Source: a virus
IMG/VR virus record: IMGVR_UViG_3300035034_000383
Location: 1 to 45,397 of that record
Reading direction: 5' to 3' (one strand)
Length of the DNA stretch: 45,397 bases
The notes under the pieces are model-generated. The model had not been told where the DNA came from, did not search any database, and was given only the letters and a program-made list of their open reading frames with translations. Shown one piece after another: positions 1-45,397 of this stretch. Position numbers and translations under genes: made by a program. How positions within the stretch are numbered: position 1 is the stretch's first letter; every line of letters begins with the position of its first letter.

Positions 1-617
1 CCACTAGTAGCAGTCCAGTTGGCTTGTACGTTTACTTCTGCACCTGCAGCGATGCCATTAAGTTTTGTTTTATCACCGTTTACAAACGCACCTTCGCTTG
101 GTGGCTGTTGAGCTGAGTCTGCTAGTGCGCCCTGTGCGGCGGTTGCGAAGTCACTAGCTTTACTGCCACTGTCTTTAATTAGTTTACCTGTAGTAGTATC
201 AAATGCGGCGAAGTTATTGTTTACGGCTGAGGCTGGACCGACTACATCACCAGATCCAGCTGAGCCTCCTGGGATAGTTACGACAGTTTTTCCGCCAGCG
301 TCTGTGACAGTTACTCCAGCTCCGACGAAGTTTAGATTGGTTCTCTGGGTTAGCGGAGTACCTTCGTCTTCTATAGTGTGACCCCCACTTCCACCTCCTG
401 CTGCTGCCTCCCAAGAAGGAAGACCAGATACAAGAGTTAGAACCTCGTCGTTAGTTCCCCTGGCTAAGTTTACAAAGTCTCCTGCTGCGTTTACATAAAG
501 GATATCTCCTGTTGCATATGTAATACTGACCAGGTCTGTAATAAAGTTTTGTTCGACAGATGTTAGTAGCCCTACAATACTAATACCTGGGTTTGTTATG
601 TTAAAAGGAAGAGGCAT
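1..617 (-). CDS. Tail fibre / appendage protein, 5' part (continues past the window edge)
   Basis: An open leftward frame starts at ATG 617-615 and runs off the window after 205 codons. It begins MPLPFNITNPGISIVGLLTS. The later part is rich in Gly, Ala and Thr and carries phrases common in phage fibres (DKTKLNGIAAGAEVNVQANW). No Shine-Dalgarno precedes the start. The gene follows a coiled-coil protein gene with one base between them. If the window is circular the frame adds G-E-N-K-I-Q and stops at TAA (45381-45379), giving 211 aa just upstream of the lectin-like gene. The fibre assignment rests on composition and place; which end binds the virion is unknown. Confidence 0.7.
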   Translation of the reverse strand, partial: MPLPFNITNPGISIVGLLTSVEQNFITDLVSITYATGDILYVNAAGDFVNLARGTNDEVLTLVSGLPSWEAAAGGGSGGHTIEDEGTPLTQRTNLNFVGAGVTVTDAGGKTVVTIPGGSAGSGDVVGPASAVNNNFAAFDTTTGKLIKDSGSKASDFATAAQGALADSAQQPPSEGAFVNGDKTKLNGIAAGAEVNVQANWTATS

Positions 618-618
618 G

Positions 619-1350
619 TTACTTTGCTTTAAGGATTAGCTTATCTAAATCAGCCCCTGGTTTGGTTTGTGCATATAGTTCTTTAAGCCTACCATACACA
701 ACCATCATATCTTTAGACATTGTTATTAAATCTTTCTCTCTTGTTTTCATAGACTCTTCTAGTGAATCAAGATTCTTTTCCCTAAGCCTTACCTTGTCTT
801 CCCTCTTAAGACGCTCCTTTGTTATTTTCTTTTCGTTCTCTTCTCTGGTTTCTAGATTGTCAAGGACGCTTTGAAGTGCTTTGCTTTTGTCCTCAATAGC
901 TTTATCAAGCACAATAATCTCACTTCTTCTTACCGACTCCTGATTATTAAACACCTCAGAGTTGTTATCAAACAAACTCTTTAAGTATCCAATCTCCTTC
1001 AGTGCTTCTGCCTCCTGCTCCTTTAAATCTTTGATACGTCCAAGGTACAGTTTTTCTTCCTGGGCATTCTTCTTTTTAAATAGTTCACTTTGATTCTCTC
1101 TATTCTTTAGGTCCTGTGACAGTTCCTTAAGACTAGCTGTTTCAAAAATAGCACGACCTTTTAACTTATCAAGTCGTGCTATCTTTTCAAGAATTTCATC
1201 AATCACTCCTTCACGTTTCATCTCAAGCTCATTGATACTCTGTTTTGTTTCTTCGAGTTCAGTGCTTGCTTTACGTAATTCCGTTAAGACTAATGACCTA
1301 TCTGCAAAAAGAATACTCAACTCACCTTTCAGTATGGTTGGGTTCTTCAT
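619..1350 (-). CDS. Coiled-coil protein, probably structural
   Basis: This 243-aa protein is almost entirely charged heptad-like sequence rich in Glu, Lys and Leu, predicting a long coiled coil from about residue 15 to 220. It has no signal peptide or membrane segment. It lies between a small virion-type protein gene and the fibre gene in the leftward late block, so a rod-like virion or assembly role is likely but not shown. The start ATG at 1350 follows an A/T-rich stretch without a Shine-Dalgarno. Confidence 0.75.
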   Translation of the reverse strand: MKNPTILKGELSILFADRSLVLTELRKASTELEETKQSINELEMKREGVIDEILEKIARLDKLKGRAIFETASLKELSQDLKNRENQSELFKKKNAQEEKLYLGRIKDLKEQEAEALKEIGYLKSLFDNNSEVFNNQESVRRSEIIVLDKAIEDKSKALQSVLDNLETREENEKKITKERLKREDKVRLREKNLDSLEESMKTREKDLITMSKDMMVVYGRLKELYAQTKPGADLDKLILKAK

Positions 1351-1371
1351 TTTGTATTCTTATTTATTAAC

Positions 1372-1770
1372 CTAGTATCCTGACAGTAGTGCGGTAACTG
1401 AGACTGAGCCCGCGTTTGCCGCTACTCCTGTTTCTATCATTGATAGACGCATCATCTTGTATGCAATGTCCACGATAACATTTACATTTCCTGTTCCTGT
1501 GTATTCCCAAACACGTGGAGTAATTACTGATGTTGCCCCTGTTTCATCAATAACTAGACTGTACCATGTAGCACCTCCGTCCGCAGAGTGTTCGAGTTTG
1601 AACAATACTTTGTTGGCTGTTTCTGCTGCTCCCATTGTATAACCAATGTCAAGCGATAGCTTTAGAAAGCCTGCTGAACTAAACTCAAACTGAGTATCAG
1701 TATAGTCACTTGTCAACGCTTGCCCAGAAAAGGCAACGTAGGGTGACTGGTTGCTATAATTATTATTCAT
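1372..1770 (-). CDS. Small beta-rich virion protein (unknown family)
   Basis: A 132-aa protein rich in Ser, Thr, Val and Ala with alternating polar and hydrophobic residues, as in beta-sandwich proteins. A central phrase (KLEHSADGGATWYSLVIDET) resembles beta-rich phage structural or carbohydrate-binding proteins. It lies two bases downstream of the 71-aa gene and upstream of the coiled-coil gene in the capsid module. A capsid or tail accessory role is inferred from position only. The stop codon is TAG. Confidence 0.7.
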   Translation of the reverse strand: MNNNYSNQSPYVAFSGQALTSDYTDTQFEFSSAGFLKLSLDIGYTMGAAETANKVLFKLEHSADGGATWYSLVIDETGATSVITPRVWEYTGTGNVNVIVDIAYKMMRLSMIETGVAANAGSVSVTALLSGY

Positions 1771-1772
1771 AA

Positions 1773-1988
1773 TTATTTAGCTTTAGCCTCTTTCTTATCT
1801 TCTTTAATTCCTTTAACCTCCACTTCTCTTACATCTTCGGTAGTCAAGAAAGGGTAGATACCTACAAGATGTAGGGCTACTTCTGTTGGCCACTTCTCTG
1901 AACCTCCAGACTTGACACTGTATACTTCACCAAGTACGGTGTTGGCCACATCCTTGTCGCTGGGGTTATTTACTTTTAGATAGCTCAT
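1773..1988 (-). CDS. Small protein downstream of the capsid gene
   Basis: A 71-aa protein with a mixed N-terminal part and a highly charged C-terminal tail of Lys and Glu (about residues 58-71). I do not recognise the family. It is the first gene after the major capsid gene, separated from it by two tandem hairpins, and is followed closely by the 132-aa gene. Position suggests a head-completion or head-tail role. The leader just before the ATG is A/T-only with no Shine-Dalgarno. Confidence 0.65.
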   Translation of the reverse strand: MSYLKVNNPSDKDVANTVLGEVYSVKSGGSEKWPTEVALHLVGIYPFLTTEDVREVEVKGIKEDKKEAKAK

Positions 1989-2029
1989 ATTATAATTGCA
2001 ATTATTTTAATGTGTCCTAATGGTCACAT

Positions 2030-2071
2030 CCCAAGGGCCCGAAGCCCCTGGGTGTAACAACTAAGGTTGTT
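2030..2071 (-). terminator. Tandem hairpins after the capsid gene (possible attenuator)
   Basis: Just past the capsid stop, the leftward transcript meets AACAAC-CTTA-GTTGTT (2071-2056), then a G/C-rich stem pairing CCCAGGG with CCCTTGGG across one bulge (2052-2030). No U-run follows, so this is not a standard intrinsic terminator. It could damp transcription into the downstream genes or protect the capsid mRNA 3' end. Confidence 0.45.
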
Positions 2072-2073
2072 GG

Positions 2074-3045
2074 TTAGGCAGTGTATGAAGCACCGTTACC
2101 AAGAGAGCCGTATGCTCGTCTCCAGTCTTTGGTGTAGTTTGTCCATCGTCCGTAGATACCTACAGTCAATGTTTTCTTATCCTCATCAACAGTTGTCCAT
2201 GGCTGCATCGCTTCTCGTGTGTCATGTACAAACTTTGTTGCGCCTGGAACGATAAGGAACCAAGCTGTATCTGAACCACCATGTAGACCATCCATCAACA
2301 CAGATGTAGTCATACCAATGTTTCCTTGGTACACGTTAATCTCGTTGTTGTTTGACCCTGGTACTAGTGCAGATTCTGTCAACTGACGACCAGTCTTCTC
2401 TAGAGCTAGAGGAAGCACAAGTGATTCCATTCCGCCCATTACAAGAGGACCTCCTGCATCAGTCATTTGTTTCTTCAGAGATAGTCGTGCAGTCTCAAGA
2501 CTTGCTTCAGACAGGACAACTCCGTTTCCACTTGCGTTACTTTGTGCAGAACCACCTGGTACTACAGTAGGGTGAACCGTACTAAATGTAGGTACTCCAT
2601 CTCCGTAGTACTGGTATCGGTAACCTTTGATATCTTCTTTTCGGGTAGTGAAACCACCGTTGAAAAGTTGGATACCAGCTTCATCTTGCGAGAAGTTAGA
2701 TGCCCGTCCGATGTCACTCGCTTCGTCAAGCTGTGTACTAAAGTCACGGTCCATGATGTTCTCACGGGTAACTTCAATCTTTGCTCCGTAGGCTGAGTAG
2801 TCTACCTGTGTTAGGTAGGTTCGGAATCTGTCAAGTTCTTTAGTTGAATCACCTTCATCTTTTCGTGTGATTTTATTTTCAGAAACTTTTCCTGAGAAAG
2901 TTTTCTGACCCACATCAGATGACTCAGTCTTCAAGAGACTAGAGATTCCTGGTGAGTATAGTTCTGTTCCTTGGTCAATCATCTCTAGGATTTCGATACC
3001 GACACCCTTGATGAGTTCACCCCATTTACTTCGTGTTTCAATCAT
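2074..3045 (-). CDS. Major capsid protein
   Basis: A 323-aa protein with the length, composition and setting of an HK97-fold major capsid protein. It follows a scaffold-like gene and a decoration-like gene. It has an N-terminal helical part (about 1-40), a charged loop region (40-120), and a C-terminal part with short beta segments and Trp/Tyr-rich phrases (TAWFLIVPGATKFVHDTREA, GIYGRWTNYTKDW) like those of several phage capsids. The protein would form the icosahedral shell after scaffold-guided assembly. The start at 3045 has the leader aactaataaaattat with no Shine-Dalgarno. Hairpins just past its stop may help set its level. Confidence 0.82.
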   Translation of the reverse strand: MIETRSKWGELIKGVGIEILEMIDQGTELYSPGISSLLKTESSDVGQKTFSGKVSENKITRKDEGDSTKELDRFRTYLTQVDYSAYGAKIEVTRENIMDRDFSTQLDEASDIGRASNFSQDEAGIQLFNGGFTTRKEDIKGYRYQYYGDGVPTFSTVHPTVVPGGSAQSNASGNGVVLSEASLETARLSLKKQMTDAGGPLVMGGMESLVLPLALEKTGRQLTESALVPGSNNNEINVYQGNIGMTTSVLMDGLHGGSDTAWFLIVPGATKFVHDTREAMQPWTTVDEDKKTLTVGIYGRWTNYTKDWRRAYGSLGNGASYTA

Positions 3046-3070
3046 ATAATTTTATTAGTTAAGTTATTGA

Positions 3071-3586
3071 TTAGAAACCAAATACTTCTGACTCTAGAAT
3101 ATTGACAACAACATTTGTAGGTGTGTCTAGGTCAATTCCGTGTGAGTAATATTGTGCAGTTGTTTCAACTGATGTACTTTCGTCAAGCGTATCCTTATCT
3201 ACAAGGTCAAAGTTTTTACCTGCTGCTCCTGACCCACCTGCTGCTGTAGTTGTTCCTACCGCTGCGTCAAGTTCTGCTGAATAAATTGAACGTGTGTCCA
3301 CATCAACACGGGCTCTAACCTGTGCTACTGTAGTGTTGTTTGCTGTCGCTGTGAAGGGGTTACCTACGTTTCCGAGGTATGAACCATCTTTGACTGGAGA
3401 GAGTCCGTCCCGTCCAACAAAACCTTCAACGTGTCCAAGCACTCGTGCGCCTGTTACTCCTAATGCAAGGAATCCTGCTACTGTTCTGACTGAGTCCGCA
3501 GTCGCCATAACGACGTTGTTGCTTAGGATTCTGTCAACCAATAGGGGACCTCCCGCATTACCGAGTGTTCCGATTTTTTGAATCAT
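3071..3586 (-). CDS. Head decoration-like / minor capsid protein
   Basis: A 171-aa protein lying between scaffold and major capsid genes, the usual place of capsid decoration or stabilisation proteins. It is rich in Gly, Ala, Val and Thr, with many short beta-type stretches and a Gly/Ala linker near residues 112-123. No catalytic motif is visible. The assignment comes from gene order and composition. It is separated from the capsid gene by about 25 bases, so the two are probably cotranscribed and made in similar amounts. Confidence 0.6.
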   Translation of the reverse strand: MIQKIGTLGNAGGPLLVDRILSNNVVMATADSVRTVAGFLALGVTGARVLGHVEGFVGRDGLSPVKDGSYLGNVGNPFTATANNTTVAQVRARVDVDTRSIYSAELDAAVGTTTAAGGSGAAGKNFDLVDKDTLDESTSVETTAQYYSHGIDLDTPTNVVVNILESEVFGF

Positions 3587-3612
3587 TTAATTCTTCTGTT
3601 AGTAGAGAATTG

Positions 3613-4245
3613 TTATAGTCCAAGGTTATAGAAAGCCTCACCGTACTTAGCCTTAAGGGCTTTGTACTTAGCAGGGTCCATGCCTGTATCTTCAAGAACC
3701 TTACGTTCGCTGATTGACTGGGCTGGGTCCGCTGAGCTTACTGGAGAATAGCTAGGTGCATTACCAGAATAATCTGGGTCTGCTCCCACCTCTTGAGTAG
3801 GACTTAAGAAGCGATAAGCATTCTCAAGTCTAGCTTTCATTTGTTCCTTGTTTGTAACATCCGCAAAAGTAAATTGCTTTAGTCCTTGTTCAAATTTAGA
3901 ATAGACTAGACCAGCAGCATCTGCCTGAAATTCAGGCTTAGATGCTTTGAACTCGGCCATTACTGATTCGAGGTCTGCCTTACGTGTCTGGTCTTCTTTT
4001 TCTCTAAACGCTTGAGCTATTACTTCATTTACATCCATTGGTTCTCTGTTTGTTAAGTTTGCCTTATCAAGTGCTTCTTGTTTTTTCCGACGTTCCTCTG
4101 TAAGCTCTGCGACAATTTTGTCAACGTCACCTTTAGATTTAGTTGCGTTCTCTGTGGCTACTCGTGCAGCCTCTAGTGCTTCCGCAAGTTTAACTTCGGT
4201 TTCTTCTTTAGCAACTTGTAATGCTTTGATTTCCTCTTCTGTCAT
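3613..4245 (-). CDS. Capsid scaffolding protein
   Basis: A 210-aa, highly charged helical protein. Residues 1-65 are Glu/Lys/Ala-rich coiled coil, the middle carries a conserved-looking phrase (EFQADAAGLVYSKFEQGL), and the C-terminal part is less charged (AKYKALKAKYGEAFYNLGL-like). This layout and its place before the decoration and capsid genes fit a scaffold that directs procapsid assembly and then leaves. Transcription probably starts at the leftward promoter at 4533-4506, through a long structured leader (4476-4289). The annotated ATG has a G-rich stretch about 14 bases upstream, too far for a normal Shine-Dalgarno. Confidence 0.75.
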   Translation of the reverse strand: MTEEEIKALQVAKEETEVKLAEALEAARVATENATKSKGDVDKIVAELTEERRKKQEALDKANLTNREPMDVNEVIAQAFREKEDQTRKADLESVMAEFKASKPEFQADAAGLVYSKFEQGLKQFTFADVTNKEQMKARLENAYRFLSPTQEVGADPDYSGNAPSYSPVSSADPAQSISERKVLEDTGMDPAKYKALKAKYGEAFYNLGL

Positions 4246-4288
4246 TTGTTTATAGTTCTCACCCCCTTATTTCTAATACACTTATTTA

Positions 4289-4476
4289 CTTGGCAATGCC
4301 CAAGGTTGGTCGAGCCCAACATGGTGAGGGAGTTTCCTCCTAGGTCATATACAGACAGCATACGCTTACTTCGATAGTGAACAATCAGTTCTACTTACGG
4401 GCAAGGTGATGGCAACTAAACTAGGACTAGGGGACTAGTATGTAGCAACCATCACCCTACCCGTAAAGGTTGGGCT
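4289..4476 (-). promoter_or_regulatory. Structured RNA leader of the scaffold-capsid mRNA
   Basis: Read leftward, the leader has a long-range closing helix AGCCCAAC (4476-4469) with GTTGGGCT (4320-4313). Inside it is a two-part helix, TTACGGG (4466-4460) with CCCGTAA (4401-4395) and GGTGATGG (4456-4449) with CCATCACC (4412-4405). A GGAG-GAAA-CTCC tetraloop hairpin (4340-4329) follows. Just outside is CTTGG-GCATTG-CCAAG (4304-4289). That is 28 perfect pairs in helices of 4-8 bp. I do not recognise a known riboswitch or ribozyme class. Roles could be mRNA stabilisation or translation control of the most abundant virion proteins. Confidence 0.7.
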
Positions 4477-4505
4477 GTACCACCGAGGGAAGTGATACGT
4501 CAAGC

Positions 4506-4533
4506 ATTATAACACATTTAAAATACTTGTCAA
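4506..4533 (-). promoter_or_regulatory. Sigma70-type promoter for scaffold and capsid genes
   Basis: Leftward TTGACA (4533-4528), 16-bp spacer, TATAAT (4511-4506). Both hexamers are perfect. Transcription would start near 4500 and read through the structured leader into the scaffold gene. It lies between the R2 gene stop and the scaffold gene. Confidence 0.85.
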
Positions 4534-4548
4534 TAGCAAAACTATAAT

Positions 4549-5529
4549 TTAGTCAAACAGGTCATCACTTGTAACACTTGATGACCGCTTGTTATAGTTG
4601 ATTGACCTCTTGTCAAAGAAGTCAACGTGCTTAGTGGCGATGACCTCATTGTCAAACCAATCGGTTTCCTCTAGCATTTTTTCGTCTACGTCAAACAGTT
4701 TATCAAACCCTGCTGCTTTAATAGAAGAGTTAAGTCTGTTCTTAATAAACTCAACGACTGTTTCTTTAGAAAGGAAATCTAATTCACCTTCTTCAAAAAT
4801 CCAATCAATCACATCTACTTCTGACCTGTATGCTTCCATACAGAATTCTCTTATCTCTGCGTTGAACTCATCATCAAACCACGTAGGGTTTTCTTCTCTG
4901 ATGATATTCACAAGGTCTATGCCGAACATTCCATGAATGTTTTCTTCCTTGCTTGTTGCTTCCACAGAGTTACTCATGCCCTTAAACAAGTTCCTGTGCT
5001 TGTTAAAGCTCATCATGATTAGGAACTGAGAGAACAGTGATACGTGCTCTATCAGTAAAGAGAACAGGATGAGAGACTTAGTGAAGTCTTTCTTATCTCC
5101 TGTCTTTGATAACTCAATAGTCTTGGTTAGATATTTGTATCTGTCCCCCAAGGCTTTGTTATCTAGTAGCTTTTCAAACTCCTTGTTGAGACCTAGTATC
5201 TCTAGTAGGTGAGCGTAAGCATCTGCGTGACGCACTTCACTCTCTGCGAAGGTTGCTCCTACTGCGCCAATCTCTGGCTTGGGTAAGTGAATGTGAATCT
5301 CCCCCCAAAAATTTTTCACTGCCACCTCAATCTGTCCAATGGCGAGCATTGTTTTGGTTAAGGCTTTTCTTTCAGCAGGTGTTGTTTCAACATGAAAGTT
5401 CTGTACATCTCCAGTAAAGTTAAACTCCGAATGAACCCAGTATGAGTGTCGCACAGCGTCGGTGTATTCGTATAGGGCTGGGTATTCGTAGGGCTTAAAA
5501 TTTAGCCTCTTCTGAAAGATGTCTGACAT
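4549..5529 (-). CDS. nrdB: Ribonucleoside-diphosphate reductase small subunit (class I R2)
   Basis: A 326-aa ferritin-like R2. In class I enzymes it holds the diiron-tyrosyl cofactor that starts catalysis in the large subunit, reducing ribonucleotides for DNA synthesis. Visible residues: probable first ligand E68, E98-x2-H101, radical tyrosine Y105 four residues after H101, E162, and E197-x2-H200. The C-terminus SSSVTSDDLFD resembles R2 tails that dock on the large subunit. All key residues seem intact. Odd points: it sits in the late structural block between a portal-linked gene and the scaffold promoter, and no large-subunit gene is visible. A 39-aa Cys-x2-Cys peptide gene lies immediately upstream. 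Confidence 0.93.
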   Translation of the reverse strand: MSDIFQKRLNFKPYEYPALYEYTDAVRHSYWVHSEFNFTGDVQNFHVETTPAERKALTKTMLAIGQIEVAVKNFWGEIHIHLPKPEIGAVGATFAESEVRHADAYAHLLEILGLNKEFEKLLDNKALGDRYKYLTKTIELSKTGDKKDFTKSLILFSLLIEHVSLFSQFLIMMSFNKHRNLFKGMSNSVEATSKEENIHGMFGIDLVNIIREENPTWFDDEFNAEIREFCMEAYRSEVDVIDWIFEEGELDFLSKETVVEFIKNRLNSSIKAAGFDKLFDVDEKMLEETDWFDNEVIATKHVDFFDKRSINYNKRSSSVTSDDLFD

Positions 5530-5531
5530 AG

Positions 5532-5651
5532 CTATCCTTCACAAGCTGTGCAAGTACTTCCAATGACTGCTACCTGCGGCACTCCCGCTGGTTCATTATT
5601 ATCAAATGGGTCGATAAAATCTTTTACTACTTCCTCGTTACTTTCGGTCAT
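5532..5651 (-). CDS. 39-aa peptide ending in Cys-x2-Cys, like a reductase large-subunit tail
   Basis: ATG 5651-5649 to TAG 5534-5532 encodes 39 residues: an acidic, Pro/Gly-rich linker-like stretch ending VAVIGSTCTACEG. The end matches the general look of class I reductase large-subunit tails, which carry two cysteines a few residues from the C-terminus and pass electrons to the active site. It overlaps the upstream 93-aa gene by 14 bases and ends three bases before the R2 start codon, so the three genes are probably translationally coupled. It may be a detached tail, a relic of a lost nrdA, or an unrelated redox peptide. Confidence 0.6.
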   Translation of the reverse strand: MTESNEEVVKDFIDPFDNNEPAGVPQVAVIGSTCTACEG

Positions 5652-5919
5652 TTGATTTATTGATTAGTGATATAAAATAGTTTGTTCTTTGGTACGCTCC
5701 TTGTATTCTATCCCTGTCAGCGTCCGATGCTGCGTGAAAGTGTAGGTCCTTGTCTCTATCTAAAAGATTATGAAGCAGGTCCTTAAACACTTTCGTTTGT
5801 CCGTATGTGTTAAACATCTCTAGTATGTCCGCCTCACTTGCTTTTGAACCCTCAGGCATGTCAGACTTATAATAGCCCAGCTTGTTTAAAGCTTTTTCAA
5901 TTATGTTTATCATATACAT
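5638..5919 (-). CDS. Small conserved-looking phage protein next to the portal gene
   Basis: A 93-aa soluble helical protein (MYMINIIEKALNKLGYYKSD at its start). The C-terminal half has RDKDLHFHAASDADRDRIQG followed by YFISLI. Similar small proteins sit beside portal genes in other podovirus-like phages; function unknown. Its ATG (5919) directly follows the TAA of the 18-aa lysine peptide with no base between, and an alternative ATG lies two codons in. The 3' end overlaps the Cys-x2-Cys peptide gene. Confidence 0.7.
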   Translation of the reverse strand: MYMINIIEKALNKLGYYKSDMPEGSKASEADILEMFNTYGQTKVFKDLLHNLLDRDKDLHFHAASDADRDRIQGAYQRTNYFISLINKSNDRK

Positions 5920-5976
5920 TTAGTATTTAGTTTTCTTTTGTAATTTCTTTTTCTTACCTTTCTTTTTTGTCTTCAT
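5920..5976 (-). CDS. Lysine-rich 18-aa mini-protein
   Basis: ATG 5976-5974 to TAA 5922-5920 encodes MKTKKKGKKKKLQKKTKY; 11 of 18 residues are Lys. The frame exactly fills the gap between the portal stop and the next gene, whose ATG follows the TAA with no spacer. That packing argues for real translation. Such a peptide could bind DNA or RNA, perhaps in the head, but could also be a by-product of an A-rich translational coupler. Confidence 0.5.
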   Translation of the reverse strand: MKTKKKGKKKKLQKKTKY

Positions 5977-5985
5977 AAAGAAATG

Positions 5986-7950
5986 TTATCTTGCTTGGGC
6001 GACGGCTCTGTTTGCAGCTCCCATTGCTTGAGGACCAACTCCTCCCCCCTGAGCTCCGCCTCCTGCCTGCTCTGGTTGAGGTTGCTGTTCGTTAATAATC
6101 TTTGATGGGTCTAATCCCATCGCAGCAGCAAGCTTAGTAAGGGGTTCATCTAAGTTTACTCTGTCTCCTCCAACGGCTGCAAAGGTTTGGATTTGCTGTA
6201 GTAGCATTCCTTGTTCTGCCATTGATGAGCGTTCCCTCTTAGGGTCAAGTCCTAGAATGATATCGTAGTCGACACCTTCTCTAATGTAGTCAATAGAAAT
6301 GGCTGTGACCTCAACAGTCTCACCTCGTTCAGTTGAGGATACCATTGACCTAGCTTCTGTCTCCTCTCTTTCAGGGAGGTCATCAGTGTTCTTGTACAAC
6401 TCCAGAACACTTGTTCCTCTCTTGCCGTCTGTTAGTTTAGCTCCTGCGAATGAGAACGTAGCAAATGGTTTTGTTGTATCTGTGTCTGCCATTACTCCTG
6501 GTACCATTGTAGCGTTAGGCTGGAAGCCAAACTGTAGAATGTTTTTAATACGTAGGTTAGCCTTTCTCTTGATAGCACTGTTCACGTAACGTGCTACGGT
6601 AGTAAGGATTGCTGCGACACCTGATGCTGCCTGTTGAATTTCAAAGGCAGTTGTTCGGTCTGCACCGCCACCTGCTGTACCACTCTGCACTCCATCCATT
6701 GATGCCTCTTCCATGATACGTCTTGTGTATTCAAGAATGTACTGGTGGAAACCTGTAGGTGTTGGAAACTGCAATGGCATAATAGCATTGTTAAGTGCTA
6801 GTCCGCCTGTATCAATTGATGTTCTACGTCCTGGTCGGAGGTAGTCATCCTCAAACCCATCGAACCCTGCGGTAAGAATAGGTGTAAAGATTGATAAGAA
6901 AGACTGGTCCATCATCATGTTCTGTAGTACGTTAAGTACATCAGACATTGAACTTAACCTGTTAGGTGTAGATTTTCCGTAAAAGAATACTCCGTATGGT
7001 TCGTTGATAGCAGAAAAGAATGGAGACTCTTTGTGGTTCCACGGTAGGGGAGAAACCTCTTCGGTTGTTCCTAGTGGGTTAATCCAAATACCATTGGCCG
7101 TCAAAATAAACTCATCGTTCATGTGGTCATAGAACCAGAGAACTTCTACGCTTCCTTGTCCAACGTCTGAAGAAATAAAGTCTAGGTAGTAAGGAACAGT
7201 TCCTCCTGCTGAGATAGAAGAGGATAGTCCAGTCACTAGTTCTGATTTCTTGTAGTGTCCATACTTCTGTTGGTACTCAACAGCGGTCATAATCTTTCTT
7301 CTGAAACAGAATGGTTGCTTGTCAGTTCCCATAATACCAACACTAGCTGGGTAGTATTCTTCAAGAGGCACAAGCTCTGAGTAGAACCTTGTAGTCTTGA
7401 TTGTCTTTTCTGACACAGTCATGTTGTCACCGTGACCTTTTACTTCTCTAATCTTTTTCTTAGTGTACTCAATGTCCTCCGCACCAATGGCAGTTCCTTT
7501 AACAATGAGTTCCAGAATAAACATAGACATAAAGTTTTCATAGTCATCTAGTTCTTCTGTGTACTGATACAGGTTAGTGATAATCTTTGCCCGCATTGTA
7601 TCCTCCTCCCCCCTAGGGATTCCTGATGCAATAGGTAGCTGCTCTACTAGCTTACCGACAATTGTCAACACCTTGCTTCTAATGAATCCATCATTAAAGC
7701 CTGACTGCCAGTCTTCCATACCATCTCTCAGATATAGATTAGAGTTAAACCTCTGGACTGAATCTTCAATCATTTCAGTTACGTTCATTCCATCAAAGTA
7801 AACAAAGCTTCTGTCTCTGTCTTGCTGTGTACGTCTGAACACTTCCATGTTCTTTGATACTACTTCCATCTCTCTGTCAGAGGGTGTAAATACTTCTCCG
7901 TCAGGAAAGAGTATATCGTAGATTTTAATTGGGGCTTTCTTTGGCTGCAT
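5986..7950 (-). CDS. Portal protein
   Basis: A 654-aa protein placed one small gene downstream of the large terminase, as portals usually are. Portals form the 12-fold ring at one capsid vertex through which DNA is packaged and ejected. Features: an N-terminal helical region (about 20-140), a central mixed region with phrases such as GSVEVLWFYDHMNDEFILTA, a long helical part around residues 400-470 (EASMDGVQSGTAGGGADRTT), and a Pro/Gln/Gly-rich C-terminal tail (about 605-654). Length is near that of podovirus portals. The start at 7950 has leader aataataacaagtagtt with no clear Shine-Dalgarno. Confidence 0.85.
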   Translation of the reverse strand: MQPKKAPIKIYDILFPDGEVFTPSDREMEVVSKNMEVFRRTQQDRDRSFVYFDGMNVTEMIEDSVQRFNSNLYLRDGMEDWQSGFNDGFIRSKVLTIVGKLVEQLPIASGIPRGEEDTMRAKIITNLYQYTEELDDYENFMSMFILELIVKGTAIGAEDIEYTKKKIREVKGHGDNMTVSEKTIKTTRFYSELVPLEEYYPASVGIMGTDKQPFCFRRKIMTAVEYQQKYGHYKKSELVTGLSSSISAGGTVPYYLDFISSDVGQGSVEVLWFYDHMNDEFILTANGIWINPLGTTEEVSPLPWNHKESPFFSAINEPYGVFFYGKSTPNRLSSMSDVLNVLQNMMMDQSFLSIFTPILTAGFDGFEDDYLRPGRRTSIDTGGLALNNAIMPLQFPTPTGFHQYILEYTRRIMEEASMDGVQSGTAGGGADRTTAFEIQQAASGVAAILTTVARYVNSAIKRKANLRIKNILQFGFQPNATMVPGVMADTDTTKPFATFSFAGAKLTDGKRGTSVLELYKNTDDLPEREETEARSMVSSTERGETVEVTAISIDYIREGVDYDIILGLDPKRERSSMAEQGMLLQQIQTFAAVGGDRVNLDEPLTKLAAAMGLDPSKIINEQQPQPEQAGGGAQGGGVGPQAMGAANRAVAQAR

Positions 7951-7962
7951 AACTACTTGTTA

Positions 7963-8391
7963 TTATTTAATGACTACTTGCTTATACATATCCTTAGCCA
8001 GCCTGTAGTGTTCGTCGTTGTTTTTAAATTGATATATGCGAAGCATGATTGCTTTAGACGCTTCGGCATATCCCTCAACGAAGTTCTTTACCTTCCTCTG
8101 TATCTCTCCGTCTTGTTCGTACTCTTGCATAAGCTTGAAAGACTCCTTGTAAGGTGAGTCAGTATACCAAACGTATCCTCGGTACGGCATCTCTTTGTAC
8201 ATCTCGTGCACGTACGCATCCTTCCAGAAGATTCTAAAGAACCCTTCTCTGATTCTAACTACCCGAAAGTATTTAGACTGAGTGTATAATTCTTTTACAA
8301 GTCTTCTGAAATAATAGCTTCCCTCTTTCTGGTAGGGAATTCTACTTGCGTCTACGGATGTAAGGGTTGAATGTTTTTCCATTGGTTCCAA
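7963..8391 (-). CDS. Hypothetical protein between terminase and portal
   Basis: A 142-aa protein rich in Tyr, Lys, Arg and Glu, predicted soluble and helical, with many aromatic residues (YYFRRLVKELYTQSKYFRVV). The family is not recognised. Its 5' end overlaps the 3' end of the terminase gene by 50 bases, suggesting translational coupling; a second ATG lies three codons in. Position suggests a packaging or portal-linked role, but nothing in the sequence proves it. Confidence 0.65.
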   Translation of the reverse strand: MEPMEKHSTLTSVDASRIPYQKEGSYYFRRLVKELYTQSKYFRVVRIREGFFRIFWKDAYVHEMYKEMPYRGYVWYTDSPYKESFKLMQEYEQDGEIQRKVKNFVEGYAEASKAIMLRIYQFKNNDEHYRLAKDMYKQVVIK

Positions 8392-9973
8392 ATTTATCCA
8401 CGACCACAGCTCGTGGTCCTTTAATATTCTCTATACCTAAGCATAGATACTCAAGTGCTGAGCGATGGTGGGATGTCCAGTCGTGCTTTGGTTTAGCACT
8501 ACGGACTTCCTCTTCACCGTTGTTTCGCACCTTAGCGTATCCTGCTTGGTCAATACACATGCTTAGGTACTCTGTGTCTTTGTTCTTGTTAACCTCTACT
8601 CCTTTGCGTACTCGCATCTTAACAGCGGTACGTCTTGTCTGGAACTCCTTCCACTTGTCATCCCAGTTAACGTAGATACCATTCTCTTGTAGGATAGAGA
8701 AGATAGACTTGTTAGTTACTGCTGATGTGTACCTCCCTGCTGGGTCACCAAACACAGTACCTCGCTTCCACTTCCTGTGGGCCTCTATCTTTTCTATTTC
8801 ATTCTTGTTGTATCTAAATTCGTCTGATGGAATAACTCCAGTGAGGAACGGAACAAAGAAGTCAATGGTCTCCCCAGTCTTATAGAACGCATCTACCACC
8901 CGTAGCTTGTTGTCTATCAACTGAGTCCATATCAATGATGTACCATCCTCCTTACCCCAGTCTGCCCCTACGTACATTGGGTATGCTTCGTTGTATTCAA
9001 AGATTCCCATTTCAGGTTCCCACTCAGGATACACTTTGCCCGATAGAGACTTCTCATAGTTGAGGTCAATCTCCTGGGCCATGTTCTCTGCGGTGTTGCG
9101 GGTCTTTTCAAAGTCATACCACTTCTGGTCTTTGAGTGGATGTAGTTTCCAAATTAGAGACAGTACATCCATACCAGACACTCTGAGTTTCCAGAACCAG
9201 TCTCTACCGTTAGGTGTGCTGTTGGCTATCTGGCATGAGGTTGTCTGTGTACCAGACTCCCATGACTCTCTGGCTGTATCCCAGAAACCTAACTCATCGT
9301 AGAAGATAGCAGTCTTACGCGCACCTCGTCCGAAGTTAGGGTTCATCGTATCTCCTGATATGATGTTGTTGTTCTCTGGGTTGATTACCTTAAGCTTTAG
9401 TCTATGCTTACGATAGGTAAACCCTCTAGGCATAAGCCACTTAGGAATGTTCTTAAGGGTGAACTCTATCTTTCCGAACAACGCATCTTGGTTGACTCCG
9501 TCATCTACCAGCTTCTCTTTGTACGAACCTATCAGTAGGTTGATTCCTTCATGGAACAACCAGTACCATACAAACACATACACGATAAGCCACGAGACTC
9601 CCATGTCTCTACTCTTTTCTATAAGGAAGTTAATTCCTCTGTCGATGTGGTCTACGATGTATCTGATTGCATCCTTCTGATAATCGAACAACACAATAGG
9701 AAGAAACTTGTTCTTGCTACGTGGGTCAAAAGTCCAGCAGAAGTTCTCGATAAAGAAGATACAACCTTCAGCAGGAGACTCTGGGTTCTTGCAAGACCTG
9801 TGTATTAACCCTTGTGCTATAGGATTCTCTAGTGCAGTCTTGTTTATTGTTGCTCTGGTTAGCAACCGTTCCTTCTGTTCTGGTTCTTCTAGCCAGTCTA
9901 GGTATAGTTGCTTCCGTCTCTCAAACTCAGGGAAAGCATCTACATCCAAATCTATTTTATCTTCCTCTTCCAT
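8342..9973 (-). CDS. terL: Terminase large subunit
   Basis: A 543-aa packaging motor with an N-terminal ATPase and a C-terminal RNase H-like nuclease. A Walker A-like loop EKSRDMGVSW is at residues 119-128 and Walker B with catalytic Glu (AIFYDE) at 222-227. An Asn/Gly/Arg-rich phrase before it (NPNFGRGARK) is usual in this family. The nuclease part starts with YVGADWGKEDGT, giving the first metal-binding Asp, and later acidic residues follow. It works with the small subunit and the portal to cut and pump DNA. The stop is TAG; the C-terminus overlaps the next gene. Confidence 0.93.
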   Translation of the reverse strand: MEEEDKIDLDVDAFPEFERRKQLYLDWLEEPEQKERLLTRATINKTALENPIAQGLIHRSCKNPESPAEGCIFFIENFCWTFDPRSKNKFLPIVLFDYQKDAIRYIVDHIDRGINFLIEKSRDMGVSWLIVYVFVWYWLFHEGINLLIGSYKEKLVDDGVNQDALFGKIEFTLKNIPKWLMPRGFTYRKHRLKLKVINPENNNIISGDTMNPNFGRGARKTAIFYDELGFWDTARESWESGTQTTSCQIANSTPNGRDWFWKLRVSGMDVLSLIWKLHPLKDQKWYDFEKTRNTAENMAQEIDLNYEKSLSGKVYPEWEPEMGIFEYNEAYPMYVGADWGKEDGTSLIWTQLIDNKLRVVDAFYKTGETIDFFVPFLTGVIPSDEFRYNKNEIEKIEAHRKWKRGTVFGDPAGRYTSAVTNKSIFSILQENGIYVNWDDKWKEFQTRRTAVKMRVRKGVEVNKNKDTEYLSMCIDQAGYAKVRNNGEEEVRSAKPKHDWTSHHRSALEYLCLGIENIKGPRAVVVDKFGTNGKTFNPYIRRRK

Positions 9974-10003
9974 ATGATTTGATTATTTGTTCTGTAGCTA
10001 GGG

Positions 10004-10486
10004 CTACTTGTTCTCTTCCGTGTAAGTTTGTCTCATGATGTCCAACTCTGCTAGTGCATCCTTGGCGGTCATGTTAACATCTATCTGTTTATGGATAGCA
10101 ATGTTCTGTGTAGCCATTCCATCCATCAACTGTCCCTTGTCAAACATAATACCAAAGGCTGTAGCAAGCGTTGCTATGTTTACCTTGGCTAGTTCCTCTG
10201 GGTTGTCAATTAAAGACTGCATCTTCATCTGTAGGGCTTGAAGAGTGATGTTACGTGTGTCCTTAGCCATAGCTACCATCTCATTGGTACTCATGGTCAT
10301 TAACTCCTGCTTACCCTTCTTGAAAGCACCTGGGTTCTCGTTCCCCCTGATTCTCGCCATCTTTCTTCTTTGCTTCTCGTTCTCCTTAGCTGTTGCTAGC
10401 TCATCAGGAGACAATGCGTCAGCATTCGGTATAACTATAGGGACCTGTGGTCTTCTTACCTTAGGTACTTGTTTTGTAGTACTCAT
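10004..10486 (-). CDS. terS: Probable terminase small subunit
   Basis: A 160-aa helical protein directly upstream of the large terminase, separated by about 30 bases. The N-terminal third is basic and Pro-rich with a Lys/Arg cluster (ENEKQRRKMARIRG, about 35-48), suited to DNA binding; the rest is helical (residues 60-160). Small terminases bind packaging sites and load the large subunit. The assignment is from position and overall character, as no helix-turn-helix is obvious. It is the first gene after the strong leftward promoter at 10551-10523. Confidence 0.65.
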   Translation of the reverse strand: MSTTKQVPKVRRPQVPIVIPNADALSPDELATAKENEKQRRKMARIRGNENPGAFKKGKQELMTMSTNEMVAMAKDTRNITLQALQMKMQSLIDNPEELAKVNIATLATAFGIMFDKGQLMDGMATQNIAIHKQIDVNMTAKDALAELDIMRQTYTEENK

Positions 10487-10522
10487 TCATTCTTGCTTAG
10501 AACTTATTGGATAATGTTTGAC

Positions 10523-10551
10523 ATTATATCATACTTGCCCACATTTGTCAA
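10523..10551 (-). promoter_or_regulatory. Main leftward late promoter
   Basis: Leftward TTGACA (10551-10546), 17-bp spacer, TATAAT (10528-10523), with TG just before the -10 (extended -10). Both hexamers match consensus. Transcription would start near 10517 and enter the terminase small-subunit gene after about 30 bases. The spacer end (AAGTATGA) is nearly shared with the promoters at 18319 and 18393. Confidence 0.9.
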
Positions 10552-10864
10552 GGGGTTACTAATTGCACAGGCGGATTGCAGCTTTGAGCTCTCTATTTCA
10601 CAGGGTTGGTACCACAGGTCCAGATGTTTGCTTACTACGCTTAGGATTGAACACAGAGCCTCTCAGGGGTATGTGTATGCCCACACCTCAATCTCCTTTT
10701 TATGTATCTGCCCTGTTACACTAAAATCCTGAATTTATCATAAAATATTTGAGGGGTGTATATATATAATACGCACACGCACACCCCCATACCCCCCTGA
10801 CCTAACAAACCGATTTGACATCTGCAAAAACTGTGGCTCTGCAATGAAAATCTGGCTTGTCAAG
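10552..10864. other. Intergenic control region, left part
   Basis: No convincing gene. It holds an alternating TA tract (about 10760-10772) flanked by GGGGTGT and ACACCCC that can pair, and a TTGACA/TGTCAA inverted pair at about 10814-10864. Small frames on either strand here lack protein character. The A/T tract beside G/C-skewed runs would suit an easily melted site, but no origin motif is certain. Confidence 0.4.
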
Positions 10865-10893
10865 TTGCAGTCTGATTGTGTATCTGATACAAT
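10865..10893 (+). promoter_or_regulatory. Rightward promoter into the repeat region
   Basis: TTGCAG (10865-10870), 17-bp spacer, TACAAT (10888-10893) with TGA just before the -10, matching the extended form seen in the phage's other promoters. Hexamers are less perfect than the leftward promoter's. It would transcribe the 9-bp repeats and the first small rightward ORFs. Confidence 0.55.
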
Positions 10894-10950
10894 AGTAGGT
10901 TTGTCCCGTTGTATGTTTTCTTTTATGTAGTGCGGGGAGGTTGTGGTGTA

Positions 10951-11013
10951 CACGTATGGCACTTATGGCACCTATCACACCCATCACACGTATGGCACTT
11001 ATTACACTTATGA
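10951..11013. repeat. Seven tandem 9-bp repeats (CAC + 6)
   Basis: Seven units in a row start with CAC: cacgtatgg, cacttatgg, cacctatca, cacccatca, cacgtatgg, cacttatta, cacttatga. The core is CACnTATnn with small changes. They lie in the divergent control region, not in a clear gene. Short direct repeats of this kind can be binding sites for a replication initiator or a regulator; which applies here is unknown. Confidence 0.75.
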
Positions 11014-11194
11014 CAATGGCTACTAGCTACCATGTACTACAGGGGGTGGTACTGTGGACTGTGTTACTGTCTACAGTGTGCTAGCAGTGACTGTCCCCCG
11101 ATTATAGCGTGCTATAGATAGTTATACATATCGTACCCTGTACAGTAACGGGTACGTAATGTAGATTATGGGTGTAGCAGATAACATATAACAC
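11014..11194. other. Intergenic region with clustered inverted repeats
   Basis: No gene recognised. Short perfect stems are crowded together: TATAGC-gt-GCTATA, GTACCC with GGGTAC, TACCA with TGGTA, and several ACTGT/ACAGT copies. These could be operators or an RNA leader for the small ORF at 11195. Confidence 0.4.
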
Positions 11195-11266
11195 ATGATA
11201 GAACACCTAGTAATCGTAGCAGTAACAGTAGCGCTTGGAACCACTTATCTAATTATCACAATCTAA
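11195..11266 (+). CDS. 23-aa membrane micro-peptide
   Basis: ATG 11195 to TAA 11266 encodes MIEHLVIVAVTVALGTTYLI plus three residues, almost wholly a single membrane span. It belongs to a set of similar tiny membrane ORFs in this genome (18429, 19669, 20756). Function unknown. No Shine-Dalgarno. Confidence is moderate because of its size; support comes from the repeated pattern elsewhere. Confidence 0.4.
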   Translation: MIEHLVIVAVTVALGTTYLIITI

Positions 11267-11278
11267 ACAACCATAAAC

Positions 11279-11392
11279 ATGAACCAATCAACACTCTATG
11301 CAATCCTACTGGCAGCATTAGACAAGTCACTAGCAAACGGTACCATCACACTAGCAGAATACGTGACACAGTTTTACCAGCTACAGGCGTAG
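11279..11392 (+). CDS. 37-aa small protein
   Basis: ATG 11279 to TAG 11392 encodes 37 residues (MNQSTLYAILLAALDKSLAN at the N-terminus), an amphipathic helical peptide. It starts 12 bases after the 23-aa ORF and is followed 12 bases later by a strong terminator hairpin, which supports the pair as a short transcription unit. The family is not recognised. Confidence 0.45.
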   Translation: MNQSTLYAILLAALDKSLANGTITLAEYVTQFYQLQA

Positions 11393-11404
11393 CACCTAGC
11401 ACAT

Positions 11405-11431
11405 AAAATACCCCAGCAATGGGGTATTTTT
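11405..11431 (+). terminator. Intrinsic terminator (works on either strand)
   Basis: A perfect 10-bp stem, AAAATACCCC (11405-11414) with GGGGTATTTT (11421-11430), loop AGCAAT, followed by further T. The A-run on the 5' side makes it bidirectional. It ends the small transcript carrying the 23- and 37-aa ORFs. Confidence 0.85.
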
Positions 11432-11445
11432 ATGACCGCCAAAAC

Positions 11446-11473
11446 TTGACATTTAGAATTTCTGTGTCATAAC
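11446..11473 (+). promoter_or_regulatory. Candidate rightward promoter
   Basis: TTGACA (11446-11451), 16-bp spacer, weak -10 CATAAC (11468-11473). The layout and the TGTGT before the -10 closely mirror the leftward promoter at 4533-4506. It lies just after the terminator and about 130 bases before the 105-aa gene. A TATAAT at 11481-11486 lacks a good -35. Confidence 0.45.
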
Positions 11474-11605
11474 GAGCCTTTATAATAAGGCTACAATAGC
11501 AATACGGGGACTATGCCCATGTTACACGCTTGACCGTTACAGATGTTTCCTGTATGTTTATCAGTGGAAGTAATACCAAACGGGCTTACAAAATAAACCT
11601 AGCGT

Positions 11606-11923
11606 ATGAACTTAAAGCAGAACATTGAAACGATGAAAACAAGCTGGACTGTGAACCATAAACACGTAATAATCACGGCGGTACTGGTAACAGTAATAGC
11701 AGTACAAAACTTTGGCCACAAGTTGCCTACTGTATCGCTTACAAGCGTTACAGATGCAACCGCGGTAAAGTCTACAATGGTAGACTGTGACTATAAGTGT
11801 CTCACTACCATTTGGGTAGAGCATAGGGCAGACGAGATTGTGTTAGAAAATGCTGCAGAAACGCGTAAAAAAGCACGTATACAGGCGTTAATAGAGGCAA
11901 ACCAACTTATAACACAGATTTAG
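11606..11923 (+). CDS. Small membrane-anchored protein
   Basis: A 105-aa protein with an N-terminal soluble part (about 1-18), one membrane helix (about 20-38, HVIITAVLVTVIAVQNFG), and an exported-looking domain with two Cys (VDCDYKCLT, about 69-77) and a charged C-terminal helix. The two close cysteines could form a disulfide outside the membrane. No family is recognised; an early envelope-targeted role is only a guess. Confidence 0.55.
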   Translation: MNLKQNIETMKTSWTVNHKHVIITAVLVTVIAVQNFGHKLPTVSLTSVTDATAVKSTMVDCDYKCLTTIWVEHRADEIVLENAAETRKKARIQALIEANQLITQI

Positions 11924-12529
11924 ATACTTGTCTATTGTACAATTATCAAAACGTGATAGAGTAGATATAGAACAGGAAGAAAGGTAGTTTACACCTAGCA
12001 CATGCAATACGTTGCATCTGCTATGGTGTACGGTACAATGTACAATGCACCCGCGAATCAAAACGCGATAAAAGTTATAACACACGTTTCTAGTTTTGCA
12101 TAGTTTACAGTTAAACGTAAACATGATAAGCTAGGGACAAGTCAGACAAAAGTTTGGCACAATAGAAAAATACATATACAATGCGCAACGGTAACACGTT
12201 GCACCCGATAGAATCATACAATAGCGTATGCAACTAGAATAAGCGGGATACTTGTACTGGAGAACACAACGGGATATACCATCACGCTACGCCATGAACC
12301 CACAACGGGTTGCTGCTAGCAGGTAGAATACTGAGCGCCATAATCCGCGCCGTGTACGTAAAGATACAATAATAAGCGGTACTGTAGAATGGGAATAATC
12401 TTACATATAAGCTAGGCACCTTGTAAAACTTGCCTGTTACGTTGAAACTGAACCACGGTATATAATATAGCAGCATATGGCTTATATTATAGAGGGCACC
12501 AAACTACAGCACGTAAAGTCTACACTGAT
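11924..12529. other. Hairpin-rich region without a recognised gene
   Basis: About 600 bases with no convincing coding frame. Short perfect hairpins recur: ATGCAA-TACG-TTGCAT (12002-12017), CGCG-aatcaaaa-CGCG (12052-12067), GCAACG-gtaaca-CGTTGC (12185-12202), CATAC-aatagc-GTATG (12215-12230), AACCC-acaac-GGGTT (12297-12311). The word acaacggg occurs twice. It could be a structured non-coding RNA, a packed operator region, or part of a replication origin. Confidence 0.4.
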
Positions 12530-12793
12530 ATGATACACATTATATCTACTGTAATAATAGACAGCCAAACTATAAGGCCATGCTTACATGGTACGTTAAC
12601 ATCTTTATTATGGGGTAGTTTAGGCAATAGCACCGTTACAAGTGCTGCTGCTGCTATTGCGTACAACGCTACAGGTACTACAAAGTATCATATCGGTAAA
12701 GACAAAACAAACTATTGTAAAGTATTGCAATCTAGTAGCATGTCAGAAAAACTGTCTATATCATATATCGGACATACGTGCAAAAACTTGTAA
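12530..12793 (+). CDS. Low-confidence ORF, possible first half of a frameshifted gene
   Basis: An 87-codon frame with protein-like content in its second half (about residues 35-87). It stops at TAA 12791-12793. In the +1 frame, protein-like sequence continues from there to 12962 (GNYSIVIYTLHAGTLATVLV and onward). A +1 shift at the TTG-TAA stop would fuse them into about 143 aa. This could be programmed frameshifting, an assembly error, or a decayed gene. No homologue is recognised. Confidence 0.3.
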   Translation: MIHIISTVIIDSQTIRPCLHGTLTSLLWGSLGNSTVTSAAAAIAYNATGTTKYHIGKDKTNYCKVLQSSSMSEKLSISYIGHTCKNL

Positions 12794-12962
12794 GAAAAGC
12801 AATAGTATAACAAAGCGTATAGGTAACTATTCTATAGTTATCTACACGTTACACGCTGGGACACTAGCTACCGTGTTGGTAGCACTTGATAAAGAGTACC
12901 GTAAACTCCTACAGCAAAGTTTAGGTAACACACCATATAAAAAGTTCTATCCTAGCGTGTAA
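12642..12962 (+). CDS. Low-confidence ORF, possible second half of a frameshifted gene
   Basis: The open frame is 106 codons, but only the last 50 residues or so look like a real protein (RIGNYSIVIYTLHAGTLATV, then ALDKEYRKLLQQSLGN). The first half is the shadow of the overlapping frame starting at 12530. See that entry for the fusion idea. Confidence 0.25.
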   Translation: MLLLLLRTTLQVLQSIISVKTKQTIVKYCNLVACQKNCLYHISDIRAKTCKKSNSITKRIGNYSIVIYTLHAGTLATVLVALDKEYRKLLQQSLGNTPYKKFYPSV

Positions 12963-12963
12963 C

Positions 12964-12979
12964 GTGTATAAATATACAC
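12964..12979. promoter_or_regulatory. Palindrome, operator-like
   Basis: GTGTATA-AA-TATACAC is a perfect 7-bp inverted repeat 32 bases upstream of the 98-aa gene start. Its A/T-rich dyad is typical of a dimeric repressor site. No repressor with a clear helix-turn-helix was found in the window. Confidence 0.45.
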
Positions 12980-13010
12980 ATTATCAAAACAAAAGTAATA
13001 CCAAACTATT

Positions 13011-13307
13011 ATGAACCTAGAAAAAGCATTGGCACTGGGTGGACGTATCGTAGCAGAGCGTAAAGCAAGGCAAAGTAAGCAGAACACTTATGTTCTTCAC
13101 TTCACAAACGACCCATCTACTGTAGCAGGCACAATGGAGGGCAGTACTATTAAAGGACTATGTGACGAGTTTCGACAGTCACACGCCCAGTACACGTATG
13201 CTGTAGTAACTAAGAAAGGCAACGACGAGAAGTATCTACGATACTACAATAAGAATGAGGGTAAAAAGTTTATCTCTCTAGTAGCAAAGCGAAGAGTAGC
13301 AAAGTAG
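13011..13307 (+). CDS. Hypothetical small basic protein
   Basis: A 98-aa soluble protein with a basic N-terminal helix (RIVAERKARQSKQ, about 12-24), a beta-type central part and a basic C-terminus (LVAKRRVAK). Basic ends suggest nucleic-acid contact, but no known domain is recognised. It follows the palindrome at 12964 and precedes the promoter-like site at 13320. The leader is A/T-rich with no Shine-Dalgarno. Confidence 0.6.
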   Translation: MNLEKALALGGRIVAERKARQSKQNTYVLHFTNDPSTVAGTMEGSTIKGLCDEFRQSHAQYTYAVVTKKGNDEKYLRYYNKNEGKKFISLVAKRRVAK

Positions 13308-13319
13308 TAGGAAAAAAGA

Positions 13320-13348
13320 TTGACTATTATTAGCAGGTGGTGTAAGAT
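13320..13348 (+). promoter_or_regulatory. Candidate promoter for the GGCT-like unit
   Basis: TTGACT (13320-13325), 17-bp spacer, TAAGAT (13343-13348). Predicted transcription start near 13355 coincides with the first ATG of the next gene, so that mRNA would be leaderless unless the ATG at 13385 is used. Confidence 0.5.
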
Positions 13349-13354
13349 GAGCAT

Positions 13355-13792
13355 ATGCTAAAAACACACACACGAAGACAGGTTATGTATAGCCTAGATG
13401 TAGCAAGCTCTTGGAGTGTACCAGAACAAGCTTTGAAGTTTGATTCTAGTCACGAAGCTATAAAGTTTGTAGCAGAGCAGGTTAGTAGGGTTGTAGGTGG
13501 CTGTACTATACTTGATTCTGTAGGTTATTGGGCAGACGTAGAGAAAGCTGACCGCGAAAAGTACGATGATGTGGAGATAGGTGTAGAGCACAACGTGCAG
13601 TTACAGGTTAAGGCTGAGGTTTCTAAGGAGGAAGAGATAGAAAAAACTATCGTAAACGCCTTTGTAACAGCAGCACAAATGTTCCCAGAACTAGGTATCA
13701 ACTGGGTGTGCGGTCATAAGGTAACAGCAGAAAGTTTAACAGTGTCGTTTAATTTCTCTATTAAAGAGAACGCCAATCAACATGTTATCTAA
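13355..13792 (+). CDS. Hypothetical protein
   Basis: A 145-aa acidic soluble protein (shorter by 10 residues if ATG 13385 is the true start). It has alternating beta-type and helical segments, an acidic Lys/Glu stretch (KAEVSKEEEIEKT, about 87-99), and a conserved-looking end (GINWVCGHKVTAESLTVSFN). The family is not recognised. The stop overlaps the start of the next 53-aa gene by 11 bases, suggesting coupled translation. Confidence 0.65.
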   Translation: MLKTHTRRQVMYSLDVASSWSVPEQALKFDSSHEAIKFVAEQVSRVVGGCTILDSVGYWADVEKADREKYDDVEIGVEHNVQLQVKAEVSKEEEIEKTIVNAFVTAAQMFPELGINWVCGHKVTAESLTVSFNFSIKENANQHVI

Positions 13793-13943
13793 TGAAAGAA
13801 AAAAGTATCTAACGTCCCTCTTTCCAGGCAGGGAAATAGAGGGGTTTGATTCGAGGAATAGGTATGACATTATTAGATTAAAAGTTAGGGGCACACTACG
13901 TGGTGCATTAAACGCAACCATGAATGTGTGGGTTAAACAATAA
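13782..13943 (+). CDS. 53-aa basic small protein
   Basis: ATG 13782 to TAA 13943 encodes a basic 53-aa protein (MLSNERKKYLTSLFPGREIE, then a Gly/Arg-rich beta-type part). It overlaps the previous gene's end and is followed by the GGCT-like gene after 8 bases. The tight packing in one direction supports it as real. Function unknown. Confidence 0.55.
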   Translation: MLSNERKKYLTSLFPGREIEGFDSRNRYDIIRLKVRGTLRGALNATMNVWVKQ

Positions 13944-13951
13944 ATTTGGTT

Positions 13952-14299
13952 ATGAAAACAATAGCAGTGTACGGCTCCTTGATGAGCAATAGGTACAACC
14001 ACGGAATGATTAGTGGTTCTAATCTACTTGGTAAGTCAACAATCAAAGCCACCATGTATAGTATGGGTAGCTACCCCGCTATTATAGATGGTGATGATGA
14101 ACATATCATAGAGTTGTATGAGGTAGATGACGATGTGCACATGAATGTTCTAAACATGGAGCTAGGTGCAGGGTACGTAGAGAGGGAACAAGAGTTCATT
14201 GTAGAGGGTGGACAAAAGTATACCGCTAAGGTATACTATGCAGGAGAACGATTAGAGTCTTACTGCAAACAAGTAAAAGAAATTATCAAGTCTTATTAA
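13952..14299 (+). CDS. Gamma-glutamylcyclotransferase-like (GGCT/AIG2 fold) protein
   Basis: A 115-aa protein starting MKTIAVYGSL, where the YGSL motif (7-10) is the substrate-binding mark of the GGCT/AIG2-like fold. That family cleaves or transfers gamma-glutamyl-amine bonds, releasing 5-oxoproline. Total length is right. An upstream TTG two codons earlier is unlikely as start. It lies directly before the structured RNA and the amidoligase genes, and GGCT-like proteins are known partners of amidoligases and ATP-grasp enzymes in peptide-modification clusters. It may trim or recycle gamma-glutamyl products made by the downstream ligases. Confidence 0.72.
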   Translation: MKTIAVYGSLMSNRYNHGMISGSNLLGKSTIKATMYSMGSYPAIIDGDDEHIIELYEVDDDVHMNVLNMELGAGYVEREQEFIVEGGQKYTAKVYYAGERLESYCKQVKEIIKSY

Positions 14300-14305
14300 G
14301 TAGAG

Positions 14306-14501
14306 TAACGTGCACCTTTGTATACCTCTGTAGTGATATACAAGGGCAGAGTAGCAGACAACACTAGCCTGAACAGGTAGAATCTCGGAAGCCGTTGGCG
14401 ATACAAGTATAGTCCTGACAGCATACTATGAGTCATGTGTAAAATCTATTAGATTAACGCTATCCTGTCCGAGTAACGGAGGTACGTATGGGTGCATGTT
14501 A
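14306..14501 (+). promoter_or_regulatory. Structured RNA leader of the amidoligase operon
   Basis: A ~196-nt element closed by an 11-bp helix, TAACGTGCACC (14306-14316) with GGTGCATGTTA (14491-14501), one G-U. Inside: TTTGTATA with TATACAAG (14317-14324/14337-14344), whose loop CTCTG (14326-14330) can pair with CAGAG (14347-14351) as a pseudoknot; CCTG-AA-CAGG (14368-14377); CTCGG (14384-14388) with CCGAG (14469-14473); ATAGT with ACTAT; AATCT-att-AGATT (14443-14455). The closing helix ends 16 bases before the AUG. A compact fold with a pseudoknot is riboswitch-like, but no known class is recognised. Confidence 0.7.
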
Positions 14502-14517
14502 TAAGTAAAAAATTATT

Positions 14518-15537
14518 ATGTTCAATCAGTTAAGTTTATCAGACGGTCGGTCATCTTTAGGTAGTGACCCAGAGTTCTTCTTTGTTAAGAAAAAGGAGAT
14601 GGTTCCGAGTAAAGATGTAGTACCAGAGAAGACGGGAGATGGTTGGTCACGAAGTCCTAAGTGGGTTATCCGTGATGGTTTCCAAGGAGAATTAAATCCA
14701 GCTAGTGATTCCTGTCGGCAATCAGCAGGGTCTATGATTGCTTTGGCTTTAATCGAAGCTAAGAGTTTAGCAGATAAATCAGGTCATTCTATTAGTTTTA
14801 AGATGGGTCATGTTGTTAGCGACAAGCAATGGAAACGAGCAACTAAGGAAGAGAAGAGATTTGGTTGCAGCCCTACAATGAACATCTATTCATCTCGTTC
14901 AAGAATTGTAACAGGTATGCGTGAGAGGTTTCGAGCAGCAGGTGGTCATGTTCACTTCTCTCTTATGGGAAGTCAAAAAGAGAACCTGTCTAGGTTAGTT
15001 GCGGTGATGGACATTGTTGTTGGTAACACGTGTGTTATGATTGACCGCGACCCAGACAATGCACGAAGACGAAAGATTTACGGACGTGCAGGAGAGTATA
15101 GGGTTAAGTCATACGGTATGGAGTACCGTGTTCTAAGTAACTTCTGGTTGCAAAGCTACACACTGTGGTCACTGGTGTCACAACTAGGGCGCAATGCTAT
15201 ATCAATCGAGAAGTCTGGTATGTCAGAGGAACTTATTGCTAGGTTCGATATGAGAAAGATTCGTCGTGCTATAAACAACAATGACATCGTGTTGGCTAGA
15301 GAAAACTTCGAGATACTTAAGCAGTTCTTGATAGACCATCGAGCTGAGGGTAACGGGCTTTCTGTTGAACGTCTTCCTAGGTTTACAGAATGGTTCAACA
15401 TGAAGAAGCCACTGTTCTTCTGTAATACAACAACAAAGGTTATGGCAGGGTGGCAAAACAAACTAGATACTGGGGGTACTGGCATCGAGAGTTTTATTGA
15501 TTTCATGAAATACAAAAAAAACAATGCTGAGTTCTAA
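14518..15537 (+). CDS. Amidoligase (phiEco32-type COOH-NH2 ligase, type 2)
   Basis: A 339-aa member of the glutamine-synthetase-like amidoligase superfamily, which forms amide bonds between a carboxylate and an amine using ATP. Visible marks: SDPEFFF (about 16-22), FQGELNPASDSCRQSAG around residue 60, GGHVHFSL (about 142-149) and GMEYRVLSNFW (about 200-210); Glu and His residues in these are the expected metal and ATP ligands. A related enzyme gene sits next to a second amidoligase and a glutamine amidotransferase in coliphage phiEco32. It overlaps the next gene by 14 bases. No Shine-Dalgarno; the structured RNA ends 16 bases upstream. The substrate is unknown. Confidence 0.82.
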   Translation: MFNQLSLSDGRSSLGSDPEFFFVKKKEMVPSKDVVPEKTGDGWSRSPKWVIRDGFQGELNPASDSCRQSAGSMIALALIEAKSLADKSGHSISFKMGHVVSDKQWKRATKEEKRFGCSPTMNIYSSRSRIVTGMRERFRAAGGHVHFSLMGSQKENLSRLVAVMDIVVGNTCVMIDRDPDNARRRKIYGRAGEYRVKSYGMEYRVLSNFWLQSYTLWSLVSQLGRNAISIEKSGMSEELIARFDMRKIRRAINNNDIVLARENFEILKQFLIDHRAEGNGLSVERLPRFTEWFNMKKPLFFCNTTTKVMAGWQNKLDTGGTGIESFIDFMKYKKNNAEF

Positions 15538-16522
15538 CCGAAAGTTTGGTGTCGAGATTGAGTTCGATGTATCTAGCGAAGTTCAACTACACCATCTACA
15601 AAAGAAGTTACGGATAGAGTTTGACGGTTCACTTCGAGGGTTAAATAATCCTGGTGAATGGGTGTCAGACATACTACAAGGAGAGTCTGGTATCAACACG
15701 CTTGTTACTGCATGTTCAGTGCTCAAAAAACATGGTGCTAACTGTGACAATCCAAAGACATCCATGCACATACACCTTGATGGTATGGTTGGAGAGGGTG
15801 TGCTTAAGTCATCCAAGACAGCACCCAACACAACCAATAATGTAATTGCTATCTCAAAAAAGCTACGCTCTGAGCTGAGTTCTGGCGCAGCCATGATTCT
15901 GATACAGAATAGACAACGCTACAACGACGGCAACATGGTAACGACAGAGATTGATGGTATAATCTACTACTCCAAGGCTGCACTAGTACGTAAGCCACGG
16001 ATGAATTATGTCTACTACTACCTAGATAAACCAGACCGATTCAAGTGGCTACAAAATTCATTCTACTTCTACACCTTGTTCTCTGATGTGATGGAGAACA
16101 TTGTATCTAACTCAAGACGCTTCGGCAACATGTATTGTATTCCGCTGGGAAGTTCATATTCATTAGATGCTATCGAAGCCTGTAAAGACATGAAGGAGTT
16201 GAAAAATCTGTGGTACAAGGGTGCAATGCCATCGAGGGACTACGACAACTCACGGTATCAGAATGTTAACTTACATTCCTTCTGGTACAAGCATGGTACA
16301 CTAGAGATTCGTAGTCATGGTGGTACAATTGACCCTGTTAAGATTCTAATGTGGCTACGTCTACACCAGACTATCGTAGATAAGATGGAGGACACGACAG
16401 TAGAAGAGTTAAAGAAGATGACAGGCACACCTGAGGAGTTCATTAACTTCCTTGGTGATGACATGTTAGGTGACTATGTTAAAAGATTGTTAGGGTATTA
16501 CTCTAACGTAAAGATTAAATAA
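15524..16522 (+). CDS. Second amidoligase
   Basis: A 332-aa enzyme of the same superfamily but a different branch. Marks are FGVEIEF (about 8-14), the metal-binding strand typical of amidoligases; SMHIHLDGM (about 80-88); and GTLEIRSHGGT (about 258-268). ATP-dependent amide bond formation is expected. The start overlaps the first amidoligase by 14 bases, and the stop lies two bases before the amidotransferase start, so the three are a coupled operon. Two different ligases suggest two sequential couplings on one substrate. Confidence 0.82.
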   Translation: MLSSNRKFGVEIEFDVSSEVQLHHLQKKLRIEFDGSLRGLNNPGEWVSDILQGESGINTLVTACSVLKKHGANCDNPKTSMHIHLDGMVGEGVLKSSKTAPNTTNNVIAISKKLRSELSSGAAMILIQNRQRYNDGNMVTTEIDGIIYYSKAALVRKPRMNYVYYYLDKPDRFKWLQNSFYFYTLFSDVMENIVSNSRRFGNMYCIPLGSSYSLDAIEACKDMKELKNLWYKGAMPSRDYDNSRYQNVNLHSFWYKHGTLEIRSHGGTIDPVKILMWLRLHQTIVDKMEDTTVEELKKMTGTPEEFINFLGDDMLGDYVKRLLGYYSNVKIK

Positions 16523-16524
16523 GT

Positions 16525-17847
16525 ATGTGTGGATTAGTGGCACTATGGTCAAAGAAGAACAAGCCTGTAGGCCAGCAGGTATTCAATCTATATGAGAAGC
16601 AAGCAGCTCGTGGCAAGCAGGGCTACGGCTTCATTGCTATAGACAGGAACGGTATGGTTGTTGGAGAACATCGCTCGAAGACAGAGCTAGAGATAAAAAA
16701 ACTTCTCAACAAAGAGAAGGCTCCAATGGTTATGTTCCATCATAGGTTCCCAACCTCAACAGATAATACCATGGGTACTACACACCCAATGAATGTTAGC
16801 CATGAGGAACTTGAGTTCGACTATCGACTGGCACACAACGGAATCATCCGTAACGCAGACGCACGTAAGACAGCACATGAGTCGCTTGGTTACGTCTATA
16901 CAACAGAACATTACGAAGAGCATGAAGCTGTGTACAATGATGGCACACGTGAGTACGTAGGGGGCAAGGGATTAAAGTTCAACGATTCAGAGTCTCTAGC
17001 TATTGATATTGCTAGACACCTAGACGGTAAGCAAGATGACGTTCCTAGTATCGGGCCTGTAGCTTTCTGGGCAGTCAGGCTAGTCAAAGGTACTAATCAA
17101 GTAGTATCAATCTACTATGGCAAGAACGCAGGACGTGACCTTACTACAGTAAAGGGTAAGAACTACATGGGTATTGCGTCAGAGCATGGTGAAGACATTG
17201 ATGAGATGAAAATATTCAGCTACGAGTTTGGTGACCACCAGTTGTATGAGCAGGAGTTTCCTATCGAAGCGTCAAGACCAGTAGCTATATCACCGTATGT
17301 TAATCCTGCTCTTAATGCAGTGATGACACCTTATGAGAGAGAAACAATGCGAAGAAACTTTGCTGCTCTTGAGCACAGGGCGTACTCATACAGTGAAGTT
17401 ATTGCATCTGGTGTAAATGTAAACGCCTTCAACAGCATGTTGGTAGACGGATTCATGGAGTACATTCCAAGAAAGTTTGCACACTATGACCAGAGAAACA
17501 GAACTGACATGCAACCAGCGATAAAGAAACCGTTTGGTTTCTCAGTGAATGTAGATGATGATGAGGAATCCGATGACCTAAAGAAAGCACGCATAAGACT
17601 AGAAGACCTAGCTACTCAGTACGCACAGTTACAGACAAAGATTAACTCTGCTGATGATGGGTATAGCAGGGGCTTCTTAACAGAGGAGGTGTGTGATGCT
17701 AGGATAAGCACACTAGAGATGGAGAAGGCAGCACTAGAAGATTCAATGTCACTGCTTGGCATTAACCAAGAGGAGGTTGAAGCAATGGTAGACACCTGCC
17801 TTGAACTAGAAGATTACAAGGATACATTACTAACCCATAATAAATAA
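16525..17847 (+). CDS. Class II glutamine amidotransferase-like protein
   Basis: A 440-aa protein beginning MCGLVALW; Cys2 would be the N-terminal nucleophile after Met removal. Ntn amidotransferases hydrolyse glutamine and pass ammonia to a partner. Other marks are the HHRFPTS-like phrase (about 73-79), MGTTHPMNVS, LAHNGIIRN (about 108-116) and NDSESLAID (about 153-161), matching substrate-binding loops. The C-terminal third (about 350-440) is a charged coiled coil, probably for partner binding. In phiEco32-like clusters such a protein accompanies the amidoligases, where it could supply ammonia or hydrolyse an amide. Confidence 0.85.
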   Translation: MCGLVALWSKKNKPVGQQVFNLYEKQAARGKQGYGFIAIDRNGMVVGEHRSKTELEIKKLLNKEKAPMVMFHHRFPTSTDNTMGTTHPMNVSHEELEFDYRLAHNGIIRNADARKTAHESLGYVYTTEHYEEHEAVYNDGTREYVGGKGLKFNDSESLAIDIARHLDGKQDDVPSIGPVAFWAVRLVKGTNQVVSIYYGKNAGRDLTTVKGKNYMGIASEHGEDIDEMKIFSYEFGDHQLYEQEFPIEASRPVAISPYVNPALNAVMTPYERETMRRNFAALEHRAYSYSEVIASGVNVNAFNSMLVDGFMEYIPRKFAHYDQRNRTDMQPAIKKPFGFSVNVDDDEESDDLKKARIRLEDLATQYAQLQTKINSADDGYSRGFLTEEVCDARISTLEMEKAALEDSMSLLGINQEEVEAMVDTCLELEDYKDTLLTHNK

Positions 17848-17849
17848 TT

Positions 17850-18236
17850 ATGCCACCAGAAGACATACGATTAAATGACGACGAAGGTACGTTTGTTGTT
17901 CGAGAATCTAATGAGTTCAGTGAGATGAGAGCCGTCGACATGACATCCGTCAACATGTCAGAAACCCTACGTAGAATACGCGAGGAGAGTAGGATTTCTG
18001 AGATGGACAGGATGCAAAGGTCGAGAGGAGAAGGTAGCCCTGCTAGACGCGGCTCACCAGAGCACAGAGCTATGCTTACAGAGACACTCAAGGTTAGACA
18101 TCTTGAGAAGAATGAACGAGAAAGATATCATCGTCCAGACTCAGACTGGAAGCAGGTAGAACGTGGAGAGACTTGTTTCTCTGCGGTCACTGTGGAATTT
18201 GGAGATATCCTGGTTAAGTACAAGGTTAAAGTATAG
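17850..18236 (+). CDS. Charged hypothetical protein of the amidoligase operon
   Basis: A 128-aa hydrophilic protein: acidic N-terminus (about 1-30), a long Arg/Glu/Met-rich helix with a Gly/Ser/Pro/Arg-rich patch (about 50-72), and a beta-type end (VTVEFGDILVKYKVKV). It starts two bases after the amidotransferase stop. The low-complexity middle suggests disorder. It could be a peptide substrate, a carrier or a regulator for the ligases; nothing visible decides this. Confidence 0.65.
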   Translation: MPPEDIRLNDDEGTFVVRESNEFSEMRAVDMTSVNMSETLRRIREESRISEMDRMQRSRGEGSPARRGSPEHRAMLTETLKVRHLEKNERERYHRPDSDWKQVERGETCFSAVTVEFGDILVKYKVKV

Positions 18237-18254
18237 ATAGAAACCTAGAGACTT

Positions 18255-18280
18255 AGAGTCTTAGACTCTTGCTTCTTATT
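18255..18280 (+). terminator. Probable terminator of the amidoligase operon
   Basis: AGAGTC-TTA-GACTCT (18255-18269) followed by tgcttcttattt. The stem is only 6 bp and the tail is T-rich rather than pure T, so termination may be partial. It lies 19 bases after the last stop of the operon. Confidence 0.5.
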
Positions 18281-18290
18281 TAGTTTATAC

Positions 18291-18319
18291 AGTATATCAT
18301 ACTTTGTTACATTTGTCAA
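18291..18319 (-). promoter_or_regulatory. Antisense promoter facing the amidoligase operon
   Basis: Leftward TTGACA (18319-18314), 17-bp spacer, TATACT (18296-18291), with TG before the -10. It closely matches the main late promoter, including AAATGT after the -35 and AAGTATGA before the -10. All nearby genes run the other way, so it would make antisense RNA to the 128-aa and amidotransferase genes. Confidence 0.75.
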
Positions 18320-18392
18320 GCCCTGTCATCCTGACTTTAACTGAGGACTTAGCAGTCCTAAACCAGCCTTATAAATAAGCCTAACTTAATGC

Positions 18393-18421
18393 TTGACTTT
18401 AACCGTCGAGTATGATATACT
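18393..18421 (+). promoter_or_regulatory. Rightward promoter for ATP-grasp and RNA-repair genes
   Basis: TTGACT (18393-18398), 17-bp spacer, TATACT (18416-18421), with TG before the -10. The predicted start (~18428) is at or one base before the ATG of the 19-aa membrane peptide, so the mRNA may be leaderless. Confidence 0.8.
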
Positions 18422-18428
18422 ATAGCTG

Positions 18429-18488
18429 ATGGAAATTATACTAATAGCAATCGTCGCAGTTGCTTGTCTAGCTATCTTTAACGAATAA
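18429..18488 (+). CDS. 19-aa membrane micro-peptide
   Basis: ATG 18429 to TAA 18488 encodes MEIILIAIVAVACLAIFNE, a single short membrane span. It is the first frame after a strong promoter, whose predicted start almost coincides with the ATG. Similar tiny membrane ORFs precede other genes of this region. It could be functional or a leader peptide that couples translation of the ATP-grasp gene six bases further on. Confidence 0.45.
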   Translation: MEIILIAIVAVACLAIFNE

Positions 18489-18493
18489 CTTAT

Positions 18494-19369
18494 ATGTCGT
18501 ATAAAATATATCCCTACCAAGGGTACTCAGAATCTGCAAGGATTCTAAAAGAAGAACTTAATGCAATGATTATCAAGACGGAGGGGTCGCGTTACCGCCA
18601 CCGTTGGCACAACATTGTAATCAACTGGGGTAACTCAACACGAATAGAACAACTCTCAGGTGTTAGTATGCTTAACAACCCAGAAGCTGTAGCCATAGCT
18701 TCTAACAAGCTGTTCACCTTTGAAGCTCTGCAACTTGCGGAGGTTCCAGCCGTACCATTCACAGTGGACACAGATTTAGCACAGGAATGGGTAGATGAGG
18801 GGGGTGTAGTATTCGTACGACATCAACTTCACGGGCACAGTGGTGCTGGTATTCAGGTGGTCAGACCAGATGAACACTCAGCAGAGCTTGACGCTATCGC
18901 GGGAAGGCTTGCCCTCATTGGACAAGAGTATCTATCAGGTCAAGTAATGGATGAGTTGCTTGCCGTTAACCCATCAGTACCTGCTGCCCCATTGTACACT
19001 AGGGGTATCGAGAACTACGGTGAGTACCGTGTGCATGTATTCGGTGGTGAGATTATTTTGTACCAGAAGAAGTCACGTAAGGTAGACGAGGACGGAGAAG
19101 TAGTAACACCAGAGGGAGGAGAAGTAGATGTCCGCAACCTAGCGTCTAATTGGATTTACCGAACAGGTAATCTTAACCGACTAGAACGTATCGAGGAGCT
19201 TGCTATCAGTGCCATCACTGCACTAGGGCTAGACTTTGGTGCCGTAGATATCATCATGAATGAAGACAAAGAGGTAATGGTTCTAGAAATTAACAGTGCA
19301 CCAGGCATCTCTAACACAGAGACACGAGAAGCCTACGTAACAGCAATTAAAAATTATGAAAATATTTAG
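18494..19369 (+). CDS. ATP-grasp ligase (RimK-like)
   Basis: A 291-aa ATP-grasp enzyme, a fold that joins a carboxylate and an amine through an acyl-phosphate. Visible parts: a central NKLFTFEALQLAEVPAVPFT segment (about 57-77), a Gly-rich ATP-binding loop VRHQLHGHSGAGIQVV (about 112-127), YGEYRVHVFGG (about 175-185), and the metal-binding end VMVLEINSAPGISNTET (about 260-276) with Glu and Asn ligands. RimK-type members add amino acids to protein or peptide ends. Its place beside two amidoligases, an amidotransferase and a GGCT-like gene fits the known pattern of peptide-tagging clusters. The 3' end overlaps the next gene. Confidence 0.85.
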   Translation: MSYKIYPYQGYSESARILKEELNAMIIKTEGSRYRHRWHNIVINWGNSTRIEQLSGVSMLNNPEAVAIASNKLFTFEALQLAEVPAVPFTVDTDLAQEWVDEGGVVFVRHQLHGHSGAGIQVVRPDEHSAELDAIAGRLALIGQEYLSGQVMDELLAVNPSVPAAPLYTRGIENYGEYRVHVFGGEIILYQKKSRKVDEDGEVVTPEGGEVDVRNLASNWIYRTGNLNRLERIEELAISAITALGLDFGAVDIIMNEDKEVMVLEINSAPGISNTETREAYVTAIKNYENI

Positions 19370-19664
19370 TAAACAAGCTAGTCATATTAGTCCAGAGGTA
19401 CAGTCCCACGTAGATAAGAAGGTAGCATTAGAAGCAAAGAAACTTAAGGGTTTGTTTGAAGGGTTCGAAGCTCGGTTGTCTAACATGAAAGGTAAGCTTT
19501 CAGTACAAGAAGCAAATAGCAAAGCTTTTGAGAATAGAACTGACACTCTTCTAGATAATACAAACTACATTAAGGAAAGGTTAGAAGATTTAGAAAAGTT
19601 CCTTGGTGTAGAGTTTGTTGAGGAGGAGGTGGCAGAGTACCGAAAGATTAAAAAAACAAAATAG
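19356..19664 (+). CDS. Coiled-coil small protein
   Basis: A 102-aa helical protein with heptad-like repeats from about residue 20 to 90 and Lys/Glu-rich ends. The start overlaps the ATP-grasp gene by 14 bases. No family recognised. It may be a scaffold or partner for a neighbouring enzyme. Confidence 0.6.
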   Translation: MKIFSKQASHISPEVQSHVDKKVALEAKKLKGLFEGFEARLSNMKGKLSVQEANSKAFENRTDTLLDNTNYIKERLEDLEKFLGVEFVEEEVAEYRKIKKTK

Positions 19665-19668
19665 ACCT

Positions 19669-19746
19669 ATGAATAATCCAGTAGACTTAACAGATGTAGT
19701 ACTGATAGTGGTCGTTGTGATTGCAGTAGTACTATTTATTCTCTAG
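19669..19746 (+). CDS. 25-aa membrane micro-peptide
   Basis: ATG 19669 to TAG 19746 encodes MNNPVDLTDVVLIVVVVIAV plus VLFIL. An acidic N-terminus precedes one strongly hydrophobic helix. It exactly fills the gap between the coiled-coil gene and the RNA ligase gene, which starts two bases later. The packing supports translation; function unknown. Confidence 0.5.
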   Translation: MNNPVDLTDVVLIVVVVIAVVLFIL

Positions 19747-19747
19747 T

Positions 19748-20683
19748 ATGTTTAAGCGATACCCAAAAGTTCATCGACTAGGCAAGGAAGAAACAGACGG
19801 CATCCTTGTTGGTGACGTACACATAGAAGAAAAGATTGACGGTGCTAACGCATCTATCTGGATAGAAGATGGTAAGATTGCCATTGGCTCACGTAACAAC
19901 ACACTGTGTAGTGATGTGATGAACCCAGTAGAGGGGAACAATTACTTTAATGGTTTCCTTGAGTATGTAGCAGGACATGAGGGGATTAAAAAACTATTGA
20001 CAGAGAACCCCAACCTTAGACTGTACGGTGAGTGGCTTGTCAAGCATACCATTCACTACACAGAAACAAACTTCAATCAGTTCTATCTGTTTGACATTTC
20101 TTTTGTTAGCACACAAGAGAAAGAGGTTTGTTTATCCAAGGAGAATGTAATCAGTACAGCAAAGAGATTCGATATAAAAACACCTACCTATCATGGCATG
20201 ATTACCAACCCTACTCCTGAACAACTAATGGAGTTCGTTGGTAAGTCAACACTTGGTGTGGAGGGTGAGGGTATCGTACTAAAGAACGAAGATTACATAG
20301 ATAAGTTTGGTGACAATACTTATGCCAAGATTGTAACTCAAGCTTTCAGAGAGAATAACGGTATCACCTTTGGTGGTAACAACAAGCACAGTGACACGTA
20401 CCATGAGATGTGGGTGGTCAATAAGTTTATTACATTAGCAAGGGTTCAGAAGGTGATGCAAAAGTTACAGCCCATTACAGAAGAACGGCTAGACCTTAAG
20501 CATATACCTCGGATAACAAACACTGTCTACCATGACATGCTGACTGAGGAAATCTGGGAGATTCAAAAGAAAGTACCAGCGTTAGATTTGAAACAGCTAT
20601 CAAGGTTGTCACACAAGAAAGCCATTCAGATTTACAAAGACATATTACTAGGAACTATAAGCGTGGCAGATACACATGAATAA
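19748..20683 (+). CDS. RNA ligase (T4 Rnl2-like)
   Basis: A 311-aa nucleotidyltransferase. The nucleophilic lysine is K29 in EEKIDGANAS (motif I, KxDG). Motif III-like LYGEWLVKHT (about 93-102), motif IV EGEGIVLKNE (about 174-183) and motif V-like YAKIVT (about 193-198) follow in order. Rnl2-type ligases seal 3'-OH and 5'-phosphate RNA ends. The C-terminal part (about 215-311) is helical as in this group. The kinase-phosphatase gene just downstream would prepare broken ends, giving a T4-like RNA repair pair, possibly guarding the phage's tRNAs against host nucleases. A DNA ligase is less likely given length and motifs. Confidence 0.85.
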   Translation: MFKRYPKVHRLGKEETDGILVGDVHIEEKIDGANASIWIEDGKIAIGSRNNTLCSDVMNPVEGNNYFNGFLEYVAGHEGIKKLLTENPNLRLYGEWLVKHTIHYTETNFNQFYLFDISFVSTQEKEVCLSKENVISTAKRFDIKTPTYHGMITNPTPEQLMEFVGKSTLGVEGEGIVLKNEDYIDKFGDNTYAKIVTQAFRENNGITFGGNNKHSDTYHEMWVVNKFITLARVQKVMQKLQPITEERLDLKHIPRITNTVYHDMLTEEIWEIQKKVPALDLKQLSRLSHKKAIQIYKDILLGTISVADTHE

Positions 20684-20765
20684 ACCCTTACAACAGGCGT
20701 GTGATGAGTCAGAAAATTGTGAAGACTTATATAAGAATTTAGGAATTGAATTAACATGGACTTAG
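20676..20765 (+). CDS. 29-aa overlapping peptide
   Basis: ATG 20676 to TAG 20765 encodes MNKPLQQACDESENCEDLYK and 9 more residues, acidic with two Cys. It overlaps the ligase stop by 8 bases and the next small membrane ORF by 10 bases. The chain of overlapping starts and stops suggests translational coupling; a real function is uncertain. Confidence 0.4.
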   Translation: MNKPLQQACDESENCEDLYKNLGIELTWT

Positions 20766-20911
20766 ACACATATCTAAAGTATGTATACTACCCTGTTTTT
20801 ATCGGGCTAATGCTGATGGTAATAGGATTATTGATAATAGGAATCTACAATGAACAAACAATTGATAATGATGAAGGGACTACCAGCATCAGGCAAGAGT
20901 ACAGTAGCTAG
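20756..20911 (+). CDS. 51-aa membrane peptide overlapping the kinase gene
   Basis: ATG 20756 to TAG 20911 encodes a short N-terminal part, one membrane helix (FIGLMLMVIGLLIIGIY, about 15-31) and a polar tail that overlaps the kinase-phosphatase start by 62 bases in another frame. The membrane span lies in the non-overlapping part, which supports it. Function unknown. Confidence 0.45.
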   Translation: MDLDTYLKYVYYPVFIGLMLMVIGLLIIGIYNEQTIDNDEGTTSIRQEYSS

Positions 20912-21713
20912 TGGTCTGTGTGACTTCAAGCTAGCAGCACGAGTTAACCGTGACCTCATCCGAGAGATGTTTAACTACGGTGTGTACTCAGGTAAGAACG
21001 AGAAGAACGTAGTGTCAGCAGAGATTATGTTAGTAAAGCATCTACTAGGTCACGGGATGGAGACAGTTGTTATTGATGACTGTAACCTTAACCCAAGGAA
21101 TGAAGAGATGTGGAGAGGAGTTGCAGCAGAGTTAAATGCTGAGTTCTCAATCAACGAGGTTGACACCGACGTAGAAACGTGTATACTAAGAGACAGTCAT
21201 CGAGACAAGAGTGTTGGTGCTGACGTTATCATCAACATGGCTGTGCAGTATGGTCGATATAAAGTAGAGGGAGATGTTGTGGTGTGTGATATTGATGGCA
21301 CGATTGCGGACATCAATCATAGACTACACTATGTACAAGGAGAGACCAAGGACTGGAAGGGATTCTTTAGTGAGATGAAGGATGACCGTGTGCGTGAAGA
21401 CGTGTATACTATGCTTAAGGAATTAGAAGCAGAGGGTAAAACAATTATCTTTGTGACCGCACGACCAGAAGATTATAAGAAAGTAACAGAAGAGTGGTTG
21501 CGTTGGAATGTACCACTTACCTCACCGTTCATGATGTTCATGCGTAGAAGTGGAGACAGCCGTGACGATACTATTGTTAAGGAGCAAATCTATAACACGT
21601 ATCTAAAAGATATGAACGTCACACTCGTCATTGATGACCGACCAAAGGTTATCAGAATGTGGGAGAGTCTAGGTCTTGAGGTGCTGGATGTTGGTAACCA
21701 AGTAGAATTCTAA
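20850..21713 (+). CDS. pnkP: Polynucleotide kinase / 3'-phosphatase (T4 Pnkp-like)
   Basis: A 287-aa two-domain enzyme in T4 order. The N-terminal P-loop kinase has GLPASGKST (10-18) with Lys16; residues from VIDDCNLNPRNEEMW (about 74-88) match the usual lid and substrate region. The C-terminal HAD phosphatase has CDIDGTIADINHR (about 146-158, nucleophile D147, acid D149), VTARPEDY (about 204-211), and a late DDRPKV motif. It would add 5'-phosphate and remove 3'-phosphate from broken RNA before ligation by the Rnl2-like enzyme two genes upstream. Cotranscription from 18393 is likely. Confidence 0.92.
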   Translation: MNKQLIMMKGLPASGKSTVASGLCDFKLAARVNRDLIREMFNYGVYSGKNEKNVVSAEIMLVKHLLGHGMETVVIDDCNLNPRNEEMWRGVAAELNAEFSINEVDTDVETCILRDSHRDKSVGADVIINMAVQYGRYKVEGDVVVCDIDGTIADINHRLHYVQGETKDWKGFFSEMKDDRVREDVYTMLKELEAEGKTIIFVTARPEDYKKVTEEWLRWNVPLTSPFMMFMRRSGDSRDDTIVKEQIYNTYLKDMNVTLVIDDRPKVIRMWESLGLEVLDVGNQVEF

Positions 21714-21714
21714 T

Positions 21715-21867
21715 ATGATTACTAGAGTAGAAGTTATCGAACGTGGTGTGGGAAGGATGTACTCCAATGACCAACTGAAGGGTGCGTGGTTTGACATACA
21801 AGATGGCGGAAGGACACTGAAAGTATTTATCAACGAGACTAATGAAGAACAAGATGCTACTATATAA
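21715..21867 (+). CDS. 50-aa hypothetical protein
   Basis: ATG 21715 to TAA 21867 encodes a 50-aa soluble protein (MITRVEVIERGVGRMYSNDQ, then beta-type sequence). It starts one base after the kinase stop and overlaps the next gene by 26 bases in another frame. The context supports translation; no family recognised. Confidence 0.5.
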   Translation: MITRVEVIERGVGRMYSNDQLKGAWFDIQDGGRTLKVFINETNEEQDATI

Positions 21868-22114
21868 AAACAATTACAAGGACAAGTGGTTTATCCTGGG
21901 TGATGTAGAGGATGTCATGTACGGCAGCGATGGAACCATTGACTCTGCCAATGTAAATCTAGAAGAACATGCAGCTAGATGCGAGCACTATGGTATTCCT
22001 ATGTACCACGGGGAGAATAAGAACTTCCAGTATCTATGTAGTGTGTTCATGGACTTACACATAACCAACACACTGCACCTTCAGAGGGCACACAAGGCCA
22101 CTGAAGAGGTTTAA
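21842..22114 (+). CDS. 90-aa hypothetical protein
   Basis: A soluble acidic protein starting MKNKMLLYKNNYKDKWFILG; a second ATG four codons in is an equally possible start. It contains several His and Cys (HAARCEHYGIPMYHG, about 43-57; HITNTLHLQRAH, about 73-84), which could bind metal, but no known zinc motif is clear. It lies between the RNA-repair genes and the helicase. Confidence 0.6.
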   Translation: MKNKMLLYKNNYKDKWFILGDVEDVMYGSDGTIDSANVNLEEHAARCEHYGIPMYHGENKNFQYLCSVFMDLHITNTLHLQRAHKATEEV

Positions 22115-22120
22115 TAGTTA

Positions 22121-22142
22121 AACAGGATACTTAGTACCTGTT
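22121..22142 (+). promoter_or_regulatory. Hairpin just before the helicase start
   Basis: AACAGG (22121-22126) pairs with CCTGTT (22137-22142), with TAC/GTA extending it inward across a bulge. It ends 12 bases before the ATG. No clear T-run follows, so it is more likely a translation or processing element than a terminator. Confidence 0.5.
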
Positions 22143-22154
22143 CTCTAATACACG

Positions 22155-23597
22155 ATGGATTTACAAACAAAAATACAATCACTACAGCAGACGCTTAATG
22201 TAGAGTACACTAAGCCTGACCCTGCTAGAGTAGAACAAATGATTAACAAGCTGCGTGGCAGCCCAGCTTGGGACTACCTTACTATCGAGCGAGGTTTTAC
22301 AGAGGAGACAATAGACCACTTCCGTTTAGGGTATGACGGCCAGAAGAAAGCAGTGTCTATTCCTCATTACAAAGAAGGAGAACTAATCAATATCAAGTAT
22401 CGTTTCTTAAACCCTAAGGACGTACGATACACGAGCGAATCCAACGCTGAGCAGTGGCTGTTCAACGACCAAGCTTTTGAGTATGCACTGTCCAAAGGTG
22501 CTATCGCAATTGCTGAGGGAGAGTTTGACTGTATAAGTTTGTGGCAGGCAGGGATAAAGAATGTCATTTCCCCTGGCTCTGGCGCTAACTCATACGGTAC
22601 CTGGATTGAAACCCTTGACAAACTACGAACAGTTTACATCGCTTATGATAATGATGATGCTGGTAAATCAGCAGCTAAAGAATTAGCAGACCGTGTAGGA
22701 GTAGACAAGTGTAAGAACGTAGTCTACCCTGCTGGTATCAAGGACGCTAATGAATACATACTCAACTTCAAAGCTAAGGATGTGCGTGAGCACTTCATTA
22801 ACACAGAGTACATGGGTAGGTCAGAGTTCTCTGGCCTAGGAGAAGTCATTGAAAGTATCTTGACTGACCCTATGGTATACCTAGAGACTAGACTGCTGCC
22901 CAATGTGTTGCTTGAGCGTGATAACCTTGTGGTTATTTCAGGAGAGACTAACGCGGGCAAGTCTACACACTCTCTTAACATAATTAAGGATTTTGCTGAG
23001 CAGGGTGTACCCACTTTGTTCCTCCCAATTGAGCGCGGTGTCTACGCACTAGGTAGACGACTGCTTCAAATCCTTTTAGGGAAGACACAGGATGATATGC
23101 GATTCACCTCTAAGGATGAATGGCGTGCATCAGCAATAGAGTTAAGCAAGCTGCCCATCTTTATGGCCAAGCCCAAGGTGCATGAACTAGAACAGACGAT
23201 TGTGCGAGCAAAGAGATTGTTCGGCATTCGCCTAGTTATCATTGACCACATGGACTACCTCATACGTGGAGCAGCCAACAAAGAAGCCCTCATCTCTGAG
23301 AAGATGCACGAACTAAAGAACTGTGCAGAAGAGAACGGGGTTATCGTTATCGTTATCTCACACATCAACCGTGGTGCAGTATCATCTGGCGGACGACCAA
23401 CCATCAAGAACCTTAAAGGCTCTAGCTCGTTGGAACAAGACGCTGAGATTTGTGCCATGCTATACCCCAACGCTGAACTCGATGGTATCGAGGTTGACAT
23501 TCAAAAGAATAAGGGTAAGATGACTAAGGGATTCTTCCGTATCAACGTAGACACAGGAGTTATCGGAGAAGAGTATGACCCTGATGATGACTATTAG
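22155..23597 (+). CDS. TOPRIM primase - DnaB-type helicase (T7 gp4-like, without zinc finger)
   Basis: A 480-aa fusion. Residues about 60-220 form a TOPRIM primase core with E121 (AIAEGEFD) and DNDDAG (165-170) as metal ligands. Residues about 225-480 form a RecA/DnaB helicase with Walker A GETNAGKST (263-271) and Walker B VIIDHMDY (about 355-362), and a Gln/His-type sensor region (VIVISHINRG). It unwinds the fork and makes RNA primers. T7 gp4 begins with a zinc finger; here that part is missing and appears as a separate gene directly downstream. No replicative polymerase is visible, so host polymerase is probably used. Confidence 0.9.
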   Translation: MDLQTKIQSLQQTLNVEYTKPDPARVEQMINKLRGSPAWDYLTIERGFTEETIDHFRLGYDGQKKAVSIPHYKEGELINIKYRFLNPKDVRYTSESNAEQWLFNDQAFEYALSKGAIAIAEGEFDCISLWQAGIKNVISPGSGANSYGTWIETLDKLRTVYIAYDNDDAGKSAAKELADRVGVDKCKNVVYPAGIKDANEYILNFKAKDVREHFINTEYMGRSEFSGLGEVIESILTDPMVYLETRLLPNVLLERDNLVVISGETNAGKSTHSLNIIKDFAEQGVPTLFLPIERGVYALGRRLLQILLGKTQDDMRFTSKDEWRASAIELSKLPIFMAKPKVHELEQTIVRAKRLFGIRLVIIDHMDYLIRGAANKEALISEKMHELKNCAEENGVIVIVISHINRGAVSSGGRPTIKNLKGSSSLEQDAEICAMLYPNAELDGIEVDIQKNKGKMTKGFFRINVDTGVIGEEYDPDDDY

Positions 23598-23598
23598 T

Positions 23599-23847
23599 AT
23601 GGATGACCTACAAATAGAACGATGCCGAGAAGTACCTATACACCTACTGGTGGGAGACACACGCCTTAACAAGAAGGTTAAGATTGTGTGCCCATTCCAC
23701 CAAGAGAAGACGGGGAGTTGCAACCTGTTTCCAACAGGAGGATTCCACTGCTTTGGGTGTGGTGCAGGAGGTAACACCGTAGACTTTGTTATGAGGTTGG
23801 GTGCTACATTCCAAGAAGCTTTACAAGAACTTAAAAAATATATTTAA
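23599..23847 (+). CDS. Stand-alone CHC2-type primase zinc-binding domain
   Basis: An 82-aa protein from ATG 23599 (an upstream in-frame ATG at 23575 would overlap the helicase). It has CPFH (C31, H34) and CFGC (C51, C54), the CHC2 zinc ribbon that reads template signals for primer start. The end (NTVDFVMRLGATFQEALQEL) matches the usual helix after the ribbon. It starts two bases after the helicase stop, so it is probably the detached DNA-reading domain working in trans with the TOPRIM-helicase. Confidence 0.85.
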   Translation: MDDLQIERCREVPIHLLVGDTRLNKKVKIVCPFHQEKTGSCNLFPTGGFHCFGCGAGGNTVDFVMRLGATFQEALQELKKYI

Positions 23848-23849
23848 TT

Positions 23850-23873
23850 ATGAAAATTACAATCCGTGATTAG
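23850..23873 (+). pseudogene. Orphan 7-codon start, likely relic of the SSB gene start
   Basis: ATG-AAA-ATT-ACA-ATC-CGT-GAT-TAG encodes MKITIRD. The SSB-like gene after the homing endonuclease starts MRITIAK. The similarity suggests the original SSB start was cut off when the endonuclease gene inserted, and a new start was supplied on its far side. The match is short and could be chance. Confidence 0.45.
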
Positions 23874-24261
23874 TCCTGAGTATGCAGCAGGTTTCTTTGA
23901 TGGAGAAGGATGTGTAAACGTTTCCCCAGGTAGGAATGGAGTGTACACCTTACTGGTTAGTGTGTCTAATACAAACTTAGAAATACTGAACAGCCTCAAA
24001 GAAAAGTATGGTGGGAATATACATACTAAGAATAAGTATAAAGACAACCACACACAGGCGTACACCTGGGCTGTGTGTAAATATCAGAGGTTTATTTCTG
24101 ACATACTGCCACACCTCAGGATAAAAAAGAACCAAGCAGAGCTTGCTATTAAATTCGAGAAGACAATAGACCGTTCTACTGGAAGTAAAAAGCTTGGTGA
24201 GGAAATCAAAAACAAAAGAAAAGAAATCTACATTAAAATAAAAGAATTAAATAACAAATAG
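23866..24261 (+). CDS. LAGLIDADG homing endonuclease (single motif)
   Basis: A 131-aa protein, GTG start, with one LAGLIDADG helix (AAGFFDGEG, about 7-15); the acidic residues bind metal at the cut site. Single-motif enzymes act as homodimers and cut long asymmetric sites so their gene spreads by repair. The C-terminal part is Lys-rich. No intron features were found around it, so it looks free-standing. It sits between the primase zinc-finger gene and the SSB-like gene, beside a duplicated start of the latter. No Shine-Dalgarno precedes the GTG. Confidence 0.85.
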   Translation: MISPEYAAGFFDGEGCVNVSPGRNGVYTLLVSVSNTNLEILNSLKEKYGGNIHTKNKYKDNHTQAYTWAVCKYQRFISDILPHLRIKKNQAELAIKFEKTIDRSTGSKKLGEEIKNKRKEIYIKIKELNNK

Positions 24262-24264
24262 TAT

Positions 24265-24657
24265 ATGAGGATAACTATCGCAAAAGTAAACAGACAGTTA
24301 CGAGAAGGAATCAGTAAGAAGACTGGTAAAGCCTATAGCTTCGAGAGTCTAGGCATTGCACCACTAGAAGACACACTAACAGACATCAACGGCACTGAGT
24401 TCGACAAGGATGACCGCTGGTTAAATGGCATCTCTGTTGCGGGTGTCACAGATGGCTGGGATGAAGGTGATGTCGTCAACCTACTTGTCATTAAGAAAGT
24501 AGTTAAGGCACGTGATGGAAGTGACAAGGAAGTTGTCAACTTCAAACTACCCGAAGGTATTGAAGTAATGGTACGTAAGGGTACACCAACACCAGCACCC
24601 AAAGAAGGAGCAGGAGACTTTGGAGATGATGAAGAGGTAGACCTTGACGATTTCTAA
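24265..24657 (+). CDS. Single-stranded DNA-binding protein-like
   Basis: A 130-aa protein with a beta-rich body (about 1-100) and a strongly acidic, mobile C-terminal tail ending DDEEVDLDDF after a Pro/Ala linker. This body-linker-acidic tip layout is the mark of phage and bacterial SSBs, whose tip recruits replication partners; the final Phe also fits. Direct fold similarity is not proven by eye. It sits among primase, helicase and nuclease genes. The stop is TAA; the next gene's ATG follows after one base. Confidence 0.72.
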   Translation: MRITIAKVNRQLREGISKKTGKAYSFESLGIAPLEDTLTDINGTEFDKDDRWLNGISVAGVTDGWDEGDVVNLLVIKKVVKARDGSDKEVVNFKLPEGIEVMVRKGTPTPAPKEGAGDFGDDEEVDLDDF

Positions 24658-24658
24658 G

Positions 24659-24925
24659 ATGATAGACTACCGAGGAGAAAAATTTAGTGGGTATAACAAA
24701 CCAAAGAAAACTCCTGGTGCAAACAAGAGTCACGCTGTCCTAGCTAAGGTGGGTGAGAAAATTAAACTCATCCGCTTTGGGCAGCAAGGTGTCAAGGGTG
24801 CTGGCAGCAGTCCATCCACGACTAAAGACAAAGCAAGGCAGAAAAGTTTTAAGGCTCGACATGCCAAGAACATTAAGAAAGGAAAGATGTCGGCAGCTTA
24901 TTGGGCAGATAAAGTTAAATGGTAA
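24659..24925 (+). CDS. Small conserved basic phage protein
   Basis: An 88-aa basic protein from ATG 24659 (an upstream in-frame ATG at 24644 would overlap SSB). It starts MIDYRGEKFSGYNKPKKTPG and carries phrases seen in related small proteins of many marine phages (KIKLIRFGQQGV, about 37-48; FKARHAKNI then MSAAYWADKVKW at the end). Function is unknown; basic character and neighbours suggest a nucleic-acid role. Confidence 0.72.
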   Translation: MIDYRGEKFSGYNKPKKTPGANKSHAVLAKVGEKIKLIRFGQQGVKGAGSSPSTTKDKARQKSFKARHAKNIKKGKMSAAYWADKVKW

Positions 24926-24926
24926 T

Positions 24927-25382
24927 ATGCAAGAACTACAAGAACTAGCCAAGGCCTACCGCAGGTTTCTCCTTGACTTAGGTGATGCCTTCGCACACTC
25001 TAAGGAGACTAAAGATTATGACGGGTTCGCAGATACATTTATTGACATGGTTAAATCACCCGAGATTGGTTTCAGTGTCAGTGAGGCAGAGGGTCTCATC
25101 AAAATGTCACGTCTGTTCGGACTGCTAGAGGTGGACGAACTTCCATCCCATCACGCAATGAAGTTGATGATGACAAAGAAGGTAGACATGGAACTACTTG
25201 GTAGTGCCCAGACCTTATCTGTTACAGACTTCAAAGAGTTGATACAGGATGAGAAGACAGGCTCGCAGGAGCGTACCTACACATACGAAATCATCAAGCG
25301 TAATGAGATTGGAAACATCAAGCGTGTGTATGAAGACGAAGTATTAGAAGGACTGAAACAAATTCAAGATGGATTACGATAG
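24927..25382 (+). CDS. Hypothetical protein of the replication block
   Basis: A 151-aa helical, acidic protein from ATG 24927, one base after the previous stop; an earlier in-frame ATG at 24753 would overlap that whole gene and is rejected. No motif is recognised. The 3' end overlaps the next gene by 14 bases. Confidence 0.65.
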   Translation: MQELQELAKAYRRFLLDLGDAFAHSKETKDYDGFADTFIDMVKSPEIGFSVSEAEGLIKMSRLFGLLEVDELPSHHAMKLMMTKKVDMELLGSAQTLSVTDFKELIQDEKTGSQERTYTYEIIKRNEIGNIKRVYEDEVLEGLKQIQDGLR

Positions 25383-25590
25383 AGAAGAAGACTACCAGGA
25401 GTACGATGAGCAAGACATCGACGGAACACTGGAGGCATTACGGGCAGCATGGAAATGCTTACCTGACATGTCTCTATCAGAGGTACTAGACACAGCAATG
25501 CCTATGCCTTTCTGCCAGATGCAGAACGCAGAGATTATATCAGAGCTGAACGATTTCGTTCTACAAAACCACAAACAACATGGACTATAA
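25369..25590 (+). CDS. 73-aa acidic hypothetical protein
   Basis: A small acidic protein (MDYDREEDYQEYDEQDIDGT at the start), helical after residue 20, with Cys and Met-rich middle. It overlaps the previous gene by 14 bases and the nuclease gene by 11, so all three are probably coupled. The acidic N-terminus could mimic nucleic acid or bind a basic partner; this is inference. Confidence 0.6.
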   Translation: MDYDREEDYQEYDEQDIDGTLEALRAAWKCLPDMSLSEVLDTAMPMPFCQMQNAEIISELNDFVLQNHKQHGL

Positions 25591-26416
25591 AATAGAAGCA
25601 ACAATCCCAAGTGGACAGTACGGCAACATCCGTCCTACGTTTACTATTGAATCATCAGACGATGAGAGGGTAGCTATGGAGACTCTGGCCTCATTGTGGA
25701 ATAGGTACGGAGACAAGCCTATGCAAGACAAGGCAGTGGGTGGCGTAAAGATTACCTCCTTCACAGATGAGGAGGTAATCTGGAATGAAGACAAGCATAT
25801 CTACACTGACCTCAGTGGTAAGGTGCTATTGTCAGGCTCTAAGTACGCAGCCATGCACTCACCTGTGTTCCCTAAGGACATGATACTACCTAAGACTTCC
25901 GCAAAGTGGGGTGTATCAGAAGAGAACATCGAAGACATGTGGTCACGTAAGGGAGGAGCTTCCCTTGACCTTGGTAACGCAGTTCACAAAGCCCTGGAGA
26001 TGTACCACCTACACCACGTAGAAGGTAAGAAGATTATGGAGGTGACTGAGTCAGATGAAAACTATGCCCTGCCAAAACAACCATACCTCAAGCGTCTAGT
26101 GCTAGACTTTGTCGATAAGTTCGGAGACACTGCACTGTCAGAGGTGGTGGTCACTGACGTGGCTAATGGTATGGCAGGTACGATTGACAGATTGTTTATC
26201 GTGGACGAAGCTAAGATGGTGTGTCGAGTGCAGGACTATAAATCAAACACAGAGATTAAGAAGCCCAAGATGCTAGAGTATCAGAAGCAACTTAGTTTCT
26301 ATGCTCACATCCTTATCAACAAGGGCTGGACAGTCGAGGGTCTAGACCTATTCAAGCTAGATGCTGATGAGTTGTGGGAGAAAGTAGAGATGGAAGTATT
26401 AGAGTTAGAGTCGTAA
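25580..26416 (+). CDS. PD-(D/E)XK exonuclease (RecB/Cas4-like)
   Basis: A 278-aa nuclease. Residues 1-55 form a beta-type N-terminal part starting MDYKIEATIPSGQYGNIRPT. The nuclease core carries GNAVHKALEMYH (His136), Glu188, GTIDRLF (Asp203), the QDYKS strand (Asp219, Lys221) and a Gln-Tyr motif (YQKQLSFYA, about 234-242). These match RecB-type exonucleases such as those paired with phage recombination and replication proteins. It would process DNA ends. It is the last gene before the promoter at 26420. Confidence 0.85.
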   Translation: MDYKIEATIPSGQYGNIRPTFTIESSDDERVAMETLASLWNRYGDKPMQDKAVGGVKITSFTDEEVIWNEDKHIYTDLSGKVLLSGSKYAAMHSPVFPKDMILPKTSAKWGVSEENIEDMWSRKGGASLDLGNAVHKALEMYHLHHVEGKKIMEVTESDENYALPKQPYLKRLVLDFVDKFGDTALSEVVVTDVANGMAGTIDRLFIVDEAKMVCRVQDYKSNTEIKKPKMLEYQKQLSFYAHILINKGWTVEGLDLFKLDADELWEKVEMEVLELES

Positions 26417-26419
26417 GAC

Positions 26420-26448
26420 TTGACAAATCTTAGCAAGTGTGATATACT
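26420..26448 (+). promoter_or_regulatory. Strong rightward promoter for the tRNA-chaperonin block
   Basis: TTGACA (26420-26425), 17-bp spacer, TATACT (26443-26448), with TG before the -10. It starts four bases after the nuclease stop. Transcription would pass through the structured leader at 26499-26592 and on toward the tRNAs. Confidence 0.88.
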
Positions 26449-26498
26449 AGTATCAGTTCAGTATAGTTCTTTGACAATTAAATCCAACATTAGTTTGT

Positions 26499-26592
26499 TG
26501 GTAAGGGATTCGACTACACCATACAGACCGATATGTAGATGGTTTATCGGGGTCCCTTACCAGTAAAGTAACTGGGCTAAGTATCCCTTAGC
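26499..26592 (+). promoter_or_regulatory. Structured leader RNA with candidate pseudoknot
   Basis: TGGTAAGGGA (26499-26508) pairs with TCCCTTACCA (26553-26562). Inside, CCGATA pairs with TATCGG, and the loop between them holds TGTAG and ATGG, which can pair with upstream CTACA and CCAT, giving a crossing (pseudoknot) contact. Then follow CAGT/ACTG (26561-26574) and GCTAAG-TATCC-CTTAGC (26576-26592), ending 11 bases before a strong Shine-Dalgarno (26604). The stacked order of pseudoknot then hairpin before an SD resembles translational riboswitches; no known class is recognised. Confidence 0.65.
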
Positions 26593-26613
26593 AGATGTTC
26601 ATTGGAGGTGACC

Positions 26614-26763
26614 GTGAGACCAAAGTACAAAGTGACGAAGTCTCAACTTCGCAAGCGCAAGAATCGCAGGCTTGTTACCAAGCCAGTTCGTATGTTCTGG
26701 AGACAATTCCTGAAAGGAAAGTGTTATGGCAACACAACTCCCCCTCGACCTACCACCTTCTGA
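26614..26763 (+). CDS. 49-aa basic protein with strong Shine-Dalgarno and TGA stop
   Basis: GTG 26614, preceded by GGAGGTGA (26604-26611) at ideal spacing, to TGA 26761-26763. The product is very basic (MRPKYKVTKSQLRKRKNRRL and on), suiting RNA or DNA binding, with a Pro/Thr-rich tail. It is unusual in two ways: a clear Shine-Dalgarno, and the only TGA stop seen in this genome. It is likely a recent import or a gene under separate translational control by the leader RNA. The alternative overlapping frame from 26595 lacks these signals. Confidence 0.55.
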   Translation: MRPKYKVTKSQLRKRKNRRLVTKPVRMFWRQFLKGKCYGNTTPPRPTTF

Positions 26764-26950
26764 CGATGAATTGTTTGGAAGGACAACCTGTGGTCAGTGC
26801 AACTCTGGCCCTTTCCCTCAATCAGAGGGAGTGCCAGGAGAATATACAACCAGCACGGAGACAGTACACGATGTGTTCTGCTCTCACGACTGCCGTGATT
26901 TGTGGGTAGAGCAATCTTCCCCCAACCCAGTGCGCTACCATGAGTGTTAA
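26726..26950 (+). CDS. Small zinc-finger-like protein
   Basis: A 74-aa protein with CGQCN (about 22-26) and FCSHDC (about 51-56), a likely zinc-binding Cys/His set. The start is preceded by an AAGGAA-like Shine-Dalgarno, stronger than most in this genome. It overlaps the 49-aa gene by 38 bases and the next gene by 11. Such small zinc proteins are common in phage early regions; partner unknown. Confidence 0.65.
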   Translation: MATQLPLDLPPSDDELFGRTTCGQCNSGPFPQSEGVPGEYTTSTETVHDVFCSHDCRDLWVEQSSPNPVRYHEC

Positions 26951-27128
26951 GGACAAGCCCTTCAACGCACACTACAGGTGTACTTGGTGCCACGCCCTCA
27001 AACCCAAAGCCGAAATCATTCACCACTTAGGAAAGCCCTACTGTTGTGAAGACCACAAGAGAAAAGACGGACACGGTTTCAATGTGGACCGTGCACAGAT
27101 TAGCGCCCTAGGCTCTAAACTCACTTAA
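26940..27128 (+). CDS. Second small zinc-finger-like protein
   Basis: A 62-aa protein with CTWCHALKPKAEIIHHLGKP and YCCEDHK, a Cys-x2-Cys ... Cys-Cys-x2-His set likely to bind zinc. It overlaps the previous zinc protein by 11 bases, suggesting both work together. The tRNA cluster starts 38 bases after its stop. Confidence 0.65.
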   Translation: MSVKDKPFNAHYRCTWCHALKPKAEIIHHLGKPYCCEDHKRKDGHGFNVDRAQISALGSKLT

Positions 27129-27166
27129 CTCTTGTAACTGGGGAGCACACTCGTTCCCCTTTTATT

Positions 27167-27238
27167 ACATCTATAGCACAAAGGACAGTGCACAGGGCTT
27201 CTATCCCTATGATGTGGGTTCGATTCCTACTAGATGTA
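27167..27238 (+). tRNA. tRNA-Arg (anticodon TCT)
   Basis: A 72-nt cloverleaf. Acceptor ACATCTA/TAGATGT (7 perfect pairs), D stem GCAC/GTGC, anticodon loop CTTCTAT with TCT, T stem GTGGG/CCTAC with loop TTCGATT, discriminator A. The outermost anticodon-stem pair is a C-A mismatch. CCA is not encoded. It reads AGA, a codon common in this phage. Confidence 0.85.
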
Positions 27239-27241
27239 CAA

Positions 27242-27382
27242 GGTGTGTATGTTAGCCAAGTCATAGCTGAAAAAGTAAAGACGAGTATCCTACGGGACTC
27301 TGACGAAAACTACAATACGGGATGCCACAGCGTCAGTCCGAGATAGAAAGGACACAGCTAACGCTAGACATAGCAACACACC
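27242..27382 (+). ncRNA. Structured spacer RNA between tRNA-Arg and tRNA-Ser
   Basis: GGTGTGT (27242-27248) can pair with ACACACC (27376-27382), and GTTAGC with GCTAAC inside it. Further stems: GAGT..CC-TACG-GG..ACTC, TGACG with CGTCA, and GTCC with GGAC; TAGCTG/CAGCTA is an alternative partner choice. No T-loop or anticodon arm is present, so it is not a tRNA, and it is too short for a group I intron. It may be a small RNA or a processing scaffold. Confidence 0.45.
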
Positions 27383-27386
27383 CCAC

Positions 27387-27480
27387 GGAAGATTGGCAGA
27401 ATGGTTATTGCAACAGTATGATTTCATTCTTGAAAACTGTAAGCCGTAAGGCTTTGGGGGTTCAAGCCCCTCATCTTCCG
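27387..27480 (+). tRNA. tRNA-Ser (anticodon TGA) with an 11-nt insertion in the anticodon arm
   Basis: Acceptor GGAAGAT/ATCTTCC, D stem GCA/TGC, long variable arm GCC-GTAA-GGC, T stem GGGGG/CCCTC with loop TTCAAGC, discriminator G: a class II serine tRNA. The anticodon stem ACAGT/ACTGT and loop CTTGAAA (TGA anticodon) are perfect only if the 11 bases atgatttcatt between ACAGT and CTTGAAA are removed. The insert holds its own ATGA-TT-TCAT dyad. Without the insert the length is 83 nt, near normal. Confidence 0.75.
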
Positions 27481-27524
27481 CATGGCCACGAGAGGATTCT
27501 AGAACCCGTTTGCATCGTGGTGAT

Positions 27525-27596
27525 GTATCTTAAGTATAAATGGTAGTGCTCTGGATTCCAAACCCAGAAGACAAGGTTCGATTCCTTGGAGATGCG
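27525..27596 (+). tRNA. tRNA-Trp (anticodon CCA)
   Basis: Acceptor GTATCTT/GAGATGC (two G-U pairs), D stem GTAT/GTGC, anticodon stem CTGGA/CCCAG with loop TTCCAAA, T stem CAAGG/CCTTG with loop TTCGATT, discriminator G. A31-C39 is a mismatch. It reads UGG; the CCA anticodon would not read UGA well. Confidence 0.8.
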
Positions 27597-27724
27597 CATT
27601 AGCAGATGGTACGTATGTACCTGCTTGGTAGCAAATGATTACTGAGTTCCACGCCTCTGATACAAGCGAAACATAGGGCTGCGTGTGTGGTGATGTACAG
27701 CCACAGCCATTAAGTTGGCAGCAT

Positions 27725-27795
27725 GAGGGAGTAGAGAAATGGTGTCTCGCCAGCCTCATAAGCTGGAGAAGATGGTTCAATTCCATCCTCCCTCA
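27725..27795 (+). tRNA. tRNA-Met or tRNA-Ile2 (anticodon CAT)
   Basis: Acceptor GAGGGAG/CTCCCTC (7 perfect pairs), D stem GAGA/TCTC, anticodon stem CCAGC/GCTGG with loop CTCATAA, T stem GATGG/CCATC with loop TTCAATT, discriminator A. Sequence alone does not separate elongator Met from lysidine-modified Ile. It does not look like an initiator. Confidence 0.85.
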
Positions 27796-27854
27796 CAAAG
27801 GTTTTCTAGGTCCCATCGAGAGAATACATGTTAACCCTCTTGAAAATTCCGAAG

Positions 27855-27925
27855 CAGTTTGAAGTGTTACGGTAGCATACGCCCCTTGGACGGGTGAAGC
27901 CCAGGTTCGACTCCTGGCAGACTGA
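27855..27925 (+). tRNA. tRNA-Pro (anticodon TGG)
   Basis: Acceptor CAGTTTG/CAGACTG (one G-U), D stem GTGT/GCAT, anticodon stem CGCCC/GGGTG with loop CTTGGAC, T stem CCAGG/CCTGG with loop TTCGACT, discriminator A. Last tRNA of the cluster. Confidence 0.82.
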
Positions 27926-28044
27926 CAAAGCATATCACAGAACTTAAAACCCTCAGTGATGTGCCTACCCATTAGATATTGGGTCGCCTAGAAGTTTTGT
28001 ACTTTTCCTGCTTCCCTCGGGATAGCTTGTAATCACGCATCAGT
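27926..28044. other. Spacer after the tRNAs with hairpins
   Basis: No gene seen. CATATCAC pairs with GTGATGTG (8 bp) and ACCCA with TGGGT. These could be tRNA 3' processing or partial termination signals before the next gene. Confidence 0.4.
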
Positions 28045-28509
28045 GTGGTGGGCATTAAGCCAAAGCTTATATCTTATAACATAGTAGAAATACTAGTAAC
28101 AATGGTAACAATGTTGAGCGTACACGGTGGCTCAACGGTTCCTACATACGAATACAATTATGAATCGGTAGAGACGATTACTATACAAATCAAAACACCA
28201 ATTATAGAAGAGGTTAAAGAGGAGGTTATCGCTCCCTCTATTTCTGTTCTATGTAACTGTTATGCTTATGTTAAGCAAACATTTACAGACCTACCCAGAA
28301 CAAAGACGATACTTAATAACCTGTCTGAGTCAGGTGAGGTGGCAGTATTTTACTACCCCTCATCAGGTGTACATCACTACGCAGTGGTGACACATGAGTC
28401 GGAGGATAGCTTGACAATTAGTGAGACTAATTTCAAGACATGTAAGAAGACGGAGAGAACTATCTCTAAAGATTACAGCAGACTATTAGGTTTCTATTCA
28501 GTAGGGTAG
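28045..28509 (+). CDS. CHAP/NlpC-like cysteine peptidase or amidase with N-terminal membrane segment
   Basis: A 154-aa protein, GTG start (an ATG at 28102 is an alternative). A hydrophobic stretch (about 13-27, NIVEILVTMVTMLSVHG) suggests signal or anchor. The catalytic-type core has NCYAYVK (Cys about residue 71), GEVAVFYYPS, then HHYAVVTH (His about 112-113) and SETNF (Asn), the Cys-His-Asn order of CHAP/NlpC enzymes that cut cell-wall peptides. It lies after the tRNA cluster, away from the other amidase. It could be a second lysin or an entry enzyme. Enzyme class is inferred from motif order only. Confidence 0.6.
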   Translation: MVGIKPKLISYNIVEILVTMVTMLSVHGGSTVPTYEYNYESVETITIQIKTPIIEEVKEEVIAPSISVLCNCYAYVKQTFTDLPRTKTILNNLSESGEVAVFYYPSSGVHHYAVVTHESEDSLTISETNFKTCKKTERTISKDYSRLLGFYSVG

Positions 28510-28530
28510 TAGAGGGGGGCTAACCCTAGT

Positions 28531-28644
28531 GGTTGGCCTAAGGTACAGGTAAGTAGTAGAAATCGTGGACGTTCTCACGACTTTAAAATAAAAACGCAAA
28601 GGGTCTTTACTTCCCAGCAACCTGTGTCTTAGGCTGACCACTAG
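28531..28644 (+). promoter_or_regulatory. Structured RNA leader before the exonuclease gene
   Basis: CTAGTGGT-TG-GCCTAAG pairs with CTTAGGC-TG-ACCACTAG: 15 pairs around one 2x2 internal loop, closing a ~114-nt element. Inside, ACAGGT pairs with ACCTGT, AAGTA with TACTT, and TCGTG with CACGA. The closing helix ends 15 bases before the AUG, nearly the same distance as in the amidoligase leader (16). No T-run follows, so it is not a terminator. Confidence 0.75.
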
Positions 28645-28659
28645 AAAAATTTATATATT

Positions 28660-29382
28660 ATGAAAACATTGTATTTTGATATCGAGACCACACCCATCTT
28701 GGGCTACAGTTTCGGTACATATCAAGTAAATATTCTTGATGTAAAAGAAGACACTCGACTCTTATGCTTTGCATATCAGTTCGATGACGAACCAATACAA
28801 GTGTTCTCTCGAAGAACCCAGACGGAAAAGCAGTTAACTAGACGACTATGGAAGTTGTTCGATGAGGCTGACGTAATCGTGGGTCACAACAGTGATAAGT
28901 TTGACATTAAGATGTCCAACATGTTCTTCTTAAGACACGGGCTTAGACCACCCACCCCATACAAATCAGTAGACACACTCAAGCTGGCACGTAGATACTT
29001 TAAGTTTACACAAAACAAACTGGACTACCTAGCAAAGATTATGTTCAATGACCGCAAGCTACCGACAGGTATGCAACTGTGGTTTGATTGTATGGCAGGG
29101 GACGCTACAGCCCTTAGGCAGATGGAGGTGTACAACATTCAAGATGTTGCCCTAACAAAGAAAGTACATCTCACCCTTAGAGGGTGGCACACAGGTAATC
29201 CTAATCGTAACGTGTACGATGGAACTACACACCAGTGTCCCGCCTGTGGTTCTGACACGATGAAGCGTGGCACAGCCCACTCAAGGACACGTTCTTATCA
29301 GAGGTATCAGTGTAAGAATACATCCTGTGGCCAGTGGTCACAAGGAGAACTCATCAAAGGTACCAAAGTAATTGTAAAATAA
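28660..29382 (+). CDS. DnaQ/RNase H-like 3'-5' exonuclease with zinc ribbon
   Basis: A 240-aa protein with FDIETTP (D7, E9), GHNSDKFDIKMSN (about 95-107) and YNIQDVALTKK (about 158-168): the ExoI, ExoII and ExoIII motifs of DEDD exonucleases related to polymerase proofreading domains. The C-terminal part is a zinc ribbon (CPACGSDTMKRG, about 194-205; CKNTSCGQW, about 218-226). No polymerase domain is attached or encoded nearby, so it may proofread for a host polymerase or trim ends. The structured leader precedes it. Confidence 0.85.
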   Translation: MKTLYFDIETTPILGYSFGTYQVNILDVKEDTRLLCFAYQFDDEPIQVFSRRTQTEKQLTRRLWKLFDEADVIVGHNSDKFDIKMSNMFFLRHGLRPPTPYKSVDTLKLARRYFKFTQNKLDYLAKIMFNDRKLPTGMQLWFDCMAGDATALRQMEVYNIQDVALTKKVHLTLRGWHTGNPNRNVYDGTTHQCPACGSDTMKRGTAHSRTRSYQRYQCKNTSCGQWSQGELIKGTKVIVK

Positions 29383-29383
29383 T

Positions 29384-29926
29384 ATGGTTGTAGGTGCATT
29401 TGGATTCAAGGGTTCAGGCAAGAGCGTCTTCGCTTCTTACTTGTACAATGAACACGGCTTTACTAGAGTTAACTTTAAGGACTCACTTATCGCAGAGATG
29501 CGAGAGAACTTTGTAGAGACTCTAGAAGAGCTAAGTATTTTATACAGCATGTCAGTTGACCGACTGTTCGAGGAGAAGCCACCCGTCATGCGGAGGTTGA
29601 TGCAGAACTATGGTACTGATGTGCGAAGAAAAGATAATGACAACTATTGGGTCGACAAATGGTTTGCTAAAGCAGACGCTGTCGAAGGGGACATCGTAGC
29701 CGACGACGTACGATTTGAGAATGAGCTGGCTGCCGTTATCGGTTTGGGTGGAGTAGTTGTTCGAGTAAATAAGTCAGACGTAACCTCAGGTGGTACTCAC
29801 CCATCAGAGACTGAACAAGAATCTTTCGAGCCTGACTTTACCATCGACGGTATAGCAGGAGACCATCACTCAATCCACCGTCAAGCTAGTGAGATTCTAG
29901 AAAAAATAAAAAGGTACAATAAATAA
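29384..29926 (+). CDS. Deoxynucleoside monophosphate kinase
   Basis: A 180-aa P-loop kinase: GFKGSGKS (7-14), a middle helical lid region, RRLMQNYGTDVRRKDNDNYW (about 67-86) and IVADDVRFENELAAV (about 105-119), matching T4 gp1-type dNMP kinases that raise dNMPs to dNDPs. With the R2 subunit it points to active dNTP supply. It starts one base after the exonuclease stop. Confidence 0.88.
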   Translation: MVVGAFGFKGSGKSVFASYLYNEHGFTRVNFKDSLIAEMRENFVETLEELSILYSMSVDRLFEEKPPVMRRLMQNYGTDVRRKDNDNYWVDKWFAKADAVEGDIVADDVRFENELAAVIGLGGVVVRVNKSDVTSGGTHPSETEQESFEPDFTIDGIAGDHHSIHRQASEILEKIKRYNK

Positions 29927-29929
29927 GCT

Positions 29930-30388
29930 ATGAGAAAGACTGCTATTAAAAAGAAGTCTAAGACTCCTCTAGCAAAAGCCAAGACAAAGCTTTGGAAATC
30001 ACTCAAAGTTTTGTTGGACATACGGGATGGGCCCGTGTGTATATCTTGTGGAGTTGAAGGGTTAGTGGGTGCCAACAAACATGGCGGTCACTTCATACCC
30101 TCCTCATCTTGCGGTGGGTTCCTAAGATACGACTTGCGTAATGTTTTTAATCAGTGTGCCACATGTAACCTGTTCCGTAACGGTGCAGGGGCTGAGTACA
30201 CACTGGCATTACAAAAAAGATTTGGCAATAAGTTTGTAGAGAATATAATTCTTGACAAGAGATTAAGTATAAAGCTAGACGTACCATACATTGATGGTAT
30301 GACAGAGTACTACAACAGTTTAACAGACAAGACAGAGAAACAACTTAATATTTTAACTAAAAATTATGACGGCTATCAACGTCCCTAA
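29930..30388 (+). CDS. NinG-like recombination nuclease
   Basis: A 152-aa protein similar to lambda NinG (Rap). The N-terminus is Lys-rich (MRKTAIKKKSKTPLAKAKTK); then CISCG (about 39-43), GGHFIPSSSCGGFLRYDLRN (about 56-75) and NQCATCN (about 77-83) form an HNH-like zinc-binding core. Rap resolves recombination joints. It overlaps the amidase gene by 23 bases. Confidence 0.82.
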   Translation: MRKTAIKKKSKTPLAKAKTKLWKSLKVLLDIRDGPVCISCGVEGLVGANKHGGHFIPSSSCGGFLRYDLRNVFNQCATCNLFRNGAGAEYTLALQKRFGNKFVENIILDKRLSIKLDVPYIDGMTEYYNSLTDKTEKQLNILTKNYDGYQRP

Positions 30389-30890
30389 AGTAATTATCAC
30401 TCACCACACAGGAGGTACAGACGCTTTCCCTCTTGCTGATTCATCCAAGGCCAAGGTTGCAGATATCGACATCTGGCACCGAGCCCGCTGGCCTGGCTTC
30501 AGGTCTACGTTAGGCTACTGGGTTGGATATCAATACGTGATTGAAAGGAATGGTAAGGTTACACAAACAAGAAGTAACAGTGAGGAGGGTGCACATACAC
30601 GTGGTATGAACAGAAGTTCTATTGGAGTTTGTTTTTCAGGCAACTTCGACTTGACTATGCCGACACGTGCACAAATGAAATCATGGTACACCCTGCACCG
30701 TAAGCTTCAGAAGGCATACCCTGGTATTACTACTTACCCTCATAGGAAATACTCAACCAAGACCTGTCACGGCAGAAATCTACCAGACGATTACTTTACC
30801 GATGAGTTCCAGATTCGCTCCCTTACTGAGTTGTTAAACCAACTTAAGGCTAAACTTGCATCGTTTTTATCAGGTAACAGAATGAAATAA
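30366..30890 (+). CDS. N-acetylmuramoyl-L-alanine amidase (T7 lysozyme-like endolysin)
   Basis: A 174-aa amidase-2 domain protein. Zinc ligands by comparison to T7 lysozyme: H13 or H14 (IITHH), H126 and C134 (H-x7-C spacing is kept), with K132 two residues before the Cys as in T7. Other family phrases: GYWVGYQYVIERNGK (about 50-64) and EEGAHTRGMNRSSIGVCF (about 73-90). It cuts the peptidoglycan amide bond for lysis. No signal peptide. The last base of its TAA is the A of the chaperonin ATG. Confidence 0.9.
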   Translation: MTAINVPKVIITHHTGGTDAFPLADSSKAKVADIDIWHRARWPGFRSTLGYWVGYQYVIERNGKVTQTRSNSEEGAHTRGMNRSSIGVCFSGNFDLTMPTRAQMKSWYTLHRKLQKAYPGITTYPHRKYSTKTCHGRNLPDDYFTDEFQIRSLTELLNQLKAKLASFLSGNRMK

Positions 30891-32404
30891 TGACAAAGAT
30901 TATAAAGAAGTTTGACCCAGAAGTTGTACGGAGAGCAGTTGACAGAATTGCAGAGCCTGTCATCCAGACCTTGACACCTCTAGGAAATAATGTTATGTTT
31001 GATAAAGACCTCGTGTCCCTCATCACTAACGATGGTGCTAACATTGCAAAGTTAATCGACTCTGAGGACGAGGTAGAGGATACAATCATCCAGATGGTTA
31101 AGTATGGTTCACTGTCCACCAACCAATTGGCTGGTGATGGTACATCATCCACCATTCTACTCACGCAGAAGCTGGTTCACATGGGACTTAACATGATTGC
31201 GTCAGGCACTAAGCCCATGAAACTAAAGAAGGAGTTCACTGAACTCAAGGATAAAATCCTAGAAAAAGCCGAGCCTTTGAAGAGAGAGCTTACTGAGTCT
31301 ACCCTGCTAGATGTCGCTATGATTTCATCAGGTGGTGACGCGGTGCTGGCTGCCAATGTGGTAGACATCACAGACACAGCGGGTATCGACGGTATGGTGT
31401 TCATCAATGAGAGCAAGTCTCAGAAGACACGCATCATCAAAGACACAGGCTATAACCTAGACGAGCCAATGGTTGACCCTATCCTGGGCAACGTGGGTCA
31501 AGGTAAGGCAGACTTCAACAACCCTCATGTGTTCGTTACTGACAAGAAACTGTATCACATCGAGGAGTGTAGAGAAATACTAGAGAGAGCCTACGAGTTC
31601 GGTGTCAGAGACCTTATCATCGTAGCAAGAGACTTTGCGGGAGAATCAAAGGGCTATCTAATCAGCCAGCACATGGACAAGGATGTTCCTTTGAACATTC
31701 TATTGATTAAGATGACTACCCCTGACAATGACTTCACTCAGATTTATGACCTAGCTACCTACCTCGGTGCTACTGTTGTATCAGAGAAGATTGGTAGCTT
31801 CAAGGGTAAGCTTAACGCTTCGTACTATACGATGGCAGAAAGGGTGTACTCATTGGGGGCCAAGTCTATCTTTGTATCTGACCAGAAAGCAAACCCAGAG
31901 TTATCAATGCTGATTGCTGACGTTAGAGCTAAGAAGGAAGAGACACCAGAGGATACTAAACTATCCAGAAGACTGGCCTCTCTGACTGCGGGTACTGTAA
32001 CGCTGGAGGTTAGTGCACCAACAGGTCCAGAGATGAGGGAGCTTATCTATCGGTACGAAGATGCTATCAACGCTACTCGTTCTGCCCTTAGGTCTGGTGT
32101 TGTCACTGGCGGAGGTCTAACTCTCTTTGCGTCAACTAGAAACCTGTCTAATACAGGACAAGAGTTCGGTCTCGCATCAATCAAACAGATTGCAGAGAAC
32201 TGTGGCTTGGACTTTGACCAGAGTAAGTATGGACCAGAGGTAGGTTACAATGCACGCACCGAAGAATTCTCCAACCTGGCAGATGACGGTGTCGTTGAGC
32301 CATTCGATGTGTTTAAGTACACAGTTATCAATGCGTTCAGTGTTGCTATTGCCATCCTTACAACAGGATATTTTATTGTCAATCGGGTAGAGAAAAAAGA
32401 TTAG
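30890..32404 (+). CDS. groEL: Phage-encoded GroEL-like chaperonin
   Basis: A 504-aa chaperonin, about 40 residues shorter than E. coli GroEL and lacking the GGM tail. ATPase marks are kept: NDGANI (Asp about 48, matching GroEL D52), AGDGTSS (about 82-88), GVVTGGGLTL (about 403-412) and YEDAINATRSA with the Asp matching D398. The apical domain (about 185-370) is divergent. It would fold phage or host proteins with the GroES-like protein encoded two genes on. It may suit a capsid or enzyme the host chaperonin folds poorly. The start overlaps the amidase stop by one base. Confidence 0.92.
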   Translation: MTKIIKKFDPEVVRRAVDRIAEPVIQTLTPLGNNVMFDKDLVSLITNDGANIAKLIDSEDEVEDTIIQMVKYGSLSTNQLAGDGTSSTILLTQKLVHMGLNMIASGTKPMKLKKEFTELKDKILEKAEPLKRELTESTLLDVAMISSGGDAVLAANVVDITDTAGIDGMVFINESKSQKTRIIKDTGYNLDEPMVDPILGNVGQGKADFNNPHVFVTDKKLYHIEECREILERAYEFGVRDLIIVARDFAGESKGYLISQHMDKDVPLNILLIKMTTPDNDFTQIYDLATYLGATVVSEKIGSFKGKLNASYYTMAERVYSLGAKSIFVSDQKANPELSMLIADVRAKKEETPEDTKLSRRLASLTAGTVTLEVSAPTGPEMRELIYRYEDAINATRSALRSGVVTGGGLTLFASTRNLSNTGQEFGLASIKQIAENCGLDFDQSKYGPEVGYNARTEEFSNLADDGVVEPFDVFKYTVINAFSVAIAILTTGYFIVNRVEKKD

Positions 32405-32409
32405 TCCTG

Positions 32410-32505
32410 ATGCCCTATAAAGACCCAGAGGTTAGAAAGGAATATCACAGGCAGTACAGGGAAAAGAACAGAGTAAAAATCCGAGAAAGGCAACAAGACT
32501 ACTAA
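32410..32505 (+). CDS. 31-aa peptide resembling an HNH-endonuclease N-terminus
   Basis: ATG 32410 to TAA 32505 encodes MPYKDPEVRKEYHRQYREKN and 11 more charged residues. This opening is typical of free-standing HNH homing endonucleases, but no HNH core follows. It may be a remnant left by loss of such a gene between the chaperonin and co-chaperonin, or a small basic protein in its own right. Confidence 0.4.
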   Translation: MPYKDPEVRKEYHRQYREKNRVKIRERQQDY

Positions 32506-32528
32506 AAAAGAAGACTAATTTAATCTAT

Positions 32529-32777
32529 ATGAAAGAAGACAGCAAAGTAAAAAAAGTAGCAGAGCAAATAGAAAAGATTCTTATTAAGAATGAGATGGCC
32601 TTACAGCCATTCATGAACAGAAGTATCCAAGGTACGTACGCTGCCGTAAGGTTGGTGAGTACTAAGGAGGAACCTGTATCAGATAATCAAACTAACGATG
32701 CTAACCAATCAACAGATACAACAGAAGATAAAGGAGTTGGAGAAAAAGTCGGAGCTGCTGGAGATTCACAATCATAA
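32529..32777 (+). CDS. 82-aa hypothetical protein
   Basis: A small protein with a helical, basic N-terminal half (MKEDSKVKKVAEQIEKILIK) and a disordered Asn/Thr/Asp/Gln-rich tail (about 50-82). It overlaps the GroES-like gene by 80 bases in another frame, mostly within its disordered tail. It lies between the chaperonin and co-chaperonin and may assist them; unproven. Confidence 0.55.
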   Translation: MKEDSKVKKVAEQIEKILIKNEMALQPFMNRSIQGTYAAVRLVSTKEEPVSDNQTNDANQSTDTTEDKGVGEKVGAAGDSQS

Positions 32778-33018
32778 AACAATTGGTGAATGGATTGTGG
32801 TTGTACCTACAGAAATCAAAGAGACTGGCGTTACCAGCAGGAGTAGCCAGTTCGAGGATAGACCAGGAGTTGGTCTTGTTGTATCGGTAGGGGATACTGT
32901 GGACAACATGAAAGAGGGAGATGTAATCTTCTTCGGTAAATATTCCCACGTAAAGATTACCCACAACGAAATCGAGTATCTTATCATGAGGTCAGAAGAT
33001 GTGTACTGTGTTGCCTAA
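32698..33018 (+). CDS. groES: GroES-like co-chaperonin
   Basis: A 106-aa protein. After an N-terminal helix (about 1-25) not found in GroES, it has the barrel pattern: EWIVVVPTEIKETGV (about 31-45), a mobile-loop-type stretch (about 44-56), GVGLVVSVGDTVDNMKEGDV (about 57-76) and IFFGKYSHVKI then EYLIMRSEDVYCV at the end, matching GroES strands. It caps the GroEL-like ring. Gene order (EL then ES) is reversed compared with most bacteria. Confidence 0.82.
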   Translation: MLTNQQIQQKIKELEKKSELLEIHNHKTIGEWIVVVPTEIKETGVTSRSSQFEDRPGVGLVVSVGDTVDNMKEGDVIFFGKYSHVKITHNEIEYLIMRSEDVYCVA

Positions 33019-33079
33019 CCCTCAGGTGGCTTGGTACAATGCCAGGAAACCTTACTATATAAAATATAATCTTAATCCT

Positions 33080-33253
33080 ATGTCAAAAACAAAGAACATC
33101 TACCCAGATGAGCAGAAGAAGCTAGACCTCCAGGAGGAGAACGAGATGGAGCTAATGCTAAAAGTAATGGACCTCCTTGATGACTATGGTTACGAACTAA
33201 CCGCAGTACTAGAGGATGGAGTGCCAGTGCTTAAGCTGTCCCAGTCCCTATAG
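33080..33253 (+). CDS. 57-aa acidic helical protein
   Basis: Start chosen at ATG 33080 (MSKTKNIYPDEQKKLDLQEE); an upstream in-frame ATG at 32999 would overlap the GroES-like gene. It is mostly helical with a beta-type end. Last gene of the rightward block, 71 bases before the bidirectional terminator. Function unknown. Confidence 0.55.
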   Translation: MSKTKNIYPDEQKKLDLQEENEMELMLKVMDLLDDYGYELTAVLEDGVPVLKLSQSL

Positions 33254-33323
33254 CCCTTTAAAGGGGTCTAGAAGCCCTTCTAAGGCGTTTAAATACTAAT
33301 CAGGTACTTCGTATCAGGTACAT

Positions 33324-33352
33324 AAAAAGCCCCTCTAATTGAGGGGCTTTTT
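33324..33352. terminator. Bidirectional terminator between converging blocks
   Basis: aaaaa-GCCCCTC (to 33335), loop TAATT, GAGGGGC-ttttt (33341-33352): a perfect 7-bp G/C stem with A-run and T-run on either side. It serves both the rightward early block and the leftward ejection-protein block. Confidence 0.95.
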
Positions 33353-33363
33353 ATTATGTCTAG

Positions 33364-36300
33364 TTACTGAGCAAGTTCCTTGCCTTCGTCGTTAAGACTG
33401 AATCTACTGAAGGTGTAGCCCAGACCTGCTTGGTCTAGGATATTCTCCAGTTCTTTCTGCATCTGTTCTTCTTTCCTTTGAGCTTCTCTGTCTAAGTCTA
33501 CATCCACAGTACCGATACCTAAGAATAGGTTAAGAGCTTTGGCTGTCCCCCCTTCTGACTTATCAATACGATTAGCTTCTGAAAAGAATCTACCAACTGC
33601 GGGCATACTGTTGAGGTTGTACATATTCTCTGGTCTTAGAGCTGTGAAGTACACTTGCTCTACTCCCTCCTTGTCTGTATATTTTACCTCAGTAAATCCG
33701 ATGTAGTCTTTCATCCAACCTGGTGCTCTTTGGAACGCATCCGCCTGAGTAATCTCAGAGATAGGCTTTCCATAGAAGAAAGAGTACCCTGACATTAGCT
33801 CGAACGGCTTGGTAACAAGAGGAGAGATAGACCCGAGGTTAGCCTGTGCCCCTGTTCTGCTGACAATTTCCTCAAGAGGAGAGCCCAGCGTCTTCAGCAG
33901 GGTCATGTGAGAACCTTCACGGCCTACTACCAGGTCATACCCAGACCTTACCCAGTCGGGTAGCTTTTCCTTTTCCTCCTCTGTGAGTGAATCTGCTCCG
34001 AACACATCAGACATAGTCTGAACTGCCCTCACCTGCTGTACAATTCTTGATGGGTTAGTAAGCAGTGTTCTGGCCTGTAGTTCTAAGTTCTTCCTTGTAA
34101 AGGTATAGAAAGGAACAATTCGACGCATGAATGTTTGCTCAAACTTTGACAAGTTGTTGTAATCAAACAGTGACAACTTCATTCTCTGAGCTGCAAGCAT
34201 GGGGTCACCTACCTTCTTAAGGTTGGCAAGGAAACCAAGGGTACGTGAGTAGTCCTCGATACTTTGACCTACCTTAAATCCTCCCTGGATGGCTATGTTT
34301 CTAGTAGACAGCGGGTTAACTTTACTTAACCTTTGTTTTACTTTCTTAGCTCCAGTAGCGAATAGTTCTTCTGTGTACTCAGCCACCTCATTCTTATTGA
34401 ATACCTTCTGGTCAACCATACCCAATGTTCTTGGGTTAAAAGCAACCACGTTATCAATGATAGCGTGTCGCATCTCACCCCATGTCCAGTTGTAACCACT
34501 GTTGTCAGTGAAAACCTGCTTCATGTTGTGTGCTGTGATGTCAGCAAAAGTTGCCTTACCCTTTAGAACGTCATCCTTTAGCTGCCAAGTAACCCTTTCT
34601 AGGTTCATCATGTTAGCAGATGCTGCGTGCATAGCGGGGTTGAGTACCTCAAGACCGATATCGTTATACATTAGGAACACATTAGACAATGCGTTTCTTC
34701 CGTGGAAGGCTGGCCATATAGCAGTAACAGAAGCCTTGAAGTAGTTCTGTACTGAGTCGTAGGCATCCATAACTTTACCAATACTGTCATCATTAGACAG
34801 GTGTTGGGTAAATTCTTGTACATGCTTGACAATATCAGGGTGAAAGAGAAGCTCTTCTCCCCGCTTGTTAGTCATGTAGTTAGAAAGGTCACCGTTGTTT
34901 AGCTTAATCCCTATGTCTGACATGGGAATGTAACCCTCTCTTGCCATCTCTGGAGATACTCCGAACTGTTCCATAACTTCTTTAATAAAGTACCTACTAG
35001 TAGACACTTTAATAGCATCGTCAGATGCAAGCATGGCAACAGTAAGGGAGTCATCAGAGAATTCAAATCCTAAATCTCTAGCTTCTGGTATCAGGGCTCT
35101 TACCTTGGTGTAAATCTTACCTGAAACCTCATCCATTAGGCGACCACCCATGCCGTCAATGTCTTGTAGGTCCATCTTCAAGGCATTCTGGACATCGTTA
35201 AGTTCATCAAACAAATCTGTAGAGAGTTGCTTGTTCTTAATGATACTGTCAATGACACTTCTTAATGCTCCAGGACTTTTCATTGTTCTCGCAACCACCT
35301 GCTCTAGCAAACCATCAAGACTCTTAGCGTCAATCCCTTCCTTGACCACGTTAGCTCTGGTGTCCTTGATTTCTTTCTTAAGACTATCAATCAATTCTTT
35401 TGCTTGGACATCCACAACTTGCTTGTCTGTCATCTTGGCGAAACCTTTGTGTGGTAGTCTTGGCTTTGCGTTCAGAACCTTGTTAACCTGAGACAGTACT
35501 TGCTTGCCTTGCTGTTTAGACATGACCTTTTGGGCAGACAGTGCAGCAATTATGTCCTCAACTTCGTCGTTGCTGACAGTTGTTCCACCCCTGAGCTTGA
35601 TACCATCTTTGTAGAAGTTTCTAACTCTCTGGGTAACAAGACTATCAATGTCTGTATCCTTGATGTACTTGGATACAGCCTCAGTAATAGCCTCTTTGTC
35701 TGCTTTGTCAATCCCCGTGACATCTTTCATCCTCTTTACAATTTGGTCTGTGGTTTGAGCAGCAATAGAGGTTGTCGCTGCACCCCTTAGGGCCACAGCT
35801 TCTGCTGAGATTTTGGCCATCTCTTTTTTAAGAGCCTCCTCCTTCTCATTGGCAATCTTTCTTATCTGTGCTGAGTCTTTAATCTCTCTGATGTATCGGA
35901 ACTTCTTCCTTGACTCAACACCTTCCTTGATTGTGCGTGCAGTTATCTCATCGCCTGCTGAAGACATCTTATCTACGGCAACACTCATTCTGTCTCCAGT
36001 TTTTTCGTCAATTAGAGAGAACACTCTTGCTTCCTTTTCTCCACGGGCAACGTACTTGTTACCTCCCTTGCCTAGAAAAGCTAGGTCATTGATGTCCTTG
36101 TTCTTTACAAGGTAGTGAGGGAAGTAGTTCATGTAGGAAGATACAGGAGCACCTGAATCTCTCAGCATACGCATGTTCTTCTTTAGCTGACCCTGAATTT
36201 CTCTTACACCTGTCCAGACCTCTGGTCTAATCGTACCGCTGTCAGGCATAATGCCGTTGACAGCCTTCCAAACATCAGAGGCTTTAGCATCCAAAGGCAT

Positions 36301-37446
36301 AATGCCAGTTTCAACAGCAGCGGTAATAAATTTGGATTCATTAGCTGTGATGTTTAGTTTCTTATAGATTCTTGGTAGAGCCTTAATCATCTGGTTCTTC
36401 TGCGTTTCAGCCATGTTACGAACCTTCTGCTCCAGCTTGATGATTTCCTCTGGAAGTCTACCAGAAGAAGTATAATTTCTATTGAACAAAGGAAGCACCG
36501 TGTTTCTAATTGGGGTCATTGCATTGTCTAACAGTGTACTACCAGGGATTAACCCTGCCACCGTGCTTATTTTCTGACTTGATAGCATTGACATACCAAA
36601 GAATTTGATACCCCCCTTGTCCAGCAACGTCTTTGCTAGGTGTGGTTTGTATTCAAGTAGCTTGCTCATTCTCTTGGCTGCCCACTGAGGGTCAAGGGGT
36701 TTGTCAAGAGCCTCTCTAATCATGAAGTCTGACATCTCGTCGTCGTTCTTCTTTGCCAGTCGAAAGGCCTCTTCTGGTGAGTAGCCTTCGTTCACACGTC
36801 TTACCCTCTCGTTGATAAGATTGGTGTGTCTTAGTCCGTCAGACTGTGCCTTAACATATCTTTGGGCCAGCTCCTCTCCCTCCTTACTCAGGAAAGCAAC
36901 GGCTGATTCATTGTCACCAGCAAGCTTAACTGTTCTCTTTCCCATTTCCTTCGCTGCCTTGGCACCGATGGTGAGTTTCAAACCTTTTGTAACACCAAGT
37001 GCACCTGTTGATGCACCGAATGTAACGTAGGTTAGTGGGTCAAGCAGTGTGTCTAAAGCAAATCTTTTTACAAAGTCAACCGTCTTTTCTCCACGTGTAG
37101 CGTCAGGGTCAAGTCTTTTCATGAAGGCTTCTGATGGAGTAACACCTTTAGCAATAGCTTCACGGATTGTATAGTCGTCTGATAGAGCACCAGTCACACC
37201 ATACAAACCTGTCTGTAGAACATCAATTGTTTTAGACAGAGCATTGAGACCCGAACTACTTATCGTTGAAAAGAAAGAAGTCTTCGGATTGTAGAGGTTT
37301 TCTGCCACCTCCCCCACTGCACCACCCCTAAGGCGGGCAATGTTTACGAGGTCTTCAGATGTTATTTGGTTAGAGCCTCCTCCTAACCCCCCTAGGCCTG
37401 AGCCAAGACCACCGTCCTGTCTGCTGTTATTTGGAATTATTGCCAT
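33364..37446 (-). CDS. Very large internal virion / DNA-ejection protein
   Basis: A 1360-aa protein, the largest in the genome. The N-terminus is Gly-rich (MAIIPNNSRQDGGLGSGLGG). Then follow helical regions, a long coiled-coil-rich middle (about 520-800, many Lys/Glu heptads), and a C-terminal half with aromatic and hydrophobic helices. No transglycosylase motif is obvious. Size, position at the end of the late unit and helical content fit T7 gp16-type ejection proteins that cross the host envelope. The assignment is by analogy. Confidence 0.65.
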   Translation of the reverse strand: MAIIPNNSRQDGGLGSGLGGLGGGSNQITSEDLVNIARLRGGAVGEVAENLYNPKTSFFSTISSSGLNALSKTIDVLQTGLYGVTGALSDDYTIREAIAKGVTPSEAFMKRLDPDATRGEKTVDFVKRFALDTLLDPLTYVTFGASTGALGVTKGLKLTIGAKAAKEMGKRTVKLAGDNESAVAFLSKEGEELAQRYVKAQSDGLRHTNLINERVRRVNEGYSPEEAFRLAKKNDDEMSDFMIREALDKPLDPQWAAKRMSKLLEYKPHLAKTLLDKGGIKFFGMSMLSSQKISTVAGLIPGSTLLDNAMTPIRNTVLPLFNRNYTSSGRLPEEIIKLEQKVRNMAETQKNQMIKALPRIYKKLNITANESKFITAAVETGIMPLDAKASDVWKAVNGIMPDSGTIRPEVWTGVREIQGQLKKNMRMLRDSGAPVSSYMNYFPHYLVKNKDINDLAFLGKGGNKYVARGEKEARVFSLIDEKTGDRMSVAVDKMSSAGDEITARTIKEGVESRKKFRYIREIKDSAQIRKIANEKEEALKKEMAKISAEAVALRGAATTSIAAQTTDQIVKRMKDVTGIDKADKEAITEAVSKYIKDTDIDSLVTQRVRNFYKDGIKLRGGTTVSNDEVEDIIAALSAQKVMSKQQGKQVLSQVNKVLNAKPRLPHKGFAKMTDKQVVDVQAKELIDSLKKEIKDTRANVVKEGIDAKSLDGLLEQVVARTMKSPGALRSVIDSIIKNKQLSTDLFDELNDVQNALKMDLQDIDGMGGRLMDEVSGKIYTKVRALIPEARDLGFEFSDDSLTVAMLASDDAIKVSTSRYFIKEVMEQFGVSPEMAREGYIPMSDIGIKLNNGDLSNYMTNKRGEELLFHPDIVKHVQEFTQHLSNDDSIGKVMDAYDSVQNYFKASVTAIWPAFHGRNALSNVFLMYNDIGLEVLNPAMHAASANMMNLERVTWQLKDDVLKGKATFADITAHNMKQVFTDNSGYNWTWGEMRHAIIDNVVAFNPRTLGMVDQKVFNKNEVAEYTEELFATGAKKVKQRLSKVNPLSTRNIAIQGGFKVGQSIEDYSRTLGFLANLKKVGDPMLAAQRMKLSLFDYNNLSKFEQTFMRRIVPFYTFTRKNLELQARTLLTNPSRIVQQVRAVQTMSDVFGADSLTEEEKEKLPDWVRSGYDLVVGREGSHMTLLKTLGSPLEEIVSRTGAQANLGSISPLVTKPFELMSGYSFFYGKPISEITQADAFQRAPGWMKDYIGFTEVKYTDKEGVEQVYFTALRPENMYNLNSMPAVGRFFSEANRIDKSEGGTAKALNLFLGIGTVDVDLDREAQRKEEQMQKELENILDQAGLGYTFSRFSLNDEGKELAQ

Positions 37447-37468
37447 TTTGTTTTATTTAAACTTCTAA

Positions 37469-38731
37469 TTAGAATCCTCCGAAGATAAGGTTATCTCTAG
37501 CGCTATCCTTTATTTTCTTACTTCTTTCTGCCTTCTTAGCTGCTGCTCGGGCATCTGCCCAATCACCTACGAACGAGTTAGATACTGCATCCACCTGTCC
37601 TTGAGTAAACAACATGTCGGAACTGTTTGCTAAATTAGAAAACTCCTCTGCACTTGTTGCTTGTCCAGCAAGAGAACGAAGCTCGTCATTACCCTCTCTT
37701 GTTATTCTTTGGATAGAGTTGATTAACATAGCTGAGTCCTCAGGTGACTTGATTCCGTTGATTACCTCTGGCATACCACTAATGTAAGCCATAGCTAGGG
37801 AGTCTGCTGTAGCTTGGGTCATACCCTTGTCTGCTACAGTAGTGTCCCCTCTTAGTGCTCTCTGAGTCTGAGCCTTGTTCTCGGCAATGCTGGAACTAAG
37901 TTGTTCAAGCTCAAGAACTTGCTTGTCGTTAATGAACGGAGCAGCTTTACTAATTACTGTTTCTAAAGTATCAGTCTCTGTTAGAGAAATACCGTATCTA
38001 CTCGCAACATCTGCCATTGCCATTCGCTCCTCGTTGTTAACTCTCTTATCAAACATGAACATCTCTTGCTCTTGTCCAGAACGGAACTGTTGAGCACTCA
38101 GGTCTTGACCTGAACGGAACTGTTCAGCACTTTGCATTCTTCCAGCCCTTTGTTCCTCAAGACCAGCAATAGAAATTAAGTTACTGAAGTAGCTTTGTTC
38201 TTCTTGTTGCTGAAACTTAAGTTTCTCAAGACGTAGCGCTGCTATTCCTGTTGCGGTTGTAGCATCATTGGCCATAATGGACTCTTGGAATCTTGCGTCC
38301 AGGTCTCGAAGAGACTTTTCAGTTGTTTCAGTAAGCTCTCTAAATGCTATTGTTTGGGTAGCGAAACCTGACCGTCCTTCTAGAGCACTGGTAAAGTTAG
38401 CACCTGCCCTGTCCTGAGCAAAGCCCATCTCTCTACCCCTCTCTGACTGTAGTCTGTTGAAGGTAGACTCTCCTGCCCGTTCCAATCCTGCGATAGACTC
38501 ATTGATTGTATTCTGTATGTTAGAAGAAGATGAGGATGAGATGCCCCGCCCTTGTCTTTCAAGTCTGTCAGTCAGAGCTGAAATCAGAGGGTCTGCTTTG
38601 TCTACTATTGGTGCAGTTGGTGCAGCAGGAGTGGTAGAACCTGATGTCTCTGCGTTTCTGGCTGCTCTTGCTGCACGAATGCGCTCTGCTGCCGCCCTAC
38701 CTTCTGCTGTAACTTTTCTTTCTGGGTCCAT
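37469..38731 (-). CDS. Helical internal virion protein-like
   Basis: A 420-aa protein: Ala/Arg-rich N-terminus (about 1-50), Ser-rich patch (SSSSSSNIQN, about 65-74), then coiled coil to about 240 with an internal repeat, AEQFRSGQDLS followed by AQQFRSGQEQE. It is upstream of the 1360-aa gene. Long helical proteins in this position usually form part of the ejected tunnel (T7 gp15-like). Function inferred. Confidence 0.6.
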   Translation of the reverse strand: MDPERKVTAEGRAAAERIRAARAARNAETSGSTTPAAPTAPIVDKADPLISALTDRLERQGRGISSSSSSNIQNTINESIAGLERAGESTFNRLQSERGREMGFAQDRAGANFTSALEGRSGFATQTIAFRELTETTEKSLRDLDARFQESIMANDATTATGIAALRLEKLKFQQQEEQSYFSNLISIAGLEEQRAGRMQSAEQFRSGQDLSAQQFRSGQEQEMFMFDKRVNNEERMAMADVASRYGISLTETDTLETVISKAAPFINDKQVLELEQLSSSIAENKAQTQRALRGDTTVADKGMTQATADSLAMAYISGMPEVINGIKSPEDSAMLINSIQRITREGNDELRSLAGQATSAEEFSNLANSSDMLFTQGQVDAVSNSFVGDWADARAAAKKAERSKKIKDSARDNLIFGGF

Positions 38732-38740
38732 AAATTATTA

Positions 38741-39919
38741 TTATCCTCTTCTAATTCTTCTTCTATTAAAGCTGATACCTGCAACCTTAAAGGCAGAGCT
38801 TCCCATGTCTCTTTCTACCTTAAAGTTTTTTCGGTAACGAACGAGGGCCTCTCTCGCATCCCTCTCTTCTGTGCCAGCTTCTTGGAATAATCTCATACCC
38901 TTGAACAATCTTGCAGCAGCCTTGTGTGCTACAGCAAACTTGTACTGTGGGTATCTTTCAATAAAGAATGGTACGTCAGTGTCGGCAGTAAATTCAATGA
39001 TGTCAGCACCCGCTGCATTTTGACCTACCCGATAGAAAATGTACTTAAAGTTTAGGTAGATTGGTTTAGCAATCCGTAAGTCTGACAGCTTAAACTTGTC
39101 AGTCAAAGCCTTGTCAGTCTCATGGTTAATGAAGAATCCCCAAGCTGTAATGCTAGCAACGTCTGGTGAACCAACTGTTGACACGTCTGACCACTTAATC
39201 TTTACTGTGTTGACTCCTTCTACTAAAGAGTTTCCGTTAGCGTCCTGTGCTGCTGAGGCTAAGAAGTAGTTACTCGATACATCGGCACCGAACTTTATTG
39301 AGATTGAGTTGACATCTGTGATGTCTGGAATCTCTACCTCTAGGATAAGAACTCCTACATCACTGAAGTCTGTAAGGTCAATAGCTTCTGTAGTTGTCGT
39401 AAGACCTGTTGCTCCTTGACCTGTTGCGGTCATGTCGAAGCTTACAGCATCCCTTTCTTTTACAATGTTCTCTGCATTTACTCCTGTGTATGTAAGTCCA
39501 TCTGTTAGGTTGAACTCAATCAGGTCTCGATGAGGGTAGCTTGAATTCTCTGGGATGTTAATACCCATGTAAGAACTACCATCATATCTTTCAATTGCAA
39601 AGGCTAGTCTCCCTTGACTCATTCCAGAAAGCTCTCTTGAATCAACTCTAGTAAAGTCACCCGTGTTAGTTTCGTCCTCCTTGAAACTCAACTCACCAGC
39701 GGTAAGTAAGTAGGGGGTAAGGTTGTCAACCTTGTACCATGTCACAGTAGGGAGGTATTCAATCTCCACTCTGTCAACCATGTGTTCGTTGCCTAGCTCC
39801 TCTAGTAGCCAAGCGGTTGCCTCTGTTGCAGCAAGATAGCGGTCACTTGCACTAATCCTGTCATTGCTGCTGTCTCCAATGAAGGAGTTTACGTCTTTGA
39901 ATATGTCTAATAGATTCAT
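38741..39919 (-). CDS. Tail/adaptor protein with beta-sandwich insert
   Basis: A 392-aa protein. The N-terminal helical part (MNLLDIFKDVNSFIGDSSND) and C-terminal helical part (FIERYPQYKFAVAHKAAARL, about 323-342) resemble head-tail adaptor or tail-tube components. The middle (about 100-290) looks like a carbohydrate-binding or lectin-type beta-sandwich insert. It lies between the propeller-like tail protein and the internal virion genes. Confidence 0.6.
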   Translation of the reverse strand: MNLLDIFKDVNSFIGDSSNDRISASDRYLAATEATAWLLEELGNEHMVDRVEIEYLPTVTWYKVDNLTPYLLTAGELSFKEDETNTGDFTRVDSRELSGMSQGRLAFAIERYDGSSYMGINIPENSSYPHRDLIEFNLTDGLTYTGVNAENIVKERDAVSFDMTATGQGATGLTTTTEAIDLTDFSDVGVLILEVEIPDITDVNSISIKFGADVSSNYFLASAAQDANGNSLVEGVNTVKIKWSDVSTVGSPDVASITAWGFFINHETDKALTDKFKLSDLRIAKPIYLNFKYIFYRVGQNAAGADIIEFTADTDVPFFIERYPQYKFAVAHKAAARLFKGMRLFQEAGTEERDAREALVRYRKNFKVERDMGSSAFKVAGISFNRRRIRRG

Positions 39920-39922
39920 ATG

Positions 39923-42900
39923 TTATCCGTTATCTGCTGATAAGGTTCTTGTATCGTCACTGTTAATAATTGCTACACTGGGTAGGTAGGTGTTCTCCCC
40001 CAAGGGGATGGCTGTCGCCCACTCAACTTCTATTTGAATAGCGTGAACGTATTGCTTGTTAATCTTGAAGTCAACGTAGCCTCTTCTTGCTTCATCCATT
40101 GAGATACTCTTTGTCATTCCGTCAGGAGAGGTAGCTGAGGTACCCTGGTTGAAGTAAACCTTAACAGTGGCCACCACAGTGTCTCCTGTGCCCTGTGTAG
40201 GGGCGTTGTATATTCGGATAGTTTTAATGCTTGAGCCTGTTGGGATAAGAGTAACTCCTGAATACACATCTCCCTGTCCTGATAACTGGGCAGTGTTACT
40301 ACCGTTGGTTAAGTCGAATGGATAAATCTTTCTAACAGCCAGACCACCACTGTCTTGGTAAGAAAATGTAAAGGCCTGCTTGTTTGTTCTATATCCATTG
40401 CTTGCGACCTCGACATCCGAACCGTAGATAAGTGCACCCGACTTAATGTTGTTTACAAGGCTGTCGGTTGTAACTCCTGGTGCCTCAATTGAGAACAACT
40501 GAGTAACGGCTCCTCCTTTCTCACAGTAGATGTTACCATCGTTAGCGAGCCAGGTTGCTTTGTCTCCTGCTATGCTTACTCCATCTGGAAATGCAGGGTA
40601 TGCTCCGATTCCTAATGTCTTTATAACTGCGAAGGTCACTCCTCCACTATCATTGTAACCGAAGGCTCTTACTTCTGTTAGACCGTTATCGCTGATTGTA
40701 ATTATCTTTATCAATCCGTCAGGTGACTTATAAATCTTTTTGATTTCTTTTACACCTGGAATCTCAATCGTAGTTACTCCACCTAGTTGGGTTGACTGTC
40801 TGTCCCAAATAATTATTGAGCACTGACCTGAAAAAGTAGAGTTGATTGTGTTGGCTGATGACAGAGGATATTGCTGCACCGCCATATACAGTGAAGCTCT
40901 ATAATCTACAGCGTCTGTGATGGTAAAGTATTCTGGAAACAATAAAACATTCTTAGTTATAAGACCATTTTTTCCGCCAGTGATACCACCATCTATTTTG
41001 TGGACTGCATTCTGTGCAAACAAGTAGGCAAACCCGTTGTCAGCAACTCTCAAAAAGTTATAGTCTGCCTTTGTTGGAATGGTAGTTTGTAAAGTATCTG
41101 ATAGGTAAGAGGTGTTGGTATTGAGGGTGCCTGTCAGATTACTGTGTCCAATGTCTACTATTTGAGAAGGCCCAACAATCGCAGCTTTGAATTTGGGGAA
41201 GTCGCTCTCGTTATCATAGATAAAGTTCTGTGAATTTATAAATTCAGCAGAGTTAGTTGTCACCACGTTTAAGGTGTAGATATCTCCATTAGTATTATCT
41301 CTATAATATAGACTTCCTCTGTCTGGTTGTACAATTAAATCAAAGCCAGAACTTGCGGCAAACCTGGTCTGGCCTGACTTCCTTAGCTTGGTCACATCAT
41401 TTGGAAAGAAAGGATTAAAATACCATTGTGTAACAGTGTCGTCGTTTCCGTTTAGAGTGTACAAGAGATTATTCTCATCACCAAGAGCAACAGAATAAGT
41501 ACTGTTACCTAGAGTTTCAAACCTACTTGTATAAGTTCCTGTTGAAATATCCCATGGAGTAGTAAGGGTGTACATAACGATGTTGTGTATGTTGGCAACT
41601 CCTTGAACCGTTTCGGCTGCATAGATTCTCAGTCCATCTTTTGAGAAATCAAAACTATACCCCGTGCTACCATATTCAGTGTTATCAAGGGTGTCTCCAG
41701 AAAAAGATGCTGTTGATATGTCCCAGGCGGTAGAGAGATTTAGGTGATAGAAGATAGAGTTACCAGAAAATTCTCTAATGTACAGGTTCAATCCATCAGG
41801 ACTAAACTTAATACCTCCGAGTCTTCCAGGAACAGTTCCTGTGTATACAAAAGACTTACTGGCAGAAGCTGCTGAAGTCATTACATAAGCTGATGATAAG
41901 TTATACTGGAAAATACTAAAGGGAAAGCTGCCCCCTCCGTCTACATAGAGTTTTGTTCCCCCGTCTCCAAGCCCAAGAGCAAAGCCATCAGAACTAGTTA
42001 GGGACCTTTGACCTGTGTATGTTGTTGCTGTTGCTGTTGTGCTTAGGTTATAGTACGAACCAAAATTGAAAGCAGAAACAATATACAAAGCATTGTCAAT
42101 TGTTTTATATTTTATTTCTGGCACAGTTCCAGTACCGTCTGTTGAAGTAACTCTGTCGACAGCTATTTCTGCTGCCTCTGAGACAAGAGTACATGTAACT
42201 ACGGGGCTTGAAGAAGACCCAGTAACAACCAGTGGCTTTGTTCCAGGAGTTAGGTCTCCCAAATAGTATGTTGTGCAAAAGAAGTCTGCACCTGAATCCC
42301 CCCTTCTTACCGTGCTAACAAGAGTCATTGCTACTCCATCGAGATTAACAGCAGTCGGAGCTGCGTTTTGGTTTCTTATTTCAACAATCGCAGCACATCC
42401 ATTTTTTGCTGGTACAATAACATCAATGTCAGTTGTAAAGGTTCCGTAGTTTGAGTAAGTACCTTCAATTGTGACAGGAAGAACACCATCAGGTTTAATC
42501 TCAACAGCCTGCATTTGCCAACTAACTACAATCGGTGCCCGCAAGCTAAAGAACCCCTCATCTTTTGTGTAAACATACATCAGCTTTCTTTCAGCGTTAA
42601 CTGTGTATATCTCTAGGTCGTTTACTTTGAAGCCTGTATCTAGAGTTGTTATATTTACTAGTGAGGTGTCAGACAATGAGTCTCCTTTGTAAATCTTTCT
42701 TCCCTGCTCAGCAAAGTAGAAAGCTTTAGTTACAGTATCAACCACCTCAGATGTCAGCACTGTGTCAAGCGCTACGTCAAGTGTTAGTACTGTTGAGTTT
42801 GTGACTACAGGAGCTAGGTAGCCCTGCCGAAAGTATGGGTTAAACTTTCCTTGTGCCAATTGTCCCTCCTGAACATTTGTTCTTATCTCAGGTCGGGGCG

Positions 42901-42976
42901 TTACCATGTCAGTGTCACCAGCAAAGTTGTTGGCCAGTCCCCCTTGACCACTTAGGTTTAAAATTATATCTGCCAT
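39923..42976 (-). CDS. Large tail protein with beta-propeller-like repeats
   Basis: A 1017-aa beta-rich protein. From about residue 280 to 520 it has repeating blade-like units (FSPDGLNLYIREFSGNSIFY, FSKDGLRIYAAETVQGVANI, and similar), as in SMP-30/NHL/WD-type propellers. The N-terminus (MADIILNLSGQGGLANNFAG) and a beta C-terminus (about 880-1017) may hold assembly domains. Position fits a T7 gp12-like tail nozzle or receptor-binding tail hub. Confidence 0.6.
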   Translation of the reverse strand: MADIILNLSGQGGLANNFAGDTDMVTPRPEIRTNVQEGQLAQGKFNPYFRQGYLAPVVTNSTVLTLDVALDTVLTSEVVDTVTKAFYFAEQGRKIYKGDSLSDTSLVNITTLDTGFKVNDLEIYTVNAERKLMYVYTKDEGFFSLRAPIVVSWQMQAVEIKPDGVLPVTIEGTYSNYGTFTTDIDVIVPAKNGCAAIVEIRNQNAAPTAVNLDGVAMTLVSTVRRGDSGADFFCTTYYLGDLTPGTKPLVVTGSSSSPVVTCTLVSEAAEIAVDRVTSTDGTGTVPEIKYKTIDNALYIVSAFNFGSYYNLSTTATATTYTGQRSLTSSDGFALGLGDGGTKLYVDGGGSFPFSIFQYNLSSAYVMTSAASASKSFVYTGTVPGRLGGIKFSPDGLNLYIREFSGNSIFYHLNLSTAWDISTASFSGDTLDNTEYGSTGYSFDFSKDGLRIYAAETVQGVANIHNIVMYTLTTPWDISTGTYTSRFETLGNSTYSVALGDENNLLYTLNGNDDTVTQWYFNPFFPNDVTKLRKSGQTRFAASSGFDLIVQPDRGSLYYRDNTNGDIYTLNVVTTNSAEFINSQNFIYDNESDFPKFKAAIVGPSQIVDIGHSNLTGTLNTNTSYLSDTLQTTIPTKADYNFLRVADNGFAYLFAQNAVHKIDGGITGGKNGLITKNVLLFPEYFTITDAVDYRASLYMAVQQYPLSSANTINSTFSGQCSIIIWDRQSTQLGGVTTIEIPGVKEIKKIYKSPDGLIKIITISDNGLTEVRAFGYNDSGGVTFAVIKTLGIGAYPAFPDGVSIAGDKATWLANDGNIYCEKGGAVTQLFSIEAPGVTTDSLVNNIKSGALIYGSDVEVASNGYRTNKQAFTFSYQDSGGLAVRKIYPFDLTNGSNTAQLSGQGDVYSGVTLIPTGSSIKTIRIYNAPTQGTGDTVVATVKVYFNQGTSATSPDGMTKSISMDEARRGYVDFKINKQYVHAIQIEVEWATAIPLGENTYLPSVAIINSDDTRTLSADNG

Positions 42977-42979
42977 ATG

Positions 42980-43651
42980 TTATTTTTCTTGTATAAATTG
43001 AAGGTACTCACAAACAATGTTTGCTCTTGCCCCACTTGTGCTTCTGGCTGGACTGAAGAATGAGTAGAAAGTTTTAATCTCATTAAAAGTACCTACCATG
43101 TTAGACGAGAAGCTACCCATGAATTGGTTGTTAATAAATATCTCTGTGAACTGGACATAGTGTTTAATTTCTAGGAAGAAAGTGTCAGAGTATTCCGAGT
43201 CAAACATTGTAATGTCATAGTCTATGGGAAAAACTTCTTCTGAACCACCAGCCTGTTTAGTTACAGCAAACAACTGCCCGTTTAGAATCTTAATTCCAGC
43301 GTAAGCTCTTAGTATATCCATAGAGGTAAAGCTTGCTGGGAAAGAAAACGAATCAAAAACAGCGGGAGAAAGAATGTATCCCTCCATGTTGTTTGGATTT
43401 CTTAGGTAAATAGAACCTCGGAACCTGCTTGTTCTACCTGGCCTCATAAGAAAACCTCCTGATGTATCAATGATACGAGAATCCTTACCAAAGATTGTCT
43501 GTGAAGTTGTGCCTCCACCTCCTAAGTCTGAGAACAGAAGGTTTAAAAACACAACCTTTTCAAAGAAGAACTCTGCTAAGTTTTCAAAGACAACACTGGC
43601 TGTTCTTCTTCTCTGTTCTGGGGAGGACTCTTGGTTTAATTGTTCACTCAT
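42980..43651 (-). CDS. Beta-rich tail or appendage protein
   Basis: A 223-aa protein, helical and hydrophobic near the N-terminus (VVFENLAEFFFEKVVFLNLL, about 20-39) then a jelly-roll-like beta body. It sits between the small membrane protein and the propeller tail protein. A virion role is inferred from location. Its leader holds two hairpins (43737-43676). Confidence 0.55.
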   Translation of the reverse strand: MSEQLNQESSPEQRRRTASVVFENLAEFFFEKVVFLNLLFSDLGGGGTTSQTIFGKDSRIIDTSGGFLMRPGRTSRFRGSIYLRNPNNMEGYILSPAVFDSFSFPASFTSMDILRAYAGIKILNGQLFAVTKQAGGSEEVFPIDYDITMFDSEYSDTFFLEIKHYVQFTEIFINNQFMGSFSSNMVGTFNEIKTFYSFFSPARSTSGARANIVCEYLQFIQEK

Positions 43652-43675
43652 GTTTTGTAATATAACTTAATAACA

Positions 43676-43737
43676 TTGCTTCGTTTGTTCAAGCAAACAG
43701 AGAAGTCTCAGGCTATTGCTGAGGCTCCCTGTGTTTG
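43676..43737 (-). promoter_or_regulatory. Two leader hairpins before the 223-aa gene
   Basis: Leftward: CAAACA (43737-43732) with TGTTTG (43699-43694) enclosing CTCAG-caatagc-CTGAG (43723-43707), then TTGCTT-gaacaaacg-AAGCAA (43696-43676). The two share a few bases at the junction, so they may be alternative folds. No U-run; the last helix ends 24 bases before the AUG. Confidence 0.5.
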
Positions 43738-43744
43738 ATTCCCT

Positions 43745-43966
43745 CTATAAGAATATGGCTAGTACTCTTCCTGCCTCTACCACACCTAACCCTACAGAAA
43801 ATGCAGACAGTGCCACCATCGAGATGATTAGTTTTTTAACTTTCCCGTTTGTATATTCTACTTCCAGAGCCGTCTTCTCTCCAGTCTTTTCGATTCTTTC
43901 CAAGGCCTGAATTAAGTACTGGAACCTTAGGACTTCTGCTTCTTTGTTATAATCTTCTGCTTGCAT
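43745..43966 (-). CDS. Small membrane protein (possible holin or spanin-like)
   Basis: A 73-aa protein: helical charged N-terminal part (about 1-48) and one C-terminal membrane helix (about 49-73, ISMVALSAFSVGLGVVEAGR). The single-span layout fits small type holins or membrane partners. It overlaps the phospholipase-like gene by 20 bases. Alternative: a virion membrane-contact protein. Confidence 0.5.
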   Translation of the reverse strand: MQAEDYNKEAEVLRFQYLIQALERIEKTGEKTALEVEYTNGKVKKLIISMVALSAFSVGLGVVEAGRVLAIFL

Positions 43967-44285
43967 TTTTTTTATCTTTAATTAAAATCTCTTCTATTGT
44001 TCTCCATCTTCCATAGGTAAAGATAAGGTAAGGGATTGGTAGTAATGTTAGTCCTAGCCAGTAAACGATTGTAACTATGTAGTGCCACCCGAGGTAACTA
44101 TCTGACCACATCTTAGAGGCCATGTGCCAGTCACCTCTGAATTTATACCACAGTGAGCCACCCCTAGAATACACGAAGTCGTGTATCTGGCAGCTTGCGG
44201 TAAAGATAAAGTCTGGTACAAATGTACAACCGTTACCAAAGGTTCTTCTGTCTTCTTCTGCTAGGTCTTCCCAATGAATCATCAT
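43947..44285 (-). CDS. Phospholipase A2-like protein with membrane segment
   Basis: A 112-aa protein. FGNGCTFVP (about 16-24) then SCQIHDFVYSRGG (about 31-43) with His-Asp and a following Tyr, and GDWHMASKMW (about 51-60) with an Asp, match the Cys-x2-His-Asp-x2-Tyr ... Asp pattern of prokaryotic phospholipase A2-like proteins. A membrane helix follows (about 67-90, YIVTIVYWLGLTLLPIPYLI). It could cut membrane lipids during entry or lysis. A calcium loop is not clear, so activity is uncertain. Confidence 0.65.
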   Translation of the reverse strand: MMIHWEDLAEEDRRTFGNGCTFVPDFIFTASCQIHDFVYSRGGSLWYKFRGDWHMASKMWSDSYLGWHYIVTIVYWLGLTLLPIPYLIFTYGRWRTIEEILIKDKKNASRRL

Positions 44286-44297
44286 GTTCGTAATGCG

Positions 44298-45356
44298 CTA
44301 CATTATCATAATGACTCCTTGGCGGGCTGCTTGGGCTGCCCCACCTCCACCACCACCTGCGTCCGTCCAAGTCCCCCAGAAGGTAGCCTCAGCGTTTTGG
44401 TTGTTGTATTCGGTGGTTGTCCAATCGGCGGAACGGGCTACGCTCGCAATCCGAAATTCATCCAATGCGCCATCCCAAAACGAAGTGGTACTTGCTTTGT
44501 CACCTCCGATTCGTGATTCTAAACCACTATTGGTAAATGATTTGGTTGACAGGGAACCACTCGCTTGGTTGCTGCTGTTAATATATATAGTAATAGCATT
44601 CCCGTTGATTACGACAGCCTGGTGGTGCCAGGCATCGTCGTTATAAGACGTGGTGGCAGCTGGTCTAATAAATCTAAGCGTGCCAGCGTTATTTCGCCAG
44701 GTCAAAACCGGTTCTCTGGGCGAGTCGTCGTCACCATAGTCTAGTTTATATATGTTTAGACCAGTAGCCGCCCGTTCTGCATACATTGCCACCCCACCAA
44801 CTTTTGACTCAAAAGTAGTTTTGAACCAAACAGATACGGTCGAGGTCGCTTGCGTAGCAGCAATAACGCCGTCAGTTAATTTTATATAATCAGCCGAACC
44901 ATCAAAAGACTGAGCTCGACCAGATAGTTTACCGCTTGGTGCACTAATTGACATAGAGTTACCAGTCCCATCGTAGCCGTTTCCAGTACTATCAAGGTAC
45001 CCGTCTGTGGTGTTGTTTACCGCTTCCCCCAAGTGCAGTACCGCCAGGTATTCACTCCACACATTCTGCGCTCCATACGTAGCCGTCACCGCGTAGTCAG
45101 AGCGTACCCCGTCCCAGTCGACAAACATGCTTACTGTAGAAGTTAAACCAGGAACTTTAACGTGCATCTCAGTTACAGACACAATCTCTCTAGCCCATTC
45201 TGTAGTTTTAGCACTATCAGCGTACACACGTACAGACTGTGCTTCTGCAAGAGTTGTGATACCTAGTCGGTCTAGGTCTACGTATGTAGGGAAGTTCGTC
45301 TGAGTAGCTGGTACGTCTGCTGCTCTTACCGTTGCTGATTTGAATCCTGTTGCCAT
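44298..45356 (-). CDS. DUF2341/LamG lectin-like protein, probable receptor binding
   Basis: A 352-aa protein. The N-terminal part (about 1-105) resembles DUF2341 domains (DRLGITTLAEAQSVRVYADS; NVWSEYLAVLHLGEAVNN). The rest (about 106-330) is a LamG/concanavalin A-like fold (STGNGYDGTGN; AQSFDGSADYIKLTDG; WHHQAVVINGNAITIYINS; LDEFRIASVARSADW). It ends in a Gly-rich linker (TWTDAGGGGGGAAQAARQGV). Such proteins bind sugars, here likely on the host surface. On the circular map it directly follows the fibre gene. Confidence 0.75.
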   Translation of the reverse strand: MATGFKSATVRAADVPATQTNFPTYVDLDRLGITTLAEAQSVRVYADSAKTTEWAREIVSVTEMHVKVPGLTSTVSMFVDWDGVRSDYAVTATYGAQNVWSEYLAVLHLGEAVNNTTDGYLDSTGNGYDGTGNSMSISAPSGKLSGRAQSFDGSADYIKLTDGVIAATQATSTVSVWFKTTFESKVGGVAMYAERAATGLNIYKLDYGDDDSPREPVLTWRNNAGTLRFIRPAATTSYNDDAWHHQAVVINGNAITIYINSSNQASGSLSTKSFTNSGLESRIGGDKASTTSFWDGALDEFRIASVARSADWTTTEYNNQNAEATFWGTWTDAGGGGGGAAQAARQGVIMIM

Positions 45357-45397
45357 TATTCTTTTAGGTTTACGCTACTTATTGTATCTTGTTTTCC
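45357..45397 (-). other. Fibre gene 3' end and intergenic leader (on circular joining)
   Basis: If the ends join, 45397-45379 carry the last codons of the fibre frame and its TAA (45381-45379), and 45378-45357 is a 22-base A-rich leader for the lectin-like gene. In the linear window no feature can be placed here. Confidence 0.6.

What the first reader, a model, noticed from the sequence alone, without database searches (positions are those of the whole stretch)
27387..27480. tRNA-Ser(TGA) split by an 11-nt insert in the anticodon arm
Removing atgatttcatt restores a perfect ACAGT/CTTGAAA/ACTGT arm. The insert itself forms ATGA-TT-TCAT. It could be a mini-intron cut out by an enzyme and rejoined by the phage's own kinase and ligase, an inactive tRNA, or a decoy for an anticodon nuclease. 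The presence of RNA repair genes makes splicing testable.
Basis: partly seen in the sequence, partly recalled or inferred. Interest (0 to 1): 0.72.

Follow-up and report, generated by a model that had tools for sequence, protein, structure and literature searches.

The report
Phage tRNA-Ser interrupted in anticodon loop
A virus of bacteria carries an otherwise perfect serine tRNA gene with 11 extra bases just before the anticodon, so the RNA as encoded should not decode; whether the virus trims it out or the gene is simply broken is not known, but other, unrelated phages conserve a short insert at exactly the same place in a leucine tRNA.

Summary
Confirmed: window 27387-27480 (+) is a class II tRNA-Ser(UGA) whose stems are all intact, with 11 nt (27418-27428, ATGATTTCATT) between nucleotides 31 and 32. 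Intact phage homologues show the uninterrupted CUUGAAA loop. The phage also encodes a T4-like Pnkp and an Rnl2-type RNA ligase, but no EndA, RtcB or recognised anticodon nuclease. The insert's pairing with the anticodon is not significant, and "removal restores the arm" would be true of any insertion into a working tRNA gene, so the window alone does not show splicing. Pattern scans of IMG/VR and about 85,000 genomes found no second tRNA-Ser like it. A scan for leucine tRNAs, however, found 11 distinct phage tRNA-Leu(CAA)-like genes with a conserved 6-nt insert (AUAAUA) at exactly the same 31/32 position, with compensated stem changes. In another large phage a tRNA-Leu-like gene with an enlarged loop lies 108 nt downstream of an RNA-ligase gene. 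Anticodon-loop inserts are therefore sometimes retained features in phages. For this single gene I rank a recent interruption (0.40) slightly above a mini-intron (0.30) or an unspliced retained RNA (0.25).

The parts
27387..27480 (+). tRNA-Ser(UGA) gene with an 11-nt insert (94 nt, no encoded CCA)
   Evidence: ARAGORN '???'; Rfam RF00005 41.5 bits; intact homologues
27413..27417 (+). 5' strand of the anticodon stem, ACAGT (nt 27-31)
   Evidence: direct reading; pairs with 27436-27440; pair probabilities 0.86-0.93
27418..27428 (+). 11-nt insert ATGATTTCATT (boundaries ambiguous by one base for the same product)
   Evidence: comparison with uninterrupted homologues; enumeration of registers
27429..27435 (+). 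canonical tRNA-Ser anticodon loop CTTGAAA; anticodon TGA at 27431-27433
   Evidence: direct reading; identical in the intact homologues
27436..27440 (+). 3' strand of the anticodon stem, ACTGT (nt 39-43)
   Evidence: direct reading
27441..27455 (+). long variable arm AAGCC-GTAA-GGCTT-T, class II (Ser)
   Evidence: direct reading; fold
19748..20683 (+). Rnl2-type RNA ligase (motif I EKIDGAN)
   Evidence: Pfam RNA_ligase 4.7e-24; phrog_548 4.4e-39; profile matches T4 Rnl2 structures, E 4.6e-6
20850..21713 (+). T4-type polynucleotide kinase/phosphatase (Pnkp)
   Evidence: phrog_505 8.4e-63; T4 Pnkp 1ltq E 5e-17 over the whole length; HAD_PNKP 1.5e-27
27167..27239 (+). neighbouring tRNA-Arg(UCU)
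27525..27596 (+). neighbouring tRNA, CCA (Trp) anticodon, missed by ARAGORN; normal-length loop
   Evidence: Rfam 41.0 bits
27725..27796 (+). neighbouring tRNA-Met-type (CAU)
27855..27926 (+). neighbouring tRNA-Pro(UGG)

Best explanation
A functional phage tRNA-Ser(UGA) gene has recently taken up an 11-nt insertion immediately 5' of nucleotide 32 of the anticodon loop. The primary transcript folds as a tRNA body, but its 18-nt loop pairs back on the anticodon, so it should not decode UCA. On this reading it is a non-decoding tRNA not yet degraded by further mutation, in a cluster where tRNAs are readily swapped. Shown: the insert, the intact body, the predicted fold, the homologues without insert, and the tRNA exchange at this site in the closest relative. 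Inferred: that the RNA is not spliced and that the event is recent.
For: It is a single occurrence: specific pattern scans of IMG/VR (2.9 million contigs) and 84,980 prokaryote genomes found no other tRNA-Ser(UGA) with an insert here outside archaea. The only close relative covering this place, L002, has a tRNA-Tyr instead, so the slot is replaceable. No EndA or RtcB gene was found anywhere in the record, and no group I intron. The insert has no significant internal structure. A perfect arm after deletion is expected of any insertion into an intact gene. TCA is the commonest Ser codon (33%), so the ancestral tRNA would have been useful.
Against: No base pair of the body is broken; the neighbouring Trp tRNA in the same cluster shows mismatches while this one shows none, so a decayed state must be very young. 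Phages elsewhere conserve an insert at the identical position.
Confidence: 0.4

Rival explanations
1. Mini-intron: an endonuclease (a host anticodon nuclease or an unrecognised phage enzyme) cuts on both sides of the insert. [quoted passage not shown]
For: Full T4-type Pnkp plus an Rnl2-type ligase in the same genome. Four cut registers all yield a UGA loop with U33. The predicted fold is a bulge-helix-loop with one cut site in the bulge and one in the apical loop. A conserved insert exists at the same 31/32 site in 11 distinct phage tRNA-Leu(CAA)-like genes. In phage G014 a tRNA-Leu-like gene with an enlarged loop starts 108 nt after an RNA-ligase gene. Rnl2-family ligases have been suggested to remove tRNA introns in the archaeal virus HGTV-1 (PMC8651126).
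Against: No candidate endonuclease was found. T4 repair of anticodon breaks uses Rnl1, not Rnl2 (PMC3400036). The site is not the canonical 37/38 position. The conserved Leu insert varies as little as the loop beside it, unlike typical introns. Most Leu-insert records are fragments, and only the 257-kb one shows a ligase.
Confidence: 0.3
2. Retained unspliced RNA: the enlarged loop is kept on purpose, as a decoy, a nuclease-resistant stand-in or a regulatory tRNA-like RNA, and the insert is never removed.
For: The Leu-like family keeps a 13-nt loop almost unchanged across 11 phages while its arms covary, as expected of a functional unspliced loop. Several large phages carry many tRNA-like RNAs with odd middles. 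Phage tRNAs are known to escape anticodon nucleases through loop mutations (PMC10264068).
Against: In the window only the loop is abnormal; the Leu-like family differs from ordinary tRNA in several features (A1-U72, 31-nt variable arm). A loop whose anticodon is buried is a poor mimic for an anticodon nuclease. No second genome shows this Ser insert.
Confidence: 0.25
3. Sequencing or assembly artefact of the metagenome contig.
For: Only one contig covers the site; no read data were available here.
Against: An 11-nt insertion at a plain, non-repetitive site is not a usual short-read error, and the gene sits in an intact cluster.
Confidence: 0.05

Closest known systems
Bacterial/phage tRNA-Ser(UGA), e.g. 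Flavobacterium phage immuto tRNA-Ser (MW353175)
   Same: Acceptor GGAAGAU/AUCUUCC, G73, GGCAGA D arm, CUUGAAA loop sequence, ACUGU stem strand, T arm
   Different: The window gene has 11 extra nt between nt 31 and 32, giving an 18-nt loop
Phage tRNA-Leu(CAA)-like genes with a conserved 6-nt AUAAUA insert (this work; L127, L186, L190, L203, L212, L215, L220, L234, L236, L259, L283)
   Same: Insert at exactly the 31/32 position of the anticodon arm, in uncultivated phages
   Different: Leu body, 6 nt rather than 11, conserved across phages, 31-nt variable arm, A1-U72; hosts unknown
Archaeal and eukaryotic tRNA introns removed by EndA/TSEN
   Same: Short insert in the anticodon arm; some archaeal tRNA-Ser have 13-15-nt inserts (L134, L140, L141)
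   Different: Canonical site is 37/38; needs EndA, which is absent here; this phage carries a peptidoglycan amidase, so its host is a bacterium
T4 Pnkp/RNA ligase repair of tRNA cut by PrrC
   Same: The same healing and sealing gene kinds in the same genome
   Different: T4 reseals host tRNA-Lys without removing anything, and uses Rnl1; here the ligase is Rnl2-type and no nuclease is known
Group I introns in bacterial tRNA anticodon loops
   Same: Interrupt the anticodon loop in bacteria (general knowledge)
   Different: Self-splicing and hundreds of nt long; 11 nt cannot be a ribozyme and no Rfam match was found

Membership tests
functional class II tRNA-Ser(UGA) | intact acceptor, D, variable and T arms with G73 | tested here: met
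   direct reading
functional class II tRNA-Ser(UGA) | 7-nt anticodon loop with U33 and anticodon UGA in the encoded RNA | tested here: not met
   18-nt loop; UGA paired with probability about 0.9
protein-spliced tRNA intron (EndA/TSEN type) | insert at canonical 37/38 | tested here: not met
   insert lies between 31 and 32
protein-spliced tRNA intron (EndA/TSEN type) | bulge-helix-bulge or relaxed motif at the junctions | tested here: inconclusive
   4-nt bulge, 5-bp helix, 4-nt loop predicted, but 7-12% of random or shuffled inserts do as well
protein-spliced tRNA intron (EndA/TSEN type) | splicing endonuclease gene in the same genome | tested here: not met
   no PF01974 match in the record; the host is not held
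tRNA spliced by phage RNA repair enzymes | Pnkp and RNA ligase genes present | tested here: met
tRNA spliced by phage RNA repair enzymes | joined RNA without the insert in cells | not testable with these tools
   needs RNA sequencing of infected cells
group I intron | conserved catalytic core | tested here: not met
   insert is 11 nt; no Rfam intron match
conserved phage 31/32-insert tRNA family (Leu type) | insert conserved in several genomes with compensated stems | tested here: not met
   met for the Leu genes; for the window Ser only one genome is known

The most novel reading that the evidence does not exclude
Some bacteriophages have protein-spliced mini-introns in their tRNA genes, placed between nucleotides 31 and 32, removed by a nuclease and rejoined by the phage's own kinase/phosphatase and RNA ligase. 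This would be a tRNA splicing pathway in bacteria independent of group I introns and of EndA.
Probability: 0.28. Interest if true: 0.92.

Novelty: new variant of a known kind. Interest (0 to 1): 0.58.

Why it matters
Bacteria are thought to have only self-splicing introns in their tRNAs. A short insert at one fixed place in phage tRNAs, in genomes carrying RNA healing and sealing enzymes, would give those enzymes a role beyond damage repair, or would reveal a class of non-decoding tRNA-like RNAs kept by phages. Either outcome is decidable with one small-RNA sequencing experiment. If instead the gene is merely broken, the conserved Leu-type insert still needs explaining.

Tried and rejected
Exact search for the 3' half of this tRNA in IMG/VR: no other contig. 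Near and distant BLAST in phages and plasmids: only the immuto tRNA-Ser and weak matches, nothing in plasmids. First Ser pattern: 22 loci, none a tRNA with this insert; L058 is a partial tRNA-Ser 3' end. Second, stricter Ser pattern: archaeal introns, register false matches, masked Ns, two duplicated MAG genes (L135, L142) and tRNA-like RNAs. Odd anticodon arms in RNA-ligase phages were looked at: L107 (17-nt loop flanked by ATAG repeats), L069, and L040 (6+6-nt stem extension); none is a clear parallel. Archaeal host with EndA considered and rejected because of the peptidoglycan amidase and the bacterial-type tRNA. Insert-anticodon pairing as a splicing signal: not significant.

Full report
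Observation. The window is a 45.4-kb IMG/VR phage record with terminase, portal-like and GroEL-like genes and a peptidoglycan amidase, hence a bacterial host. Five tRNA genes lie at 27167-27926. The second, 27387-27480, is called 'tRNA-???' by ARAGORN and matches the Rfam tRNA model at 41.5 bits. Read by hand it is a class II tRNA-Ser(UGA): acceptor GGAAGAT/ATCTTCC, G73, D stem GCA/TGC, a 5-bp variable arm, and T arm GGGGG-TTCAAGC-CCCTC. The anticodon arm is ACAGT-[ATGATTTCATT]-CTTGAAA-ACTGT. Uninterrupted phage homologues (Flavobacterium phage immuto; G002 16346-16431) have CTTGAAA directly after the 5' stem, which fixes the insert at 27418-27428, between nt 31 and 32. Of all contiguous 11-nt removals, four registers leave a 5-bp stem, U33 and anticodon UGA.

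Is it more than chance? The tRNA is certain. The 'perfect restoration' is not independent evidence, because any insertion into a working tRNA gene would show it. The insert pairs with the anticodon in the predicted fold (UUUCA/UGAAA), with pair probabilities near 0.9 over the anticodon, but 7% of random window 11-mers and 12% of shuffled inserts give an equally stable, equally blocked arm. The insert's exact 11-mer occurs once more in the window, at 30674 on the minus strand, which is weak evidence for a templated origin.

RNA repair genes. 20850-21713 is a complete T4-type Pnkp (T4 Pnkp structure 1ltq at E 5e-17; phrog_505 8e-63). 19748-20683 is an Rnl2-type RNA ligase (profile match to T4 Rnl2; it stays below the strict Rnl2 equivalog cut-off). 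No EndA, no RtcB and no recognised anticodon nuclease was found. In T4, tRNA breaks made by PrrC are healed by Pnkp and sealed by Rnl1 (PMC3400036), so an Rnl2-type ligase is not the textbook partner. Rnl2-family ligases have been suggested to remove tRNA introns in the archaeal virus HGTV-1 (PMC8651126).

Relatives. The closest relative covering the cluster, L002 (77% identity in the neighbouring exonuclease), keeps tRNA-Arg and a 147-nt conserved element but has a normal tRNA-Tyr in place of the Ser. Contig L035 has an identical ligase but does not reach the cluster. Two pattern scans for tRNA-Ser(UGA) with extra bases before CTTGAAA in IMG/VR and one in 84,980 genomes found no bacterial or viral parallel, only archaeal introns, duplications, register artefacts and odd tRNA-like RNAs.

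A parallel at the same position. One of those odd phages, L127, led to a scan for leucine tRNAs with extra bases in the same place. It returned 11 distinct tRNA-Leu(CAA)-like genes from 11 phage contigs, each with a 6-nt insert, AUAAUA in nine and ACAAUA or AUAGUA in one each, exactly between nt 31 and CUCAAAA. In the alignment 98% of cells of the tRNA structure pair, five pairs have changes on both sides, and covariation exceeds all 500 shuffles. One of the compensated pairs is the loop-closing pair of the anticodon stem (GGGAC/GTCCT in L203). Caveat: these sequences are closely related and the structure was drawn from them. These RNAs are otherwise unusual (A1-U72, 31-nt variable arm), and their phages carry near-complete sets of normal tRNAs with no normal Leu(CAA) detected in the stretches examined. 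The only large record of the group (257 kb) has an RNA ligase and a possible kinase; the others are fragments. A second family, with a longer enlarged loop (three contigs), includes G014, where the tRNA-like gene begins 108 nt after an RNA ligase gene. So inserts in this loop are retained features in some phages. This raises the odds that the window's insert is tolerated or processed, but it does not show it.

Judgement. Three readings remain: recent interruption (0.40), mini-intron (0.30), and retained unspliced RNA (0.25), with artefact at 0.05. The first is simplest because only one genome shows the insert and no cutting enzyme is known. The complete integrity of the body and the recurrence of the site in other phages keep the others close.

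Literature. Phage tRNAs with loop substitutions that evade anticodon nucleases are described (PMC10264068). My searches of the open-access library found no report of short inserts in phage tRNA anticodon loops; subscription papers and preprints outside that library were not searchable.

Noticed in passing
27239-27386: A 147-nt element between tRNA-Arg and the interrupted tRNA is 86% identical in L002 (4419-4566) although the tRNA after it is swapped; it folds better than all shuffles (z -3.35), keeps pairs through double changes, and has no Rfam match: probably an undescribed structured phage RNA.
   Followed up: partly
27949-28080: A second stretch after the last tRNA is conserved at 66% with L002 4894-5029 and looks RNA-like.
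   Followed up: no
L127, L129, L130, L179, L329-L341: Large aquatic phages carry families of tRNA-like RNAs that share the acceptor AGTCA[AG]G and a T arm but have very different middles, some with 44-57-nt anticodon-region inserts conserved between phages.
   Followed up: partly
L339:5990-7123 and 7232-7334: An RNA ligase gene ends 108 nt before a tRNA-Leu-like gene with an enlarged anticodon loop (phage G014).
   Followed up: partly
L040:10001-10885: The phage's RNA ligase reads through with TGA as glycine (positions of conserved Gly), pointing to a host of the Gracilibacteria type (code 25).
   Followed up: partly
L040:2652-2739: A tRNA whose anticodon stem is extended by complementary 6-nt pieces on both sides (AAAGTA/TACTTT) around a normal Gln(UUG) loop.
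   Followed up: no
L142 (reverse strand, near 7633): A gammaproteobacterial MAG tRNA-Ser has a 15-nt tandem duplication of loop and 3' stem.
   Followed up: no
23866-24261: A free-standing LAGLIDADG endonuclease gene lies just after the primase zinc-ribbon gene.
   Followed up: no
30890-32404 and 32698-33018: A GroEL-like chaperonin gene followed by a GroES-sized gene in a 45-kb phage genome.
   Followed up: no
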